Positions 1 through 64,000 of a DNA stretch of 64,000 nucleotides are shown here, piece after piece (positions within the stretch are counted from its first letter, which is position 1; every line of letters starts with the position of its first letter). Source of the DNA: Nitrosomonadales bacterium. Lineage in GTDB: Bacteria; Pseudomonadota; Gammaproteobacteria; Burkholderiales; Gallionellaceae. The position numbers and the translations under genes are program-made. The notes beneath the pieces are model-generated. The model did no database searches. It saw only the letters and a program-made list of their open reading frames with translations, and was not told where the DNA came from. Location of the stretch: NCBI GenBank assembly GCA_016235045.1, contig JACRME010000012.1, positions 1-64,000 on the forward strand. Reading direction: 5' to 3'.

Positions 1-1
1 C

Positions 2-163
2 GAGCCCGCGCTGAAAGAAGCCGAGTTCTTCCACTCCAGAGTAGTGAATGACCTGGCGCAATTCAAGCAGCAGTCCGATGTCATCGTCGCCAACCGCATC
101 ACCGACGACATCCGCGATGTGGCGGACAAGGTGTACAGCCGGGATTTGTTTGGGAAAGACTGA
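2..163 (+). CDS. ugd: UDP-glucose 6-dehydrogenase, C-terminal fragment (left edge)
   Basis: The first 53 codons before the TGA at 161-163 read as the end of a UDP-glucose/nucleotide-sugar dehydrogenase, with [17 protein letters not shown] and [10 protein letters not shown] as in the enterobacterial-type Ugd tail. The enzyme oxidises UDP-glucose to UDP-glucuronate with two NAD+. The start lies outside the window. UDP-glucuronate is the substrate of the UDP-xylose synthase encoded at 18863, so the two genes probably form one branch of the polysaccharide pathway. A second, collapsed ugd remnant lies at 12985-13078. The fragment is too short to check catalytic residues. Confidence 0.85.
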
Positions 164-185
164 GAAAAAAGGGGGATCAGAAATT

Positions 186-959
186 ATGAAAGCAGTGATT
201 CTTGCAGGCGGTTTGGGTACGCGGATCAGCGAAGAGACATCGGTCCGTCCGAAGCCTATGGTCGAGATCGGCGGCAAGCCGATCCTGTGGCACATCATGA
301 AGACCTATTCGGCTCACGGCATCCATGACTTCGTGATCTGCTGCGGCTATAAGGGCTATGTCATCAAGGAATATTTCGCCAACTACTTTCTGCACATGTC
401 GGACGTGACGTTCGACATGGAGCACAACAAGATGGAAGTGCACCAGCGCTATGCCGAGCCGTGGAAAGTGACGCTGGTGGACACCGGCGAAGAAACCATG
501 ACGGGCGGCCGCTTGAAGCGCGTGGCGAATTACGTCAAGAATGAGGAAGCCTTCTGCTTTACCTATGGCGACGGCGTAAGCGATGTCAACATCACCGACT
601 TGATCGCCTTTCACAAGGCGCACAAGGTCAAAGCCACATTGACGGCAACGATACCGCCGGGGCGCTTCGGTGCCCTGGACATGAGCGGCAACAAGGTCAA
701 CAGTTTCCGCGAGAAGCCGAAGGGCGACGGCGCCATGATCAACGGCGGCTTCTTCGTGTTGTCGCCGCAAGTCATCGACTACATCGCCGACGACAAAACG
801 ATCTGGGAACGTGAACCGCTCGAGCGTCTGGCCGAAGAGGGCGATCTTGCGGCATTCCACCACAACGGTTTCTGGCAGCCGATGGACACGCTGCGCGACA
901 AGATACATCTCGAAGAATTGTGGCAATCGGGCAAGGCGCCGTGGAAGGTGTGGAAGTGA
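186..959 (+). CDS. rfbF: Glucose-1-phosphate cytidylyltransferase
   Basis: Makes CDP-glucose from glucose-1-phosphate and CTP, the entry step to CDP-3,6-dideoxyhexoses. The 257-residue protein opens with the nucleotidyltransferase signature: GGLGTR at residues 8-13, and [10 protein letters not shown] follows at 21-30. The length is that of RfbF/DdhA/AscA. The ATG at 186 is chosen because it starts directly at the family N-terminus MKAVILAGG; an upstream in-frame ATG at 48 lies inside the end of ugd. The stop overlaps the GTG of rfbG (GTGA at 956-959), so the two are translationally coupled. Confidence 0.97.
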
Positions 960-2032
960 ATCCGTCTTTCTGGAAAGGCAGGCGCGTCCTGATGACCGGG
1001 CATACCGGCTTCAAGGGGAGCTGGCTGTCTTTGTGGCTGCAGTCAATGGGTGCGAAAGTGGCGGGATACGCGCTTGCCCCGCCGACGAACCCCAGCTTGT
1101 TCGAGGTCGCCGAGGTTGGCAAGGGCATGACCAGTATCATCGGCGATATCCGCGATCTGGAACATCTGCGCCGCGTGTTCGCCGAACACCAGCCGGAGGT
1201 CGTCATCCACATGGCGGCACAACCGCTGGTGCGCTATTCCTATGTCGAGCCGGTCGAGACTTATTCCACCAACGTGATGGGTACGGTGAACCTGCTTGAA
1301 GCAGTGCGCAGCACGTCCAGTGTGAAGGCCGTGGTCAACGTGACCAGCGACAAATGTTATGAGAACCGCGAATGGGTTTGGGGCTACCGCGAGAACGAAG
1401 CGATGGGCGGCTACGATCCATACAGCAACAGCAAAGGTTGTGCGGAACTGGTGACCTCGGCCTATCGCAACTCCTATTTCCATCCGGAAAAATACCAGAT
1501 GCATGGCGTCGCCATCGCTTCCGGCCGGGCCGGCAACGTCATCGGCGGCGGCGACTGGGCGGGTGACCGGCTAATTCCCGACATCGTGCGCGCCATCATG
1601 CAGGGCAAGCCGGTGAATATTCGCAGCCCACATGCGATCCGCCCCTGGCAGCATGTACTGGAGCCGTTGTCCGGCTATCTGGTGCTGGCACAGAAGCTCT
1701 ACGAGGAAGGAACGGGTTACGCTGAAGGCTGGAACTTCGGCCCGAACGACGAAGATGCCAAGCCGGTGCAGTGGATCGTCGAGAGGCTGACCCAGGACTG
1801 GGGCGAGGGCGCCAGTTGGGTGCTGGATGGCGGCGATCACCCGCACGAGGCGCATTACCTGAAGCTGGATTGCTCCAAGGCCAGGATGCGCCTGGATTGG
1901 CATCCCAGATGGCATCTTGAAGATGCATTGGGCGCGATCATCGAATGGCACCGCGCGCATCGCGACGGGAAAGACATGCGCGAACTGACGCTGCGTCAGA
2001 TCGGCAAATACAACGATAGTATTCGAAAATAA
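956..2032 (+). CDS. rfbG: CDP-glucose 4,6-dehydratase
   Basis: An extended SDR that converts CDP-glucose to CDP-4-keto-6-deoxyglucose. It is 358 residues from the GTG at 956, which overlaps the rfbF stop and gives the expected N-terminus ([18 protein letters not shown]). An upstream in-frame ATG at 920 lies inside rfbF and is less likely. Visible features are the NAD-binding GHTGFKG (residues 15-21) and the catalytic YSNSK (Y156, K160). It is second in the rfbFGH set and supplies the substrate for RfbH. Confidence 0.97.
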
Positions 2033-2049
2033 TGAGTGGGGATTCTTAA

Positions 2050-3363
2050 GTGGACAAGGCAGAAATCAAACAACAGATATTGAATCTGGTCGAGCAATAC
2101 AGCGCGCTGCAATATGCTGCAATACCCTTCCAGGCAGGCAGCAGCGTCGTGCCCCCGTCCGGCAAGGTACTGGGTGCCTCAGAACTGAAGAACATGGTCG
2201 AGGCATCGCTGGACGGATGGCTCACCACCGGGCGTTTCAACGAGGCATTCGAAAAACGTTTTGCCGAATATGTCGGCGTGCCCTATGCGCTGACCACCAC
2301 CTCAGGCTCCTCTGCTAACCTGCTGGCATTCACAGCGCTAACTTCGCACAAGCTCGGCGCGCGCGCCTTGAAGCCGGGCGATGAAGTCATCACCGTTGCT
2401 GCGGGCTTCCCCACCACCGTGAACCCGATGCTGCAGAATGGCATGGTGCCGGTGTTCGTGGATGTGGACATCCCCACTTACAACATCGACCCGAACAAGA
2501 TCGCGGCGGCGATCACCCCCAAGACCAAAGCCATCATGGTGGCGCACACGCTGGGCAATCCCTTCGATCTGGACGCCGTCATGGCGCTGGCGAAGAAACA
2601 CGATCTCTGGGTAATCGAAGACTGCTGCGATGCACTCGGCTCTCGCTACAAAGGCCAGCATGTTGGCACCTTCGGCCACATCGCCACTTGCAGCTTTTAT
2701 CCCGCCCACCACATCACCATGGGCGAAGGCGGTATGATCTTCACCAAAGACCGCGACCTGCGCACCATCATCGAATCCTTCCGCGACTGGGGCCGCGATT
2801 GCTACTGCGGCCCGGGCTGCGACAATACCTGCGGCAAGCGCTTCGGCCAGAAACTGGGTAAGCTGCCCGAAGGTTATGACCACAAGTACACCTACTCACA
2901 CCTGGGCTACAACCTCAAGATCACCGACATGCAGGCGGCCTGCGCACTGGCGCAGATGGATCGCCTGCCGGTGTTCGTCGAAGCACGCAAACGCAACTTC
3001 GCCTTCCTCAAAGAGCGTTTGAAATCCTGCGAAGAATTCCTGATCCTGCCGGAAGCCACTCCAGGCAGCGAACCGTCTTGGTTCGGTTTCCCGATCACCT
3101 TGCGCGAAGCGGCGAACGTGAACCGCGTAGAACTGTTGAAATACCTGGACCAGTACAAGATCGGCACCCGCCTGCTGTTCGCGGGCAACCTCACACGCCA
3201 GCCGTATTTCGAGGGGCGCACTTATCGCATCAACGGCGAACTGACCAATACCGACAAGATCATGAACGACACCTTGTGGATCGGCGTGTATCCGGGGCTG
3301 AGCGAAGAGATGCTGGGTTTTGTGGTCGGGAAGATCGAAACGTTCTTCGGTGTAAACTTTTAA
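2050..3363 (+). CDS. rfbH: CDP-4-keto-6-deoxy-D-glucose 3-dehydratase (E1)
   Basis: PMP- and [2Fe-2S]-dependent dehydratase that removes the C3 hydroxyl and, together with a reductase (E3), gives CDP-4-keto-3,6-dideoxyglucose. It has 437 residues with a GTG start. The PLP lysine of aminotransferases is replaced by histidine (H220 in [13 protein letters not shown]), the hallmark of this subfamily. The cysteines C193, C251, C253 and C261 show the published C-X57-C-X-C-X7-C iron-sulfur pattern. No gene for the E3 reductase (rfbI/ddhD/ascD) is visible in this window, so it must lie elsewhere or be replaced by a housekeeping electron donor. Confidence 0.97.
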
Positions 3364-3368
3364 TTTTG

Positions 3369-4283
3369 ATGAATCGGGAAGCTGTGATTCACCCAACAGA
3401 CAAGCTTAAGGTTGCCATTATCGGTAGCGGGAATATCGGTACCGATCTTTTGATCAAGGTGCTGCGCTCCCCCTATCTTGAATGTGGTGCCTTCATCGGC
3501 CGGAACCTCTCATCTTCGGGCATGATGAAAGCACTGTCGTTGGGTGTACCCGTATCAGCTAACGGAATCGATTACATCGTGAAGAATCCGGATTGCTGCG
3601 ATCTGGTGTTCGATGCGACATCGGCCAAGAGTCACTTTGAGCATGCGCCCATCCTGAAAAATCTGAACAAGCGGGTCATTGATTTGACTCCGGCGAAGAT
3701 CGGCCTGATGAGCGTACCCAGCGTCAATCTTGAGGACAGTTTGACCGAATTCAACGTCAATATGGTGACCTGTGGCGGCCAGGCATCTATCCCGGTTGCT
3801 TACGCTATTGGGCAAACACAGACTGACGTCGAATATATCGAAGTAGTTTCCAGCATTGCTTCGCGGAGCGCAGGCCCGGCGACCAGGCAGAATCTGGATG
3901 AATACATCAAGACGACCGAGGATGGAATCAAGGAATTTTCGGGCGCAACCCGGACCAAAGCCATACTTAACTTGAATCCCGCAGAGCCCTGTGTCGATAT
4001 GCAGACTACCATCTTCGCCAAAGTGAAACACCCGGATATTGAAAAGTTGACCGGGGTTCTGGCCCAACTGGTAGAGAAGATTCGCAAATATGTCCCCGGG
4101 TATGAAATCATTCTTGGGCCGATTGTTGAGAATGGCCGCATCGTGGTGATGGCCAGAGTGCGGGGGTTGGGTGATTACTTGCCTGCCTATGCGGGCAATC
4201 TGGATATCATCAATTGTGCCGCGATTGCCATGGCAGAAGAATATGCGCGCGTCTCGCTCAACCAAACGTCGAGGGAGCATTGA
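3369..4283 (+). CDS. mhpF: Acetaldehyde dehydrogenase (acetylating), MhpF/DmpF family
   Basis: Interconverts acetyl-CoA and acetaldehyde with NAD(H). The 304-residue protein has a Rossmann IIGSGNIGTD (17-26) and the catalytic cysteine C135 in NMVTCGGQASIP, both typical of DmpF/MhpF. It normally works as a complex with the aldolase encoded next door, channelling acetaldehyde between active sites. In meta-cleavage catabolism these two genes accompany hydratases and dioxygenases; here none are present and the neighbours are CDP-sugar genes. I infer the biosynthetic direction, acetyl-CoA to acetaldehyde. Start ATG 3369 lies 5 bases after the rfbH stop; the stop overlaps the next start (TGATG). 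Confidence 0.93.
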   Translation: MNREAVIHPTDKLKVAIIGSGNIGTDLLIKVLRSPYLECGAFIGRNLSSSGMMKALSLGVPVSANGIDYIVKNPDCCDLVFDATSAKSHFEHAPILKNLNKRVIDLTPAKIGLMSVPSVNLEDSLTEFNVNMVTCGGQASIPVAYAIGQTQTDVEYIEVVSSIASRSAGPATRQNLDEYIKTTEDGIKEFSGATRTKAILNLNPAEPCVDMQTTIFAKVKHPDIEKLTGVLAQLVEKIRKYVPGYEIILGPIVENGRIVVMARVRGLGDYLPAYAGNLDIINCAAIAMAEEYARVSLNQTSREH

Positions 4284-5311
4284 TGGCGAATAACCGTGAA
4301 ATCCTGATCAGCGATCCGACACTGCGTGACGGCAATCACGCAGTGGGACACCAACTGAGCGCGGAACATATTGCAGCCTACTGCAAAGCTGCCGATGCAG
4401 CCGGAGTGACTATCGTTGAAGTCGGGCATGGAAACGGGCTTGGCGCGTCTTCGCTCCAATTGGGGGAATCTAAAACACCCGATCACATCGCCCTGACGAC
4501 TGCAAGGCAGAATCTGGTCAAATCAAAACTGGGCATCCATGTCATTCCCGGTTTTGCCACGATAGAAAGAGACCTGAAGCCGGCGCTTGAACTGGGTGTT
4601 GATGTAGTCAGGGTGGCATCGCATTGCAGCGAAGCGGACATCTGCGAACGCCATATCAGCTATTCCCGCAGCCAGGGTGTGGGCGTCTGGGGCTGCCTGA
4701 TGATGTCCCATATGATCTCTCCCGCATTGCTGCTGGAGCAAGCCAGGAAGATGGAGTCGTATGGTGCGGAAGGGGTCGTTTTCATGGACTCCTCAGGACA
4801 TTTTCTGCCTGATGATGTGCGGCAGCGAGTGGAGACACTGGTGAACGGCCTTTCGATCGCCGTCGGGTTCCATGCGCACAACAACCTGGGTATGGCCATT
4901 GGCAATTCAGTGGCTGCCGCAGATGCGGGTGCGACTTTGCTGGACGGTTGCGCGAGGGGGTTCGGAGCGGGTGCGGGGAATGCCCAACTGGAAGTGCTTA
5001 TCGCCGTATTGGAACGCTTGGGTTACGCCACGGGGGTGGATCTGTACAAGATTCTGGATGCCGCCGATGTGGCGGAAGAACTCCTGATAAAAGAAATTCC
5101 GTCAATTAAGTCAGTCAGCGTAGTAAGCGGAATGGCCGGTGTGTTTTCCGGTTTCATGAAACCGGTCTCGCGCATCGCCAAGGAATTCAATGTCGATCCG
5201 CGCGACGTATTTTTTGAGCTGGGGCGTCGCAAGATCGTCGCAGGGCAGGAAGACATAATTTTAGAGGTCGCGAAAGAGTTGGCCCAGCGCGCCAGGAAAG
5301 GAAACGAATGA
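4283..5311 (+). CDS. mhpE: 4-hydroxy-2-oxovalerate aldolase, MhpE/DmpG family
   Basis: Divalent-metal aldolase of the HMGL-like family that joins or splits pyruvate and an aldehyde (4-hydroxy-2-oxovalerate from pyruvate plus acetaldehyde). It has 342 residues. The N-terminal DPTLRDGNHA carries the metal ligand D16 and the probable catalytic base H19; the FHAHNN motif supplies H197 and H199. It is cotranscribed with its usual dehydrogenase partner. In this sugar cluster the aldol-forming direction would supply a 4-hydroxy-2-oxo acid to the thiamine-diphosphate enzyme at 7222; that link is inference. The family and partner assignment is strong; the physiological aldehyde is not proven. Confidence 0.93.
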   Translation: MANNREILISDPTLRDGNHAVGHQLSAEHIAAYCKAADAAGVTIVEVGHGNGLGASSLQLGESKTPDHIALTTARQNLVKSKLGIHVIPGFATIERDLKPALELGVDVVRVASHCSEADICERHISYSRSQGVGVWGCLMMSHMISPALLLEQARKMESYGAEGVVFMDSSGHFLPDDVRQRVETLVNGLSIAVGFHAHNNLGMAIGNSVAAADAGATLLDGCARGFGAGAGNAQLEVLIAVLERLGYATGVDLYKILDAADVAEELLIKEIPSIKSVSVVSGMAGVFSGFMKPVSRIAKEFNVDPRDVFFELGRRKIVAGQEDIILEVAKELAQRARKGNE

Positions 5312-6369
5312 AACCCGAATGCGTAGAAAGAACGCGCCACGATTGCCTGCGAATCCTGGATGGCCGCGATAAGGAGCTTGATCCGTTGCGTCAATCCGAA
5401 CTGGTTGTCATCGGGGGAACAGGTTTCGTCGGCACATGGATCGCCGAAATGGTTGCAGCGCTCAACGACGGATACCAATTCGGCATCAAGCTGTCGTTGA
5501 TCTCGCGCAGTACCGATCAATTTGCCAATCGCCTGCCGCATTTGGCCAATCGTCCGGATATCGCGCTGATTAAATCCGATGTACGGCAACTCGGACAATT
5601 TCCAAGCAATGCGGACTGGGTCATTCATGCGGCTGCGAACCCGGACGTGCGTACGCATGCATCCAACCCTCTGGATACGGCATCGGTCATCGTTGACGGC
5701 ACCATGTCGGTGATGCGGACTGCGGAGCGTCTGGGTCGGCTCAAGAAACTCCTCTATCTGAGTTCCGGTCTGGTGTGCGGTACTCAACCGGCAACGGCTA
5801 GTGGTGTGGCGGAGAATGCGCAGGGTGCTCCTGCGCCGGATGCCAGCTTCATCTATGCCAATGCAAAGCGCTTCGCCGAGACGCTTTGTTCTGCCGCACG
5901 CGCACAGTCCCGCATCCCGGTGCTGGTGGCCCGCCCGTTTTCGTTTGTCGGGCCATATCAATCGCTGGATACGCCGTGGGCGCAAACCACCTTCCTGTCC
6001 GATGCCCTGCGCGGCCACCATATCCGCGTTCTGGGAGATGGTCAGGTGGTTCGCAGCTATCTGTACGGAAGCGATGCGGCGTATTGGTTCTTGCGGATAT
6101 TGACTGCCGGGCAGAGCGGCGATGTGGTCAACGTGGGCAGTCCGGCAGGTACTACCTTGCAGGATCTGGCACAGGAGGTCGCCAGGAACTTCGAACCGTC
6201 CCCGGAAATAATGTTTAACACTGCGCCGAGAAACGCGGGCAGGTCGGCACAATTGCTTCCGGATACAACACATGCTCAAAACGATTATGGATTATCCGTG
6301 TTCACGCCGCTGGAAGAAGCCATCAACTTAACGGCACAATGGCATCGCATGCAAAATACCCGGAAATGA
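5308..6369 (+). CDS. NAD-dependent epimerase/dehydratase family protein (extended SDR)
   Basis: 353-residue extended SDR. After about 30 extra N-terminal residues the Rossmann motif GGTGFVG appears at 36-42, and the catalytic Y183/K187 pair lies in FIYANAK. The middle resembles nucleotide-sugar 4,6-dehydratases and 4-epimerases. The ATG overlaps the aldolase stop (ATGA). Placed between the two aldolase genes of the putative branched-sugar pathway, it could reduce the new side-chain ketone or epimerise the CDP-sugar. The sequence alone does not decide between reductase and epimerase. Confidence 0.85.
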   Translation: MKPECVERTRHDCLRILDGRDKELDPLRQSELVVIGGTGFVGTWIAEMVAALNDGYQFGIKLSLISRSTDQFANRLPHLANRPDIALIKSDVRQLGQFPSNADWVIHAAANPDVRTHASNPLDTASVIVDGTMSVMRTAERLGRLKKLLYLSSGLVCGTQPATASGVAENAQGAPAPDASFIYANAKRFAETLCSAARAQSRIPVLVARPFSFVGPYQSLDTPWAQTTFLSDALRGHHIRVLGDGQVVRSYLYGSDAAYWFLRILTAGQSGDVVNVGSPAGTTLQDLAQEVARNFEPSPEIMFNTAPRNAGRSAQLLPDTTHAQNDYGLSVFTPLEEAINLTAQWHRMQNTRK

Positions 6370-6394
6370 GCAAGCCAATGAAGGCGACACCCAA

Positions 6395-7186
6395 ATGACA
6401 ATCCACGAAAATTTACTGAAGTCGAAGCTGAAAAATGACCAGCCCGTTGTCGGTACATGGTCGATTATCTCTTCGCCTATCGTGGTTGAAATACTGGCAT
6501 TGTCCGGTTTCGATTTTTTGATTCTGGACATGGAACATGGGATTTACGATCAGACCGCTCTGGATGCCTGCATCCGGGCTTGCGAGGCAGCAGGTTGTGC
6601 ACCAATTGTGCGGGTGCCAGGCATCAACCCCTCTGCCGTGCAGTGGGCGCTCGATATGGGGGCTCACGGCATTGTTGTGCCGCAGGTAGGAAACGCAGCA
6701 TCCGCCACAATAGCGGTAGAGATGACTAAGTTTGCACCAAATGGTACGCGTGGCTACAACCCGTTTACCCGGGTCGCGGGTTACGCTGCACCCGGCAGCA
6801 ACCAGGTTGGCAAACTGCGAAATGATTTCGGCCTCACCTCGGTTATTGTCGAGAATCAAACAGCGCTGGACGAATTAGATGCGATCCTGTCAATCGTAGA
6901 TTTGGATATGGTTTATGTCGGCGTCTACGATTTATCGATCGCGCTTGGCTATGCGGGCGACACTAAACACCCAGCGCTTTGCCGGGTGCTGGATCAGGCG
7001 GTAGCTAGAATCAGGTCGGCCGGAAAAATCGCCGGGCTAATGGTGCGAAGCAAGGAAGATGTGACAAGAGCGGCCAAATTGGGTGCGCGGTTTCTTGTGT
7101 ATTCCGTAGACACCCTGATTTTGCGTGAGGCAGCGAAGAGAGCCGTTGCGGAATTCGAGCGGGGCGTTTCAGAAGCACAATTATAG
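6395..7186 (+). CDS. HpcH/HpaI-family aldolase
   Basis: Class II pyruvate aldolase of the HpaI/GarL/RhmA type, 263 residues. The active-site residues can be placed by comparison with HpaI: H48 in LDMEHG, R73 in IVRVPG, the metal ligands E153 (VENQTALDE) and D179 (VGVYDLSIALG). The family condenses pyruvate with aldehydes to 4-hydroxy-2-oxo acids or does the reverse. It gives the cluster a second pyruvate aldolase, next to the MhpE-type one. It may extend the side-chain precursor or use a different aldehyde; the substrate is unknown. Confidence 0.9.
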   Translation: MTIHENLLKSKLKNDQPVVGTWSIISSPIVVEILALSGFDFLILDMEHGIYDQTALDACIRACEAAGCAPIVRVPGINPSAVQWALDMGAHGIVVPQVGNAASATIAVEMTKFAPNGTRGYNPFTRVAGYAAPGSNQVGKLRNDFGLTSVIVENQTALDELDAILSIVDLDMVYVGVYDLSIALGYAGDTKHPALCRVLDQAVARIRSAGKIAGLMVRSKEDVTRAAKLGARFLVYSVDTLILREAAKRAVAEFERGVSEAQL

Positions 7187-7221
7187 AGTCGGTTTGTGCA
7201 TCAAGAAAAAAGGGGAAAGAC

Positions 7222-9015
7222 ATGAAGATTCGGACCGCTGACTATATAGCCCGGCGCCTGCGGGAGTGGGGCGTAGATAAGGTTTTTATGTTGTCGGGGG
7301 GCGGCATGATGCATCTGGTGGACTCGGTAGGTCGCGCAGAGGGCATGCATGCAATATGCAACCATCACGAGCAGTGCTCAGCCATCGCAGCCGATGCGCA
7401 GGCACGCTTTACCGGCCGGATTGGAGTTTGTTATGCAACTAGCGGGCCTGGTGCCACTAACATCCTGACAGGATTGGTAGGTGCCTGGCAGGATAGCAGC
7501 CCTGTATTGTTCCTGACCGGACAAAGCAAATCGACGCAAACGATTCAGGGCGCGGGCATAGCAGGACTGCGACAGTTTGGCACCTTTGAAGTCGATATCG
7601 TCCCGATTGTAAAGCCTGTGACGAAATATGCAGTGATGGTCACCGATCCCAATACCATCCGCTACCATCTGGAAAAAGCTCACTATCTGGCTACCACCGG
7701 TCGGCCTGGACCTGTGCTCCTGGACTTGCCCCTCGATGTGCAGGGAGCACTTATCGAACCCGAAAGTCTGGAAGGGTACATGCCCGAAGCTGCCGCAAAT
7801 CAGCTTGAAGAGAAAGATTTGATTAAAGTGGTAGATATTTTGCGTAATGCCAAGCGGCCATTAGTGTTGTCCGGGGTTGGCATTCGAGCAGCAGGCGCGG
7901 TGGATGTGTTCCGTCGCTTGGTTGATCGCATGAATATTCCGGTTGTGACATCGCAATTGGGCAAGGACGCGCTTTTCTATGACCACCCTTTGTTTGTAGG
8001 CCATTCCGGCCCCAAGGGTGATCGCGCAGGCAACTTTGCAGTGCAGACCGCGGACGTGATATTAAGCCTTGGCTGTAGCTTGCATTCCCAGACAACTGGG
8101 TGGGAAAACAGCCTGTTTGCGCCCGAAGCAGTAAAAATCCAGGTTGATATTGATGAAGCAGTTCTGGCGCGCGAACAACTCAATGTCGCGGTAAAAATCA
8201 AATCCGACGTGAGCGAGTTCCTGTTGGGCCTCGAACCGATGGTTGGGAAAGGGTTTGCCAGCGACGCATGGCGCAATGTTTGTGTTTCGTGGAAAAGTCG
8301 CTATGCCGTAAATCGGGAGCCGCATGATCGAACCGCGGAGGCCGTAAATTATTATGACTTTGCCGAAGAGTTGAGTTGTGCGTTAAAAGGTGACGAGTGC
8401 GTCGTCACCGATGCAGGCTCGGCATTCTATGCAATGGGCCAAGGCTTCCGGGCAAAGTTGGGGCAGCGCTTTATTTCATCCGGTTCATTGGGTGCGATGG
8501 GTTTTGCGCTTCCGGCCTCGAACGGCGTTGCGACTGCAAATGGCAATGCAACCATATGCGTTACGGGTGATGGTTCACTGATGACCAATATCCACGACCT
8601 GGCCGTGACCAGTCATTACAAGCTGAACGTTAAATTGTTTGTATTGAACAACGAGGGATACCTCTCGATACGCAATACCCAGCGTGACTTCTTTAATGGA
8701 ATGTTCGTTGGCACTGATGCGGATAGCGGCGTATTTATTCCCGACCTGGAAAGCCAGGCAAAGACGTATCGCGTACCGTTCCTGCGATGTGAGCGTACCT
8801 CCGATTTGAAAGAGGTGATTGCGCGGGCCTTGGATATTAGCGGCCCGGTTCTTGTCGAAATCGCTGCCCTCCGCGACCAACGCATGATCCCATCCGTCAT
8901 GTCGGAACGCCTGCCGGACGGTCGCATGCAGTCAAAACCACTCCATGAAATGTATCCCTACTTGGCGCAAAGCGAAGTTGATGCCGAGTTGGATAGAGCA
9001 AGAAAAGCAGTCTGA
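7222..9015 (+). CDS. Thiamine-diphosphate-dependent enzyme, acetolactate synthase/YerE-like
   Basis: 597-residue protein with the full ThDP-enzyme layout: N-terminal pyrimidine-binding domain with the activating glutamate E50 (CNHHEQCSA), central domain, and C-terminal pyrophosphate domain with GDG at 449-451 and NN at 476-477. It is acetolactate-synthase-like, but its neighbours are rfbFGH, as for YerE of yersiniose synthesis, which adds an acetyl unit from pyruvate to C4 of CDP-4-keto-3,6-dideoxyglucose. I infer that this enzyme decarboxylates a 2-oxo acid and carboligates it onto that same CDP-sugar. A housekeeping acetolactate synthase is unlikely because no ilvN or ilvC is nearby. Confidence 0.88.
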   Translation: MKIRTADYIARRLREWGVDKVFMLSGGGMMHLVDSVGRAEGMHAICNHHEQCSAIAADAQARFTGRIGVCYATSGPGATNILTGLVGAWQDSSPVLFLTGQSKSTQTIQGAGIAGLRQFGTFEVDIVPIVKPVTKYAVMVTDPNTIRYHLEKAHYLATTGRPGPVLLDLPLDVQGALIEPESLEGYMPEAAANQLEEKDLIKVVDILRNAKRPLVLSGVGIRAAGAVDVFRRLVDRMNIPVVTSQLGKDALFYDHPLFVGHSGPKGDRAGNFAVQTADVILSLGCSLHSQTTGWENSLFAPEAVKIQVDIDEAVLAREQLNVAVKIKSDVSEFLLGLEPMVGKGFASDAWRNVCVSWKSRYAVNREPHDRTAEAVNYYDFAEELSCALKGDECVVTDAGSAFYAMGQGFRAKLGQRFISSGSLGAMGFALPASNGVATANGNATICVTGDGSLMTNIHDLAVTSHYKLNVKLFVLNNEGYLSIRNTQRDFFNGMFVGTDADSGVFIPDLESQAKTYRVPFLRCERTSDLKEVIARALDISGPVLVEIAALRDQRMIPSVMSERLPDGRMQSKPLHEMYPYLAQSEVDAELDRARKAV

Positions 9016-9018
9016 CTT

Positions 9019-9969
9019 ATGCGTATCGCCATACTAGGAGCCACGAGCCAGATCGCCAGAGACCTGACGCTTTCTCTCGCTTCCGAAGCAAACAAACATT
9101 TGCACCTTTTTGCGCGACGCCCGGACGAAGTGACGAATTGGCTAGTATCTGCCGGACTGACTGGGCGCTATCCGGCAGATGGATTTTCCGAGTTTTCCAA
9201 ACATGAATTCGATGCCGTCATCAATTTCGTTGGGGTAGGAAATCCGGCGCAGGCAGTGGCGATGGGCAACACGATCTTCGAGGTTACCCTGCGCTTCGAC
9301 GAGATGGTACTGGAATATCTGCAGATGCACCCGGCATGCCGCTACCTCTTCCTGAGCAGCGGCGCAGCCTATGGTTCAAGTTTCAGCGAACCGGCGAAAC
9401 GGGATACCCCTGCCGTTGTGGCGATAAACAATCTGGCGCCGCATGAATGGTATGGCGTGGCCAAGCTGCACGCGGAGTGCAGACATCGCGCACATCCCGA
9501 ACTGCACATCATCGATATCCGCGTGTTTAACTACTTCAGCCGCACACAGGATATTTCTGCACGCTTCCTGATTACCGATATGCTGCGCGCCATCCGCGAC
9601 AAGACGGTGTTGAAGACTTCACCCGATTACATCGTGCGCGACTTCCTGCACCCATCGGATTTCTATAAATTGGTCTGCGCGCTGCTTGCCGCACCAGCCG
9701 CCAATGCTGTAGTGGATTGTTACAGCCGCGCACCAGTAGACAAGCCGAATCTGTTGGCAGCCATGAAAAAAGAATTCGGGTTGTGCTTCGAAGTTGCCGA
9801 AGCAACTGTCAGCGTCAATGCAACAGGTAGCAAGCCGCATTATTACTCTCTGAATACACGAGCAGCCGGCTTTGGGTATCAGCCCGCTTTGACATCTTTG
9901 GAGGGAATTGTTAAGGAGGCGTCCTTTGTGTTGGGGGTGGGTTCATCCGGGGTTATTGGTGATGAATAG
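9019..9969 (+). CDS. NAD(P)-dependent SDR, candidate branched-sugar ketoreductase
   Basis: 316-residue extended SDR starting 3 bases after the ThDP gene. The nucleotide-binding motif is the atypical GATSQIA (7-13), lacking the last glycines of GxxGxxG; the catalytic Y145/K149 pair lies in EWYGVAK. By position it corresponds to YerF, the reductase that follows YerE in yersiniose synthesis, so reduction of the newly formed side-chain carbonyl is the simplest role. This is inferred from order and fold, not from a diagnostic motif. The end overlaps the start of gtrA. Confidence 0.8.
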   Translation: MRIAILGATSQIARDLTLSLASEANKHLHLFARRPDEVTNWLVSAGLTGRYPADGFSEFSKHEFDAVINFVGVGNPAQAVAMGNTIFEVTLRFDEMVLEYLQMHPACRYLFLSSGAAYGSSFSEPAKRDTPAVVAINNLAPHEWYGVAKLHAECRHRAHPELHIIDIRVFNYFSRTQDISARFLITDMLRAIRDKTVLKTSPDYIVRDFLHPSDFYKLVCALLAAPAANAVVDCYSRAPVDKPNLLAAMKKEFGLCFEVAEATVSVNATGSKPHYYSLNTRAAGFGYQPALTSLEGIVKEASFVLGVGSSGVIGDE

Positions 9970-10363
9970 CGCTAATACCATGAGCGATTGGCGTAAGCAG
10001 CGCTTGATACAGTTTCTCGGTGTTGGGGTGTTGAATACGCTGGTAGGTTATGGCATTTATGCAGCGCTGGTCTCCATCGATATACCTTATTTGCTTGCCC
10101 TTCTCTCGGCGACAATTGCGGGCGTTATTTTTAACTACTTTAGTTTTGGGCGGATGGTTTTCAAAGCGCGCGGCGGATGGTTCGTGTTTCGAAAGTTCGT
10201 TGCTGCCTATGCAGTTGTTTATGTGATCAATGCCGCACTTCTCAGCATTTTGACTGAGGGCGCATATTTAAATGTCTATCTTGCTCAAGGGGTATGCATT
10301 TTGCCAAGCGTGGCAATGAGTTGGCTGCTGATGAATTATTGGGTCTACAGGATTGGGTTATAA
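9962..10363 (+). CDS. GtrA-family membrane protein
   Basis: 133-residue protein with four predicted membrane segments in the GtrA pattern (QFLGVGVLNTLVGYGIY near the start, PSVAMSWLLMNYWVYR near the end). GtrA proteins are thought to flip or position polyprenyl-phosphate-linked sugars. ATG 9962 is preferred because it overlaps the preceding stop and removes an unlikely arginine/tryptophan-rich stretch given by the upstream ATG at 9908. It is followed 1 base later by a GtrB-like transferase and then a membrane glycosyltransferase, the classic three-part glycosylation module. Confidence 0.88.
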   Translation: MNSANTMSDWRKQRLIQFLGVGVLNTLVGYGIYAALVSIDIPYLLALLSATIAGVIFNYFSFGRMVFKARGGWFVFRKFVAAYAVVYVINAALLSILTEGAYLNVYLAQGVCILPSVAMSWLLMNYWVYRIGL

Positions 10364-10364
10364 C

Positions 10365-11300
10365 ATGAAGAAAAAACTGATTAGCATAGTGACCCCTTGT
10401 CATAACGAAGAAGATAACATCGACGAGTTGTGCCAGCGTATTGCTGCCGTTATGGAATTGCTACCATACAACTATGAACATATTTGTATAGATAACTGCT
10501 CAACAGATTCGACAGTGCCAAAAATCAAGGCGAAAGCGGCAATAGATAAACGGATAAAGCTGATCGTCAATGCGCGAAACTTTGGACACATCAGGTCGCC
10601 GTACTACGGCATATTACAGTCCAGCGGCGATGCCTGCGTGCTGATTGCTTCCGACCTGCAAGATCCTCCCGAGATGATCGCTGAATTCATCAAGAAGTGG
10701 GAGCAGGGATACAAGACCGTGCTGGCGGTTAAGCCTGAAAGCGAGGAATCCTCAATCATGTTTGGGCTGAGGAAAGCCTATTACCGTCTGATAGCGCGGA
10801 TATCGGAAGTTCCATTGGTACAAAATGCGACTGGCGCCGGACTATTTGACCGCACCGTTGTTGATATTCTCCGTGGCATCCAGGATCCTTACCCTTACTT
10901 CAGGGGGCTGTTATGCGAAATCGGATTTCCCATCGCGTTGGTTCCATTTAAACAGCCTAGACGGCAGCGTGGCGTTTCCAAAAACAACTTCTATACGTTG
11001 TATGACACTGCAATGCTTGGAGTTACCAAACATTCCAAAATTCCGTTACGCCTGATGGCAATGAGCGGGTTCCTGCTTGCGTTTCTGAGCCTCCTGGTAG
11101 CATTGTTTTATTTTGTGGCGAAGTTGGTTTACTGGGATTCATTTCAATTGGGCATGGCCCCCATCTTAATTGCCATCTTCTTTTTTGGGGCAATTCAGGC
11201 GTTCTTTATTGGCGTGCTTGGCGAATACATTGGATCGATTTACACCCATACACGCAATATGCCGTTGGTCGTGGAAATGGAACGAGTTAATTTTGACTAG
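10365..11300 (+). CDS. GtrB-like polyprenyl-phosphate glycosyltransferase (GT2)
   Basis: 311 residues: an N-terminal GT-A domain (IVTPCHNEEDNIDEL at the start, donor/metal motif SDLQDPPEMI) and two C-terminal membrane helices (about 225-250 and 265-290), the architecture of GtrB/DPM1 enzymes. These move a sugar from an NDP donor to undecaprenyl phosphate on the cytoplasmic face. The start ATG 10365 directly precedes KKKLISIVTP. It works with the GtrA protein just upstream and probably the multi-spanning protein just downstream. Confidence 0.9.
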   Translation: MKKKLISIVTPCHNEEDNIDELCQRIAAVMELLPYNYEHICIDNCSTDSTVPKIKAKAAIDKRIKLIVNARNFGHIRSPYYGILQSSGDACVLIASDLQDPPEMIAEFIKKWEQGYKTVLAVKPESEESSIMFGLRKAYYRLIARISEVPLVQNATGAGLFDRTVVDILRGIQDPYPYFRGLLCEIGFPIALVPFKQPRRQRGVSKNNFYTLYDTAMLGVTKHSKIPLRLMAMSGFLLAFLSLLVALFYFVAKLVYWDSFQLGMAPILIAIFFFGAIQAFFIGVLGEYIGSIYTHTRNMPLVVEMERVNFD

Positions 11301-11326
11301 CAAGAAGATTCGCTTGCAGGGGTATT

Positions 11327-12949
11327 ATGACTGACACCACTAAGCCTCGGCCTATGCCATTGGCGCAACTTGGCATTACAGAGGTGCGCACAAAACTCAC
11401 TTTAATCTTCCTGCTTACTTCAGTGGGAGCATTTGTCACTTGCCTGGGTTACTACCTCTTCTCGCAAATATTCTACAACCCGTTACACCCTCTGTACGGA
11501 GGCGGTGAAGTATTCTTGTTGCCACGTTCCCATTTGGCGCAGAACGATATGGCGTTTAGTTTATTCAGTCAGTGGGGAGTGCTGGCGGTTGTAGTGCCGT
11601 CACTCGTTGCGATTGCCTATGCGGCATTTTCTATGGCAGTAAACAGACGCATATCCTTTCGAGTGTTTTTGCTGTCCGCCTATATCCTGTGCTTTCTGGT
11701 GGAGCTGCTTTTTCTTTTCATTACAACCCCGGAAGGCTTGGCGCACATCGCCGACCAGACACACTCTATAAACAACGGCATATATCTGGGGCTTCAACAG
11801 GTTACTGACCAGTTAACCGCGCATGGTATTAAAGATGTTCTCAGTCTGGATTCCATGCGGTACCTGTACGGCGAAATGTACGCCAAAATCGTCCCCGGAA
11901 CGCTTCCTTTCGTCGGTGCTACCCATCCCCCGGGTACCTTTGTGCTGACGTATCTTGTATACGGCTTGGGAGTCGCACTCTTTCCTTTTTTGAGCCATGA
12001 CACCGCGTGTGGCGTGGTGGTTGCGCTCATCAACACAAGTGCCATTATTATTTTGGGCCTCATCGCAAAGGAAATGTTTTCGGAGCGGATCGCACGGCTT
12101 AGCTGCGTCATGATGCTTTGCTTGCCCTCAGTTGCTTTGCATTTCATGGCAGTGCTTGATGGCGTGGCCTCGGTATTTATAGGCATTGGAATATTATTCT
12201 TAATCCATGCGTTGAATGCGATTACCGCATCCTCCAAGCGAGCGCATATGTTCTACGGTGCCGGTGCTGGAGTTGCATTGACTTTGGCCGCCCAATTCAC
12301 TTTTGGGCATGCATTTCCGATTCTCGCGGTCTTGACAGCATTTTTGATCTCGAGCGGTGACATCGTTTCCCAAAGAAAAAGGATGGTGCAATTCGCGGCC
12401 ACTTTGTTGATTGCTCCTACCTGCTATTTTCTGTTTGAGTATTTGGTGAGTGCCGGAAAAGTGTTCTATGTGGCGCTGGCCTTGGAAAGAGCCCAAGCGG
12501 TTGCTGCCGGGCTTGAAAGCAGGCCCTATCCGATAAGCCAGGTCGCTAATTTGATTGTAATGTCCGTGATGGGAGGCGTTGTCCTGTTTCCCTCCGCCAT
12601 ACTCTCCCTGGGGAGTGGCCTCACGATGACAAGGAATCTAACAAGAAAACCACCTGCGCGTTTTACGGGGAAAGAACGGATAAGAAACTATTTGTTGTTT
12701 TCTGTTTTTGTGATGGTTCTGCTCCTGCTGTTTCAGAAAACGGTAAGACTTGAAGTGGAAAGAACTTGGCACTGGTTCTTTTTGCCCGTCTGGGCTTTGA
12801 TGGGTTACCTGTTTTACGGGATTCACGTATTTTTCCGACGATTGTTTCCGGCGAAAAAGGGATTCGGCAATTTGCCTGTGCTGTTGTTTTGCCTTGTTCA
12901 ACTTGCGATTACGGTCGCTTTGGCCATGAGCATACAAGATTACTATTGA
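11327..12949 (+). CDS. Multi-spanning membrane glycosyltransferase (GT-C like)
   Basis: 540-residue protein with about 10-12 hydrophobic segments and a large loop after the second one, containing ATHPPGTFVL. This resembles dolichyl-phosphate-mannose transferase-type (GT-C) proteins; no exact family is claimed. It follows gtrA and gtrB in the same direction, so it probably takes the sugar from the polyprenyl-phosphate carrier in the periplasm and attaches it to the polysaccharide. A role as an alternative polymerase cannot be excluded. Confidence 0.75.
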   Translation: MTDTTKPRPMPLAQLGITEVRTKLTLIFLLTSVGAFVTCLGYYLFSQIFYNPLHPLYGGGEVFLLPRSHLAQNDMAFSLFSQWGVLAVVVPSLVAIAYAAFSMAVNRRISFRVFLLSAYILCFLVELLFLFITTPEGLAHIADQTHSINNGIYLGLQQVTDQLTAHGIKDVLSLDSMRYLYGEMYAKIVPGTLPFVGATHPPGTFVLTYLVYGLGVALFPFLSHDTACGVVVALINTSAIIILGLIAKEMFSERIARLSCVMMLCLPSVALHFMAVLDGVASVFIGIGILFLIHALNAITASSKRAHMFYGAGAGVALTLAAQFTFGHAFPILAVLTAFLISSGDIVSQRKRMVQFAATLLIAPTCYFLFEYLVSAGKVFYVALALERAQAVAAGLESRPYPISQVANLIVMSVMGGVVLFPSAILSLGSGLTMTRNLTRKPPARFTGKERIRNYLLFSVFVMVLLLLFQKTVRLEVERTWHWFFLPVWALMGYLFYGIHVFFRRLFPAKKGFGNLPVLLFCLVQLAITVALAMSIQDYY

Positions 12950-12984
12950 GATAGCCGATCTTGAACCTTGGACTTTATCTACCC

Positions 12985-13078
12985 ATGAAGAAAATCGCTA
13001 TTGCCAGCACTGGCTACGCTGTTCTTTCGCCATGGTGTAGGCAAGACTTATATCCGCGATCTGTTTGGCAAGGATTAA
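12985..13078 (+). pseudogene. ugd: Collapsed ugd remnant (start and end of the gene only)
   Basis: Between the membrane transferase and the flippase, an ATG at 12985 opens MKKIAIASTGYA, the NAD-binding N-terminus of UDP-glucose dehydrogenase. Some 45 bases later, another frame reads GKTYIRDLFGKD and a TAA at 13076, the end of the same protein. Almost the whole gene between these two ends is missing and the frames no longer match. It is not a copy of the left-edge tail, whose codons and residues differ slightly ([10 protein letters not shown], stop TGA). It marks a deletion that removed a resident ugd from this position. Confidence 0.8.
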
Positions 13079-13084
13079 TCAAAC

Positions 13085-14599
13085 GTGACTAGCCGCACCA
13101 GCAAAGCGTTCAGGGGAACGGTCGCGAGTCTCATGCAATATGCCATTTTTATCATATTGCAGGTCATTTTAACGCCGCTTATCCTGAAAATTGCCGGGCA
13201 AGAAGTGCTTGGCGCCTACTCGATCATTATGCAAATCGTCGGGTACGGCATCTTGCTAGACCTCGGATTTAGCGTCGCTCTGAGCAGATTTCTCTCACAG
13301 ACTTATGGCTTAAGTGATCAAGGAAGCAGATTCTCTGAAGTCTTCACCATCGGAAGAGTTTTTCTCCTTATTACAAACCTGAGCCTTGCCGCATTAATTG
13401 TTTTGGTGGCACTAAACATTGGGGATTTAATTGTCGCCAGTGAATCCATACTTGATCAAGCCCAACTTGCTCTTTATTTTTTGGCAGCCTGGACAGTCAT
13501 CAGAACACCACTGGCACTATACAACCATGGGTTAATGGCCACCCAGAACATGGCGGCCGCGAATATCATCGCGATTGCCGGAAATATGAGTCGCCTTACT
13601 TTGTCGTTATTGCTGGTGTATACGGGATTCGGTTTGGTCGGACTGATTGCGGCAAATATTCTTTCTGAAGCAGTTTCATTTGCCATGCAAATGAAACACT
13701 TTAGAAAGAAATATCCAAACTATGTGTTCGGATGGAAGGTTACGGACAATAAGCTTTTCAGAGAAATGTTCTCCTTTGGTGTGAAGTATTGGGGGGTAAA
13801 TCTTGCTGGAGTGTTGTTCTTGGGGAGCGACAGCATCATCGTGGGGAACCTTTATAGTGCGAGTGCAGCATCAGTGTTTTATACCACGAAGATACCCGCA
13901 TTCCTGCTCTTTCAATTTATTTTCAGGCTGTCTGATAATGTGGCGCCGGCGACAAACGAACTGGTTGCTCAAGGCAATTTTGTTGCCGTCAGGTCTGCTT
14001 ACTTGAAAATATTGAGGTATTCGCTGTTGCTCGCTATGCCGTTAGCTATTGGAATTATTGGATTCAATGAGACGGTCATTACAGTGTGGGTAGGAGCTGC
14101 GCAATATGCAGGAGATATAATGTCGTTAGCGATCGCAGTATTTGTTTTGACGCAGGTGGTTAATCACATCAATGCAATGATCACGCTGGCTGCGGGGGAT
14201 ATGCGGCGCTGGGCTACAGTTTCAGTCTTGACCAGTCTAATGAGCTTGGCGCTGTCGTATTGGCTGGGGAAAGTGCTTGGGATGCAGTGGGTCATGGTCG
14301 CTATAGCACTCATGGATATCCCCAATGCGATCTTCCTGTTCAAACGTAGCATTGCCGGACTAAAACTCTCCGTAATGCGAATCTGGCAGGAAGCACTTGT
14401 TCCCGTGCTGTGGGTATGTTTGCCGCTTTGTGGATTGGTTGTTTACCTTAAAGCAACGAGTTCAATGCATTCATTGTTAAGTCTAGTTCTTTATATCATG
14501 CTGTTTTCAATGCTCTGGGTTGCCTGTCTCTTGCTAGTGGGACTAAGCAGATCGGAGAAAGAAATATTGAGGAATAAATGCCAAGTCTATCTATCGTAA
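13085..14599 (+). CDS. wzx: Polysaccharide flippase (Wzx-like, MATE/MVF fold)
   Basis: 504-residue integral membrane protein with about 12-14 hydrophobic helices and the N-terminal pattern of polysaccharide biosynthesis proteins (ILTPLILKIAGQEVLGAYS; GYGILLDLGFSVALSRF). Wzx proteins flip undecaprenyl-diphosphate-linked repeat units to the periplasm. It begins with GTG at 13085, right after the ugd remnant, and overlaps the next gene by 22 bases. With the Wzy-like gene at 16445 and Wzz at 27651 it defines a Wzx/Wzy-dependent system. Confidence 0.88.
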   Translation: MTSRTSKAFRGTVASLMQYAIFIILQVILTPLILKIAGQEVLGAYSIIMQIVGYGILLDLGFSVALSRFLSQTYGLSDQGSRFSEVFTIGRVFLLITNLSLAALIVLVALNIGDLIVASESILDQAQLALYFLAAWTVIRTPLALYNHGLMATQNMAAANIIAIAGNMSRLTLSLLLVYTGFGLVGLIAANILSEAVSFAMQMKHFRKKYPNYVFGWKVTDNKLFREMFSFGVKYWGVNLAGVLFLGSDSIIVGNLYSASAASVFYTTKIPAFLLFQFIFRLSDNVAPATNELVAQGNFVAVRSAYLKILRYSLLLAMPLAIGIIGFNETVITVWVGAAQYAGDIMSLAIAVFVLTQVVNHINAMITLAAGDMRRWATVSVLTSLMSLALSYWLGKVLGMQWVMVAIALMDIPNAIFLFKRSIAGLKLSVMRIWQEALVPVLWVCLPLCGLVVYLKATSSMHSLLSLVLYIMLFSMLWVACLLLVGLSRSEKEILRNKCQVYLS

Positions 14600-15552
14600 T
14601 CCCAACTTATAACAGGGCGGATAAACTGCTCAGGCTGTTAAAAAATATCGACGTCGAGTTGAGCAATTCCAATTTGATCGTTCAGGCTCTGGTGAGCGAT
14701 AACGCCTCCAGTGATGATACGCAAGAAAAAGTAACCAACTTTAAGTCGAGCAGATTTAACCTTCACTATTACCGACAAGAAAAAAACATCGGTTTTGATG
14801 GGAATGTAAGATTTCTATATGAAGCCGCGAAGACCGATTATGTCTGGTTTTTTTCCGATGATGACATTTTGTTGCCAGGCGCTATTGCGATGGCCCTTGA
14901 GGGAATAAAAGCGACCGTACCTGATGTGCTCTTGTTCTCGTTTATACAGCCGCCGGGATCAAAGACACGAACATTCAACGAACCAAATCGGTTTGCTGTA
15001 TTCACGGAGCCTAAAAAGATAATTCAGTTTGTTGCTCAATATCCCAAAGTCAGTATTTATGTTTGTCGGAAAATAGAATTGAGTGAAGCACAAAAAAGAG
15101 AACTTGAGCCATTTTATGAAAACGGGTTCTATTGGATAGATTTATGTTATTCGATCATTGCTGCGTCCAGCCAACCGAAGATTTGCGTTATTTCCGAACC
15201 GCTGGCCAGTTGTGATGAGGGCTTTAACAACATCAGGTTCGACGCCAGTGTCTGTCTGGAAAGATACAGCATTTTTTATCACCCCTTTGTTCGTGCTCAT
15301 TTACCGAACATGGCTGATGTTTCACGCAGGCAGTCCTACTACGACGTGATCCAACTAATGTTCGCGGTAAAAATGGGCGCAATCAATTCGGAAAATCCGG
15401 AGCTCTTTGAGAAAGAGATAAGGAGTCTGCAAATCAGAGTTGTGCCGCTGCTAAAGAATCCGCGGTCTTTATTTCAATATCTGCTGCTCAGCCTGAATCT
15501 GGTTCCCCTCTTTAAGGCCTATAAAAGGATATGGGCCTTTTGGTTACCTTAG
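14578..15552 (+). CDS. Family 2 glycosyltransferase
   Basis: 324-residue GT-A transferase: LSIVIPTYNRADKLL at the N-terminus and the metal-binding FSDDDIL (D94-D96). No membrane segments. The donor and acceptor are unknown; as part of the wzx/wzy gene group it presumably adds one residue of the repeat unit on the cytoplasmic face. The coding sequence is AT-rich compared with the rfb genes. Confidence 0.87.
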   Translation: MPSLSIVIPTYNRADKLLRLLKNIDVELSNSNLIVQALVSDNASSDDTQEKVTNFKSSRFNLHYYRQEKNIGFDGNVRFLYEAAKTDYVWFFSDDDILLPGAIAMALEGIKATVPDVLLFSFIQPPGSKTRTFNEPNRFAVFTEPKKIIQFVAQYPKVSIYVCRKIELSEAQKRELEPFYENGFYWIDLCYSIIAASSQPKICVISEPLASCDEGFNNIRFDASVCLERYSIFYHPFVRAHLPNMADVSRRQSYYDVIQLMFAVKMGAINSENPELFEKEIRSLQIRVVPLLKNPRSLFQYLLLSLNLVPLFKAYKRIWAFWLP

Positions 15553-15618
15553 ATCATGCAATCAAAAAATAGATAAGCAAATAGCTCGCCTCACATTAAC
15601 GTATTCTGAAAAGTTGAC

Positions 15619-16404
15619 ATGAAAATAATTCGATCTGTTCTGCAACAACTTCACTGGATTGGCAGTGCCCAATTCGGTATGGATCCCATAAAGGCCTTTC
15701 GTTCGTTGCGCGGGCTTCCGCGTTATGTGCGCGACTTAGTACGTTTTCGCGCCAACTACAGTGGCCGACTTGAGTTGAAACCCTGTCTCTTCGACTGGTA
15801 TGAAGAGGGCGGCACGACCAAGAGCGAATATTTTTGGCAGGATTTGCTGGTAGCGCGAATGATCTTTGCGGCCAACCCGAAAAAACATGTGGATATCGGT
15901 TCTCGGGTGGATGGTTTTGTGGCGCATGTGGCGAGTTTTCGCGAAATTGAAGTGCTTGATATTCGTCCGATAAAAGCCAAAATTCCGGGAGTCGTTTTCA
16001 AACAGGCCGATTTGATGAATCCATCCACCGATCTCAGTGACTATTGCGATTCTATTTCCTGCTTGCATGCGCTGGAGCATTTCGGGCTTGGGCGTTATGG
16101 CGACAGGCTTGATACTAAAGGATTTGAATCGGGTATTCGCAATATGGCGAGTATCGTCAAATCAGGTGGTTCGTTCTACCTTGCAGTCCCAGTAGGTATA
16201 GAACGTGTTGAATTCAATGCGAATTGGGTTTTTAGACCGCATACCATTGTTGACCTCGCAGAAAAAAATCAACTACAACTCAGTGGGCTGACATTGTTTA
16301 CTGCCAAAGACGGTCCCGTCGATGTTAAGGCAACGCATGAAGCATTGTCAGCCATAGCTAATATGCACTATGGCCTTGGCATATTCACATTTACTAAGAA
16401 GTAA
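15619..16404 (+). CDS. DUF268 protein, methyltransferase-like
   Basis: 261 residues. The middle carries a short class I SAM-binding-like motif (HVDIGSRVDGFVAHVA, about 92-107) followed by an acidic strand end (EVLDIRP) and CLHALEHFGLGRYGD, as in DUF268 proteins found in polysaccharide clusters. The fold suggests a sugar or polysaccharide methyltransferase, but no substrate is known for the family. It stands between a glycosyltransferase and the polymerase-like gene. Confidence 0.75.
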   Translation: MKIIRSVLQQLHWIGSAQFGMDPIKAFRSLRGLPRYVRDLVRFRANYSGRLELKPCLFDWYEEGGTTKSEYFWQDLLVARMIFAANPKKHVDIGSRVDGFVAHVASFREIEVLDIRPIKAKIPGVVFKQADLMNPSTDLSDYCDSISCLHALEHFGLGRYGDRLDTKGFESGIRNMASIVKSGGSFYLAVPVGIERVEFNANWVFRPHTIVDLAEKNQLQLSGLTLFTAKDGPVDVKATHEALSAIANMHYGLGIFTFTKK

Positions 16405-16444
16405 AAAAACGTAAATTTCAGGGCATAATAAGAAAGATGGTCAA

Positions 16445-17935
16445 GTGAATATCAACAGCCCTCTCATGAGTAGAACAAAGCTGACACTAGGCTTGGTCGC
16501 GCTGCTATTTGTATGCGTAATAGGGCTTTTCCTCCTATTAATTGGCGAGTCTGTCGCTGTCAGCGCTGCTTTGCTTGTTTTGCTCTCTTTCTTGCCAGTC
16601 TATCTGGTGGCGAAGTGGGTCAATTCGTTTGTGCTAAAGGCACTAATTGGGATCGCTCTTGTTACCCAGACGATTTCGGTTCCGTTGTTCGTCATCCATA
16701 GGGACGCCTATGCGTCGACCGGCTGGAATGCAGTTAAGGATTTCACATTTACTTTCGGCGAATTTGTCCCGATGTACACTGAATTAGCTTTCTTTCTAAT
16801 CGTTGTAGTTAGCTGCGTTGCTCTATTCATCAATGTCTTTAAGTTCCCAAAATTGCGCCTCGATCAAAGCGCTGCTAGCCCTGTTTTAAAGCCAGCAACG
16901 ACGACTAAGGGGATTGGCTACTACCTATTTTTATTGATTCTTGCTTTAATTTTGATGACTCCCCTTAATTTGTGGATGTTTAGTAACGGCATATCATTGA
17001 CGGGCGTCGAACCACCTCGGCTGCCATTTCGACTTAGTGGCATTCTGCATTATTTAACCTCTCTGGTCGTGCCAGTTGTCTTGGCGGCAATATATGCAAA
17101 AACTTCCAGATCCTATTCGCCCGCCATTTTTTTGATGTTATATGCCTTCGTTCTGGGTGCCACACAAGTGAGCAAGGGAGCATTGTTGTTAGTGATGCTT
17201 CCAATTTTGTATTTCGCAGTTGTGGACAGGAGGTATGTGCTATTAAGCTTATCGGCAGCATTTACTTTGGTTGCTGTGCAACTGGTTATCTTGTTGCGCA
17301 ATGTGGTTTATGTTGTTACTGCGGGGAAGTCGGGCGCTGATTCAGAGGGTGGCCTAATGATGACTTTGGACAAAATGGTGAACGAGGGCTTTGATAATTT
17401 CTCGATCACCGACACGTTTTTGTTGATTGTAGATCGAATAGAAGGGGCACAACAAATCATACTGGCCTCAAAATTCAATGCTGACGCAATTGGGGGAGTC
17501 ACCGCTGCCTTTCAATGGTTCAATTTCAACCCATGGAATGTCTTCGATGCAAATACATATCACATGGAATTAATAGGAATCACATTGCCGGAAGGGTTTG
17601 TGGCTGGAGGAGGCGGTTTATTATCCAAAGCCTTGTTAGTGACGCAATCCGAGCCTCTATTCATAGCCGCCTTCGCGATTAACGTTGCTGCATATATTCT
17701 GATAGGGGAATGGATCGCGCGTTCAATCTGTATAAAATACGCTGTTCCAACGTATTACTACATTGTGGGCGGGGTATACGTACTATTTTTCTATGTAGGT
17801 TCGGGCACCTTGGTTTTTCTTGCCGTGTTGTCTTTTCTCATCTTTATTGTGTTGATGCCCAAGATGTCAGTAAGAGGGTTCGGCGGCAAAAAAGAAATTG
17901 AGCAACACACGGCTGGCCCGGTATCGAATTCGTGA
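16445..17935 (+). CDS. wzy: O-antigen polymerase-like membrane protein (Wzy candidate)
   Basis: 496 residues, about 11-12 hydrophobic segments and one large loop (about 280-380), the usual topology of Wzy polymerases, which lack conserved sequence. It lies next to the flippase and transferases, and no other gene of the left block fits the role better. The start is GTG 16445 or ATG 16466; both precede the first helix. The stop overlaps the GTG of the next gene (GTGA). Assignment rests on topology and context. Confidence 0.7.
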   Translation: MNINSPLMSRTKLTLGLVALLFVCVIGLFLLLIGESVAVSAALLVLLSFLPVYLVAKWVNSFVLKALIGIALVTQTISVPLFVIHRDAYASTGWNAVKDFTFTFGEFVPMYTELAFFLIVVVSCVALFINVFKFPKLRLDQSAASPVLKPATTTKGIGYYLFLLILALILMTPLNLWMFSNGISLTGVEPPRLPFRLSGILHYLTSLVVPVVLAAIYAKTSRSYSPAIFLMLYAFVLGATQVSKGALLLVMLPILYFAVVDRRYVLLSLSAAFTLVAVQLVILLRNVVYVVTAGKSGADSEGGLMMTLDKMVNEGFDNFSITDTFLLIVDRIEGAQQIILASKFNADAIGGVTAAFQWFNFNPWNVFDANTYHMELIGITLPEGFVAGGGGLLSKALLVTQSEPLFIAAFAINVAAYILIGEWIARSICIKYAVPTYYYIVGGVYVLFFYVGSGTLVFLAVLSFLIFIVLMPKMSVRGFGGKKEIEQHTAGPVSNS

Positions 17936-18822
17936 AGATAATTACCCGAATCAAAGGTGGACTTGGTAACCAGCTATTTTGTTATGCGGCCGCACGCCGC
18001 TTGGCCTTGGTTAATAATGCCGAACTGGTTATCGATGATGTTTCGGGTTTTGTTCGAGACCATGAGTATCAACGTCGATATTCGTTGGGGCATTTTAATA
18101 TACCCTGCCGAAAGGCGTCACCTAAGGAAAGGATGGAGCCGTTTTCGCGTTATCGACGGTCGCTCGCCAAATTAATTGCGCGCGGGCAGCCTTTTTTTCA
18201 ACGAAGGTATATTGAGCAAGAGGGCGATCACTTCGACGCGCGACTATTGGATTTGAGACTTCAGGGCGATATTTATCTCGACGGTCTGTGGCAAAACGAA
18301 GGCTACTTCAAGGATGTTGAACACATTATTCGTGACGATCTTAGGCTCATCCCACCAACGGATGAGTTGAATCAGGGTGGGAGTGTAAAGATAAAGAACA
18401 GCAATAATGCGGTAGCGTTACACGTGCGATGGTTCGATGCGCCTGGGAGTACAACAATCAATAACATTTCAGCGAACTATTATCAGCGCGCAATTGCGTT
18501 AATGAATGAAAAGATCGATTCGCCCCGATATTTTCTGTTTTCAGATAACCCGGAGGCGGCCCGTGTGAAGCTAGGGTTGGCTGAAGGATGCGTCACTTTA
18601 GTTGATCACAATAAAGGTGATGAAAGCGCTCATGCTGATTTATGGCTGATGACACTGTGTCAGCACTTTATTACGGCAAATAGTACGTTTAGTTGGTGGG
18701 GAGCATGGCTGGGTGGTGGTAAGGAAAAAATCGTCATTTGTCCTGACTTGGAAGTGCGGGAAGATAAAACATCTCCGTGGAATCTATCGGGCCAACTTCC
18801 CAGTGGCTGGATAAAATTGTGA
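17932..18822 (+). CDS. GT11-family (alpha-1,2-fucosyltransferase-like) glycosyltransferase
   Basis: 296 residues beginning with the GT11 signature [19 protein letters not shown] (8-26) and ending with the [15 protein letters not shown] motif of the family. The usual HxRRxD GDP-binding motif reads HVRWFD (164-169), so the second arginine is replaced by tryptophan. GT11 enzymes use GDP-L-fucose or related GDP-sugars. No gmd/fcl genes are visible in the window. The substitution may mean a changed donor. GTG start 17932 overlaps the upstream stop. Confidence 0.85.
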
Positions 18823-18862
18823 CATTCGTCGGGCGCAATATCATTACAGGGAAATACATAAT

Positions 18863-19804
18863 ATGTCAGTCAAAGAAATATTAGTTACGGGTGGGGCTGG
18901 TTTTTTGGGTTCCCACCTATGCGAACGGCTCATTGCAGAGAGGCACAATGTGCTTTGTGTAGATAACTTCTTCACGGGCAGCAGGCAAAACGTATCTCAT
19001 TTGATTGGCAATCCTTCATTTGAGCTAATGAGGCACGACGTAACATTTCCGCTCTATGTGGAAGTCGACCAGATTTACAACCTGGCATGTCCAGCGTCCC
19101 CAATTCACTATCAATATGATCCAGTCCAGACTACTAAGACAAGCGTGCATGGTGCAATCAACATGCTCGGCCTGGCCAAACGCACCCATGCGCGTATTCT
19201 TCAGGCCTCAACCTCCGAGGTCTACGGCGATCCGGAGGTTCACCCACAACCTGAGTCCTACTGGGGAAAAGTGAATCCAATCGGCATCCGAAGTTGTTAT
19301 GATGAAGGGAAGCGTTGCGCAGAAACCCTGTTCTTTGATTACTGGCGGCAACATAACCTTGAAATCAAGGTTATGCGCTTATTCAACACTTATGGTCCCC
19401 GGATGCATCCCAATGATGGTCGCGTCGTGAGCAACTTCATTGTTCAGGCGCTAAAGGGGGATGACATAACGATCTTTGGCGATGGCCAGCAAACCCGGAG
19501 TTTCTGCTATGTGGATGACTTGATCGAACTAATGATCAGGATGATGAAATCGCCAGCCGAATTTATCGGGCCGGTAAATGCAGGCAATCCCTGCGAGTTC
19601 ACAATGCTTGAATTGGCCGAGAAGGTCCTTGCACTCACCAACAGCAAATCAAAATTGGTCAACTTGCCATTGCCTTCAGACGATCCAAAGCAACGGCAGC
19701 CTGATATCAGCCTGGCAAAAGAAAAACTCGATTGGGCACCCAAGGTTTCTCTGGAAGATGGACTGAAGGAGACCATCGAGTACTTCCGTTCAATAATAGA
19801 TTGA
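18863..19804 (+). CDS. UDP-glucuronate decarboxylase (UDP-xylose synthase)
   Basis: 313-residue extended SDR of the UXS type: [10 protein letters not shown] at 10-19, the acidic TSEVYGDP motif, catalytic Y146/K150 in SCYDEGKR, and [13 protein letters not shown]. It converts UDP-glucuronate to UDP-xylose with bound NAD+. UDP-glucuronate would come from the ugd gene ending at 163. The product could be a donor for one of the neighbouring transferases. Confidence 0.95.
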
Positions 19805-19813
19805 GTACATATC

Positions 19814-20653
19814 GTGAAGATGCATAACGCGGCAATACTAATTCCCAATTTCAATGGTGAGCAGTTCATCATGGAAACCATACGCCTGCTTTCCGCAGGG
19901 TTTCCGGGGATCGACATTGTTGTCGTTGATGACAGCTCAACCGACAATTCCGTTGCGCTCCTGGAATCAAATGGGATCAAAGTGCTTCAACGCGCAGCTA
20001 ATGGCGGATTTGCGGCTTCGGTCAATACCGGGCTTAAACATCTGCATTCCCACAGCATCGATTTCGCTCTCGTGTGTAACAGTGATCTGGTGCCCAGCGC
20101 TGAGGAGTGTGCCAACATTCACAAGTCTTTTGCTGATCTCTTCGAAGATCCTAATGTCGGGATAATTGGATTCATCGAGCGGAATAACCTAGTGCCGCAA
20201 GGTCGCGAGGCTTCCGACATATCCGGGTTCCTGTTCTGGATCAGGCTTGATATTGTGAAACCGGTGGGCTATCTCGACGAGCGGTTTTACATGTATGGCG
20301 AGGAGACTGACTATTTTCGCAGGGTCATTGCCAAGGGGTACAAGATTGTACAGAGTGGGGTGCAGGTATCACACGCTGCAGAGAAATCCGGCAAATCAAG
20401 AATAATGAACTCGTGGTACGCCATAAGAAACTGCCTTTTTCTCGAGATAAAGAACGACAGGCCGAAAGAGGCATTCAAAAAATCGGTCGCCTTGCTTCTG
20501 GTCATGCTTGGCTTGAGAGGAGACAGCGATGATCCTTCAACACGAAGGGTTAGACGACCAGGCCTTGTCATTGGCCCGCTTATGCTCCTAGGGGCGATTT
20601 TCTGGAATATCTACCAAGTGTTAAGAATGTCAACTAAACAGGAAAATAGATGA
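19814..20653 (+). CDS. Family 2 glycosyltransferase (rhamnosyltransferase-like)
   Basis: 279 residues. GT-A features are AAILIPNFNGEQFI at the start, VVDDSSTDNS, the donor region VCNSDLVPS and the YMYGEETDYFRR segment typical of WcaA/RfbN-type enzymes. A hydrophobic C-terminal segment (about 250-270) may tether it to the membrane. The start is GTG 19814 or ATG 19820. The stop overlaps the next ATG (ATGA). Confidence 0.87.
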   Translation: MKMHNAAILIPNFNGEQFIMETIRLLSAGFPGIDIVVVDDSSTDNSVALLESNGIKVLQRAANGGFAASVNTGLKHLHSHSIDFALVCNSDLVPSAEECANIHKSFADLFEDPNVGIIGFIERNNLVPQGREASDISGFLFWIRLDIVKPVGYLDERFYMYGEETDYFRRVIAKGYKIVQSGVQVSHAAEKSGKSRIMNSWYAIRNCLFLEIKNDRPKEAFKKSVALLLVMLGLRGDSDDPSTRRVRRPGLVIGPLMLLGAIFWNIYQVLRMSTKQENR

Positions 20654-21303
20654 ACGATATAGTTTCCGCAGAATCGAGCGATTACTATTCCAGGCAGCGA
20701 AGCTGGCCTGCGTTATTTCAGATCAGGCATGGCGGCCGTTTTCTCGACATTGGCTGTGGCAAAGGCATGCTTGGGGCTTTTCTGAAACAGCGTTTCGCTG
20801 CGAAAGTGACTGGTATAGAAATATTCCAGGAATATGCAGACGAGGCTGCAAAGTATCTGGACGAGGTGCTTTGCGGCAATATCGAAGAACTGAATCTGAC
20901 CGCATATAAAAATCAGTTTGACCACGTCATCTTTTCTGACAGTCTGGAGCACCTGCTGGATCCGAAGTCGGCCCTCATGAAAGCCCGTGGGATGCTGCGT
21001 GCTGATGGTGCGTTGCTGCTTGCCATTCCCAATGTGAGGAATTTTCGCGTGACACTGCCATTGATTTTCCTAGGCCGGTTCGAGTACCAGGACGAGGGGC
21101 TCCTTGATCGCACGCACTTGAGATTCTTTACTCGCTCTTCGATAACAAATTTGCTGCAGAAGTGCGGGTTTGAGGTGGAGTCGGTTAAGGTCGATTTGCC
21201 ATCCAACAGCAAAGTGGGGCTTCTCAATATGCTCACATTAGGGTTGTTCAGAGAAACATTGACGAGTCATTTCTTTATTAAAGCATGCAAAAAAAATTCC
21301 TGA
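20650..21303 (+). CDS. Class I SAM-dependent methyltransferase
   Basis: 217 residues with the SAM-binding motif FLDIGCGKGMLGAFL (about 34-48), IFSDSLEHLLDP and LLLAIPNVRNFR, as in Methyltransf_11/23-type enzymes common in polysaccharide clusters. Likely methylates a sugar or glycan; the target is unknown. Overlaps both neighbours (4 bases upstream, 19 bases downstream). Confidence 0.85.
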   Translation: MNDIVSAESSDYYSRQRSWPALFQIRHGGRFLDIGCGKGMLGAFLKQRFAAKVTGIEIFQEYADEAAKYLDEVLCGNIEELNLTAYKNQFDHVIFSDSLEHLLDPKSALMKARGMLRADGALLLAIPNVRNFRVTLPLIFLGRFEYQDEGLLDRTHLRFFTRSSITNLLQKCGFEVESVKVDLPSNSKVGLLNMLTLGLFRETLTSHFFIKACKKNS

Positions 21304-22271
21304 TTTTTGGCGAATTCTGGCAGGGGACTCTTCCTTCTTTGCTTGAAAGTGAGTTACGTCTCTGCGCGTACGACGTGAAGATCTTTGACTTCACAAAAAT
21401 TGTCCCCGGCATAAGTGATCGTGCAATTATTAACCGAATAAAGCGAAGGCTCTTTTCCGCATGGTATGAACGGCAAGTTAACGTCCGCTTTTACGAATGT
21501 GCCAGTAGAGAGAAGCCCGACTACATCATCGTTTCAAAAGGAATAAATCTTTGGCCCGAGACGGTCATGTCGCTCCAGCGGCTTGGCGCAAAACTGATCA
21601 ACTGGAATCCGGACGATTTCTTTAATGCAAAGAACACGAACGCCAATCTGATGGGTGCGTTCAAGCATTACGACCTGATTGTTTCTTCTAGGCCACACTT
21701 GTTTGATGAGTATCGCGAACGTGGCGCCAAGCAGTTGCTTTTTATTGATTGGTACTACGTGCCTGAGCTGCATCACCCTCGCCACAACCAGTTCCAATAC
21801 AATTTAACTTTTGTGGGCAGTTGGAGCCCATTTAGAGAGGAATTTATTTCAAAAATACAGGCCCCAGTCGTTATTTGGGGGGGCGGATGGGAGCGCGCAT
21901 CCGGCAGTTTCAAGACGGCTTATCAAGTTAATGCCAAAATTATTTCACAGGAGGAGATGAGTTCCATATTTTCATCTTCCAAATACAATTTGAATTTGAT
22001 TACCCACGAAAACCGGGACCTGTCTAATTTGAGATTTTTTGAGGTGTGCGCATCAGGGGGAGTGCTCATTACCGAAAGAAATGAATCCTCAAACTCTTAT
22101 TTAGTTGATGGCGAAGATTGCCTTATGTACAAGACTGCGGAAGATGTGAACCGGATATTGGCCAGCAGCTTCGATTTGTCAAAGATTGCTCAAAGTGGCT
22201 ATCAAAAAATCACAAATGGCAAGAACTCATTTAGCGACAGGGTGGAGCAATTACTTGAAGCGCTTCACTAA
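21285..22271 (+). CDS. CgeB-like glycosyltransferase (GT-B fold)
   Basis: 328 residues. The N-terminal half resembles the CgeB/DUF3880 type (LINWNPDDFF, YDLIVSSRPHLFDEYRERG), and the C-terminal half has the Glyco_trans_1_2 pattern (LRFFEVCASGGVLITERN). A run of seven G at 21877-21883 lies in VIWGGGWER. The substrate is unknown. It ends inside the start region of the next transferase. Confidence 0.8.
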   Translation: MQKKFLIFGEFWQGTLPSLLESELRLCAYDVKIFDFTKIVPGISDRAIINRIKRRLFSAWYERQVNVRFYECASREKPDYIIVSKGINLWPETVMSLQRLGAKLINWNPDDFFNAKNTNANLMGAFKHYDLIVSSRPHLFDEYRERGAKQLLFIDWYYVPELHHPRHNQFQYNLTFVGSWSPFREEFISKIQAPVVIWGGGWERASGSFKTAYQVNAKIISQEEMSSIFSSSKYNLNLITHENRDLSNLRFFEVCASGGVLITERNESSNSYLVDGEDCLMYKTAEDVNRILASSFDLSKIAQSGYQKITNGKNSFSDRVEQLLEALH

Positions 22272-23307
22272 ACTAATTATTCATGCCACCAACATTCACC
22301 AGGGCGGTGGAAGGTCTTTGCTTGATGCGCTGCTGAAAGTACTTACCGACGAAGTCATTTTGTCTGTGGATGAGCGAATGCCATTACCAGCAGGCATGGC
22401 GAACAATGTTCAAGTTAAACGTATAAAACCATTTGTTATACAGCGAATCCTGGCGGAAAAATGGTTGGCTATAGCGACTGAGAAAGAGGATGTTGTTTTG
22501 TGTTTCGGCAACCTTCCTCCTTTGTTCAGGCTGCGTGGGCATGTGGTGGTGTTTGTTCAAAATCGATATTTGGTTGACGATGTAGATTTGGGCGACTTTC
22601 CGCCAAAGACCAGATTGAGGCTTTGGGTAGAGCGTCTCTGGCTATCTAGCAGGATGGCAAATGCGGATGAGTTTGTTGTGCAAACGCCCTCAATGAAGCG
22701 ACTGTTAGAGGCACGGACGAAAGGAAGCATTTCGGTTCGCGTGCTGCCCTTCATGCAGGCTCATGAAGGGTATGCGCGAAAGGCGCAGCAATCGGAAACG
22801 AATAAAGGAAAAGATTTCGATTTCATATATGTAGCCTCCGGCGAGCCGCACAAGAACCATCGGCAACTAATTGAGGCGTGGTGCCTGTTGGCAAAGGCGG
22901 GGCTCTTTCCTTCGCTGAAGCTGACGTTAGACAAGGTGCAGTTTGCCGTGCTATGTGGCTGGTTAGTGCAGAAAATTGAGCAGCATGGGCTGAATGTGGA
23001 GAATCTGGGTAGCCTGCCCCATGAGCTGGTCGCTCAGCTTTATGGCCGGGCGGGTGCATTGATCTATCCATCGACTTTCGAGTCGTTTGGTTTGCCGTTG
23101 ATCGAGGCCAGACAGGCGGGCTTGCCGATATTGGCGTCGGAGCTGGATTACGTACGTGATGTAATAGACCCGGAGCAGACATTTGATCCCGAATCGGCAA
23201 TTTCTGTTGCCCGGGCGGTGAAAAGACACTTGGGGATGGAAGTGCAGCCATTGCCGCTCCATGATGCTGTGGGATTTTTAAAGCATATTCTAGGGAGAAC
23301 AGAATAG
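22255..23307 (+). CDS. Family 4 glycosyltransferase
   Basis: GT-B transferase with KLIIHATNIHQGGGRSLL at the N-terminus, IYVASGEPHKNH, and the C-terminal donor-binding YPSTFESFGLPLIEARQAG. I chose TTG 22255 because it puts the first strand at the N-terminus and a GGTGGAG Shine-Dalgarno lies 8 bases upstream at 22241. In-frame ATGs at 22186 and 22216 lie well inside the preceding gene. The choice of start is uncertain; the product is about 350 residues. Confidence 0.85.
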   Translation: MKRFTKLIIHATNIHQGGGRSLLDALLKVLTDEVILSVDERMPLPAGMANNVQVKRIKPFVIQRILAEKWLAIATEKEDVVLCFGNLPPLFRLRGHVVVFVQNRYLVDDVDLGDFPPKTRLRLWVERLWLSSRMANADEFVVQTPSMKRLLEARTKGSISVRVLPFMQAHEGYARKAQQSETNKGKDFDFIYVASGEPHKNHRQLIEAWCLLAKAGLFPSLKLTLDKVQFAVLCGWLVQKIEQHGLNVENLGSLPHELVAQLYGRAGALIYPSTFESFGLPLIEARQAGLPILASELDYVRDVIDPEQTFDPESAISVARAVKRHLGMEVQPLPLHDAVGFLKHILGRTE

Positions 23308-23308
23308 G

Positions 23309-24541
23309 GTGCGAGTTCTTATAGCTAGTCAATATTTTTGGCCGGAAAACTTCCGCATTAATGAGGTTGCCAGCACCTTGCTGGAAAGAGGCGTAGAAGT
23401 CGAAGTGCTTACTGCGAAGCCGAATTATCCGAAAGGCGAGATCTACGACAACTACCGAGCATGGGGTTGTCAGCAAGAACTGTTTGAAACAGCAAAGGTT
23501 TTTCGTGTTCCGCTAATCCCGCGTGGGAAGGGCAGCGGGGTTCAATTGGCGGCCAATTATCTATCCTTCATATTTTTTGGGATTTTTTGCGCGCCGTGGA
23601 TGCTACGTGGGCGTCGGTACGATGTAATTTTCGTACATGGCATGTCTCCCATACTTCAAGCCCTTCCTGCTCTATTCCTGGGATGGCTAAAAGGCTGCCC
23701 AGTGGTTCTGTGGGTACAGGACTTGTGGCCGGAAAGCCTGGCAGCGACCGGATACGTCCGCAATCGGTTCGTGCTGAAATTGGTCAAACAAATCGTGCGC
23801 TTCATCTACCGTAATGTGGATCTATTGCTGGTCCAGTCAGAGGCTTTCATGGCGCCAGTTAGCGTGTTGGCTTCGGGTACTCCGGTGAAGTATTACCCCA
23901 ATTCGGTCGATGAGAGCTTTACCGCACCATCGACGGTGGAAGTCCCCGATGTTGCGGGGCTGGGGGACGGATTCTCGATCATGTTCGCCGGCAATATTGG
24001 CACCGCCCAGGCGGTTGAAGTGATAGTCGAAGCGGCCACCTTGCTGAAAGAACACGCGGACATCCAGTTTATCGTCCTGGGCGACGGTAGCCGTCGAGAC
24101 TGGATGCTGCAGGAGGCAAAGGCCTGCAACCTCGCCAATCTCCGTCTGCCGGGCAGATTCCCGGTGGAAACGATGCCCGGATTTATGCAGAAGGCCTCTG
24201 TATTGCTGGTGACCCTTGCGGATCAGGAAATATTCGCGGCGACTGTGCCGAACAAAGTGCAGGCGTATATGGCAGCAGGACGCCCCATCATTGCCTGCCT
24301 GAGAGGCGAAGGTGCGAGGTTGGTCACAGCAGCCAAGGCTGGGTTGGCAGTTCCGGCGGAGAATGGTCCTGCGCTGGCAGAGGCAGTGCTGCGGCTATAT
24401 CAGATGTCAGTAACGGAGCGGGAAGAAATGGGGCGGAATGGGCGAGCCTATTTTAAGGAGCACTTCGACCATGAGCGCCTGATCAACCAGTTGACTGAGC
24501 ATCTTCAAGAAGTGTCGAGTAAGGGAGAAAGCATCCGATGA
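23309..24541 (+). CDS. Family 4 glycosyltransferase, WcaI/WbuB-like
   Basis: 410-residue GT-B transferase. It starts VLIASQYFWPENFRINEVA and has the AKPNYPKGEIY segment, LWVQDLWPESLAATG, the IMFAGNIGTAQ hinge and the donor site VPNKVQAYMAAGRPI. These match WbuB/WcaI-type enzymes, often FucNAc or fucosyl transferases in O-antigen clusters. Placed directly before the L-FucNAc pathway and overlapping its first gene, it is the best candidate for the L-FucNAc transferase (inference). Confidence 0.88.
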   Translation: MRVLIASQYFWPENFRINEVASTLLERGVEVEVLTAKPNYPKGEIYDNYRAWGCQQELFETAKVFRVPLIPRGKGSGVQLAANYLSFIFFGIFCAPWMLRGRRYDVIFVHGMSPILQALPALFLGWLKGCPVVLWVQDLWPESLAATGYVRNRFVLKLVKQIVRFIYRNVDLLLVQSEAFMAPVSVLASGTPVKYYPNSVDESFTAPSTVEVPDVAGLGDGFSIMFAGNIGTAQAVEVIVEAATLLKEHADIQFIVLGDGSRRDWMLQEAKACNLANLRLPGRFPVETMPGFMQKASVLLVTLADQEIFAATVPNKVQAYMAAGRPIIACLRGEGARLVTAAKAGLAVPAENGPALAEAVLRLYQMSVTEREEMGRNGRAYFKEHFDHERLINQLTEHLQEVSSKGESIR

Positions 24542-25392
24542 AAGTACTAGTATTAGGCGCGAGCGGAATGATTGGCAGTACGGTTCTGCGTGTATTGAGT
24601 GAGAAAGACGACTGGCAGGTTTTCGGCACGGTTCGCAATGGGAATGCGCGTCGTTTTTTCCCGGAACGGATTGCGGGCAGCCTGTTGGATGCGGTCGATG
24701 TCGAATACCCAGACGCTCTGGTCAAAGTGCTGGATGAAATCAGGCCTGACGTCGTAATCAACTGTGCCGGGCTGACCAAGCACAAGCCAAAGGCCGAAGA
24801 CCCTTTGGTGTCCATCCCTATCAATACCTTGATGCCGCATCGCATTGCCGGACTATGCAAACTGATCGGGGCGCGTTTTGTACACGTCAGCACAGATTGC
24901 GTTTTTTCCGGCGACAAAGGCGGTTATGCCGAAGACGATTTTGCCGATGCGCGCGACGTATACGGAAAGTCCAAGGCATTGGGAGAGGTGGCGTATCCGC
25001 ATGCAATCACCTTACGTACCTCGACCATCGGACACGAGTTGCAAAGCAAGTATGGCCTGCTGGATTGGTTCTTGTCGCAGGAAGGGCGTTGTAAAGGCTA
25101 TAATCGCGCGGTTTTTTCCGGGCTGCCGACGGTGATTTTTGCGCAGGTTATTCGTGATGTGGTGATTCCGCATAACGAGCTATCCGGGCTGTATCATGTC
25201 GCGGCGAAGCCAATCAATAAATTTGAACTGCTGAAGCTGATCTCCAAAGTGTACGGCAAACAGATCGACATCATCCCGGATAGCGACTTGGTGATCGACC
25301 GTTCGCTTAATGCGGATCGTTTCCGCGAGGCAACAGGCTATGAGGCCCCGGATTGGGAAGAAATGATCAAGTTGATGCACGCATATAAATAG
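24538..25392 (+). CDS. RmlD-like SDR, probable FnlB-type reductase
   Basis: 284 residues of the RmlD_sub_bind family: LGASGMIGS (7-15), VHVSTDCVFSG, catalytic YGKSK. Followed directly by FnlA- and FnlC-like genes, it most likely performs the reduction step in the UDP-L-FucNAc pathway, usually done by FnlB/WbjC. It is shorter than WbjC (about 370 residues) and lacks its C-terminal cupin domain. A dTDP-rhamnose role is unlikely because rmlA, rmlB and rmlC are absent. Confidence 0.82.
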   Translation: MKVLVLGASGMIGSTVLRVLSEKDDWQVFGTVRNGNARRFFPERIAGSLLDAVDVEYPDALVKVLDEIRPDVVINCAGLTKHKPKAEDPLVSIPINTLMPHRIAGLCKLIGARFVHVSTDCVFSGDKGGYAEDDFADARDVYGKSKALGEVAYPHAITLRTSTIGHELQSKYGLLDWFLSQEGRCKGYNRAVFSGLPTVIFAQVIRDVVIPHNELSGLYHVAAKPINKFELLKLISKVYGKQIDIIPDSDLVIDRSLNADRFREATGYEAPDWEEMIKLMHAYK

Positions 25393-25402
25393 GCGCAATC
25401 GT

Positions 25403-26413
25403 ATGTTCAAAGGCAAAGTATTGATGATCACAGGTGGTACGGGCTCTTTCGGGAACACCGTGCTCAAGCGCTTTCTCACGACCGAGGTGCGTGAGATCCG
25501 TATCTTCAGTCGCGATGAGAAGAAGCAGGAGGATATGCGCATCGCGCTGAACGACAGCAAGCTGAAGTTCTACATCGGCGACATTCGCGATTATGACAGC
25601 GTGCATGAGGCGATGAGAGGCGTGGATTATGTGTTCCACGCGGCGGCGCTGAAGCAGGTGCCATCATGCGAGTTCTATCCGATGGAGGCGGTGCGGACCA
25701 ATGTCATCGGCACCGAACATGTGCTGAACGCAGCCACTGCCAACGGCGTCAAGCGTGTGGTGGTGCTGAGTACAGACAAGGCGGTGTATCCGATCAACGC
25801 AATGGGTATCTCCAAGGCAATGGCGGAAAAATTAATGGTCGCCAAGTCGCGCATGCAGCGCGAAGGCGAGACAGTGTTTTGTGCCACGCGCTACGGTAAC
25901 GTGATGGCGTCGCGCGGATCCGTCATCCCCCTGTTTGTGTCGCAGCTCAAAGAGGGGAAACCGCTGACGGTGACCGATCCAAACATGACGCGCTTCCTGA
26001 TGTCGCTGGAAGATTCCGTGGACCTTGTGCTCTATGCTTACGAGCACGGCAAACAAGGGGACATTTTCGTGCAGAAAGCACCAGCCTCGACTGTGGCCGA
26101 CCTGGCGCAGGCCCTTAAGGAGATCTTTGCAAAACGCAATGAGATTCGCATCATTGGTACGCGGCATGGGGAGAAGCTGTATGAGTCACTCATCTCGCGC
26201 GAAGAGATGGCGCACGCCCAGGACATGGGAGGCTATTACCGCATCCCGGCGGACAATCGCGACCTCAATTACGCCAAATACTTCAGCGAAGGCGAGGAGA
26301 AAATATCTCATCTGGATGACTATACCTCGCATAACACCCAGCGCTTAAGCGTCGAGTACGTCAAGACGTTGCTGTTGAAACTAGATTACATCAAGGAAGA
26401 ACTAAATGCTTAA
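25403..26413 (+). CDS. fnlA: UDP-GlcNAc 4,6-dehydratase/5-epimerase (FnlA/CapE/WbjB type)
   Basis: 336-residue SDR of the polysaccharide biosynthesis family. GGTGSFGNTVLK is at 11-22, and the catalytic tyrosine is replaced by methionine as usual for this inverting group (STDKAVYPINAMGISK). It makes the 4-keto-6-deoxy-L-arabino intermediate of the UDP-L-FucNAc route. Overlaps fnlC by 8 bases. Confidence 0.92.
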   Translation: MFKGKVLMITGGTGSFGNTVLKRFLTTEVREIRIFSRDEKKQEDMRIALNDSKLKFYIGDIRDYDSVHEAMRGVDYVFHAAALKQVPSCEFYPMEAVRTNVIGTEHVLNAATANGVKRVVVLSTDKAVYPINAMGISKAMAEKLMVAKSRMQREGETVFCATRYGNVMASRGSVIPLFVSQLKEGKPLTVTDPNMTRFLMSLEDSVDLVLYAYEHGKQGDIFVQKAPASTVADLAQALKEIFAKRNEIRIIGTRHGEKLYESLISREEMAHAQDMGGYYRIPADNRDLNYAKYFSEGEEKISHLDDYTSHNTQRLSVEYVKTLLLKLDYIKEELNA

Positions 26414-27536
26414 AGTCATGACCATCGTGGGAACGCGGCCCGAGCTCATAAAAATGAGCCGGGTGATTGCCGAGTTCGATCAACATACCAGGCATATCCT
26501 GGTGCACACTGGCCAGAACTATGATTACGAGCTGAACCAGCTATTCTTCGAAGACCTTGGTATCCGCAAGCCGGATTATTTCCTCGAGGCCGTGGGTGAA
26601 AACGCCGCGCAGACCATCGCGCGCGTGATTGAGAAGTCTGATGCGGTGATGGAAAAAGAAAAGCCCGATGCAGTCATGCTGTACGGCGATACCAACTCCT
26701 GTCTGGCGGTCATTGCGGCCAAACGGCGCAAGATACCGGTGTTCCACATGGAAGCGGGCAACCGCTGCTTCGATCAGCGCGTGCCAGAAGAGCTAAACCG
26801 CAAGGTATTGGACCACTTGAGCGACATTAATCTGGTGTTGACCGAGCATGCTCGCCGTTACCTGATCGCCGAAGGCATCCGGCCCGAGACCATCATCAAG
26901 ACCGGCTCGCACATGCGCGAGGTGCTGGATCATTACATGCCCAAGATCCAGCAATCGGATGTGCTGAATCGCATGGGGCTGACGGCGAACAAGTTCTTTA
27001 TCATCAGCGCACACCGCGAGGAAAATATCGACAGCCCCGAAAACATGTCGAACATGGTCGAAACGCTCAATGCGCTGGCCGAAACTTACAACCATCCGGT
27101 CATTGTCTCTACACACCCGCGCACCCGGAAGCGCTTGGATACTATGGAGTTGGGCAAGCTTAACCCGCATATCCAGTTCCTCAAGCCGTTCGGGTTCTGC
27201 GATTACATCAAGCTGCAGATGGAAGCGCTGTGCGTGGTATCCGACAGCGGCACCATCACCGAAGAAGCCTCTTTGCTGAACCTGCCCGCTATCACCATCC
27301 GCAATGCGCACGAGCGTCCGGAAGGCATGGATGTCGGCACCCTCATCATGAGCGGGCTGAAGAAAGAACGGGTGCTGGATGCGGTGCGGGTCATTGTTGC
27401 ACAGTATGACAGGACCAGACGCATGATGCGGCCAGTACAGGATTACGAGGCAGGTGCAGTTTCGATACAAGTATTGCGGATCGTGCTGAGCTACGTCGAT
27501 TATGTGAATCGCACAGTGTGGTCAAAACCGGTCTAA
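26406..27536 (+). CDS. fnlC: UDP-N-acetyl-sugar 2-epimerase (FnlC/WbjD/WecB family)
   Basis: 376 residues. Family marks are GTRPELIKMSRVI at the start, HTGQNYDYELNQLFF, HMEAGNRCFDQRVPEE, ISAHREENID and SDSGTITEE. It catalyses the final C2 epimerisation that gives UDP-L-FucNAc in the Fnl pathway. The WecB (UDP-ManNAc) function is the alternative, but the fnlB-like/fnlA neighbours favour FnlC. Confidence 0.92.
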   Translation: MLKVMTIVGTRPELIKMSRVIAEFDQHTRHILVHTGQNYDYELNQLFFEDLGIRKPDYFLEAVGENAAQTIARVIEKSDAVMEKEKPDAVMLYGDTNSCLAVIAAKRRKIPVFHMEAGNRCFDQRVPEELNRKVLDHLSDINLVLTEHARRYLIAEGIRPETIIKTGSHMREVLDHYMPKIQQSDVLNRMGLTANKFFIISAHREENIDSPENMSNMVETLNALAETYNHPVIVSTHPRTRKRLDTMELGKLNPHIQFLKPFGFCDYIKLQMEALCVVSDSGTITEEASLLNLPAITIRNAHERPEGMDVGTLIMSGLKKERVLDAVRVIVAQYDRTRRMMRPVQDYEAGAVSIQVLRIVLSYVDYVNRTVWSKPV

Positions 27537-27589
27537 AACAATTTACTAAAGAGAGTGTGCTGCGAGGACACAAACGCTGAGCACGAAAA

Positions 27590-27617
27590 TTGAGTGTCAG
27601 CGTATACCGAATATAAA
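27590..27617 (+). promoter_or_regulatory. Possible sigma-70 promoter upstream of wzz
   Basis: TTGAGT at 27590-27595 and TATAAA at 27612-27617 are separated by 16 bases, in the 114-base gap between fnlC and wzz. This is the widest gap in this part of the locus. Seen by eye only; no score was computed. Confidence 0.3.
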
Positions 27618-27650
27618 GAACCATTGCTCCACTATTTAAAAAGGACAGCC

Positions 27651-28442
27651 ATGCAAAACGAGAAACAGCAAGCGGCAAGTGATGGAATCAGCCTGAGAGA
27701 CTTTGTGGACTTTTTCAAGCGCAATTACCAGTTGATTGTTGGGGGGGGGGTTGCGGGCCTGCTGTTTTCGACAGCTTACGTATCGGTGGAGCCCAACAAA
27801 TACGAGGCTAGTTGGCAAATGCAAATGGCGCAAGCCAACAACAGCAACAGCGAGGAGCCTGCCGCATTGATACAGCGATTGCGTATGCCGACCGCTTATC
27901 CAGTTGAGGTACAGCAGGCTTGTGGCATGCCTGATGGAGGAGAATTCAGTGAGTATCTGGGTGGCACATTGAAGGTTGAGGCAATCAAAAATGTCACAAA
28001 TGCGGTTGGAATGAAAATACGTGTTTCTAGCCCGGTTCAGGCAAAGCAATGTGCAGATGCGATTGTTGCGATGGTCGTGGCGCAGCAACGTGGTTTGATC
28101 GAAGAACGTTTGGCCGGTCGTTCTGAGTTGATACTGTTTATCGAGCAAATGTTGCAGAGAGACATGCAGCTTTTTGAGAGTCTAAGACGAAACGAAAACG
28201 GAAGCCTGAAATATTTGGCCAAGCTCGAACGAATCAATTCGTTAAATGCGCGTTTAGATGCTTTGAAAGAAGAGGTTCTGATGTCTACACAGCATCCGGC
28301 AAAAGTTACCGTCCCAATTTTTGTGCCAAGCAAACCTGTTCCCCACAGACTGGGGCTCCTATTGCTGTTGGGAGTATCGCTCGGTTTGATGCTCGGTGTT
28401 TTATACGCCTTGGGACGGGATGGTTGGCGCAGAGCGGCATGA
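27651..28442 (+). CDS. wzz: Short Wzz-type chain-length determinant with a G10 tract
   Basis: 263 residues with the Wzz layout: ISLRDFVDFFKRNYQLIV, an N-terminal helix (about 28-46), a periplasmic coiled region and a C-terminal helix (about 238-256) after the proline-rich VPIFVPSKPVP. It sets O-antigen chain length by controlling Wzy. ATG 27651 follows AAGGA six bases upstream; the in-frame GTG at 27594 lacks one. Codons 31-34 are a run of ten G at 27741-27750, inside the first membrane helix, where a one-base slip would abolish the protein. Confidence 0.88.
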   Translation: MQNEKQQAASDGISLRDFVDFFKRNYQLIVGGGVAGLLFSTAYVSVEPNKYEASWQMQMAQANNSNSEEPAALIQRLRMPTAYPVEVQQACGMPDGGEFSEYLGGTLKVEAIKNVTNAVGMKIRVSSPVQAKQCADAIVAMVVAQQRGLIEERLAGRSELILFIEQMLQRDMQLFESLRRNENGSLKYLAKLERINSLNARLDALKEEVLMSTQHPAKVTVPIFVPSKPVPHRLGLLLLLGVSLGLMLGVLYALGRDGWRRAA

Positions 28443-28449
28443 GCGATCT

Positions 28450-29406
28450 ATGACCATGCGCCTATTAGTAACCGGCGCTTCCGGTTTTGTTGGACAGGCT
28501 GTGTGTGTACAGGCTCTGCGTCGAGGTTTAACCGTCAGAGCCGCGTTGCGCAAGCATGCGCTGCCAGGCAGCGTCGAGCCTGCCTTGGTCGGTGAAATCA
28601 ACGGTGCGACAGATTGGGATGGCGTGTTGAGCGATGTAGACATCGTGATCCACCTCGCTGCTCGTGTACATGTGATGCGCGAGAATGCGGAAAATCCCCT
28701 GAAAGAATTTCGAAGGGTGAATGTTGCCGGAACGGAGCGCCTCGCGCGTACCGCAGCGGCAAAAGGCATTAAACGCATGGTGTATGTCAGTTCAATAGGT
28801 GTAAATGGCCTACAGACTGTGGCTGGCAGTGCATTTTCGGAGGCAGACAACCCAACCCCCCACAATGCCTATGCGCTTTCCAAGTGGGAAGCCGAGCAAA
28901 CGTTGCACCGCATCGCTGCAGAAACGGGGCTGGAAGTGGTCATCGTGCGCCCGCCCCTGGTTTACGGGGTGGACGCGCCGGGTAACTTCGCGCAGATGCT
29001 CAAGGTGTTGAGTGCCGGGATTCCTTTACCGTTGGCCTCAGTGCATAACTTGCGCAGTCTGGTTTATATCGAAAATCTGGTTGATGCCTTAATCCTTTGC
29101 GCTACGCACCCCGCTGCTGTCGGGCAAACCTATCTTGTCAGTGATGGCGAGGACATCTCTACGCCCGACCTTTTGCGGAGATTGGGCGCGGGGATGGGGC
29201 ACAAGGCACGTTTGTTTCCTTGCCCTTCGGCCTTTCTGGAATTCGCGGGTCGCCTCACCGGCAAGTCGGATCAAGTTGGGCGCCTGTTGGGTTCGTTGCA
29301 GGTCGATAGTGGTAAAATCCGCCGCGAGCTCAACTGGACGCCCCCCTATACTTTGCAGCAAGGGCTGCAAACGACCGCCATGTGGTACCGGAACAGCCGT
29401 CTATGA
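28450..29406 (+). CDS. wbpV: UDP-sugar 4-ketoreductase/epimerase, WbpV-like
   Basis: 318-residue SDR: LLVTGASGFVGQAV at the N-terminus, VYVSSIGVNG and catalytic YALSK. It resembles WbpV/WreQ-type proteins that reduce UDP-4-keto-6-deoxy-GlcNAc to UDP-D-QuiNAc. The order that follows (WbpL-like, WbpM-like) is that of the wbpV-wbpL-wbpM set of Pseudomonas aeruginosa. A UDP-GlcNAc/Glc 4-epimerase function is the alternative. The stop overlaps the next start (ATGA). Confidence 0.82.
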   Translation: MTMRLLVTGASGFVGQAVCVQALRRGLTVRAALRKHALPGSVEPALVGEINGATDWDGVLSDVDIVIHLAARVHVMRENAENPLKEFRRVNVAGTERLARTAAAKGIKRMVYVSSIGVNGLQTVAGSAFSEADNPTPHNAYALSKWEAEQTLHRIAAETGLEVVIVRPPLVYGVDAPGNFAQMLKVLSAGIPLPLASVHNLRSLVYIENLVDALILCATHPAAVGQTYLVSDGEDISTPDLLRRLGAGMGHKARLFPCPSAFLEFAGRLTGKSDQVGRLLGSLQVDSGKIRRELNWTPPYTLQQGLQTTAMWYRNSRL

Positions 29407-30380
29407 GCTATTACTCTCCCGCCGTTTCAACACTGGTCTCCGTGTCGCTGATCGCGGCGATCCTTTTCAGCAGGTTGCGCACCAAGATCCAGGACATTCC
29501 CAACGAGCGGTCACTGCACGTGGCGCCGACGTCGCGCATCGGCGGCATCGGCCTCATGCTGGGTGTATTGTCTGGCTGGGTGCTACTGTCCGGGGTGGTC
29601 ACATGGTGGCTGTTGCTGCCGCTGATCCTGCTGTTCGCTGTTTCGCTGCTTGATGACATGCACAACCTGCCGGTGACGCAGCGCCTGCTCGCACAGCTTG
29701 TCGCAGCAGCAATCCTCGTCGCCGGCGCCGACCTGTTTATCCGTTACGGCGTGGTGACTGCGCTGGTGGTGCTGCTGTTTACGGTATGGATGACGAACCT
29801 CTACAACTTCATGGACGGCTCCGATGGGCTGGCGGGCGGCATGGCGCTGTTCGGCTTCACCTTTTATGGCATCGCAGCGCTGTTCGTGCACGATGAGGCG
29901 TTCGCCATGCTTAACTTTTCCGTTGCCGCGGCGGCGCTCGGCTTCCTCTTCTTCAACTTTCCTCCCGCCAGAATATTCATGGGCGACGCGGGTTCCATCC
30001 CGCTCGGTTTTCTGTCCGCCGCGCTGGGACTGTGGGGCTGGCAGGAGGGCTGCTGGTCGGCGTGGTTCCCCCTGCTGGTGTTTTCGCCGTTCCTCGTGGA
30101 TGCGAGCATAACTTTGCTGCGACGCTCTTTGCGCGGTGCAAAGGTAACCGAGGCACATCGCGAGCATTATTACCAGCGCCTTGTTCAAGCGGGTTGGAAG
30201 CATCGTGACGTTGCATTGGCCGAGTATGTGTTGATGCTGGCAGTTGGGGTCTCTGCGCTACCGGTGTCCCATCAGGCCTTCCCATGGTTGGTGTTTATTG
30301 CGTGGGCTGGAATCTACGCGATGTTGATGCTGATGGTGGATGCGAAGTGGAAAAAATTTCAGCGGAAAGAAAATGCTTAA
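29403..30380 (+). CDS. wbpL: Initiating sugar-1-phosphate transferase, WbpL/WecA family
   Basis: 325-residue MraY/WecA-family membrane protein with about 10 helices. The metal-binding LLDDMHNLPV and the NLYNFMDGSDGLAGG motif are intact, and FMGDAGSIPLGF is present. It moves an N-acetyl-sugar 1-phosphate (QuiNAc, FucNAc or GlcNAc) to undecaprenyl phosphate, the first step of repeat-unit assembly. The neighbouring WbpV- and WbpM-like genes favour UDP-D-QuiNAc or UDP-D-FucNAc as donor. Confidence 0.9.
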   Translation: MSYYSPAVSTLVSVSLIAAILFSRLRTKIQDIPNERSLHVAPTSRIGGIGLMLGVLSGWVLLSGVVTWWLLLPLILLFAVSLLDDMHNLPVTQRLLAQLVAAAILVAGADLFIRYGVVTALVVLLFTVWMTNLYNFMDGSDGLAGGMALFGFTFYGIAALFVHDEAFAMLNFSVAAAALGFLFFNFPPARIFMGDAGSIPLGFLSAALGLWGWQEGCWSAWFPLLVFSPFLVDASITLLRRSLRGAKVTEAHREHYYQRLVQAGWKHRDVALAEYVLMLAVGVSALPVSHQAFPWLVFIAWAGIYAMLMLMVDAKWKKFQRKENA

Positions 30381-32208
30381 AGTGAATCGAAATACTGGCG
30401 TGGCAATTCTGCATGACTTGATTGCAGCAGCAGTCGCATGGTGGTGTGCCTATCTACTGCGTTTCAATTTTGAGCTGCCCCCGAATTTCCAGGATGAACT
30501 GTGGCAGACTATGCTGTGGGTCGTCCCATTGCAGGGACTCGTCTTCTGGGCCTTCAGTCTGTACCGGGGCATTTGGCGTTACGCCAGTGTGGCCGATCTG
30601 CGGCGCATCTTTTTTGCGGTGATCGCGGCAGCCGCACTGATACCGCTTGTGCTCGGCTTGTTCCGCGTCAATGCCGTGGTACCGCGCTCGGTACTGATCC
30701 TCGACCCTATCCTGCTCATCCTTGTCATGGGAGGGAGTCGCTTGTTGTACCGGCTCTGGAAAGAGAATCTGCTGTACGGCGATTTTCATTTGCGGGGCGA
30801 GCCTGTGCTGGTGTTGGGGGCGGGCGGGGCGGGCATCGGACTTTCCAAAGATCTTGCCCGCAGCCACGAATGGCATCAGGTAGGGTTTCTCGATGATGAC
30901 AACAGCAAGCACGGGAGGTTGGTCAACGGCATCAAAGTGTTAGGCCGGATAGATAGCTTGCCGTACTGGGCGCAGCGCTTGGGCGTGAATCAAATCATTC
31001 TTGCCATGCCTTCAGCTTCGCACCAAGTACGCAGGCATGCCATAGAGCTGGCAAATAATCACGAAATAAAAGCGCTGATCGTTCCGGCCTTTGAAGATTT
31101 GCTAAGCGGACGCGTCGCGATTTCGCAACTGCGCGCCGTGGAGCTGGACGACTTGCTCGGGCGCGACCCGGTTGAACTGGACGATGCTATCTTGCAGGAA
31201 CAACTGACCGGCAAGGTAGTGCTGGTGACTGGCGCGGGCGGTTCCATTGGCTCCGAGTTGTGCCGCCAGATCGCGTTCTTTATGCCCAAAAAGCTGGTGC
31301 TGTTCGAATCAAGCGAATTTGCGCTGTACAACATCGAGCAGGAATTACAGATGAAATTTCCGCACCTCGATATCGCCTATCTGGCTGGCGATGTGCGCGA
31401 CGATGTGCGTCTGGAACAGGTATTTGCCGAATGCAAACCTAGCGCGGTGTTTCATGCAGCAGCCTACAAGCATGTGCCGCTGATGGAGCGCCACAACGCC
31501 TGGCAGGCTGTTCGCAACAATGTGTTCGGCACTTGGCGCGTGGCGTGCAGCGCGCAAAGACATGGCGTCGAGAAGTTCGTACTGATCTCCACCGACAAGG
31601 CGGTCAATCCAACCAACGTGATGGGTACCACCAAGCGACTGGCGGAGATGGTGTGCCAGGGCTTGCAACGGCTTGACGGCACGCGCTTCGTCATCGTGCG
31701 CTTCGGTAATGTGCTCGGCAGCAACGGCAGTGTCATCCCCAAGTTCCGCGAACAAATCGCCCAGGGGGGGCCGATCACCGTGACACATCCCGAGATCACG
31801 CGCTTTTTCATGTCCATTCCCGAGGCTGCACAACTGGTCATGCAGGCAGGCTGCATGGGAAAAGGCGGCGAGATTTTTGTGCTCGACATGGGCGAGCCGG
31901 TGAAGATCGTCGATCTGGCCAAAGACATGATCCGTCTTTCCGGTCTGGGGGAGGACGATATCAAGATCGAATTCAGCGGCCTGCGTCCTGGAGAGAAATT
32001 GTACGAAGAGTTGCTCGCCGACGATGAGAATACGTTGCCGACACCGCATCCAAAATTGCGCATCGCGCAAGCGCGCCAGGTCGCTGTTGACGAATTGCAG
32101 TCGATCCTGGAATGGGTGGACACCGATAAGTCACATACCGACGAGACCGTGCGCGAACGTTTGCAGCGCTGGGTGCCTGAGTACGTCCCAACATCGAATG
32201 GTCATTGA
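30373..32208 (+). CDS. wbpM: UDP-GlcNAc 4,6-dehydratase, WbpM/PglF family
   Basis: 611 residues: four N-terminal membrane helices (to about 120), a first Rossmann domain (LGAGGAGIG, 148-156) and a catalytic SDR domain (VTGAGGSIGSELCRQI, 285-300). The catalytic tyrosine is methionine (STDKAVNPTNVMGTTK), as in the WbpM group. It produces UDP-4-keto-6-deoxy-GlcNAc in the inner membrane, the substrate of the WbpV-like reductase. A G7 run lies at 31764-31770 in a conserved AQGGPITVT segment. Start ATG 30373 overlaps the wbpL stop. Confidence 0.93.
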   Translation: MLKVNRNTGVAILHDLIAAAVAWWCAYLLRFNFELPPNFQDELWQTMLWVVPLQGLVFWAFSLYRGIWRYASVADLRRIFFAVIAAAALIPLVLGLFRVNAVVPRSVLILDPILLILVMGGSRLLYRLWKENLLYGDFHLRGEPVLVLGAGGAGIGLSKDLARSHEWHQVGFLDDDNSKHGRLVNGIKVLGRIDSLPYWAQRLGVNQIILAMPSASHQVRRHAIELANNHEIKALIVPAFEDLLSGRVAISQLRAVELDDLLGRDPVELDDAILQEQLTGKVVLVTGAGGSIGSELCRQIAFFMPKKLVLFESSEFALYNIEQELQMKFPHLDIAYLAGDVRDDVRLEQVFAECKPSAVFHAAAYKHVPLMERHNAWQAVRNNVFGTWRVACSAQRHGVEKFVLISTDKAVNPTNVMGTTKRLAEMVCQGLQRLDGTRFVIVRFGNVLGSNGSVIPKFREQIAQGGPITVTHPEITRFFMSIPEAAQLVMQAGCMGKGGEIFVLDMGEPVKIVDLAKDMIRLSGLGEDDIKIEFSGLRPGEKLYEELLADDENTLPTPHPKLRIAQARQVAVDELQSILEWVDTDKSHTDETVRERLQRWVPEYVPTSNGH

Positions 32209-32372
32209 CCCCAAGGTTCTGGACGTCTCTCCCCGGTTGGCCGGGGGCGCCATTGCGCCGAGAAGCGTCGACGATATACTGCAGGCATTGCTGAGGCTGG
32301 TTGGCCTGTTCGAGTTCCTTGCCCACATGAGCGCGTTGTGTTGCTTCACGTCGTTGCAACTGAAGGTGCGGC

Positions 32373-33122
32373 ATGCATAGCCTATCCGTCATCCTCATCA
32401 CCAAGAACGAAGCCGCGAACATCCGCGCCTGCCTCGAATCCGTGAACTGGGCTGACGAGATCATCGTGGTCGATTCCGGCAGCAGCGACGAGACCGTCGC
32501 CATCTGCAAAGAGCTTGGTGTGCAAGTTCATGTGCATGACTGGCCGGGTTTCGGCATGCAAAAGAACCGTGCACTAGGCTATGCAACCAGGGATTGGGTG
32601 CTTTCGCTGGATGCCGACGAACGCGTGACCCCGAAACTGCGCGTCGACATCGAACGCATCCTGAAGCAGGAAGAAGACACCGACGCTTACCTCGTGCCGC
32701 GCCTGTCCAATTACTGCGGGCGTTTCATGCGCCATTCCGGCTGGTATCCCGATTTGCTGCCGCGTCTGTTCAGGCGCGGCAGGGCACGGTTCAGCGACGA
32801 TCTTGTGCATGAGCGGCTGATCGTCGACGGGAAAACTGCTGAATTGCACGGTCTGCTGCTGCACTATGCCTTTGACGATCTGGAAGAGGTGTTGCACAAG
32901 GTCAACCAGTACTCCACGGCGGGCGCGGCGATGATGCACAAGCGCGGCAGGCAGGCTTCGCTCACCGGTGCGGTGGTGCGCGGATTGTGGAGCTTCTTCC
33001 GCACCTACATCCTGCGCGGCGGCATTCTCGACGGGCGCGAGGGTTTCATGCTCGCCGTCTCCAATGCAGAGGGCACCTATTACCGCTATCTCAAGCTGAT
33101 GCTGCTGAACAGGAAGCAGTGA
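32373..33122 (+). CDS. WaaE/KdtX-like LPS core glycosyltransferase (GT2)
   Basis: 249 residues: LSVILITKNEAANIRACLES, VVDSGSSDET, the donor motif LSLDADERVTP (D80-D82), and NYCGRFMRHSGWYPD, all as in WaaE/KdtX inner-core glucosyltransferases. Probably adds a sugar to the heptose region of the LPS core. It follows a 164-base gap after wbpM and overlaps the next gene by one base (TGATG). Confidence 0.87.
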   Translation: MHSLSVILITKNEAANIRACLESVNWADEIIVVDSGSSDETVAICKELGVQVHVHDWPGFGMQKNRALGYATRDWVLSLDADERVTPKLRVDIERILKQEEDTDAYLVPRLSNYCGRFMRHSGWYPDLLPRLFRRGRARFSDDLVHERLIVDGKTAELHGLLLHYAFDDLEEVLHKVNQYSTAGAAMMHKRGRQASLTGAVVRGLWSFFRTYILRGGILDGREGFMLAVSNAEGTYYRYLKLMLLNRKQ

Positions 33123-34000
33123 TGCATATCGCGGTTATCGTCACCACTTATAACAATCCTGCTGCGCTAACCGCCGTGCTGGAAGGCTATCTCGCGCAGA
33201 GCGACCGCGACTTCGAGGTGCTGGTGGCCGACGACGGATCCACGCCGGATACCGCGACACTCGTGAAGCAGTTCCAGGCGCGCGCCGCATTTCCCATCCG
33301 TCATGTCTGGCAGGAAGACGCCGGCTTCCGCGCCGCCGCCATCCGCAACCGCGCGCTGGCCGCGACCAATGCCGACTACATCATCTTCACCGACGGCGAC
33401 TGCATTCCGCCGGTCGATTTCCTGGCACGGCAGCGCAAGCTCGCCGAGCCGGGCTGCTTCCTGTCCGGTAACCGCCTGCTGCTGTCGCAGTCATTCACCG
33501 AACAACTGCTGAGGGAAAAGATCCCAGTCCATCTCTGGCGTTTCCGCGATTGGTTGCGCGCCTGGAGGCAAGGCCACATCGAACGCCTGCAACCGCTGCT
33601 GCGTTTGCCCAACGTCGCGTGGCTGCGCAAGCTGGCACCCAAACGCTGGCAGGGCGCCAAGACCTGCAATCTTTCCGCGTTCCGCACCGACCTGCTCAAT
33701 GTCAACGGGCTGGACGAGAGCTACACCGGCTGGGGGCAGGAAGATTCCGACCTGGTGGTGCGCCTGATCCGTGCCGGCGTCATCAACAAGAGCGCGCGCT
33801 TTTCCGCACCGGTGCTGCACCTGTGGCACAAGGAGAGCGATCGCTCGCACCTCGAAGAGAACCAGCGTCGCTTGCAGCAGGTGCTGAGCTCCACGCATAT
33901 TCGTGCGCTCAAGGGTGTGGACCAGTACCCGGGAAACGCTGATCCGCTGCCGCAGGAAGCGACGGTTGTCCCTTCCCCCCGCGGGGGAAGGTCAGGATGA
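33122..34000 (+). CDS. Family 2 glycosyltransferase with galactosyltransferase-type C-terminus
   Basis: 292 residues: IAVIVTTYNNPAALTAVLEG at the start, FTDGDCIPP (91-93 DGD) and GWGQEDSDLVVRL, the Glyco_transf_7C-like acceptor segment. The last ten residues (VPSPRGGRSG) and the stop codon come from a palindromic repeat at 33971-33991 and its flank, so the original C-terminus was probably different. The transferase domain is complete. Confidence 0.85.
   Translation: MHIAVIVTTYNNPAALTAVLEGYLAQSDRDFEVLVADDGSTPDTATLVKQFQARAAFPIRHVWQEDAGFRAAAIRNRALAATNADYIIFTDGDCIPPVDFLARQRKLAEPGCFLSGNRLLLSQSFTEQLLREKIPVHLWRFRDWLRAWRQGHIERLQPLLRLPNVAWLRKLAPKRWQGAKTCNLSAFRTDLLNVNGLDESYTGWGQEDSDLVVRLIRAGVINKSARFSAPVLHLWHKESDRSHLEENQRRLQQVLSSTHIRALKGVDQYPGNADPLPQEATVVPSPRGGRSG
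33971..33991. repeat. Palindromic repeat at a gene end (CCTTCCCCC/GGGGGAAGG)
   Basis: A perfect nine-base inverted repeat, CCTTCCCCC and GGGGGAAGG, with CGC between, followed by TCAGGATGAGGG. The flank supplies the TGA of the upstream transferase (33998-34000) and the GAGGGA in front of the TTG of the next gene. The shape is that of a REP-like dispersed element. Confidence 0.6.
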
Positions 34001-34010
34001 GGGACGGCTC

Positions 34011-34932
34011 TTGAAAATCCTGCATGTCGTACGCCGCTACGGCCCGGTCGGCGGCATGGAGCGTTACGTGTGGGAGATCACCCTCGAACTGGCGAAGCTG
34101 GGCCACGAGGTCGTGGTCGTCTGCGAGCGCTGCCATGCCGAGAGACCGCAGGACATCGTCGTTCACGAACTCGGCGAGATTGCGCCCAAGCCGCGCTGGT
34201 TGTCGCTGCTGCGTTTCGGCAGGCGTGTGGCGCACTGGCTGAAGCAGAACCCGCATCCTGGCTTCGTCATCCACAGCAGCGAACGCCTTGCAGAGCACGA
34301 CGTCACCACTTTTCACGGCCCACCCTTCGCCACCGTGCGCGACAAGCCGTGGTGGAAAAAAATCTCGCTGCGAGTCGCCATGCAGTTCTATCTGGAGCGG
34401 CGAGAACTGGCAGCGGCCCGCTTCATCGTGCCTAACTCGATCTTCATCAAAAAGCAGCTCGCGCATTACTACCCCGAATACGCACACAAGCTGACCGCAC
34501 CCATCGTTCCCGGCGTGGCGGCGATGCCGCCGCGCGTCTGGCATGCAGCACCGGTCGATGGCGGCATCGTCGGTTTTGTCGGCAAGGAATGGCAGCGCAA
34601 GGGACTGCCGCTGGCGGTTGAGGTCGTCGCTCAATCGCGGCGCGCACCTGCAACAGATCGACGTGCTGCTGCACCCGGCACGCGCCGAGCCCTACGGCAT
34701 GGTCATCACCGAGGCGATGGCGGCAGGCGCGCGCGTGGTGGTGTCGGATGTGTGCGGGGCGGCGTCGGAAATCAGGCCGCAAGCCGGGATGAGTGTCCCG
34801 CTGGATGCGCCGCTGGAGCAATGGGTGGATACACTGCGCCAGCAATTGCAGCAGGTTGTTGCGCCGCCGCCCTACGCGCATAGCTGGCGCGACGTGGCGC
34901 AGGAATATGAGGCGATTTACCGGCGCTGCTAG
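34011..34932 (+). pseudogene. Family 4 glycosyltransferase, frameshifted and internally deleted
   Basis: From TTG 34011 the frame reads KILHVVRRYGPVGGMERYVW through GFVGKEWQRKGLPLAVEVV (about 208 residues) and then derails. The last third continues in another frame from about 34640 (HLQQIDVLLHPARAEPYG, then MVITEAMAAGARVVVSDVCG) to a TAG at 34930-34932. In intact GT4 proteins some 70-90 residues separate the EWQRKGL segment from the donor-site segment; here about ten do. So bases are missing as well as the frame being shifted. Its role would have been in LPS core assembly, judging by its neighbours. Confidence 0.8.
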
Positions 34933-35297
34933 CGTTTGAGGATGAAGCGGCTGGTCAGGAAGGTGACCGGGATGGTCGCGGCGACCACGGCCAGCATTGC
35001 CAGTTCGGGCGAAACCGACATCTGCCCGACCAGCAGCCAAAGCAGGGCTACTCCCAGACCGTACTGGATGAGATAGACGACGGGGAATTGCAGGAATTTC
35101 GCCAGCGAAAGGGCTTGCCTGAACACGAAGCAAGAATTCAGGATGTAGGAAAGCACGACCCCCGCCGCATACGATGCCGAATAGGCATACAGATAGGGCA
35201 TGAACCGGAGCAGCAGCAGATAGAGCAGGTAACTGAAAGCAGTGTTGGTTAGCCCGACCAGCAGGAAACGCGGGAATTCGATATGGAGGTTCTTCAT
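34929..35297 (-). CDS. GtrA-family membrane protein (lone)
   Basis: 122 residues with four hydrophobic segments and GtrA features (PRFLLVGLTNTAFSYLLY, SYILNSCFVFR, FLTSRFILKR at the end). ATG 35297 is preferred over an ATG 75 bases upstream because it begins right before the first helix. Unlike the GtrA at 9962 it has no GtrB beside it and is the only minus-strand gene in this block. Its 3' end meets the GT4 pseudogene's end tail to tail, overlapping by four bases. Confidence 0.82.
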   Translation of the reverse strand: MKNLHIEFPRFLLVGLTNTAFSYLLYLLLLRFMPYLYAYSASYAAGVVLSYILNSCFVFRQALSLAKFLQFPVVYLIQYGLGVALLWLLVGQMSVSPELAMLAVVAATIPVTFLTSRFILKR

Positions 35298-35449
35298 CAA
35301 GCCGTCTTTGCCCGAGCCGGGCGCATCATCGTGAGACGGAATGATGCTACAACTTGCTATAAAATGCCTCACTGTCTTTCACTTTCATTTTCCGGGCTCG
35401 CCACTTCCGCGATTCCTGACTCCGGCCAGGAGGAGCGGCACAGAAACCA

Positions 35450-36355
35450 ATGACGACACTGACCCTCTTCGTTCTATGCCATAACCGTCCGGATTTCGCC
35501 CGGCAAACCCTGCGTTCCATCCTTGGCCAGACCGACCGCGACTTCGACCTGGTGGTATCCGACAACTCCAGCAATGATGAAGTCGAGCAGATGGTAAGGG
35601 CCGAGTTTCCGCAACTCGACTATCGCCGCAGGGTGCCGATGCTTTTCCATATCGCTCACTTCAATCGCTGTATCGAAGAGGCTCAGGGTGCGTACTTCTG
35701 CCTGTTCCATGACGACGACCTGATGCATCCAGATTTCGTCGAGCGCATGAAGCAGGCGCTCGACACCTATCCGCAGATTGTGGCTTGCGGATGCAATGCG
35801 CGACTGGAGACCATGGGGCAGATCGAGTCGCGCACCTCCTTCCGGGCGCTTGGCAAGCTGGAGCGGGTCTCCTCGGCGCGCGACCTGGCAAGGCGCTATT
35901 TTTCGCGCGCGCAGTCGGGCATCGCTCCGTTTCCCGGCTATATCTATCGCCGTAGCGCGGTCGGTGACTTGCGCCTGGATGTCGAAGGCGGGAAGTACAC
36001 CGATGTGACCTGGTTGCTTGGGCTGGCGATGAAAGGCCCCTTGCTTTGGCTCAACGAGCCCCTGATGACCTACCGCATCCACGGCGGCAACGACGGCAAG
36101 GTCGAGTCGCCGCGTGACCGTCTGCGCTTTCTGCGTTTTCTGAAACGGTACCTGGATGTGCTGGGCAAAGATTTGCTGGCGGACTATCGCTGTTCCTTCA
36201 TCTACAAGCCGATGGCGAGCGACATGGGGGTAGCCGATTCACGTCGCAGCGTGGCAAGGCGCTTCCTCAAATACTACAAATGGACGCGTTACGCGAACCC
36301 CGGCCTTTACAGTGCTTTGTTTAAACGCGCACTCATCAAGAGGATGGCAGCATGA
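35450..36355 (+). CDS. Family 2 glycosyltransferase
   Basis: 301-residue GT-A transferase: TLFVLCHNRPDFARQTLRS at the start, VVSDNSSNDE and the metal site FHDDDLMHP (D88-D90). Preceded by AGGAGGAG (about 35427-35434), a strong but rather distant Shine-Dalgarno. The stop overlaps the next ATG (ATGA). The substrate is unknown. Confidence 0.87.
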   Translation: MTTLTLFVLCHNRPDFARQTLRSILGQTDRDFDLVVSDNSSNDEVEQMVRAEFPQLDYRRRVPMLFHIAHFNRCIEEAQGAYFCLFHDDDLMHPDFVERMKQALDTYPQIVACGCNARLETMGQIESRTSFRALGKLERVSSARDLARRYFSRAQSGIAPFPGYIYRRSAVGDLRLDVEGGKYTDVTWLLGLAMKGPLLWLNEPLMTYRIHGGNDGKVESPRDRLRFLRFLKRYLDVLGKDLLADYRCSFIYKPMASDMGVADSRRSVARRFLKYYKWTRYANPGLYSALFKRALIKRMAA

Positions 36356-37359
36356 TCTATTCGAACGTACACGCTGCAGGGCATAGCAATAATTCCATGT
36401 TCGCCGCTGAAGATAGCGTGCACCGCTTCAATCCGACCTACATCCCGCGAACGTTGCGCGAAGCCTTCCTCAAGCAGGGCATAGAGATCAACACACCGGA
36501 CATGAACCAGGGGAAGCTCATCGCCTTTGACCTGTTCTTCGAAGGGCGCGAGTTCGCCGAGGACGGCATTCCGAAGTACCTCATCGCGCTGGAGAATCCC
36601 AACATCAACCGGCTGAACGAGAACCGCGCTTACTGCAAACGCTTCCGCAAGGTGTTCGCCTGGGACAAGCGCTTGCAGGACCTGCCCAATGTGGTGCCCA
36701 TCATGGTGCCCAACCGGCTGGAGTTCGATCCATTCCCGACTTTCGCGGAACGCGACATTTTCAGTTGCCTCATCAATGCCAACAAGGCGTTCCGTGAGCC
36801 GTTGCCCAACGATCTGTACCAGGAGCGCATCAAGACCATCCGCTGGTATGAGCGCAATGCCCCCGGATATTTCGAACTGTACGGCATGGGCTGGCAGAAA
36901 CCGGCGCCTGCCTACGACTTGTGGGGCAAACTAAAGCGCAGCATCGCCAGCCTGCGAGTCAAATTGCACGGTTATAAGCCATTTCCAAGCTATCGCGGCG
37001 AGGTAAGAGATAAGGCATCCGTGATGCGACGCAGCAAGTTCGCGTACTGTTACGAGAACACGCTGGGACCGGACAATTACATTACCGAGAAGATATTCGA
37101 CAGCTTTCTGAACGGTTGCGTCCCGGTGTACTGGGGGGCTGAGAACGTGCTGGATCACATCCCCGCAGAATGCTTCATAGACCGCAGGGATTTCCGTGAT
37201 ACGGCCGCAGTGCATCTTCACTTACTGGAGATCACGCAAGAAAGATATGGGCGCTATCAAGCCGATATCGCGGCTTTCCTGCGAAGCGAGTGGGCGCAGC
37301 CGTTCGGAGCGGGGTGTTTCGCGCAGATCATCGTCGATAGCGTGGTGTGTGACCGCTGA
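36352..37359 (+). CDS. GT10-family (alpha-1,3-fucosyltransferase-like) glycosyltransferase
   Basis: 335 residues. The C-terminal donor-binding signature YENTLGPDNYITEKIFDSF (234-252) followed by GCVPVYWGA is diagnostic of GT10 alpha-1,3/1,4-fucosyltransferases, which use GDP-L-fucose. The N-terminal part is divergent, as usual. GDP-fucose synthesis genes are not in the window. Confidence 0.88.
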   Translation: MIYSNVHAAGHSNNSMFAAEDSVHRFNPTYIPRTLREAFLKQGIEINTPDMNQGKLIAFDLFFEGREFAEDGIPKYLIALENPNINRLNENRAYCKRFRKVFAWDKRLQDLPNVVPIMVPNRLEFDPFPTFAERDIFSCLINANKAFREPLPNDLYQERIKTIRWYERNAPGYFELYGMGWQKPAPAYDLWGKLKRSIASLRVKLHGYKPFPSYRGEVRDKASVMRRSKFAYCYENTLGPDNYITEKIFDSFLNGCVPVYWGAENVLDHIPAECFIDRRDFRDTAAVHLHLLEITQERYGRYQADIAAFLRSEWAQPFGAGCFAQIIVDSVVCDR

Positions 37360-37402
37360 ATCAACTAGAATCTCGCGTGATTTTTCATGAGGAAGAAGGA
37401 AT

Positions 37403-38032
37403 ATGGGCATTCTGGGTGATTTGAGGAGCAAGTTGCGCGCACGTCGCGATCAGAAGAACGAGGAGTGCGAGTGGGTGGCGCGAGGTTATGAGGCCCCCAG
37501 CCCATCATGGATCAAGCGCAGCGTATTGCTGCGCCTTGGTCAGGAGGAGGCGACCTGGATCGAGACCGGCACCTTTCAGGGCGATACCACAGCGTTGCTT
37601 GCGGCAACCTCCAGGGCGGTCTATACCATCGAACCGGAGCGCACCCTGTTCGAGCTTGCAGAAGCCCGTTTCCGTGGTGACGAGAGAGTGCATGTCATCC
37701 ATGGACTGTCCGAGACAGCATTCCCGTCACTATTGCCGACATTGAGCGGCAAGGTGAATTTCTGGCTCGACGGGCACTATTCCGGTGGCATCACGCACCA
37801 AGGTCCTACCGATTGTCCAGTGCGCGACGAGCTGGCGAGCATAGAGAGGAATCTGGCGCACTTTGATTCCGTCGTCGTGTTGATCGACGATATCCGCTGC
37901 TTCGATCCTTCTAACCCCTTGTATGCCGATTATCCTTCCATCGATTATCTGGTCGATTGGGCGCGCAGGAATGGATTGCGCTGGCATGTCGAGCATGACA
38001 TCTTTGTGGCCGAGAGCCGCACGGCAGAATAA
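37403..38032 (+). CDS. Putative class I methyltransferase-fold protein
   Basis: 209 residues. WIETGTFQGDTTALLA (about 52-67) resembles SAM motif I, VYTIEPERTLFELA follows like motif II, and VNFWLDGHYSGGITH and VVLIDDIRCF are reminiscent of TylF/CmcI-type methyltransferases. A role in polysaccharide modification is plausible from its position among transferases. I do not recognise a named family with confidence. Confidence 0.65.
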   Translation: MGILGDLRSKLRARRDQKNEECEWVARGYEAPSPSWIKRSVLLRLGQEEATWIETGTFQGDTTALLAATSRAVYTIEPERTLFELAEARFRGDERVHVIHGLSETAFPSLLPTLSGKVNFWLDGHYSGGITHQGPTDCPVRDELASIERNLAHFDSVVVLIDDIRCFDPSNPLYADYPSIDYLVDWARRNGLRWHVEHDIFVAESRTAE

Positions 38033-38042
38033 TCCAGGTCGT

Positions 38043-38867
38043 ATGCGCATCCCACGATGGTTACAACGGATCGGCAACGGAGGTAATCTCCGCCCCCCGG
38101 TAGTCGTTACCTTTACCGGCGGCATGGGCGCACAAATCATCAGCGCCGCGATCTACTGGTACCTGAAGGAGGAAGGGCGTGAGGTGTTTGCCGATCTGTC
38201 CTATTTCGACGGGGAGGAGCGCATCGCGACGGTAGGTAACAAGGGTGAAGTCTCGCATTGGTCATGGCAACTCGATCCTTTCGATTTGAGTCGCAGTTCG
38301 TTCGAGGCGGCTGCCCCCTATTCCCGGCGCGATGTCGAACTGATTGAAGATGGTCCGCAGAAGCTGATGCTGGGGGTCAAGGCGTTGCGGCAGCCGTGGG
38401 TTCAGAACCGTCTCCCTATTGCGGGCGTCCCGGCAGGCGTGTTACCCGCCGATTTTGCGAATGGCTACCTGTGCGCCCATGTCCGGCGCGGGGATTATGT
38501 CAATGTGGCCAGTCATCTGGTCTCCGACCGCGAGTTCTTCGAGCTTGCCGGCAAGTTCGCCGGTTTGATGAAACATCTCGTCGTCGTGTCGGATTCACCC
38601 ATCGAGGAGGCCTTCCGCAAAAGGATATCTGAGGGCTACGAACAGGTGGCTTTCCTGGATGATGTCGATGCCTACACTTCGCATTGCGTGATGCGCACAG
38701 CGCGCATCCTGGTCTGTTCCAACAGCCAGTTCAGCCTGATCGCCGCCTTGCTCAATCCGCAGGCGCTGGTGGTGTTGCCGAAACAGTGGTTCGGGGCTAA
38801 GGATCGCGCCATCGAGGCGCCGATCCATGAAGCATGCGGTTTTCAAATTCTGCGTCCGAACGAGTGA
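38043..38867 (+). CDS. GT11-family (alpha-1,2-fucosyltransferase-like) glycosyltransferase
   Basis: 274 residues. The N-terminal FTGGMGAQIISAAIYWYL corresponds to the [11 protein letters not shown] motif of GT11, and the GDP-binding HVRRGDY (146-152) is canonical, unlike in the GT11 at 17932. CSNSQFSLIAALL takes the place of the NSTFSWW motif. Start ATG 38043 is chosen because upstream codons belong to the previous gene. Probably transfers fucose or a related deoxy sugar. Confidence 0.82.
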   Translation: MRIPRWLQRIGNGGNLRPPVVVTFTGGMGAQIISAAIYWYLKEEGREVFADLSYFDGEERIATVGNKGEVSHWSWQLDPFDLSRSSFEAAAPYSRRDVELIEDGPQKLMLGVKALRQPWVQNRLPIAGVPAGVLPADFANGYLCAHVRRGDYVNVASHLVSDREFFELAGKFAGLMKHLVVVSDSPIEEAFRKRISEGYEQVAFLDDVDAYTSHCVMRTARILVCSNSQFSLIAALLNPQALVVLPKQWFGAKDRAIEAPIHEACGFQILRPNE

Positions 38868-38868
38868 G

Positions 38869-39741
38869 ATGAACGACATCGTCATCTTTTGCAAAAGCTA
38901 TCACCGCGATCTTGAGCGGGCGGCAGTCATGGTCGAAAGTGTGCGGCGATTCAATCGCGATGGCCTGCCGCTGTATATCTCTGTGCCGACAGTCGACCTG
39001 AAGATGTTCCAGCAGCGCATCGGGATGGAGGGGATAAATTGGGTGTGCGACGAGGATGTCATTCGCGCCAATCCCGCGCTCGACCTCGATGCATACCGCG
39101 CATTGCCGGGGCACATCTCGCAGCAGATCGTCAAAGCCGGGTTCTGGCGCGTGAATCCAACACAGAATTGCGTCTGCGTCGACTCCGATTCGCGCTTCAT
39201 CCGCGACTTCTACGCCAGCGACTTCCTGGCGCCCGACGGCACCCCCTACACCATCCTGCACGAGAGCAAGCCCTACATGGAGTTCTGCCTGACGCACGGC
39301 ATCCGCGAGACCGAACTCCATTTCGAGGCGATGTGCGACGACATGCGCAAGGTGTTCGGTCGCGTCGGCCCCTCGTATGCGTTCAATCCCTTCCCGGTGA
39401 TCTGGGGCAACAAGGTGTGGCAGTCATTGGCCGCGCAACTTGAAGCGGAAGGCAGCAACATCATGCAGGCCATCGTCGCGCATCCCTACGAGTCGTCCTG
39501 GTATGGCGAGGCCCTGCTGAAACATCGCGCTATTCCACTGTTGCCGAAGGAACCCATCTTCAAGGCGTATCTTTATTTCGAGGAATATGAACGCGACAAG
39601 CGCGATGGCATGACCGAGGAATTGCTAGCTCGGTTCTATCTGGGGGTGGTGTATCAATCGAACTGGTATCCGCACCGCCTCAAGTTCCTGAAACGGATCG
39701 CGTACAAGCTGAAACGCCGTTTGCAGCAGTATCGAAAATGA
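38869..39741 (+). CDS. DUF6492-like putative glycosyltransferase
   Basis: 290 residues. [19 protein letters not shown] at the start and the [18 protein letters not shown] segment (a DxD-like DSDS) resemble DUF6492 proteins, a GT-A-like group found in capsule and LPS loci. ATG 38869 follows GAGTGAG directly after the upstream stop. It is the last + strand gene of the locus. The exact function is unknown. Confidence 0.7.
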
Positions 39742-39756
39742 GCATCTGGCCGAGTG

Positions 39757-39883
39757 CGTCATACCGGCGCAGGCCGGTATTCAGTTCAAATATAAACACT
39801 GCGAAGCAGACAAAACCCTGGTGTTGTCCCACTTGCGTGGGAATTCCCCAATTATCTGGATACCGGCCTGCGCCGGTATGACG
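39757..39883. repeat. Paired-palindrome element, copy 1 (127 bp)
   Basis: The ends are inverted copies: CGTCATACCGGCGCAGGCCG at the left and CGGCCTGCGCCGGTATGACG at the right, each itself a palindrome around CCGGC. The centre carries CTGCGAAGCAGACAAA. It sits between two convergent genes and belongs to the same family as the elements at 48144 and 52885. It may also act as a transcription barrier. Confidence 0.75.
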
Positions 39884-39894
39884 AATCGCGGGCT

Positions 39895-42177
39895 TCAGCG
39901 TACCTTGCATGCCGATCTTGAACTTAGCATCCGGTCTGTCCACCCGACGATGGTGTCGACTGCGTTTTTCGTGGTGTAGGGTGTGATGGAGTGATTGTCG
40001 CCGAGCCGATCTTCCGACCAGAGTTGGTACAACTCTTCCAATGCCTGCGCGACATCATCGATATCCAGTTCCTCGACCGAACGGTGGTTGAATTCATGCA
40101 ACAGCCCGGTGAGTTGTGGATTGCGGTGTATCAATCCGAGTATGGGGCGTTGCGTCCACAGGTATTCGTAGAACTTGGAGGGGATGTATTCTTCCGAAAA
40201 CGCCTCGGTGCCGTGCAGGAGCAACAGGCAATCGGCGGCGTTCATGCGTTGGAGTACCTGGGTGCGCCCGCTCTCGCCGGTGATGGGGTCGGCTTCCAGC
40301 CGACCGAAGTTTTCGATTACTTCGGGATAAGGGAAAGCTTCGATTGCCTCGGCCGACACCGGATCGAGACTGCCGCCGAAAATATGGAGCCTGACCCTGG
40401 CGGCCCGGGTCGTATCCCGCCCGATCAATTTGCCCAGCGCCTCCAGGAAAGCGCGCAGGTTGCGCGTTTCGGAAAGCGAGCCGAAATGGCTGATGACGAA
40501 ATGTTGCTGGCGGCGGTACGGGGTGCGCTTGAGACCGGGATCATCCACGCCGGGCAGCACAAAATGGCCGCGTTCGCCGAGTTGCGGATGCCGCTGCTGT
40601 GCCCGCTCCATCGCCTTCTCGGTGAACCACCAGACGATATCGGCGCGAGTACAGATCTTTTTTTCCAGCCACATCGAAAACTTTTCGCGAATGCTTGGCT
40701 TGCCGGTTGACGCAATCACCATTGGATCATGAATCTCGGCGATCCAGGGAATGCCAAAGCGCTTGGAGAGCCAGAAGCCGGCGATATGCGCCGCATACGC
40801 TCCCCCGGTGGAATAAACCAGCGCCGGGTGTTCGCTGCGGATAATGCGGCGGCTCACCAGATAAGCCGAGATCGCCCAGGACCAGGTCGTTTCGATCGGG
40901 ATAATGAGTTTTTCGAGCAAATAGAGCGGGAAGGTCAGCAAGGTGACGGCCAACAAAGCGAGGCGATATAACAAGTGGCTCGATAGGCGGTTTTTCAGGA
41001 AATGCCGCAGGTCGAAGCGCAGTCCGACCGCCAGCGCGGGCAAGACCTGGTGGTGCTCCAGCACCGGTTCCTTGTATCCCAGGATGCCGCTCACAATGAT
41101 TGGCCGGATGCCGTGCTCCAGCAGGTGCGGGATCTTGTCGGTGATGGTCTGGCTGGCGGCGCGGCCGTCCATGTTGTAGGCGTGCGAAAGAATGAGCCAA
41201 CTCTGTTTTCCGTGCGGCGAGGGAGCGGGCGCCGCGCTGGCTTCGTTTGCGGCATCCGCATCGCCTTTCCATGTGCTTACCCCGGCCGCGCCATCCCATG
41301 CTTCGATATCCCCCAGCGGGTAATCGTGGAACAAGCCGTATCCGGCGCGGCGGAACTTGCCTTTCAGCGTGGTGCGCGGGAAGGGGTTGGGCAAACACGA
41401 GGCCGCTGTTGCGTTGCTTGCGGAATTTTTGTTGAGCGAAGCCAGATATTTCTGGAAGAACTCTTTTTGCGTGATACCCCACTTCATCGCAAAAATGCGC
41501 CCGCCCATATTGTGACGGATGCGTCCCGTGCTTTTGCAGGAAAAATGGTAGAAGCGGCTGGCGCCCACCACGCGGTAATGGCGGCAACCGATGACCCAGA
41601 ATTTCATGAGCAAGTCGTCGTCGCTGCTCATGCCGGGGCTGAACTCCACGCTGTAGCCGCCGACGATGCTCCACCACTTCTTGTGGAAGAGGGTCGGCTG
41701 CGACGCTGCGCCTTCGGCGTCACCTCTTTTATCCTTCAGGTATTCCTTCATCAACCGGGGTTCATCGAAATTTTCCGGCGACGAGCCGAAGTCCTGTTTG
41801 ATGATGTAAGGGCTTTTGCCGATATCAGCCTGGATCAGCGTGGAGAAGAACAAGGCGAGATCCGTGTCGGCGGTTTCGATGGCTTTGGCAAAGGCGGTGT
41901 CCCAGCCCGGACAGGCCACCATGTCGTCGTTCAGGTACAACACCCAATCGTGGCTGGCCAGCGTCACCAGATGGTTCACCGCGATGCAAATGCCTACGTT
42001 CTTGTCGGTATGGCTGAACTTGATGCCTTCGGATTTCACCCATTCCAGAGTGCCATCCGAACCGCCGTTCACATGGATGATGATCTCATGCTCAAAATCG
42101 GAATAGGTGCGGATGCTGTGCACGCACAACTTGAGAAATTCGAGGTTGTTCCAGGTCGGGATGATGATGGTAAACAT
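39895..42177 (-). CDS. GT2-GT4 bifunctional glycosyltransferase
   Basis: 760 residues made of two complete transferase modules. The N-terminal one (1 to about 250) is GT2: FTIIIPTWNNLEFLKLCVHS, LYLNDDMVACPGWD with the DD metal site. The C-terminal one (about 320-760) is GT-B/GT4: LILSHAYNMDGRAASQTI, HDPMVIASTGK and the end segment with SEEYIPSKFYEYLWTQRPI. A linker rich in alanine and proline joins them. Such fusions add two sugars in sequence; substrates are unknown. Encoded head-to-tail after the ligase-like gene on the minus strand. Confidence 0.86.
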   Translation of the reverse strand: MFTIIIPTWNNLEFLKLCVHSIRTYSDFEHEIIIHVNGGSDGTLEWVKSEGIKFSHTDKNVGICIAVNHLVTLASHDWVLYLNDDMVACPGWDTAFAKAIETADTDLALFFSTLIQADIGKSPYIIKQDFGSSPENFDEPRLMKEYLKDKRGDAEGAASQPTLFHKKWWSIVGGYSVEFSPGMSSDDDLLMKFWVIGCRHYRVVGASRFYHFSCKSTGRIRHNMGGRIFAMKWGITQKEFFQKYLASLNKNSASNATAASCLPNPFPRTTLKGKFRRAGYGLFHDYPLGDIEAWDGAAGVSTWKGDADAANEASAAPAPSPHGKQSWLILSHAYNMDGRAASQTITDKIPHLLEHGIRPIIVSGILGYKEPVLEHHQVLPALAVGLRFDLRHFLKNRLSSHLLYRLALLAVTLLTFPLYLLEKLIIPIETTWSWAISAYLVSRRIIRSEHPALVYSTGGAYAAHIAGFWLSKRFGIPWIAEIHDPMVIASTGKPSIREKFSMWLEKKICTRADIVWWFTEKAMERAQQRHPQLGERGHFVLPGVDDPGLKRTPYRRQQHFVISHFGSLSETRNLRAFLEALGKLIGRDTTRAARVRLHIFGGSLDPVSAEAIEAFPYPEVIENFGRLEADPITGESGRTQVLQRMNAADCLLLLHGTEAFSEEYIPSKFYEYLWTQRPILGLIHRNPQLTGLLHEFNHRSVEELDIDDVAQALEELYQLWSEDRLGDNHSITPYTTKNAVDTIVGWTDRMLSSRSACKVR

Positions 42178-42189
42178 TCAGGAATTTTC

Positions 42190-43461
42190 CTAGTGGGCAG
42201 TTTTAGTCGTGGCGGCCGCCATCAATACCGCCAATGTTAAGCTAAAAAATGCAGCGGTCATCTTCAGATTGAAGATCTCGACGGTCAACCCGAAGATGAA
42301 AAAGCCGGCGACCAGGCAGATTCCCATGAAGCAGGCGCGCCTGACCAGGGGCACAGCTGATCGGGCCGCCTTCCAGAAGATCGCGGTCGGAACGATGTAG
42401 ATCGACAGCAGCGACATCAGCCCGAAAATCCCGGTTTCGGACGCTTTGGCAAAAATCTCGCTGTGGATTTCGGCATTCCCCATGCGCGCGGCCTCGGCGC
42501 TGAGCATCCCTTGCTGGCTGAGGGCGGGCATGGCCTGCAGAAATCCGCCCGGCCCGACGCCGAATACCGGGTTTTCCAGAAACAAATGCCCGGCAGTTTG
42601 CCACTGTTGCACACGCACGCCGAAGGAGGTGTCCTTGATGCCCTGCGCAAAATTGTTCAGATCGGTGAAGATGGAATCGATTCGGGAATGGATCACGTCG
42701 ACCAGCAGGTAGCTCATTACGGCGGCACAACCGATGGCCAGGGTGGCAATGGACAGCTTGAGCCAGATGCGTTCCCGGCTGTAAGAAATCGACCACAACA
42801 GCAACAGCGGCGGAATGGCGATCCACCCCCCGCGTTCCCCGGTCTGGATGGACATATAGACGCCGGCCAGAAAGCCGCCGAACTTCAATATCAGGATCGA
42901 CGGGTGATCCCGCTGCTCCCAGTTGATACTGAAGAGGGAAAGGAGGCCCAACATCAACGCGGCATCGCCAAAGTGGATCAGATTGAAAGCTATTTCGGTC
43001 GTGTACCGACCGTCGTTCCAATCATTGTGGTGGAAATACAGCGTGATTACAGTAATCAGGGCGCCCAAGGGGATGCCTAACTGCAAAAACATCACCGCGC
43101 GAAGATGGGTTTGGCGCAACGCCAGAAAAATCGGAATGGAAAGCAGAAACCGGGCCGCCCAATCGTAAGGGCGGGCCGAAAATTGGCCGTGGTAAGCCTG
43201 GCTGAGAAAAATCGCAAGCACGGGTGACGCCATCGCCAGCGCGAATGCTATGCTGTACCCGTCCCAATGCGATACCGGGTGTGACGAGCGCATGCGATAC
43301 AGACTGAACAGCGACAGGATCAGCAACAGAAAAAAGAGGACGCCCATGCCGCCCTTGACTGTCAGCAAGAGGGCGGGGTAACAGAGCAGAATCAGAACGA
43401 TTAAGCGGTTATGAACGGGCTCGCTCTTCATTATCGCGAAGAGACTTGTCGAAGGAACCAT
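42190..43461 (-). CDS. O-antigen ligase family protein (WaaL/Wzy_C type)
   Basis: 423 residues, about 10-12 membrane helices, with a periplasmic loop and the family motif NPVFGVGPGGFLQAMPA. Members either ligate O-antigen to lipid A-core or polymerise glycans. Since a separate Wzy candidate exists at 16445, ligase is the more likely role. The start may be 43461 or the internal ATG at 43431; neither has a strong Shine-Dalgarno. Confidence 0.82.
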   Translation of the reverse strand: MVPSTSLFAIMKSEPVHNRLIVLILLCYPALLLTVKGGMGVLFFLLLILSLFSLYRMRSSHPVSHWDGYSIAFALAMASPVLAIFLSQAYHGQFSARPYDWAARFLLSIPIFLALRQTHLRAVMFLQLGIPLGALITVITLYFHHNDWNDGRYTTEIAFNLIHFGDAALMLGLLSLFSINWEQRDHPSILILKFGGFLAGVYMSIQTGERGGWIAIPPLLLLWSISYSRERIWLKLSIATLAIGCAAVMSYLLVDVIHSRIDSIFTDLNNFAQGIKDTSFGVRVQQWQTAGHLFLENPVFGVGPGGFLQAMPALSQQGMLSAEAARMGNAEIHSEIFAKASETGIFGLMSLLSIYIVPTAIFWKAARSAVPLVRRACFMGICLVAGFFIFGLTVEIFNLKMTAAFFSLTLAVLMAAATTKTAH

Positions 43462-43628
43462 GTGAGACCATAAAATTTAACTTGCCCATTGTACGATATT
43501 TGCCACGAGGAAACCGTTGACCGCGGGCCCGGCAGGCCATTATCCGGGCAGGAAGCCTGTTTCTGCCGCAAGCGAAAAATGAAGCGGGAAAGTGAATACC
43601 TTGCAGATGTTTCAGTGGTGGAATTTCA

Positions 43629-44450
43629 ATGACTATTTACGCCGTAGGCGACATTCAGGGCTGCTATGCCGAACTCCAGCTTTTGCTGGAGCAGATACGC
43701 TTCGATCCCGGGAAAGACAGGTTGTGGCTGGTTGGCGACCTGGTCAATCGGGGGCCGGGATCATTGCAGGTGCTGCGCCTCATTAAATCGCTGGGCGACA
43801 GCGCAATCACCGTCCTCGGCAACCATGACCTGCATTTACTGGCCGTGGCCGAAGGCACGGCAGAATTGCACCGCAGCGACACGCTGGATGAAGTTTTGGC
43901 TGCGCCCGATCGCGACGAACTGCTTGACTGGCTGCGCCGGCAACGCCTGATGCATATGGAAGGCGAATATGTACTGGTGCATGCCGGTCTGTTGCCGCAA
44001 TGGAGCATCAAACAGGCGGCCAGCCTGGCGCGCGAAGTCGAAAGCGCCCTGCGCAGCGACGACTACGCCACTTTTTTGTCACGCATGTACGGCAACACCC
44101 CGCACAATTGGGACGACGGCCTCGACGGGTACAAGCGCCTGCGCGTGATAACCAATGCCTTTACCCGCCTGCGCATTTGCACGCTGCAAGGCGAGATGGA
44201 ATTCAAATTCAAGGGGGAAGTGGCAAATATCCCGGATGGATACGTGCCCTGGTTCGACGTGCCGGAGCGCAAGAGCCGCAAAGCCACCGTCATCTTCGGC
44301 CACTGGTCGGCGTTGGGACTGAAAGTGACGCCCAATATCGTTGCGTTGGACACCGGATGTCTGTGGGGCGGTCCCATGACCGCCATCCGGCTCGAAGATC
44401 GTCGACTGTTTCAGGTAAGTTGCGACAATCCGGTGGCAAAACACTGGTAG
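43629..44450 (+). CDS. apaH: Symmetrical bis(5'-nucleosyl)-tetraphosphatase
   Basis: 273 residues. The metallophosphatase signatures are intact: YAVGDIQGCY at the start, LVGDLVNRGPGS, GNHDLHL and VHAGLLPQW. It cleaves Ap4A to two ADP. Its divergent partner is the ligase-like gene; the gap of 167 bases between them should hold both promoters, though I see no convincing boxes. Confidence 0.96.
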   Translation: MTIYAVGDIQGCYAELQLLLEQIRFDPGKDRLWLVGDLVNRGPGSLQVLRLIKSLGDSAITVLGNHDLHLLAVAEGTAELHRSDTLDEVLAAPDRDELLDWLRRQRLMHMEGEYVLVHAGLLPQWSIKQAASLAREVESALRSDDYATFLSRMYGNTPHNWDDGLDGYKRLRVITNAFTRLRICTLQGEMEFKFKGEVANIPDGYVPWFDVPERKSRKATVIFGHWSALGLKVTPNIVALDTGCLWGGPMTAIRLEDRRLFQVSCDNPVAKHW

Positions 44451-44454
44451 GAGG

Positions 44455-44520
44455 ATGGGAGCGCCGACGTCCTCGTCGGCAGGATGTTCAACAAAGTCGA
44501 CGGGACGTCGGCACTCCCAC
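44455..44520. repeat. Inverted repeat (TGGGAGyGCCGACGTCC ends)
   Basis: Left arm TGGGAGCGCCGACGTCC at 44455-44471; the right arm is its near-perfect reverse complement ending GTCGGCACTCCCA at 44519. It lies 4 bases after apaH, between convergent apaH and infA, where it could form a hairpin in either transcript. Resembles other short dispersed elements of this window but is a different family. Confidence 0.65.
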
Positions 44521-44554
44521 TGCCAGGAAACACTATTCGTGCCTGATCAGTGGA

Positions 44555-44815
44555 TCAATACCTGCGTTTTTGCTGCGGCACGGCCGGGCCGCGTCCTTCG
44601 ATGTGGCGGAACGTGATGCGTCCCTTGCTCAGGTCGTAGGGCGAGAGTTCCAGCGAGACCTTGTCGCCTGCCACGATGCGGATATGGTGTTTTTGCATCT
44701 TGCCCGCGCTGTAGGCGATGAGCTTGTGCCCATTGTCCAGCGTCACGCGAAAGCGCGAGTCGGGCAGGATTTCATCCACCACGCCGTTCATTTCCAGCAG
44801 TTCTTCTTTGGCCAT
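44555..44815 (-). CDS. infA: Translation initiation factor IF-1
   Basis: 86-residue OB-fold protein: [38 protein letters not shown], and [14 protein letters not shown]. It binds the ribosomal A site with IF-2 and IF-3. ATG 44815 is preceded by GGGAGA; an in-frame ATG 30 bases upstream would add a non-family decapeptide. The C-terminal tail ([14 protein letters not shown]) is longer than in the 72-residue E. coli protein, as in the second infA copy common in betaproteobacteria. Confidence 0.95.
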
Positions 44816-44844
44816 GCCCAAATCTCCCGATAAATTCAGAAACA

Positions 44845-44868
44845 AAAAGCCCGGCGGTGGCCGGGCTC
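44845..44868 (-). terminator. Intrinsic terminator downstream of csp
   Basis: On the minus strand AGCCCGGC pairs with GCCGGGCT around a four-base loop, followed by TTTTTG. It separates the cold-shock gene from infA, so infA is reached only by read-through or by its own promoter. Confidence 0.8.
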
Positions 44869-44915
44869 ATGCACAGGACTGACGGCATGGCAAAGCGCCA
44901 TGCCAGCCCGTCCAT

Positions 44916-45122
44916 TTATTCCGCTGCGCGGATGTTCGATGCTTGCTGACCCTTGGGGCCGGCAACGATGTCGAAACTGACTTGCTGACCTTCGGTCAGG
45001 GTCTTGAAACCCGAACTCTGGATCGCGGAAAAGTGGGCGAAGAGATCGTCACCGCCATTGGATGGGGTGATGAAGCCGAAGCCCTTGGAATCGTTGAACC
45101 ACTTGACTGTACCTGTTGCCAT
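44916..45122 (-). CDS. cspA: Cold-shock domain protein
   Basis: 68 residues, one cold-shock domain with both RNA-binding motifs (KGFGFI and DLFAHF). It binds single-stranded RNA or DNA and acts as an RNA chaperone. ATG is preceded by AAAGGAG at a good distance. The long upstream region suggests the extended 5' leader usual for csp genes. Confidence 0.96.
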
Positions 45123-45266
45123 TTTGAATCTCCTTTAAAACAAATAAGCAGGGCGAAGAGCCCCACACTAGGGCGAAGTTCAAGACGGCAAGAAGATGAA
45201 TGAAGGAATACCGCAGAACGGAGACTAACCAGACAAAAACGACAGACTTGAGGAATCGCGGGTCGC

Positions 45267-45295
45267 ACTATGCGTGATATCGGGAGGAATAGCAA
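45267..45295 (-). promoter_or_regulatory. Possible csp promoter
   Basis: On the minus strand TTGCTA (45295-45290) and CATAGT (45272-45267) are 17 bases apart, each matching the sigma-70 consensus at four of six positions. A start near 45260 would give a leader of about 138 bases, similar to known cspA leaders. Judged by eye. Confidence 0.3.
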
Positions 45296-45460
45296 ACGAA
45301 TTATTCGACTCGATGGAAGCAGGGCGAAGGGACTGGGTTGGGGCTAGCCCGGATATTCACCAACTTCCTCCGGGATCGCCGAAATCCGCATGGCTATTTG
45401 AAAGGACTCATCGGGCACAATCCAATTTGGATTAACAGTTTTCACGATTGCCAACCTGCC

Positions 45461-45528
45461 TGTAGGAGCGCAACTTGTTGAGCGATGGGGTTTATGCGGG
45501 AAATCGCCCGGCAAGCCGGGCTCCTACA
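45461..45528. repeat. Inverted repeat (TGTAGGAGC / GCTCCTACA)
   Basis: TGTAGGAGC at 45461-45469 and GCTCCTACA at 45520-45528 bracket GCAACTTGTTGAGCGAT and a CGCCCGGC/GCCGGG core. This matches the style of REP-type elements found between genes in many proteobacteria. Confidence 0.6.
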
Positions 45529-45645
45529 AACTGCTTCATGAAATATCCGGGCTAGTGGAATGTCCGGGTTGAAACTACCTTGTCCGGGGGGGTGGATGGT
45601 TATGGGAGGCCTTGTGCTTATCGCCGAAGCGCCGGGCAAGGATAT

Positions 45646-46596
45646 TCAAACGATATCGGGTTGCGCAGACTGATCGACATCGGGCGACGGTTTGAAGTGT
45701 TGCACGTGATCCTTCAATAGCGACAGGAACAGCTTGATCACGGGCACCTGACGATGAAAGCTGGCTTTTTGCAGGGCCGTCCAGCCCTGGCTGGTCGCCA
45801 GGCTGGTCTCGGCGCCGCTGGCAATCAATGCGGTGCAGGCAGCCAGATGGCCGTTCATGGCGGCCATCATCAGCGCAGTCCAGCCGCGCAGGCTGTGGGC
45901 ATTGACGTCCGCGTTATGGGTGATGAAATGCTTGATGATGTCGGTGTGGCCGTTGAAAGCTGCCCAATGCAACGGCGTAAACCCGCCGTGATCCCGCATA
46001 TCCGCGTTGGCGCCAAACTCCATGAAGAGCTTGGCGATTTCGGTGTTGCCGTTGAAGGCGGAAAAGAACAGCGGCGTCCAGCCGCGCTCGTCGCAAGTAT
46101 CGATATTGATATTGCAGTGCAGGAACAGGCCGATCGCCTTGAGATTCCTGGCCGCAGACGCCTTCAGAAATCCGCCGGGCGTACAGGGGAAGCCCAGGTC
46201 CGCAATTTCAGTTCGCATGCCGGGGGGGATGTGGGCCCAGGGACTGTCGTCGCTCGGGGCGCGCATGTTGATGAAGTCCTGCGGGGAATGCTCGAAATTG
46301 ACGGAACTGACCGGCTTGCTGTTGAGATGCGCCAGCGGATTGTCGTCGAAGACCTTGGGCAGATTGCGCGTGCCGTCAAACACCTTGCTCAGGTAGTACA
46401 GTTCGCTGGCGACATCATGCGAAAACCCCTGGCGGTCGCTGCGCGTATTGACCAGCAACTCGAGAAAAAAATTCTCCATCTGCGGCGTGTGCCAGAGCTT
46501 GACGATTTTTTCCAGGATATGCGGGTGGTGCAACTCCAGTTGCCTGGGATAGAGGCTCTCTTCCCCATACACCAACTCCAGCATGGTGTTGTTCAT
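45646..46596 (-). CDS. Ankyrin-repeat protein (cytoplasmic)
   Basis: 316 residues, no signal peptide. The first about 150 residues match no family I know; the rest has four or five ankyrin repeats (GWTPLFFSAFNGNTEIAKLF, GFTPLHWAAFNGHTDIIKHF, GWTALMMAAMNGHLAAC, GWTALQKASF). Probably binds another protein. Not linked to an obvious partner gene. Confidence 0.82.
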   Translation of the reverse strand: MNNTMLELVYGEESLYPRQLELHHPHILEKIVKLWHTPQMENFFLELLVNTRSDRQGFSHDVASELYYLSKVFDGTRNLPKVFDDNPLAHLNSKPVSSVNFEHSPQDFINMRAPSDDSPWAHIPPGMRTEIADLGFPCTPGGFLKASAARNLKAIGLFLHCNINIDTCDERGWTPLFFSAFNGNTEIAKLFMEFGANADMRDHGGFTPLHWAAFNGHTDIIKHFITHNADVNAHSLRGWTALMMAAMNGHLAACTALIASGAETSLATSQGWTALQKASFHRQVPVIKLFLSLLKDHVQHFKPSPDVDQSAQPDIV

Positions 46597-46784
46597 GGCT
46601 TCATGCTCGGAGAAGACGGGGATTTTTGCTGCCGGAGCAGGAGTGCGAAAGCATGATGTCTGGCGGACATTCCCATAATTCGTTCGGCTGGTTCGAGTAA
46701 ATTGTGCCCGTTACGCGACCCAGGCGCAAGGCCGGGTTCGGCGCCACCGGCCGAGCGGCGGCTTCCGGAATGTTGCGGACCGGC

Positions 46785-47693
46785 TTAATGGTGGCCTGGA
46801 GCCGGTCGCTCGACCTTAACCAATAGCTGCAGCAGCATTTGTTCCGCTTGCCGCACATAGCCGCCGCCGAACAAGTTGGCGTGATTGAGGATATGGTAAA
46901 GATTGTACAGATCGCGCCGGGTTTCGTAACCCGCATGCAGCGGCCAGGCTGCGCGGTATGAGGCGTGGAAACTTGCCGGGAATCCGCCGAAAAGTTCCGT
47001 CATCGCGATATCGCACTCGCGGTCGCCGTAATAGACGGCAGGATCGAAAATGGCGGGCGCGCCGTGGGCAGTAAATGCATGATTGCCGCTCCACAGATCG
47101 CCATGCAGCAGCGACGGTTGCGGCGCGTAGCCTTCGAAAAAGGCGGGCAGGCAATCCAGCAGTTTCCCGCCCAGGTTCTGCAATTGGCCGCCGAGACCTT
47201 TTTGCGCGGCGAGTTGCAATTGGAATCCCAGGCGGTGCTCGCGCCAGAAGTCTACCCAGTTGTCTCTCCACCCATTCGGCTGCGGTGTGCTGCCGATGAA
47301 ATTGTCCCGCGAGAAACCGAACGCCTTCCCCTTGCATCGGTGCAATGCCGCCAGTTGCGCTCCCAGCAGAGGGTCATCGCCGCGCAAACCCAGTTCCAGA
47401 TATTCCAGTACCAGATAGCTTTGTTCGCCCGCAATGCCGTGCGCGATGGTTTGGGGAACGCGCAAAGTATTGGTCGCGGCGAGGGCGTCGAGTCCGGCCA
47501 CTTCCGCCACGAACATCGGCAAATGCGCTGCATCATTAAGTTTAAGGAAATAGCGTTCGCCGTCCGTGCCTTCCAGACGGAACGTCTGGTTGATGCTCCC
47601 GCCGCCTGCCGGTGTTGCAGCGCATGCTGCAAACGGGCGGTGCGTCACCGCGCCGATGGCGGCAGAGAGGTGGGAAAACAGTTTCTGCTTCAC
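46785..47693 (-). CDS. Fructosamine kinase family protein
   Basis: 302 residues: GGGSINQTFRLEGTDG near the start, LVLEYLELGLRG, the phosphotransferase loop LLHGDLWSGNH and the metal-binding FDPAVYYGDRECDIAMTE. The family phosphorylates glycated amines and is a protein-repair kinase in some bacteria. Its start overlaps the stop of the upstream VOC gene by four bases, so the two form an operon. Confidence 0.92.
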   Translation of the reverse strand: MKQKLFSHLSAAIGAVTHRPFAACAATPAGGGSINQTFRLEGTDGERYFLKLNDAAHLPMFVAEVAGLDALAATNTLRVPQTIAHGIAGEQSYLVLEYLELGLRGDDPLLGAQLAALHRCKGKAFGFSRDNFIGSTPQPNGWRDNWVDFWREHRLGFQLQLAAQKGLGGQLQNLGGKLLDCLPAFFEGYAPQPSLLHGDLWSGNHAFTAHGAPAIFDPAVYYGDRECDIAMTELFGGFPASFHASYRAAWPLHAGYETRRDLYNLYHILNHANLFGGGYVRQAEQMLLQLLVKVERPAPGHH

Positions 47694-48127
47694 GCCTTGA
47701 ACCGCAGGTCGCCCTGCTCGGTGAAGTCGAACATCGGCCCCCAGGCGACTTCCCAGAAATGGCCGTCCGGGTCGGAGAAGTAGCCGCCATGCCCGCCCCA
47801 GAAAGTATCCTGCGGGACTTTTGCGATGCGAGCGCCTGCCCCGGCCGCGCGCGCGAAGATTTGCGCGATCTCGCTCTTGCTGCGCGCGTTGTAGGCAAGC
47901 GTGAACCCGCGGAAAGTGCCGGGTGCGGGGAGCTTTATTCCTTCGCCGATGTCTTCGGCAAGCTTTTCAACCGGGTAAAGCGAGAGCCATACACCCGGCA
48001 GCGGAAAGAACGTGACGCCTTCATTCCCGGTATTGGGTGCGACGGAGAAGATTTCCCGGTAGAAGGCGGTGGAGCGGGCAAGGTCGGACACGCCCAGGGT
48101 AACGACGGTCATGCGCGGGACTTTCAT
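47690..48127 (-). CDS. VOC-family (glyoxalase/dioxygenase fold) protein
   Basis: 145 residues: RMTVVTLGVSDLARSTAFYR at the start and GGYFSDPDGHFWEVAWGP at the end, the two halves of a VOC metal site. The exact reaction is unknown. Cotranscription with a fructosamine kinase suggests a role in glycation repair or dicarbonyl handling (inference). Confidence 0.88.
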   Translation of the reverse strand: MKVPRMTVVTLGVSDLARSTAFYREIFSVAPNTGNEGVTFFPLPGVWLSLYPVEKLAEDIGEGIKLPAPGTFRGFTLAYNARSKSEIAQIFARAAGAGARIAKVPQDTFWGGHGGYFSDPDGHFWEVAWGPMFDFTEQGDLRFKA

Positions 48128-48143
48128 GCGGCCTCCTTTTCTT

Positions 48144-48263
48144 CGTCATTCCGGCGCAGGCCGGAATCCAGTAAGGGATTAAACTCTGCGCAGCAGACAA
48201 AGCCAGAACAAAATGGCGCTTGGCGGGACTTGCCAATAGGCTGGATTCCGGCCTGCGCCGGAT
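48144..48263. repeat. Paired-palindrome element, copy 2 (120 bp)
   Basis: Starts CGTCATTCCGGCGCAGGCCG and ends CTGGATTCCGGCCTGCGCCG; the final bases (GATAACC) have lost the GAATGACG end seen in the other copies. Internal GCAGACAAAGCCAGAAC is shared with copies at 39757 and 52885. It lies just upstream of the VOC gene start, in the gap to the PfkB gene. Confidence 0.75.
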
Positions 48264-48385
48264 AACCAGCGACTTGGCGCATGTTCATCGCGCTTAGTCG
48301 ATTGGCTATAACCAATGACTTGCCGCTTCAGCGGCTTAGTCAGATGGCTAGTAGTTTTACCAGTAGTTTCACCAATGACAGAAGC

Positions 48386-49324
48386 TTACAACGCGATGCG
48401 CGAACCGAAATGCTGCTTGTATAACTCCGCCAGTTCGGCGCGGGTGTATTTGTGGTTCTGTCCGCCGCGGCTGGCGATCTTGAGCGAGCCCATCAGTGAA
48501 GCGAGGCGGCCAGTGGTTTCCCAGTCCCAGCCTTTCTGGATGCCGTGCAGCAAACCGGCGCGGTAAGCGTCGCCGCAACCGGTCGGGTCGACGATGGCCT
48601 TCGGTTTCGGGGTGGGGATGGAAATCTGTTTGCCGTCGGCGTAGATGAGGGAGCCGTCGCCGCCGAGCGTAACGATCAGCGCCGTGACGCGCTGCGCGAT
48701 ATCCGACAGCGACTTGCCGGTTTTTTCCTCCAGCATCCTGGCTTCGTAGTCGTTCACGGTGACGAAATTGGCCTGGTCGATGAACTCCAGCAGTTCCCTG
48801 CCGGAAAACATCGGCATGCCCTGTCCCGGGTCGAATACGAACGGAATATTGGCTTCGGCAAATTCGCGCGCATGGTTGATCATGCCGTCGCGGCCGTCGG
48901 GCGAGACGATGCCCAGGGTAACTTCGCCGGCCTCGCTCACATGGTTCAGGTGCGACATGCCCATGGCGCCCGGATGGAACGCGGTGATCTGGTTATCGTC
49001 CAGGTCGGTGGTAATGAATGCCTGGCCGGTGAAGTTGCCCGCCACGGGGCGAACATGCGTTTGCGGCAGGCCGAGGTTCTCCAGGCGTTGCGCGTAGGGC
49101 GCGAAATCGTCGCCCACGGTTGCCATGATCAGCGGATGGCCGCCCAGCAGTTGCAGGTTGTAGGCGATGTTGCCGGCGCAGCCGCCGTACTCGCGGCGCA
49201 TCTCCGGCACCAGGAATGCAACATTCAGGATATGGATCTGCTCGGGCAGAATGTGTTTCTTGAATTGGTCCTTGAACACCATGATGGTGTCGTAAGCCAT
49301 GGAGCCGCAGATCAGGGTTTTCAT
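48386..49324 (-). CDS. PfkB-family carbohydrate/nucleoside kinase
   Basis: 312 residues. It has the PfkB N-terminal motif GGCAGNIAYNLQLLGG and the C-terminal DPTGCGDAYRAG with the catalytic aspartate. Betaproteobacterial relatives are usually called adenosine or sugar kinase. Substrate not determinable here. ATG 49324 directly begins MKTLICGSMAYDTI. Confidence 0.9.
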   Translation of the reverse strand: MKTLICGSMAYDTIMVFKDQFKKHILPEQIHILNVAFLVPEMRREYGGCAGNIAYNLQLLGGHPLIMATVGDDFAPYAQRLENLGLPQTHVRPVAGNFTGQAFITTDLDDNQITAFHPGAMGMSHLNHVSEAGEVTLGIVSPDGRDGMINHAREFAEANIPFVFDPGQGMPMFSGRELLEFIDQANFVTVNDYEARMLEEKTGKSLSDIAQRVTALIVTLGGDGSLIYADGKQISIPTPKPKAIVDPTGCGDAYRAGLLHGIQKGWDWETTGRLASLMGSLKIASRGGQNHKYTRAELAELYKQHFGSRIAL

Positions 49325-49520
49325 GTCGCCTCGGAATAATAATCGGGAATTCGCAGGACGCGATTGTATCAGTTATGGCGGCAGAGCCGGTTTCACGGGG
49401 GCCAGCCCCGGGCCATACCCCGGTCAACTTCAGTGCCGACCAGTCCAAATGGACTATTTGCAAATTCCTCCAAGTCACAGACTATGCGGCCATGCGCGAA
49501 AACCAATGAAGGGACGAAAA

Positions 49521-51368
49521 ATGACTGCACGTATGTTGGCGATTCTATTGATGCTGGCCGGACTCGCCGGATGCGGTGGCGGGGGTAGTGCTGCCGGGAC
49601 GCCGCCTGGAACCGCTGTCACGCTTCAGTCCATCGCGATCACGCCTGCCACGCTCACGCTGGGAAAAGGCGCGATTCAGGGCTACACGGCTACCGGAACC
49701 TATTCGGACAGCTCGACACAGGACATCACCACAAGCGCAACCTGGACTTCGAGCGCGACAGGCGTGGCGACGGTTGGGGCAAGTACGGGTGTGGTGACGA
49801 CCATTGCGGCGGGCACGACCACGCTGACCGCGTCGGCCGGCGGCAAGTCGGTAAACGTGGACATCACGGTGACGTCGACCGTGGCCAAGCAGATTGTTGC
49901 GCTCGCGGTGTCGCCGGACCAAGTGCGCGTCACGCCGAACTCGACCAAACAACTGACCGCGACCGCGACCTATTCCGACGGCAGTTCGGCAGATGTCACG
50001 CCGAATGTAACGTGGTCGTCCGGGGATGCGTCTATTGCCACCGTGAGCAATACCGGGTTGCTTACTGCAGGAGCCACGGCAGGCAGCGTGTCGGTCTCGG
50101 CGGCCATGGGCGCCGCCACCGGCAAGAGCCATTCCTCCATCGACAGCGTCACGCTGATCGGACTGGGCATTACGCCGCAGACCATCTATACCGGCATCGC
50201 CTGGGATCCGGGCACCTGGGTCAGTGCAAGCCTGTCGAACGGCACCGGCCAGACGCCCTATTCCGCTACGTTTGCGATCACCGGATGTACCCCTGCCAAT
50301 GCCGCCACGTACGATTCGACGACCGGGATGATCTCGGCCAACAAGATAGGCACCTGCGCCATGACCGCTTCGGTCGGGACCAACGCCGGCACGGTGACAT
50401 CGTCGGCTGCGACGCTGACCGTTTCCGAGCCAGTGTTGAATACGATAGCCATTACCCCGGCAACTGCAACCGTGGGAGCCGGAAGCACGCTGCAACTGGC
50501 CGCGATCGGAACCTACAATACCGGAGCAAAAAAAGACGTGACGCAACTGTTGATGTGGTCGAGCAACAGTGCAGCGGCCACGGTGGCCACGGGCAATGCG
50601 TCGGCAGGATTGGTGAGCGGCGTTGCGTCCGGCACGGCAACCATTACTGCGGCCGCGCTGGTTCCGGCGGGAAACCCGCCGGTATCGTCGGCGACGGCTG
50701 CGATCACCGTTCCCGGAACGCCTCCGGTGGCTGCGGCGGCCACGCTTTCCGGAGCGGCAGTCACCGACAACACCATCGGTATCAGCTCACTGGTGCCGAC
50801 AGTTAAGGCTACCGTCTATTCGAACGGGTATCCCGATCCGAACGGAAATATGCAACCGGGCAGCATTGCCGTCGGGTGCAACTGGTATCTGACTTATGAT
50901 CCCGTCGCGGTGATGAACATCCAGCACTTGAACTGTTCGCAGTCGCTGGTCAAATTCAACCTTGCGTCCATCCCGGCCGGCAAGACCATCGTGAATGCGA
51001 CCCTGCAGCTACAGACCTACTCCTATGGCGTGGGTTACGTGCCGCGCGCATGGCATGTGCAAGCGCTATCCAATCCCAACTGGAGCGGCAGTGCCGCAAC
51101 CTGGAACAACACGTCGTCCTACTATTACTACACCGCTTTTTCGATCGCCAATATCGCGCCGCCTTCGCCTGCCAACCAGTCGTATAACCTCGATGTGACA
51201 AATGCGGTCCGCAACTGGTACAGCGGCGCCTGGGTCAACTACGGATTCGTGCTGGGACTGGACGACATGATCACCTGGCCGTACATGATCTCGCTGGACG
51301 CCTTCAGGTTCTACGGCAGCGAAGATGCGGGCGGACGCGGGCCCAAGCTGGTGGTGAATTACCAATAA
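49521..51368 (+). CDS. Secreted lipoprotein with Big2-type Ig domains and DNRLRE-like C-terminus
   Basis: 615 residues. MLAILLMLAGLAGCGGGG is a lipoprotein signal with the lipobox LAGC (Cys18). Three or four bacterial Ig-like (Big2) repeats follow, recognisable by IAITPATLTLGKG, LAVSPDQVRVTPNS and IAITPATATVGAGS. The C-terminal about 150 residues (LVKFNLASIPAGKTIVNATL, SAATWNN, YGFVLGLDD) match the DNRLRE/CBM96-like jelly-roll group. ATG 49521 follows AAGGGA with good spacing. Likely a surface adhesin or glycan-binding protein; no partner is visible. Confidence 0.82.
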   Translation: MTARMLAILLMLAGLAGCGGGGSAAGTPPGTAVTLQSIAITPATLTLGKGAIQGYTATGTYSDSSTQDITTSATWTSSATGVATVGASTGVVTTIAAGTTTLTASAGGKSVNVDITVTSTVAKQIVALAVSPDQVRVTPNSTKQLTATATYSDGSSADVTPNVTWSSGDASIATVSNTGLLTAGATAGSVSVSAAMGAATGKSHSSIDSVTLIGLGITPQTIYTGIAWDPGTWVSASLSNGTGQTPYSATFAITGCTPANAATYDSTTGMISANKIGTCAMTASVGTNAGTVTSSAATLTVSEPVLNTIAITPATATVGAGSTLQLAAIGTYNTGAKKDVTQLLMWSSNSAAATVATGNASAGLVSGVASGTATITAAALVPAGNPPVSSATAAITVPGTPPVAAAATLSGAAVTDNTIGISSLVPTVKATVYSNGYPDPNGNMQPGSIAVGCNWYLTYDPVAVMNIQHLNCSQSLVKFNLASIPAGKTIVNATLQLQTYSYGVGYVPRAWHVQALSNPNWSGSAATWNNTSSYYYYTAFSIANIAPPSPANQSYNLDVTNAVRNWYSGAWVNYGFVLGLDDMITWPYMISLDAFRFYGSEDAGGRGPKLVVNYQ

Positions 51369-51393
51369 CTATAATCTCCTCGACGCTATATCG

Positions 51394-51421
51394 CCGTGGC
51401 AGCAATGCCACGGTTTTTTTT
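51394..51421 (+). terminator. Intrinsic terminator after the Big-domain lipoprotein
   Basis: CCGTGGCA pairs with TGCCACGG around GCAA and is followed by eight T (51414-51421). Very clear; 25 bases after the lipoprotein stop. Confidence 0.92.
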
Positions 51422-51444
51422 CGACCGGTCACGCAGAGGGGCGG

Positions 51445-52143
51445 CTACTGCTTGTCCAGAACCTTGATGAAAACCCCGATCAATTTGTCCTGCTCCTGCG
51501 TTTTTTGCGCGAACCGGAATCCGGCGCGCTGGATCGGGGTGCCGTCGGCCAGGACGGTTCTCGTAATGTGGCGCAGTTCCAGGTCGGCGATCACGGCATC
51601 GCCGTTGTTCATGATGATGCGGCAGTCTTTCAGCATCATGCCCGGCTCCAGATTGATGCCGGGGTCGTACACCAGACAGCCCAGGCCGTCGTGGCTGATG
51701 TCGATTACGTGCGATTCGAAGGGAATGAACCCGCCTTCGTCGGCGACGCAACGCAACGATAATTCGGCGGGAACGGAAGTGCGCGGGAGTTCGCGCTGGT
51801 TGTGCAGGTATAGCGCCTTGGGAAGGGCGAACTGGATGGCGGGCTGCCCGCCGATTTTGGTTTCTTCGGGCGATACGGCCTCGAACGTATAGTGCAGGCC
51901 CATGCGGTCGGTCGCGGTGAATTCCAGGGAAGACGAGGCGAGCACCATGGCGTTGGTCTGCTTGTGCAGGCTATAGGCGATGGCGAAACGCTCGGTATCG
52001 GGGTCGAACGCGACGATGCTGGAAGCGAACGGGTGCCCGCCCTTGAGCTCCGCCGAAAGCTTGCATCCTTCCTGCGCCAGCACCTTCATGAGCCGGACGA
52101 TCTCGATATGGGAGCGGAATAACAGGTTTTCGGGGCGCTTCAT
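51445..52143 (-). CDS. PilZ-domain protein with YcgR-like N-terminus
   Basis: 232 residues. The C-terminal PilZ domain has the c-di-GMP-binding RELPR (RxxxR) and DISHDGLG (DxSxxG) motifs. The N-terminal about 120 residues resemble the YcgR flagellar-brake N-domain. It would act as a c-di-GMP-responsive effector, perhaps on motility. Tail-to-tail with the lipoprotein gene. Confidence 0.87.
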   Translation of the reverse strand: MKRPENLLFRSHIEIVRLMKVLAQEGCKLSAELKGGHPFASSIVAFDPDTERFAIAYSLHKQTNAMVLASSSLEFTATDRMGLHYTFEAVSPEETKIGGQPAIQFALPKALYLHNQRELPRTSVPAELSLRCVADEGGFIPFESHVIDISHDGLGCLVYDPGINLEPGMMLKDCRIIMNNGDAVIADLELRHITRTVLADGTPIQRAGFRFAQKTQEQDKLIGVFIKVLDKQ

Positions 52144-52272
52144 GTTTTTGTTTTGTTCCTGCGACGTGGTTGCTTGCGAGCATTATGCGAACATTACCTG
52201 TTTCCGGACAAGCAGCACATTGCTGCACTCATCGGCTCGTTTGCGATCAATAAGTTGTAAACCATGAACGCG

Positions 52273-52298
52273 AACGCCATGGATTTCTCCATGGCGTT
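52273..52298. other. Perfect 11-bp hairpin between tpx and the PilZ gene
   Basis: AACGCCATGGA (52273-52283) and TCCATGGCGTT (52288-52298) with a TTTC loop. It lies 22 bases beyond the tpx stop. No T-run follows on either strand, so it may be an mRNA 3'-end stabiliser or a factor-assisted terminator rather than a classic one. Confidence 0.5.
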
Positions 52299-52319
52299 TC
52301 GTCTTGCGCGACATGAATG

Positions 52320-52865
52320 TCAGGGCGCGACAGTCTGCTCGCTCTTGTTCAAAGCAGTCAGCGCCGCGTCGTAATTCGGCTCGTGGGTGATGTCGTCCAC
52401 CAGTTCGGCATGGATGATGCGGTCTTTGTCATCCAGCACCAGCACGGCGCGCGCAGTCACGCCGGCCAGCTTCGTATCGGCAATCTTCACGCCGTAGTTG
52501 CGCATGAAATCGCGGCCGCGCATCAGCGACAGCGTAACGACGTTCTGCAACCCCTCCGCCACGCAGAAACGGTTCATGGCGAACGGCAGGTCGGCGGAAA
52601 TCACCAGCACCACGGTGTTGTTCAGCTTGCCCGCCGCTTCGTTGAATTTGCGCGTGGAAGTGGCGCACACGGCGGTGTCCAGGCTGGGCACGATGTTGAG
52701 CACCTTGCGCTTGTCGGCGAAACTTTGCAGCGAGACATCTTTCAGGTCTTTATCCACCAGCGTGAAATCGGGGGCCTGCTGGCCCACAGCCGGGAAGGTG
52801 CCGAACAAGGTGACGGGCGCACCGCCGAGGGTAGTGGCGGTTTTTTCTTTATTGTCTTTGGCCAT
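52320..52865 (-). CDS. tpx: Thiol peroxidase
   Basis: 181 residues, peroxiredoxin of the Tpx type: [19 protein letters not shown], peroxidatic cysteine in [15 protein letters not shown] and resolving cysteine in NRFCVAEGL. Reduces hydroperoxides with thioredoxin. The family is usually about 165 residues; the N-terminus here is slightly longer. Expressed after the gcv operon and its repeat, probably from its own promoter. Confidence 0.96.
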
Positions 52866-52884
52866 GATGTGTCTCCTAAATTTT

Positions 52885-53000
52885 CGTCATTCCGGCGCAG
52901 GCCGGAATCCAGTTAATCAATAATTTCCCCGCCGTGCGGAGACAAAGCCAAAGGCATCATTTATTAAACCAGCTGGATTCCGGCCTGCGCCGGAATGACG
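52885..53000. repeat. Paired-palindrome element, copy 3 (116 bp)
   Basis: CGTCATTCCGGCGCAGGCCG at the left end and CGGCCTGCGCCGGAATGACG at the right end are exact reverse complements; the centre has GGAGACAAAGCCAAAG. It fills nearly all of the gap between gcvP and tpx. Same family as 39757 and 48144. Confidence 0.8.
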
Positions 53001-53006
53001 TGGTGA

Positions 53007-55862
53007 TTAAACGGAACCGGTAACCGGCGGACAAGCACAAACCAGATTCTTGTCGCCGTACACATTATCCACCCGCGCCACGGCAGGCCAAAATTTATTC
53101 TCGCGTACCCATGACAACGGAAAGGCTGCCTGCTCGCGCGAGTAGGGACGCTGCCACTCGTTGGCACATACCGATTTGGCGGTATGCGGCGCATGCTTGA
53201 GGATGTTGTCCTTCTTGTCCACTTTGCCGGTGATCACTTGCTCGATCTCCGTGCGGATGGCGATCATCGCCTCGCAGAAACGGTCCAGTTCGGCCTTGGA
53301 TTCGCTCTCGGTGGGTTCCACCATCAGCGTATCCACTACCGGGAAGGAAGTCGTCGGCGCATGGAAGCCGAAGTCCATGAGGCGCTTGGCGATGTCGGTA
53401 ACTTCCACGCCTTCTTTCTTCCACTCGCGGCAATCCAGAATCATCTCGTGCGCGCAGCGGCCGTTGCTGCCGCTGTACAGCGTGGCGTAGCTGTCCTTCA
53501 GCGATTCCTTGATGTAGTTCGCATTCAGAATCGCCATCTTGGTCGCTTCGGTGAGTCCCTTGCCGCCCATCATCTTGATGTAGCCGTAGGAGATCATCAG
53601 GATCAGCGCGCTGCCGTAGGGTGCCGCCGACACCGCGTGGATGCCCTGCGCACCGCCGACCTTCACGACCGGGTGCGAAGGCAGGAACGGTGTGAGGTGC
53701 GAAGCCACGCCGATGGGGCCGACACCGGGTCCGCCGCCGCCGTGCGGGATGGCGAAGGTCTTGTGCAGGTTGAGGTGGCACACGTCCGCGCCGATGTTGC
53801 CGGGGCTGGTGAGGCCGACTTGCGCATTCATGTTGGCACCGTCCATGTACACCTGACCGCCGTTGGCGTGGATGATTGCAGTGATGTCCTTGATGCTCTC
53901 CTCGTACACGCCGTGCGTGCTGGGGTAGGTCACCATCAGGCACGACAGGTCGGCCTTGTGCTCTTCCGCCTTGGCGCGCAGGTCGTCCACGTCGATGTTG
54001 CCCTTGGCGTCGCACTTCACCACCACGATATGCATGCCGCACATCGCCGCACTCGCCGGGTTGGTACCGTGCGCGGAAGAGGGGATGAGCACCACGTTGC
54101 GCTGCGCTTCGCCGCGCGAACGGTGATAGGCCTGAATGACCAGCAGACCGGCATATTCGCCGGACGCGCCACTGTTGGGCTGGAAGCTCATCTGGGCGAA
54201 GCCGGTGATCTCGGACAGGTCGGCGTCCAGACCGGCGATCAGTTCCTGATAACCCGCAGCCTGTTCCAGCGGCACGAAGGGATGCAGGTTGGCGAACTCA
54301 GGCCAGGTCAGGCCCAGCATCTCTGAGGCTGCATTCAACTTCATGGTGCAGGAACCCAGCGAGATCATGGAGTGCGTGAGCGACAGGTCCTTGTTCTCCA
54401 GGCGCTTGATGTAACGCATCATCTCCGTTTCGGAGTGATAGCTGCTGAACACCGGATGGCTCAGGATGGCCGACTGGCGCGGTTTGACGAGCAACGGCTG
54501 GGTGGCGAGCTGCGCAGTGGTGAGTACCGGCGCTGGCTTGCCGACCTTTTGCGCGAACACGGCGAGGATGGCGTTGAGGTCGTCGAGCGAAGTGGTCTGG
54601 TCGAGCGAGATGCCCACTCCATCGGCCGCATAGCGGAAATTGATCTGCGCTGCTTCGGCCAGCGTGTGCACTTTCACGTTGTCGGTGTGCATGAGCTTGA
54701 TGGTGTCGAAGAACACGCCCTCGGCCACTTTGTAGCCGAGCTTCTTCAGTTCGCCCGCCAGCAGCGCGGTGGAACGATGCACCTGCGCGGCGATGCCGTG
54801 CAGGCCTTCCGCGCCGTGATACACCGCGTACATGCTGGCCATGATCGCCAGCAATGCCTGTGCGGTGCAGATGTTGGAAGTGGCCTTCTCGCGGCGGATG
54901 TGCTGCTCGCGCGTTTGCAGCGCCATGCGCAACGCGGGATTGCCGTCGGCATCCACCGAGACGCCGATGATGCGACCCGGCATCGAACGCTTGTGCGCGT
55001 CGCGGCAGGCAAAGTAAGCGGCGTGCGGTCCGCCGTAACCCATCGGCACGCCGAAGCGCTGTGTCGAACCCAGCACCACGTCCGCGCCCCATTCGCCGGG
55101 CGGCGTGAGCAGCACCAGACTCAGGATATCGGCGGCGACCGCGATGGTCATGCCGTTGGCTTTGGCGCGTGCGGCAAAGTCGGCATAGTCATGCACCGTG
55201 CCGTCGGCGGTCGGGTACTGTAGCAATGCGCCATACAGCTTGTCGTTGAGCGTGAGCGTCTTGAAGTCGCCGATCACCAGATCAATGCCGAGCGGTTTGG
55301 CGCGCGTCTTGAGCAGCTCGATGGTCTGCGGGAAACATTCATTGGACACAAAGAAGCTGTTCTTGCCCGCGGCTGCATCCTCGCGCGAACGCAGGCCGTG
55401 CAGCATGGTCATCGCTTCCGCGGCGGCCGTGGCTTCGTCCAGCAGGGATGCGTTGGCGATCTCCATGCCGGTCAGGTCCATGATCACGGTCTGGAAATTC
55501 AGCAGCGCTTCCAGACGGCCCTGCGCGATCTCGGCCTGATACGGCGTGTAAGCGGTGTACCAGCCCGGGTTCTCCAGCACGTTGCGCTGGATCACCGGCG
55601 GCACCACGGTGTCGTAATAACCCAGCCCGATGTAACTCTTGAACAACTTGTTCTTCGCCGCGATGCCGCGCAGATGGTTGAGGAAAGCATGTTCGCTCAT
55701 GCCCGCTGGCAGGTTGAGCGGTTTCTTCAAACGGATGGCGGCGGGCACGGTTTGGTCGATCAGCGCGTCCAGCGACGGTGCATTGATCGACTTCAGCATG
55801 GCCTGCACGTCTTGTGCACTGGGGCCGTTGTGGCGATTAACGAATTGTTCGGTGTTGTTCAT
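53007..55862 (-). CDS. gcvP: Glycine dehydrogenase (decarboxylating), P protein
   Basis: 951 residues, the full-length homodimeric form. The PLP lysine lies in [18 protein letters not shown]; the N-terminal half holds the non-catalytic repeat of the fold. It decarboxylates glycine and loads aminomethyl onto lipoyl-GcvH. Last gene of the gcvT-gcvH-gcvP operon; it ends 6 bases from the repeat at 52885-53000. Confidence 0.98.
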
Positions 55863-55898
55863 GGTCGGCTCTGGAATATTGGAGAGTCAAAAGCAATT

Positions 55899-55974
55899 TA
55901 GCCACAGAGACCACAGAGCACACAGAGAAAAACCTTCGCGGAAATCTCTGTGAACTCTGTGTTCTCTGTGGCTA
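55899..55974. repeat. Inverted repeat in the gcvH-gcvP gap (CCACAGAGA type)
   Basis: TAGCCACAGAGACCACAGAG at the left is mirrored by CTCTGTGTTCTCTGTGGCTA at the right with one mismatch; a smaller CACAGAG/CTCTGTG pair lies inside. It fills most of the gap between gcvH and gcvP. Confidence 0.75.
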
Positions 55975-55984
55975 TGTTTTGGTT

Positions 55985-56374
55985 TTAATGTGCTTCGCTG
56001 TCAACGACAGCTTGGTAAGCAGCAGCATCCAGCAACGCGGCGACATCCGCCGCATTGTCCGGCTTCATCTTGAAGATCCAAGCGCCGTAAGGGTCGCTGT
56101 TGATTTGTTCCGGAGCACTATCGAGAGCGCCGTTGGCGGCAGTCACCGTGCCGGATACGGGCGCGTAAACGTCGGCGGCGGCTTTTACCGATTCCACTAC
56201 GGCGCATTCTTCCTTCGCTTTGAGTTTGCGACCTGCGGCGGGCGCCTCGACGAACACCATGTCGCCCAGCAACTCCTGCGCGTGCTGGGTGATGCCCACG
56301 GTGATGCTGCCGTCGGCTTCGGTTTTGACCCATTCGTGGGAAGCGGTGTATTTCAGGTTGCCTGGATTGCTCAT
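55985..56374 (-). CDS. gcvH: Glycine cleavage H protein
   Basis: 129 residues. The lipoylated lysine lies in [12 protein letters not shown]. It shuttles the aminomethyl group among the P, T and L proteins. ATG 56374 follows an AAAGGAGAT Shine-Dalgarno on the minus strand. Confidence 0.97.
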
Positions 56375-56395
56375 TCAAATCTCCTTTGGTATCTC

Positions 56396-56474
56396 GTAGG
56401 GTGGGCACGTTTTTGTGCCCACGCGGAAATGGCGCTTGCTAAACAGCGTGGGCACAAAAACGTGCCCACCCTAC
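56396..56474. repeat. Inverted repeat in the gcvT-gcvH gap (GTAGGGTGGGCAC type)
   Basis: GTAGGGTGGGCACGTTTTTG at the left and CAAAAACGTGCCCACCCTAC at the right are exact reverse complements, and each arm holds its own GTGGGCAC... /GTGCCCAC hairpin. It fills the 104-base gap between gcvT and gcvH, 4 bases from the gcvT stop. Confidence 0.8.
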
Positions 56475-56478
56475 ATGG

Positions 56479-57561
56479 TTAAATTAAGCCTTTGCCATTG
56501 CGGGCAAACGGGTACTTCACTACTTTTGCGTTCAACAATTTGTCGCGGATCTCGACTTGCACGGTATCGCCGAGCTGCACTTCGTTCGGGATGCGTGCCA
56601 GCGCGATGGATTTTTCCAGCGTGGGGGAGAAGGTGCCGCTGGTGATCTCGCCATCGCCGTGGGCGGTCTTTACTTTCTGATGGCCGCGCAGCACGCCACG
56701 ATCAAGCAGTACCAGACCGGCCAGCTTCTTCGTTGGCGGATTGGCCAACAGCGCCGCTTTGCCGATGAAGTCGCGTTGGCTCTTCAGGTCCACCGTCCAG
56801 CCGAGGCCGGATTCCAGCGGGCCGACGGTCTCGTCCATGTCCTGGCCGTACAGGTTCATGCCCGCTTCAAGACGCAGCGTGTCGCGCGCGCCGAGGCCGA
56901 TGGGTTTGACGCCGACCTTGTTCAGGTCATACCAGAATTTCTCCACCTTCTCCTTCGGCAGCATCACCTCGAAACCATCTTCGCCGGTGTAGCCGGTGCG
57001 CGCCACGAAATACTCGCCGCAATCGGCGGCCTGGAAATTGATCAGGTGCTCGGTGGCAGCCTTGGTCTGCGGCAGCACTTCCCATACTTTTGTGCGGGCG
57101 TTGGGGCCTTGCACGGCGACCATAGCCAGATCGTCGCGCGAGGTGATGGTGAGTTGCGGAGCGATATTGGCCGCCTGTTCCTTCATCCAGGCGATGTCCT
57201 TGTCTGCCGTGCCCGCGTTCACCACGATGCGGAACCACTGTTCGGTCATGAAATAGATGATGAGGTCGTCGATCACGCCGCCGTCGGGGCGCAACATGGC
57301 CGAGTACAGTGCGCGGCCAGATGCGGCCAGCTTGTCGGCATTGTTCGCCAGCAGGTAGCGCAGGAAGGCACGCACGCCGTCGCCCTTGGCATCCACCACG
57401 CGCATGTGGCACACGTCGAACATGCCGACATCGTTGCGCACCTGGTGGTGTTCGTCGATCTGCGAACCGTAGTTCACCGGCATGTCCCAGCCGCCGAAAT
57501 CCACCATCTTGGCGCCCATGGCGCGGTGGGCTGCATTCAAAGGAGTCGTCTTGAGAGTCAT
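56479..57561 (-). CDS. gcvT: Aminomethyltransferase, glycine cleavage T protein
   Basis: 360 residues: [20 protein letters not shown] at the start, [20 protein letters not shown] and [20 protein letters not shown]. It passes the methylene group to tetrahydrofolate. ATG 57561 is preferred over an in-frame ATG at 57612 that lies in the riboswitch. GGAAAGTG lies just upstream. First gene of the operon, directly below the glycine riboswitch. Confidence 0.97.
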
Positions 57562-57578
57562 ATTCACTTTCCGCAAAT

Positions 57579-57608
57579 AAAAAAGGGCGAGGCCACATAG
57601 CCTCGCCC
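57579..57608 (-). terminator. Riboswitch expression-platform terminator
   Basis: On the minus strand GGGCGAGGC pairs with GCCTCGCCC around a six-base loop and is followed by six T (57584-57579), between the second glycine aptamer and gcvT. Glycine binding would prevent its formation and allow gcv transcription. Confidence 0.85.
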
Positions 57609-57775
57609 CCATCTGTCCTTGATACCTGAGAGATTACGGTCGAACCGCGTGCCCCTTCGGTGGCTGATCTAACAGCGCTCTCCAGATTTGCCTGTTCCGA
57701 TTGGTTCTTGAGCCTGAGCGGTTACGGGTGTTGCGCCTTCGGCGGTGCCAATTGGCACGCTCTCCCAGTCGGTTT
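57609..57775 (-). promoter_or_regulatory. Tandem glycine riboswitch
   Basis: On the minus strand two glycine-aptamer units follow one another. Aptamer 1 opens GGGAGAGCGTGCC and has the CCGAAGG loop and GCTCAGGC. Aptamer 2 opens TCTGGAGAGCGCTG and has CACCGAAGGGGCACGCGG, then ATCTCTCAGGTATCAAGGA. These are the conserved landmarks of the tandem gcvT element. With the terminator at 57579-57608 it should be a glycine-induced ON switch for gcvTHP. Confidence 0.93.
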
Positions 57776-57788
57776 GAACGGCGGACGG

Positions 57789-57794
57789 ATTATA
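57789..57794 (-). promoter_or_regulatory. Promoter -10 box of the gcv riboswitch transcript
   Basis: A perfect TATAAT on the minus strand about 14 bases upstream of the first aptamer landmark. I see no clear -35 at the usual distance (CCCGCC), so an activator may be needed. Confidence 0.5.
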
Positions 57795-57869
57795 CCGGAA
57801 GTTCGGTGGCGGGCGGGAGGAGTACATTGTTTGAGCCTAGTCCTTATACTGGCGGCCAAACTAAGTTTG

Positions 57870-59333
57870 CTATTGTCTGGCTCCAGCATCCCTCAGCAAC
57901 TTGGCAATCTTTGGACGATGCTGCTGAATGGCAATCGAGAGGGCGGTGTCGCCAGTAGCACGCTGATCCACATCGGCACCTTTTTCAATCAGCATTTTTG
58001 CAATACTAAAGTGCCCATACAATGCTGCCACCATCAAAGGGGTTATGTTTGTAATCCGAGCAGGCGCGTTGATGTCTGCACCATGCTCAAGCAGGAGGCG
58101 AGTCTTTTCCATCGACCCCGTTCTAACTGCCTCAATCAACGGCGACTGCGCATCTATTGGACGCACATTGGCGCCGTGTTCAAGCAAAAGCCGCATTACT
58201 TCCACGCTACCCTTCTCTGCACTTGCACTCAAAGCGGTATTCGAAAACGCCGATACTGCATTTACTTGGGCTCCTGCTTCCAATAGCATCAGCACCACCT
58301 CGATATTTTCTCCCTCGGATGCCCACATCAAAGGCGTTATCTGGTAACCCGGCTCTCTGTAATTTACATCGGCTCCTGACTTGAGCAGAAGCCGCAAAAT
58401 ATCAAGCTGACTGCTCGGCGAATTCTGCCTTCTTGATGCGCTCATCAACGCCATGTTTCTTGAATAAGCATCAGCCCCTTTTTCAAGGAGCAACTTAACG
58501 ATCTCAAAATAGCTGTCCGATACCACAACATAATCTGTTGTCGAGGCCAATCTCGTTGATTCTGCTTTCGGATAGTACTGATCACTCCGCCATATCGCGT
58601 GACTTAGAACCGTTTCTTCACCCACTTTGGCATTCACGTTTGCGCCAGTGTCCACCAACAAGCGCACCATGGGCAACTGCCCATTGCCTGCTGCAACAAA
58701 TAAGGCTTTTGCGCCATACCCTGAGTGTAAATCTGCTCCCTGCTTCAGCATGGCCTGAGCCGTATGCATATCACCCTTCTCGGCCGCTTGATATAAGCTG
58801 ATACTTTGCGCATCAACTTTCATGAAATCTTCAAGCTTGACCAGCGCACCGTTTTTGTCGAGCCCGCTACCGGAGACAAAAGACACCCCCTTGTAGCCTG
58901 CATAGACATTCCGAACACCCACGCCGCCAGGAAGGCGAGATTTATTAATGTCCGAAGCGTTCGCGACACCGACCTCAACAGTCAGATACCGCCCATCCGG
59001 AAGATTTGCCGTAACTCCGACACATAGCGGTGAGTCACGTTCACGATCCGAGCCGCCCCCTTCACCACAGTCATTAAGTTCCCATTCCATTTCCGCATCC
59101 TTGCCTGCTAGATTTTGGAGCCATTTTTCAAATGGTAGAGCTGATCGACCTTTTTCAATTTTGGAGGCGGGGGTGGACTTCACCTTCTCGATCGCCATCT
59201 CCTCAAAATCGTAGTAATCGGCTTGTGCTGGTGACTGAGTGATGCCCGTAGCGGGTGCATAAGTCTGGGCTTGAGCCACTGCGCTAATGAGCAAGACGGC
59301 AATCGCGATCAAACAAAGGAGGGGGTTTTTCAT
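57870..59333 (-). CDS. Exported ankyrin-repeat protein
   Basis: 487 residues. A signal peptide (LLCLIAIAVLLISAVAQAQ, cleavage after about 22) is followed by a unique domain of about 150 residues, then eight or nine ankyrin repeats (ALFVAAGNGQLPMVRLLVDT, TPLMWASEGENIEVVLMLLE, TPLMVAALYGHFSIAKMLIE). Exported ankyrin proteins often act as periplasmic inhibitors of lytic enzymes. It is the third gene of a tight minus-strand group with an M15 peptidase-like gene, which fits an enzyme/inhibitor pair (inference). Confidence 0.82.
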   Translation of the reverse strand: MKNPLLCLIAIAVLLISAVAQAQTYAPATGITQSPAQADYYDFEEMAIEKVKSTPASKIEKGRSALPFEKWLQNLAGKDAEMEWELNDCGEGGGSDRERDSPLCVGVTANLPDGRYLTVEVGVANASDINKSRLPGGVGVRNVYAGYKGVSFVSGSGLDKNGALVKLEDFMKVDAQSISLYQAAEKGDMHTAQAMLKQGADLHSGYGAKALFVAAGNGQLPMVRLLVDTGANVNAKVGEETVLSHAIWRSDQYYPKAESTRLASTTDYVVVSDSYFEIVKLLLEKGADAYSRNMALMSASRRQNSPSSQLDILRLLLKSGADVNYREPGYQITPLMWASEGENIEVVLMLLEAGAQVNAVSAFSNTALSASAEKGSVEVMRLLLEHGANVRPIDAQSPLIEAVRTGSMEKTRLLLEHGADINAPARITNITPLMVAALYGHFSIAKMLIEKGADVDQRATGDTALSIAIQQHRPKIAKLLRDAGARQ

Positions 59334-59356
59334 GGCTGCTTGTTGTCACTCCATGT

Positions 59357-60385
59357 TTATTGGCGATCCCGGTCGCGTTTGTTCTTGTCCTTCTTGTCTT
59401 TTTCGTCATGGTGGCCTTCGTGTTCTCCTCGGTCGTGCGGTACGGTCACGGTCGCTGTAGCGATGGCCTTGTTGCCGGACGCATCGGTTGCAGAATAAGT
59501 CACGGTATAGATTCGGCCCGCCTTGTTTCCTTCCTTGTGCGCCCCTCGGAGTACGAAAGAGCGATCATCAACGTAGAAACTTGTATCTTGAATATCCTCG
59601 TGTTCAAGCACCTCATTGGACGTGATGGATTCGAGTCTGATTTCGGCCGCGGGGTCGTATTTGTCGGTTACAGAAATTGTGGCGGCGATTGCCACGAGCT
59701 TTTCATTTGGCTTCAGGGTGCTTGGAGTTAACGTAACCGCAAGCGCGGGTGGGGCAGTGTCAAGAGAGACGATGGGGCCGGTAAAATCCCAAAATGCAGG
59801 CCCCTCATCGGTGACTCTGCTGTGACTAAACCCTACAGTGAAATGTCCCGCTAGATACGCAGGGTCGCTCATTGAATAGGGGCTGCGGGGATCGTCATTC
59901 GGGGGAACGGTCACGCCGAAATTGAACGTTTGACCCGGAAGGATACCAGGATCAGTTTGCACTTGTCGTCTCCAGTCAACGGAAAACTTAGCTGTCTCAT
60001 CGTATGCTTGAATGTGTACCTGCCAACTAGCTGGGCTAGAAAATATTCCTCCGATGCGAGGTGATTCGCCTCGATGGTCTCCAAATGTGTTCGGTTCTCC
60101 CCAATAGGAACCTGCCGGATAAATTTCCAATTCAGCTTGTTCATTGGTTATCGTTACAGGGTCATCCCCTTTCAAACCGCGGTTGCCAATACTCACTGAA
60201 ACGATGCTGCGAGCACGGGTGCTGTTCTTGACCTGATAGCTGTATTGGATATTGCCGCCATAATGCACCGCCACGGCAGTTACCGTCGCCGGATCTTGCG
60301 CATGGCTCAATGGACTGAAAAACACGGCAGCCAACATGCCCATCCAGCCGGACATTAATTTGAAAATTGTTCTGTTTGTCTTCAT
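59357..60385 (-). CDS. Exported protein with Ig-like C-terminal domain and charged tail
   Basis: 342 residues. A signal peptide ends near SPLSHAQ (about residue 29). The middle about 180 residues match no family I know; the end (YTVTYSATDASGNKAIATAT) is a HYR/Ig-like beta domain. The last 25 residues are strongly charged, mainly H, D, K and R. It starts 12 bases after the peptidase-like gene and ends 23 bases before the ankyrin gene, so all three are probably one operon. Confidence 0.75.
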   Translation of the reverse strand: MKTNRTIFKLMSGWMGMLAAVFFSPLSHAQDPATVTAVAVHYGGNIQYSYQVKNSTRARSIVSVSIGNRGLKGDDPVTITNEQAELEIYPAGSYWGEPNTFGDHRGESPRIGGIFSSPASWQVHIQAYDETAKFSVDWRRQVQTDPGILPGQTFNFGVTVPPNDDPRSPYSMSDPAYLAGHFTVGFSHSRVTDEGPAFWDFTGPIVSLDTAPPALAVTLTPSTLKPNEKLVAIAATISVTDKYDPAAEIRLESITSNEVLEHEDIQDTSFYVDDRSFVLRGAHKEGNKAGRIYTVTYSATDASGNKAIATATVTVPHDRGEHEGHHDEKDKKDKNKRDRDRQ

Positions 60386-60397
60386 GACAGTTTTCCT

Positions 60398-61612
60398 TCA
60401 GGGCAATTGAAAGTGTACATAGTCAGGGTCTTGGAAGCTTCCGCCCCAGACCAGGTTGCAGGCTGTTGGTGCGGCCAGCCAAGCTGAAATGACGAAACGC
60501 TGAAATTGCAATCTCTGTTGCGATGTCATCGGTGCTGGCGGAAGTGGGGTTAACTCGGCGATGATGCCACGTATGGTTCTTCTGGAAACATCGAATGCTG
60601 TGCCAGAAGAATGATTGCTGTAATCAGCAGGGCGATAATCGATACCATGACTGCCTGGAAAAAATGTTCCCCCGCAACTATCACTAGAATCGCAGCCTTT
60701 CTCCGCGGCAACCTTGCTTCGCAGTGCCTGACAAGCACTAATGTCTTCTGGAGCGCTAAGATTATCGAGTTCAATCATCTTGTCCCAAACATCCTGCAAA
60801 TGTTTTTGGTAGGCAGAATTGCGAACGATAGCGGATGGCCCGGAATAAGGTATTTGCGGCCTTGCGGTTACATTTGCTGCCGCAACCTTGTTAGCAAAAC
60901 ATTCCAATTGACCGTAAGGTGTCAGCTTGTCGCTTGGTTGCGGACATTTTCCATCCACATCCACTCCACGCCCTTTTTCCAATGATTGAGCGCATAAATC
61001 ATCCGTGGGTAATTCGGGGAGTGGATCAATCGGGCAGGTTGCGGCCAGTTTGGCGCAATAAACCGGCTGTTCCTCCTTCAGCGTTGACGGGGAGAATACG
61101 CCCTCGCCGAGGACGCGGATGGTATAGTCCCGGGGGCATTCAAGCAGGGCCCGGATGCGCACCACACGGCCAAAGCTTTCGCCGAACGACAATTGGCCGT
61201 TCAGCAGCACCGCGACGCCGTAGCCGTTATTCCCGACAAAAATCATTTCGTTTGTGCCCGCGCCATATCCGGCCGGAACGAGCATGGGGATTATCCCGGG
61301 CGGCGTGTAGGCGATGGCACTGTAATTGGTGCGGGGAATCGTGCCGGAATCGACTCCCGACAGGTATTGATTGAATTGGCTCACCGCTGCCTGATAGCAG
61401 GTTTCTATCGAGGAGGCAACGGTCGATTCGCGAACCATGCAGGAAACGGGGTCTACCAGCCGGTATTCCTTGTTGCACTCGAACAGGCTGGAGGGGCCCC
61501 CGGTTTGCCTGCAGAATATCGGATAGTTAAAAGCCGGGCTTTCCCCGGAAAAAACAGCGACGCCAAGACAAGAACCCGCAGCGCGCTGCGCCACGCCCCC
61601 CAATAAATCCAT
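60398..61612 (-). CDS. Peptidase M15-like exported protein; signal peptide out of frame
   Basis: 404 residues in this frame. The C-terminal about 120 residues carry the M15 zinc-peptidase marks (YSNHSSGTAFDVS and DPDYVHFQLP), as in D-Ala-D-Ala carboxypeptidases and L-Ala-D-Glu endopeptidases. Eight or more cysteines suggest export. The ATG at 61612 lacks a Shine-Dalgarno and gives no convincing signal. An ATG at 61626 in another frame has GGGGGAG six bases upstream and starts a good signal peptide (KWIYWGAWRSALRVLVLASL). The two frames meet at a T6 run (61554-61549), where one extra T would join them. Confidence 0.72.
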   Translation of the reverse strand: MDLLGGVAQRAAGSCLGVAVFSGESPAFNYPIFCRQTGGPSSLFECNKEYRLVDPVSCMVRESTVASSIETCYQAAVSQFNQYLSGVDSGTIPRTNYSAIAYTPPGIIPMLVPAGYGAGTNEMIFVGNNGYGVAVLLNGQLSFGESFGRVVRIRALLECPRDYTIRVLGEGVFSPSTLKEEQPVYCAKLAATCPIDPLPELPTDDLCAQSLEKGRGVDVDGKCPQPSDKLTPYGQLECFANKVAAANVTARPQIPYSGPSAIVRNSAYQKHLQDVWDKMIELDNLSAPEDISACQALRSKVAAEKGCDSSDSCGGTFFPGSHGIDYRPADYSNHSSGTAFDVSRRTIRGIIAELTPLPPAPMTSQQRLQFQRFVISAWLAAPTACNLVWGGSFQDPDYVHFQLP

Positions 61613-61675
61613 TTAAACGCCGCCATTCCGCACTCCCCCTGCCCGCGAACAATGCGCGCGACAATAACCCTGCTC

Positions 61676-61684
61676 GGGGGGGGG
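61676..61684. repeat. G9 homopolymer upstream of the M15-like gene
   Basis: Nine consecutive G on the + strand (C9 in the transcript sense), about 50 bases upstream of the ATG at 61626. Such tracts are prone to slippage. It lies where the promoter or leader of the three-gene operon would be. Confidence 0.7.
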
Positions 61685-61761
61685 CGTCAATAGGCCGTTT
61701 GGCCTAGATGGGGTCTATATACGGTCTAAACTTTGTCAGGCATCAATAATTTTGGAGAGTG

Positions 61762-62550
61762 CTACTTTGGGTAATAAAGTAACAGCCGATACCCCGACGG
61801 CTTGAGGTCAACCGTGTCCATTCGGAGTTTGATATCGAGGTCGCGGCTGGCTGGCACGCCCGGCTTTACGTCTTCTCCCGCTTTCAAATAATCCGCTGGT
61901 TGAAATACGCGGCGGGCGATGGCCCGATCCTGCAGGTCGGTGAGGGTGAGTTCCAGGCTGGGATAGGCTTGCGCAAAAAGCGCGCGGTTATGTACCAGCG
62001 CGTGCAGGATGACGATGTTGTTTTGAGCCGGGTCGGATTCGAGTTCGGAAGATTCGAGCACCATCAGGTCGATGTTCTTCGGCAGGGTGACGGTGCAGGC
62101 GAGCAATTCGCAATATTGCGTCAGCAGCGGCTTGAGCCCGGGCAGGCGCGAGCCGAGCTCGACGCGGAAGTAATAAAGGGATTGCGCCAGAAGTGCCAGC
62201 GTTAATGCCAATGCAATCAGAATGCCTGTCCAGTTTGTTTTCCGGGGCGGCGTGTCCGGAACCTCGTCGGTGAGTTCCTCAACGAACTGGACTTGTTGCG
62301 CCAGCGTCTTGCGCTCGGCTTCCAGCTCGGGGATGTTGGGGATGGGCGTGAGGTCGATTTCGTTCGTCTGGAATTCGGGCCCGATAGGCAAGCTCAACTG
62401 GCGGCTGGGCTCGTCGTCGTGCAGGTGCTTGCGCGCGTCGAAGACATCGTGGCAATGCCCGCAGCGCACCAGACCGTCATGCGCATCGAGTTGCGCGCCG
62501 GTCACTTTGAAACGGGTGCCGCATACGGGACATTTGGTGATTTCGGTCAT
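61762..62550 (-). CDS. Zinc-ribbon and DUF3426 domain membrane protein
   Basis: 262 residues. An MJ0042-type zinc ribbon opens the protein (CPVCGTRF with a second CGHC pair), one membrane helix lies near 115-135 (GILIALALTLALLAQSLYY), and a DUF3426 domain follows (VLESSELESDPAQNN, ALVHNRALFAQAYPSLELTL). The ATG at 62550 overlaps the prmA stop (ATGA), which fixes the start. The function of the family is unknown; it sits after prmA in many betaproteobacteria. Confidence 0.88.
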   Translation of the reverse strand: MTEITKCPVCGTRFKVTGAQLDAHDGLVRCGHCHDVFDARKHLHDDEPSRQLSLPIGPEFQTNEIDLTPIPNIPELEAERKTLAQQVQFVEELTDEVPDTPPRKTNWTGILIALALTLALLAQSLYYFRVELGSRLPGLKPLLTQYCELLACTVTLPKNIDLMVLESSELESDPAQNNIVILHALVHNRALFAQAYPSLELTLTDLQDRAIARRVFQPADYLKAGEDVKPGVPASRDLDIKLRMDTVDLKPSGYRLLLYYPK

Positions 62551-63437
62551 CTTTTCTTGCCGGATAGACAACACCATCCATCTTCCAACACGGCGGGCGC
62601 GAGGTCAAACCATTGCGCGTAAATGCGCATGACTTCCTCCGCCTGTTCGGCCAGGATGCCGGAAAGCACGATGCGGCCGCCAGATTTTGTGGCTCCTGCC
62701 AACAGGGGTGCCAGGGCACGCAAAGGATTGGTAAGGATGTTGGCAACGACCACATCATATTGGATGAGTGCAATGCCGTCGGGCAGGTAGAAGTCGGCGT
62801 CGACTTGATTCGCAAGCGCGTTGTCGCGGCTGGCAACCACGGCCTGGGCGTCCACATCGACACCGATGGCGCTGCCCGCGCCGAGTTTCATCGCCGCGAT
62901 GGCGAGGATGCCGGAACCGCAACCGTAGTCGAGCACGGTTTCGCTACCTTTGATGTTTGCATCCAGCCAGCGCAGACAAAGCCGTGTCGTGGGATGGCTG
63001 CCGGTGCCGAAGGCAAGGCCGGGATCGAGCGCGATGTTGATCGCAGTCGGGTCGGTCGGGGTATGCCAGGTCGGCACGATCCACAGGCGGTCGCTGATGC
63101 GGATGGGATCGAACTGCGCCTGGGTCAGGCGCACCCAGTCGCTTTCTTCCAGCGTCTCAATGTGATGTTCGGGGAAGGGGGCAATGCCGAGTTCGGCGCA
63201 ACAGGCTTGCAGGACGCCCCCAACATCGGCGTCGCTGTCGAACAGGGCATTGACGAGATTGTGCTGCCAGACCGTTGAAGTGGGTTCGCCGGGCTCGCCG
63301 AAGATGGCCTGTTCGTCCGGCGTGTCGGCGTCCGCGTCCAGCATGTCGACAGAAAGCGCGCCGTGCGCCAGCAGTGCCTCGCTCAACGCCTCGGCGTAGT
63401 CGGCTTCGGCGTGCACCGATAGCGTGAGCCAGGCCAC
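62547..63437 (-). CDS. prmA: Ribosomal protein L11 methyltransferase
   Basis: 296 residues: GLAFGTGSHPTTRLCLRWLD, the SAM motif LDYGCGSGILAIAAMKLGA, and VVANILTNPLRALAPLL with the NxxxxP substrate loop. It trimethylates ribosomal protein L11. It starts 3 bases after accC and overlaps the DUF3426 gene, so the three are one operon. Confidence 0.96.
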   Translation of the reverse strand: MAWLTLSVHAEADYAEALSEALLAHGALSVDMLDADADTPDEQAIFGEPGEPTSTVWQHNLVNALFDSDADVGGVLQACCAELGIAPFPEHHIETLEESDWVRLTQAQFDPIRISDRLWIVPTWHTPTDPTAINIALDPGLAFGTGSHPTTRLCLRWLDANIKGSETVLDYGCGSGILAIAAMKLGAGSAIGVDVDAQAVVASRDNALANQVDADFYLPDGIALIQYDVVVANILTNPLRALAPLLAGATKSGGRIVLSGILAEQAEEVMRIYAQWFDLAPAVLEDGWCCLSGKKR

Positions 63438-63440
63438 GGC

Positions 63441-64000
63441 TTACTTGGCCTTCGATTTTTCTGCCAGCTTGTGTTCCAGATAATGGATGCTGGTGCCGCC
63501 GCGCACGAAGGCGGCGTCATTCATCAACTCCTGATGCAGCGGGATGTTGGTGTTGATGCCTTCCACCACCATCTCCGACAGCGCGGTGCGCATGCGGGCG
63601 ATGGCTTGGTCGCGCGTGTCGCCGTAGGCGATGATCTTGCCGATCATGGAATCGTAATGCGGCGGGATGAAGTAGTTGTTGTAGACATGCGAATCGACGC
63701 GGATGCCGGGGCCGCCGGGCACGTGCCAGTTGGTGATGCGGCCGGGCGACGGCACAAAGGTGTAGGGATGCTCGGCGTTGATGCGGCATTCCACGGCATG
63801 ACCGCGCAATTCGATGTCCTTCTGGCGCAGCGTCATCTTCTCGCCCGCAGCGATGCGGATCTGCATCTGCACGATGTCGACGCCGGTGATCATTTCGGTG
63901 ACCGGGTGTTCCACCTGCACGCGCGTGTTCATCTCGATGAAGTAGAACTCGTCGTTCTCGTACAGGAACTCGAACGTGCCCGCACCGCGATAACCGATCT
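63441..64000 (-). CDS. accC: Biotin carboxylase, C-terminal part (right edge)
   Basis: The minus strand is open from the window edge: [20 protein letters not shown], then [15 protein letters not shown], the ATP-grasp substrate segment of acetyl-CoA carboxylase subunit Acc[21 protein letters not shown] follows. About 185 of some 450 residues are in view. It carboxylates biotin on AccB, the first step of fatty-acid synthesis. Confidence 0.95.

Follow-up and report, generated by a model that had tools for sequence, protein, structure and literature searches.

The 64,000-nucleotide stretch of DNA analyzed here (the window) carries, at the start of a polysaccharide locus, a cassette of nine genes that probably makes CDP-activated 4-C-(1,3-dihydroxybutyl)-3,6-dideoxyhexose, a sugar whose constitution is that of erwiniose, from a donor supplied by an MhpF-MhpE pair. 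The use of long hydroxylated donors for erwiniose is already in print (PMC12247030), and the core of the interpretation in a preliminary description of this DNA is not new. The cassette links the published preference of the enzyme ErwE to genes that would make its donor. It also points to an R-selective candidate occurring naturally in the MhpE/BphI family. The stereochemistry of erwiniose formation thereby becomes open to tests with purified enzymes.

The nine intact frames, all on the plus strand and free of internal stops, follow the order rfbF-rfbG-rfbH, mhpF, mhpE, SDR1, HpcH/HpaI, ThDP enzyme and SDR2; their identities pass curated or Pfam cut-offs, which bears out the preliminary reading of rfbF to SDR2 as one same-strand series. 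The first three encode glucose-1-phosphate cytidylyltransferase (rfbF, 186..959; TIGR02623, 484 bits, cut-off 300), CDP-glucose 4,6-dehydratase (rfbG, about 956..2032; TIGR02622, 524 bits, cut-off 278) and CDP-4-keto-6-deoxyglucose 3-dehydrase (rfbH, 2050..3363; NF011936, 754 bits, cut-off 423). They are followed by an mhpF-like acetylating acetaldehyde dehydrogenase of a sugar-locus clade (3369..4283; TIGR03215, 386 bits, cut-off 282), an mhpE-like 4-hydroxy-2-oxovalerate aldolase with a DmpG_comm domain (4283..5311; TIGR03217, 386.7 bits, cut-off 286), an extended SDR (SDR1, 5308..6369; Epimerase, PF01370), a class II pyruvate aldolase of the HpcH/HpaI family (6395..7186; PF03328; closest PDB entry 2v5j, HpaI), a ThDP carboligase from the JanthE side of the YerE-like class (7222..9015) and SDR2 (9019..9969; PF01370), which probably reduces the 4-C-acyl ketone in the manner of YerF. 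The Pfam cut-offs exceeded are those of HpcH_HpaI, three TPP_enzyme domains, DmpG_comm, AcetDehyd-dimer and Epimerase. Stop/start overlaps, previously described for the series, are found at three of the eight junctions, namely rfbF/rfbG (4 nt, provided that translation of rfbG starts at the GTG at 956, the likely start; a second in-frame GTG lies at 920), mhpF/mhpE (1 nt, TGATG) and mhpE/SDR1 (4 nt, ATGA), and the remaining junctions are gaps of 3-35 nt. Downstream of the cassette, a Wzx-like polysaccharide flippase gene on the same strand (13085..14599; PF13440/PF01943) marks the locus as one for a surface polysaccharide. With the protein of a related locus, L156, as query, the 64-kb window yielded no RfbI-type reductase, the partner of RfbH, which counts against the interpretation; another related locus, L155, has a 37% relative.

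In the proposed pathway, RfbF, RfbG and RfbH would produce CDP-4-keto-3,6-dideoxyglucose, and MhpF would reduce acetyl-CoA to acetaldehyde and pass it on to MhpE, which would join it to pyruvate; the 4-hydroxy-2-oxopentanoate formed is predicted to have the 4R configuration. This donor would be decarboxylated by the ThDP enzyme, which would put a 3-hydroxybutanoyl unit on C4 of the keto sugar. The new ketone would then be reduced by an SDR (SDR2 in our reading, and SDR1 in loci without SDR2), and the finished sugar would enter an O-antigen or exopolysaccharide. We infer the reactions, directions and stereochemistry of this route from gene identity, conservation, gene trees and residue signatures. 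The donor route put forward in the preliminary description is supported by its agreement with the preference of ErwE of Pectobacterium atrosepticum, which reportedly refuses pyruvate and uses 4-hydroxy-2-oxo acids on the way to erwiniose (PMC12247030), by the place of the window ThDP enzyme on the JanthE side of the trees, and by a probable Pectobacterium locus. The erwiniose pathway would share with the window the CDP-4-keto-3,6-dideoxyglucose acceptor, a hydroxylated 2-oxo acid donor and a surface polysaccharide as destination, and the window ThDP enzyme is a probable relative of ErwE, as judged from its tree place and the published description of ErwE.

Genome searches of the kind suggested in the preliminary description showed mhpF-mhpE beside rfbH or a sugar ThDP gene in ten loci. 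The arrangement goes beyond chance: L007 and L008 retain the series mhpF-mhpE-SDR1-HpaI-ThDP-SDR2 (75-96%), and the complete set of nine is found again, in a different order, in L156, a locus that came from the phylum sample only (identities to the window: ThDP 61%, HpaI 62%, SDR2 56%, MhpE 65%, SDR1 39%). Earlier searches with E. coli IlvI over 80 and 60 genomes had turned up no Enterobacteriaceae genome. Compared with the window order, rfbFGH-[mhpF-mhpE-SDR1]-[HpaI-ThDP-SDR2], L156 has both bracketed modules swapped. Its genome (G1010) gives five pectate lyase matches and, by these and the locus content, is probably Pectobacterium. The L156 locus also holds manC, manB, rmlA/C/D, a hexapeptide transferase and four glycosyltransferases; a distant DNA search with part of it matched only an acetyltransferase stretch. 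Its predicted mannose, rhamnose and acetyltransferase functions fit the erwiniose polysaccharide, which the passages of PMC8657720 covered here give as O-acetylated Gal-Man-Rha-Erw with a ten-carbon erwiniose.

Two features of the cassette count against the proposed route: HpaI is surplus where one aldolase is needed, and two SDRs are present for one ketone. The preliminary description gave HpaI no function and did not name the SDR that would act on the ketone. SDR1, predicted to be a ketone reductase or to act in another CDP-sugar step, lies near mhpF-mhpE in all ten sugar loci. An SDR2 homologue (72-78%) adjoins the ThDP gene in five yersiniose-type loci, and SDR2 gave zero matches against PDB at E 0.001. 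In a 3-kb scan around 54 ThDP genes, SDR1 and SDR2 occur together beside only those of the window, L007 and L008; both were found again in L155 and L156, and L157 has SDR1 with a 99-aa piece of SDR2 at the contig end.

The two SDRs would have two jobs if HpaI condensed one more pyruvate with an aldehyde arising from the initial aldol product (e.g. 3-hydroxybutanal), so that the ThDP enzyme moved an acyl unit of at least six carbons, as in a caryophyllose-like sugar. HpaI looks catalytically intact, since the His, Arg, Glu and Asp that we take to be catalytic are kept in its alignment with 2v5j, and the gene is retained in L007, L008 and L156. We nevertheless consider this longer branch unlikely: the probable Pectobacterium locus shares the nine genes, the ten carbons of erwiniose allow only a four-carbon acyl unit, and L154 and L070 have no HpaI beside their mhp genes. 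The caryophyllose pathway of MMAR_2332 resembles the window in its ThDP branching, its hydroxylated donor and a preference akin to that of ErwE (PMC12247030), and differs in a six-carbon branch, as stated in the covered passages of PMC5706390. The MhpE-made donor would not give such a branch, which sets apart caryophyllose, a sugar also named in the preliminary description; the covered passages of the literature on caryophyllose genes do not name an aldolase neighbour.

The donor of the preferred route depends on the MhpF-MhpE pair, whose closest PDB entries are 7z3s (MhpF) and DmpG, 1nvm (MhpE). Like DmpG-DmpF, BphI-BphJ and MhpE-MhpF, it is an aldolase-dehydrogenase pair with the communication domain and catalytic residues; unlike these aromatic-degradation pairs, the sugar-locus enzymes have a predicted synthetic direction, identities to the comparison rows of ∼45% or less, and altered residues at DmpG positions 88 and 291. 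The window MhpE keeps all of Arg17, Asp18, His21, His200 and His202 (DmpG numbering), presumably the functional residues, and with the residues of HpaI and the ThDP enzyme (see below) this agrees with the earlier observation that key residues are intact. The DmpG/BphI-type 4S signature, Leu88 and Tyr291, is absent from the window MhpE, which has His and Phe. The sugar-locus MhpE have His/Phe in nine of ten cases and His/Val in L157, whereas 21 comparison MhpE including DmpG have Leu/Tyr (20) or Ile/Tyr (1); for 14 of these rows there is a catabolic context (mhpD or mhpC nearby in 12, plus E. coli and DmpG), and for seven none is shown. BphI was flipped from 4S to 4R by changes at two positions matching DmpG Leu88 and Tyr291, and the R-selective BphI forms in the covered passages of PMC3962088 and PMC4012138 are engineered. 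The sugar-locus MhpE is possibly a mirror-image-selective (4R) relative of the pollutant-degradation enzyme. We take the configuration of erwiniose to be D-gulo, which requires a 4R donor.

The aldehyde site of sugar-locus MhpE may be wider, with DmpG Phe139 replaced by Cys, Val, Ile or Gly, and ErwE also accepts 4-hydroxy-2-oxohexanoate (PMC12247030), the donor expected if another acyl-CoA, for instance propionyl-CoA, were converted via propanal. We regard this as quite improbable, because the acetaldehyde dehydrogenase model TIGR03215 is clearly exceeded and the position of DmpG Leu90, which matches the chain-length position Leu89 of BphI (covered passages of PMC3962088), still holds a bulky Ile or Val.

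Six sugar-locus rows are set apart from 17 comparison rows in the gene trees (100/99 for MhpE, 100/100 for MhpF). A larger MhpE tree places the non-sugar rows L158 and L159 within the sugar clade and L166 at its base, and it weakly rejects strict monophyly for the ten sugar MhpE rows (p 0.032); thus, this kind of MhpE also occurs outside sugar loci. G000 and G417 each have one MhpE match at E 1e-50. Besides the window and G417, 44 MhpE places were listed, of which 15 were opened, together with G465 (from an E. coli MhpE query over 19 genomes); the other 29 were judged from ThDP places, with only three candidates scored per genome. The mhpD or mhpC gene was seen in 9 of the 16 comparison stretches displayed, and the 64-kb window has no frames with E. 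coli MhpA-D as best match. A distant DNA search for mhpE in E. coli genomes gave zero matches. That mhpF-mhpE are catabolic hitchhikers was rejected because the sugar-locus genes are separate in both trees and occur in ten sugar contexts.

In the ThDP tree, 56 rows of the YerE-like class stand apart from ten AHAS rows (support 100), and the window enzyme lies on the JanthE side of the split, outside the YerE/PpYerE clade; the trees were built by a quick method, and several long branches in them were flagged. Its closest PDB entry is 8rph (JanthE, 333 bits, 33% identity) versus 229 bits for 5ahk, which we take to be PpYerE. The key Glu is kept in HHEQ, and the GDGS motif is present. A tblastn search in plasmids returned only acetolactate synthase-like or unnamed matches at identities of 33% or less. 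JanthE of Janthinobacterium sp. HH01 is likewise YerE-like and takes 4-hydroxy-2-oxovalerate, with benzaldehyde as acceptor in the covered passages of PMC12188165; its clade includes four ThDP genes (L070, L082, L083, L154), all adjoining mhpF-mhpE. It differs from the window enzyme in belonging to another ThDP lineage with a CDG motif. The position of JanthE V121 is Phe in 30/30 AHAS and YerE-side rows and non-Phe in 35/36 rows of the JanthE/window side (Thr in the window); Phe is seen in L033, a row of the long-donor side.

The YerE/YerF pathway shares rfbFGH, a ThDP carboligase and an SDR2-type gene with the window, but YerE takes pyruvate or 2-oxobutyrate (PMC12247030), and YerE-clade loci have Phe at V121 and a 2-oxo-acid maker within 3 kb in 0/13 cases. 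Plain yersiniose synthesis from pyruvate, with mhpF-mhpE as catabolic bystanders, could use these shared genes and is scarcely credible: it was rejected on the ThDP tree and the non-Phe residue at V121, the mhp genes form a separate clade beside rfbH or sugar ThDP genes, meta-cleavage-like genes are absent from the window, and the mhp genes and SDR1 are kept while the ThDP gene changes.

More broadly, a 2-oxo-acid-making enzyme is encoded within 3 kb of 25/35 ThDP genes on the JanthE/window side and 0/19 on the YerE side (Fisher test, kinship among rows ignored). The 54 genes counted include both ThDP genes of L065; nine acetolactate synthase loci (L038, L044, L074, L076, L077, L078, L085, L086, L087), JanthE, PpYerE, E. 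coli IlvI and the later-found L154, L156 and L157 stand outside the count. We see about an even chance for the joint proposal that exchangeable pairs of 2-oxo-acid makers (MhpF-MhpE, NeuB-like, PanB-like and perhaps an aminotransferase) and ThDP enzymes build branched surface sugars, with cassettes and ThDP lineages exchanged, and that the mhp-type MhpE is naturally changed at Leu88/Tyr291 to give a 4R donor. This suggests a sequence rule by which the 2-oxo-acid maker beside a ThDP gene would predict the branched sugar of the locus. L155 (rfbFGH-mhpF-mhpE-SDR1-SDR2) counts against the best explanation, as a ThDP gene was not found in the 13.6 kb up to the contig end. L154 keeps mhpF, mhpE and SDR1 at 83, 83 and 86% with a ThDP gene of a different lineage (only 32%), and thus the donor cassette moves independently. 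A single origin of the mhp-ThDP pairing was rejected, as the ThDP genes of mhp loci do not form one clade: monophyly gave p 0.00016 for six rows named by their neighbours before the first tree, and a far smaller p, with three changes, for a nine-row set enlarged after it.

The window covers the first 64 kb of a contig (number 27) in a genome of 3.15 Mb; the contig starts where the window does, and the cassette begins at base 186. The nine-gene + strand series of the preliminary description (186-9969) is confirmed, all nine frames being open: rfbF, rfbG and rfbH are followed in order by mhpF (acetylating acetaldehyde dehydrogenase), mhpE (4-hydroxy-2-oxovalerate aldolase), SDR1 (an extended SDR), an HpcH/HpaI aldolase (HpaI), the ThDP enzyme and SDR2 (a second SDR). 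Downstream lie a GtrA-like protein, a gene at 10353 whose sequence reads as GT2-like, and a Wzx-like flippase, glycosyltransferases and further sugar nucleotide genes; with these neighbors, the cassette is assigned to a surface polysaccharide locus. RfbH usually has an RfbI-type reductase as its partner; none was found within the 64-kb window, although two loci from the phylum, L155 and L156, carry one near rfbF. No frame of the window has MhpA-D as its best likeness.

A scan of genome contigs identified relatives of the ThDP enzyme at four loci. The order mhpF-mhpE-SDR1-HpaI-ThDP-SDR2 is unchanged in L007 and L008, at 75-96% identity. The L008 record is titled Candidatus Paracaedibacteraceae, with genes 82-96% identical to those of the window; it may be a mis-binned contig or a recent transfer.

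The route proposed earlier, in which acetaldehyde from acetyl-CoA joins pyruvate to give 4-hydroxy-2-oxovalerate for ThDP-dependent transfer to C4 of CDP-4-keto-3,6-dideoxyglucose and ketone reduction, is consistent with published enzyme preference, since the Pectobacterium enzyme ErwE is reported to reject pyruvate and to take 4-hydroxy-2-oxo acids for erwiniose (PMC12247030) and JanthE (PDB 8rph) accepts 4-hydroxy-2-oxovalerate with benzaldehyde, according to the consulted part of its report (PMC12188165). The central idea is thus already in print, and the window system is a further member of the erwiniose-type pathway, its product quite probably having an erwiniose-type constitution. What the analysis adds is the donor cassette, the exchange of that cassette among ThDP lineages and a predicted inversion of aldolase stereochemistry, none of which was found described in the consulted parts of the open-access literature.

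The best-matching solved structure for the window ThDP enzyme is JanthE (333 bits, 33% identity), compared with 234 bits and less for acetolactate synthases (AHAS) and 229 bits (30%) for 5ahk, which we take to be PpYerE. The yersiniose-type relative in L040 scores 591 bits with 5ahk versus 252 bits with JanthE. A 66-row tree places the window enzyme within a 36-row branch that includes JanthE (support 99), separate from 20 YerE-side rows (support 84) and ten AHAS rows. The active-site position V121 of JanthE is Phe in 30/30 AHAS and YerE-side rows and non-Phe in 35 of the 36 JanthE/window-side rows (the exception is L033). The window enzyme has Thr at this position. The pattern fits a larger donor, without proving one.

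MhpE homologues (E 1e-50) occur in 37 of 398 genomes of the order, with 46 places listed, and only those of the window and L070 (genome G417) were seen to adjoin rfbFGH and a sugar ThDP gene; 15 of the remaining 44 places were opened, together with one in G465, and the others were judged from listed ThDP places. Within the displayed range of these 16 stretches, mhpD or mhpC neighbors were present in nine and rfbFGH in none. The window and L070 MhpE are mutually nearest (56%), other order members reaching at most 45% to the window. In the class sample, mhpF-mhpE likewise adjoin a sugar ThDP gene at two loci, L082 and L083. In trees of 23 rows, the six sugar-locus copies (those near rfbH or a sugar ThDP gene) form one clade for both MhpE (100/99) and MhpF (100/100). 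With E. coli MhpE as query, three of the four genomes searched (G000, G417, G622, G728) each gave one match, whereas G000, the genome of the window, gave a second, remote one as well (33%, 49 bits).

A profile built from these six MhpE and applied to 398 phylum genomes found six new places at 409-637 bits, the next score being 329. Four adjoin rfbH (L154, L155, L156, L157), three of them with a ThDP gene as well; L158 and L159 show no rfbFGH or ThDP homologues within their 19 kb. Relative to the window, L154 is 83% identical in mhpF, 83% in mhpE and 86% in SDR1 versus 32% in the ThDP enzyme, which lies in the JanthE clade (58% identical to JanthE), and the mhp genes of L157 accompany a ThDP enzyme of a third lineage, whose sister is L026. 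A single clade of mhp-type ThDP genes was rejected (p 0.00016 with six rows, far smaller with nine). This rejection and the two placements argue for a single donor cassette that has been paired with ThDP enzymes of more than one kind.

The following observations tell against a simple history. When rows were added to the MhpE tree, the non-sugar L158 and L159 fell inside the sugar clade and L166 branched off at its base; a test of strict monophyly for the ten sugar rows weakly rejected it (p 0.032). L155 has no ThDP gene before its contig end. The MhpE of L158 (9030-10085), L159 (9087-10094) and L166 (9255-10253), in or near the sugar-type clade and altered at residues 88/291, perhaps serve other biosynthetic uses.

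Erwiniose is 3,6,8-trideoxy-4-C-(1-hydroxyethyl)-D-gulo-octose. By our own working from this name its C7 is R, so a 4R donor would give it and a 4S donor would not. In the consulted parts of PMC3962088 and PMC4012138, the aldolase BphI makes or uses the 4S form only, Y290F loses stereocontrol, and L87N/Y290F and L87W/Y290F switch to 4R. We placed BphI 87/290 at DmpG 88/291, a one-residue shift deduced from the Leu pattern. Sugar-locus MhpE carry His/Phe there in 9/10 rows and His/Val in one, and the 21 comparison rows (14 with catabolic context) carry Leu/Tyr in 20, including DmpG, and Ile/Tyr in one; the pairs in three non-sugar relatives are Phe/Phe, His/Cys and His/Phe. The first position is His in the sugar-locus enzymes, whereas the engineered BphI variants have Asn or Trp. 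We predict with moderate confidence, resting partly on the above name for erwiniose, that sugar-locus MhpE form the 4R aldol product.

L156 contains all nine genes in the order rfbFGH-HpaI-ThDP-SDR2-mhpF-mhpE-SDR1, two modules being swapped relative to the window, with identities of 72% (rfbF), 68% (rfbG), 71% (rfbH), 62% (HpaI), 61% (ThDP), 56% (SDR2), 58% (mhpF), 65% (mhpE) and 39% (SDR1). Five pectate lyase matches, three of them consecutive, occur in its genome, G1010, which is probably Pectobacterium. Sugar-type MhpE (E 1e-120) was found in two of 171 genomes of the family sample, G1010 and G1318; no rfbFGH or ThDP homologue was seen in the G1318 stretch, L166. The nine genes of L156 are preceded by wza, wzc, a sugar transferase and a reductase in the RfbI place (NCBIfam matches below cut-off; the RfbI name is our own), and followed by four glycosyltransferases, a hexapeptide transferase, manC, manB, rmlD, rmlC, rmlA and a galF-like gene. 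This content fits the published polysaccharide, in which a Gal-Man-Rha backbone bears erwiniose, a branched sugar of ten carbons, and the side chain contains acetylated galactose (PMC8657720).

SDR2 is likely a YerF-type reductase, since homologues (72-78%) stand directly 3' of the ThDP gene in five yersiniose-type loci. SDR1 is near mhpF-mhpE in 10/10 sugar loci, and SDR1-like genes replace SDR2 in 4 of 13 YerE-clade loci. Among 54 ThDP genes, both SDRs occur together within 3 kb only in the window, L007 and L008, and they recur together in L155 and L156. HpaI looks intact and accompanies window-type ThDP enzymes (window, L007, L008, L156). If L156 makes erwiniose, HpaI contributes no carbon to the finished sugar; it may provide a second supply of the aldol product or act at some other step.

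The 54 ThDP genes from compared loci were scanned within 3 kb for 2-oxo-acid makers, counted as homologues of MhpE, NeuB, PanB, HpaI, Eda, NanA or LeuA. Makers adjoin 25 of 35 genes on the JanthE/window side but none of the 19 on the YerE side (p 2e-7 by a Fisher test that ignores kinship among rows), which supports synthesis of the donor by a neighboring gene's enzyme for many of the former. The 25 comprise MhpE (6, three of them with HpaI), NeuB-like (18) and PanB-like (1) cases; ten genes on that side, including that of L026, have no counted maker. The NeuB-like synthases (L027:5710-6816, L028:11683-13185, L009:7975-9420 and 15 others) may provide a ulosonic acid donor, yielding polyhydroxylated long branches. 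The PanB-type ketopantoate hydroxymethyltransferase gene (L010:9117-9977) belongs to an rfbFGH locus, where it has an SDR1-like gene on one side and the ThDP gene on the other; it suggests yet another 2-oxo acid donor. A class I aminotransferase between rfbH and the ThDP gene (L026:10558-11733), left out of the count, may supply a 2-oxo acid from an amino acid. L065 has two different ThDP sugar genes close together (6530-8491 and 10701-12551), apparently separated by glycosyltransferase-like gene(s). Finally, proteins of ~265-271 aa with a common KAEFEAEGTR stretch are encoded near ThDP sugar genes (L055:1922-2734, L081:5272-6075, L065:5671-6465); the one compared, from L055, is weakly like HpcH/HpaI.
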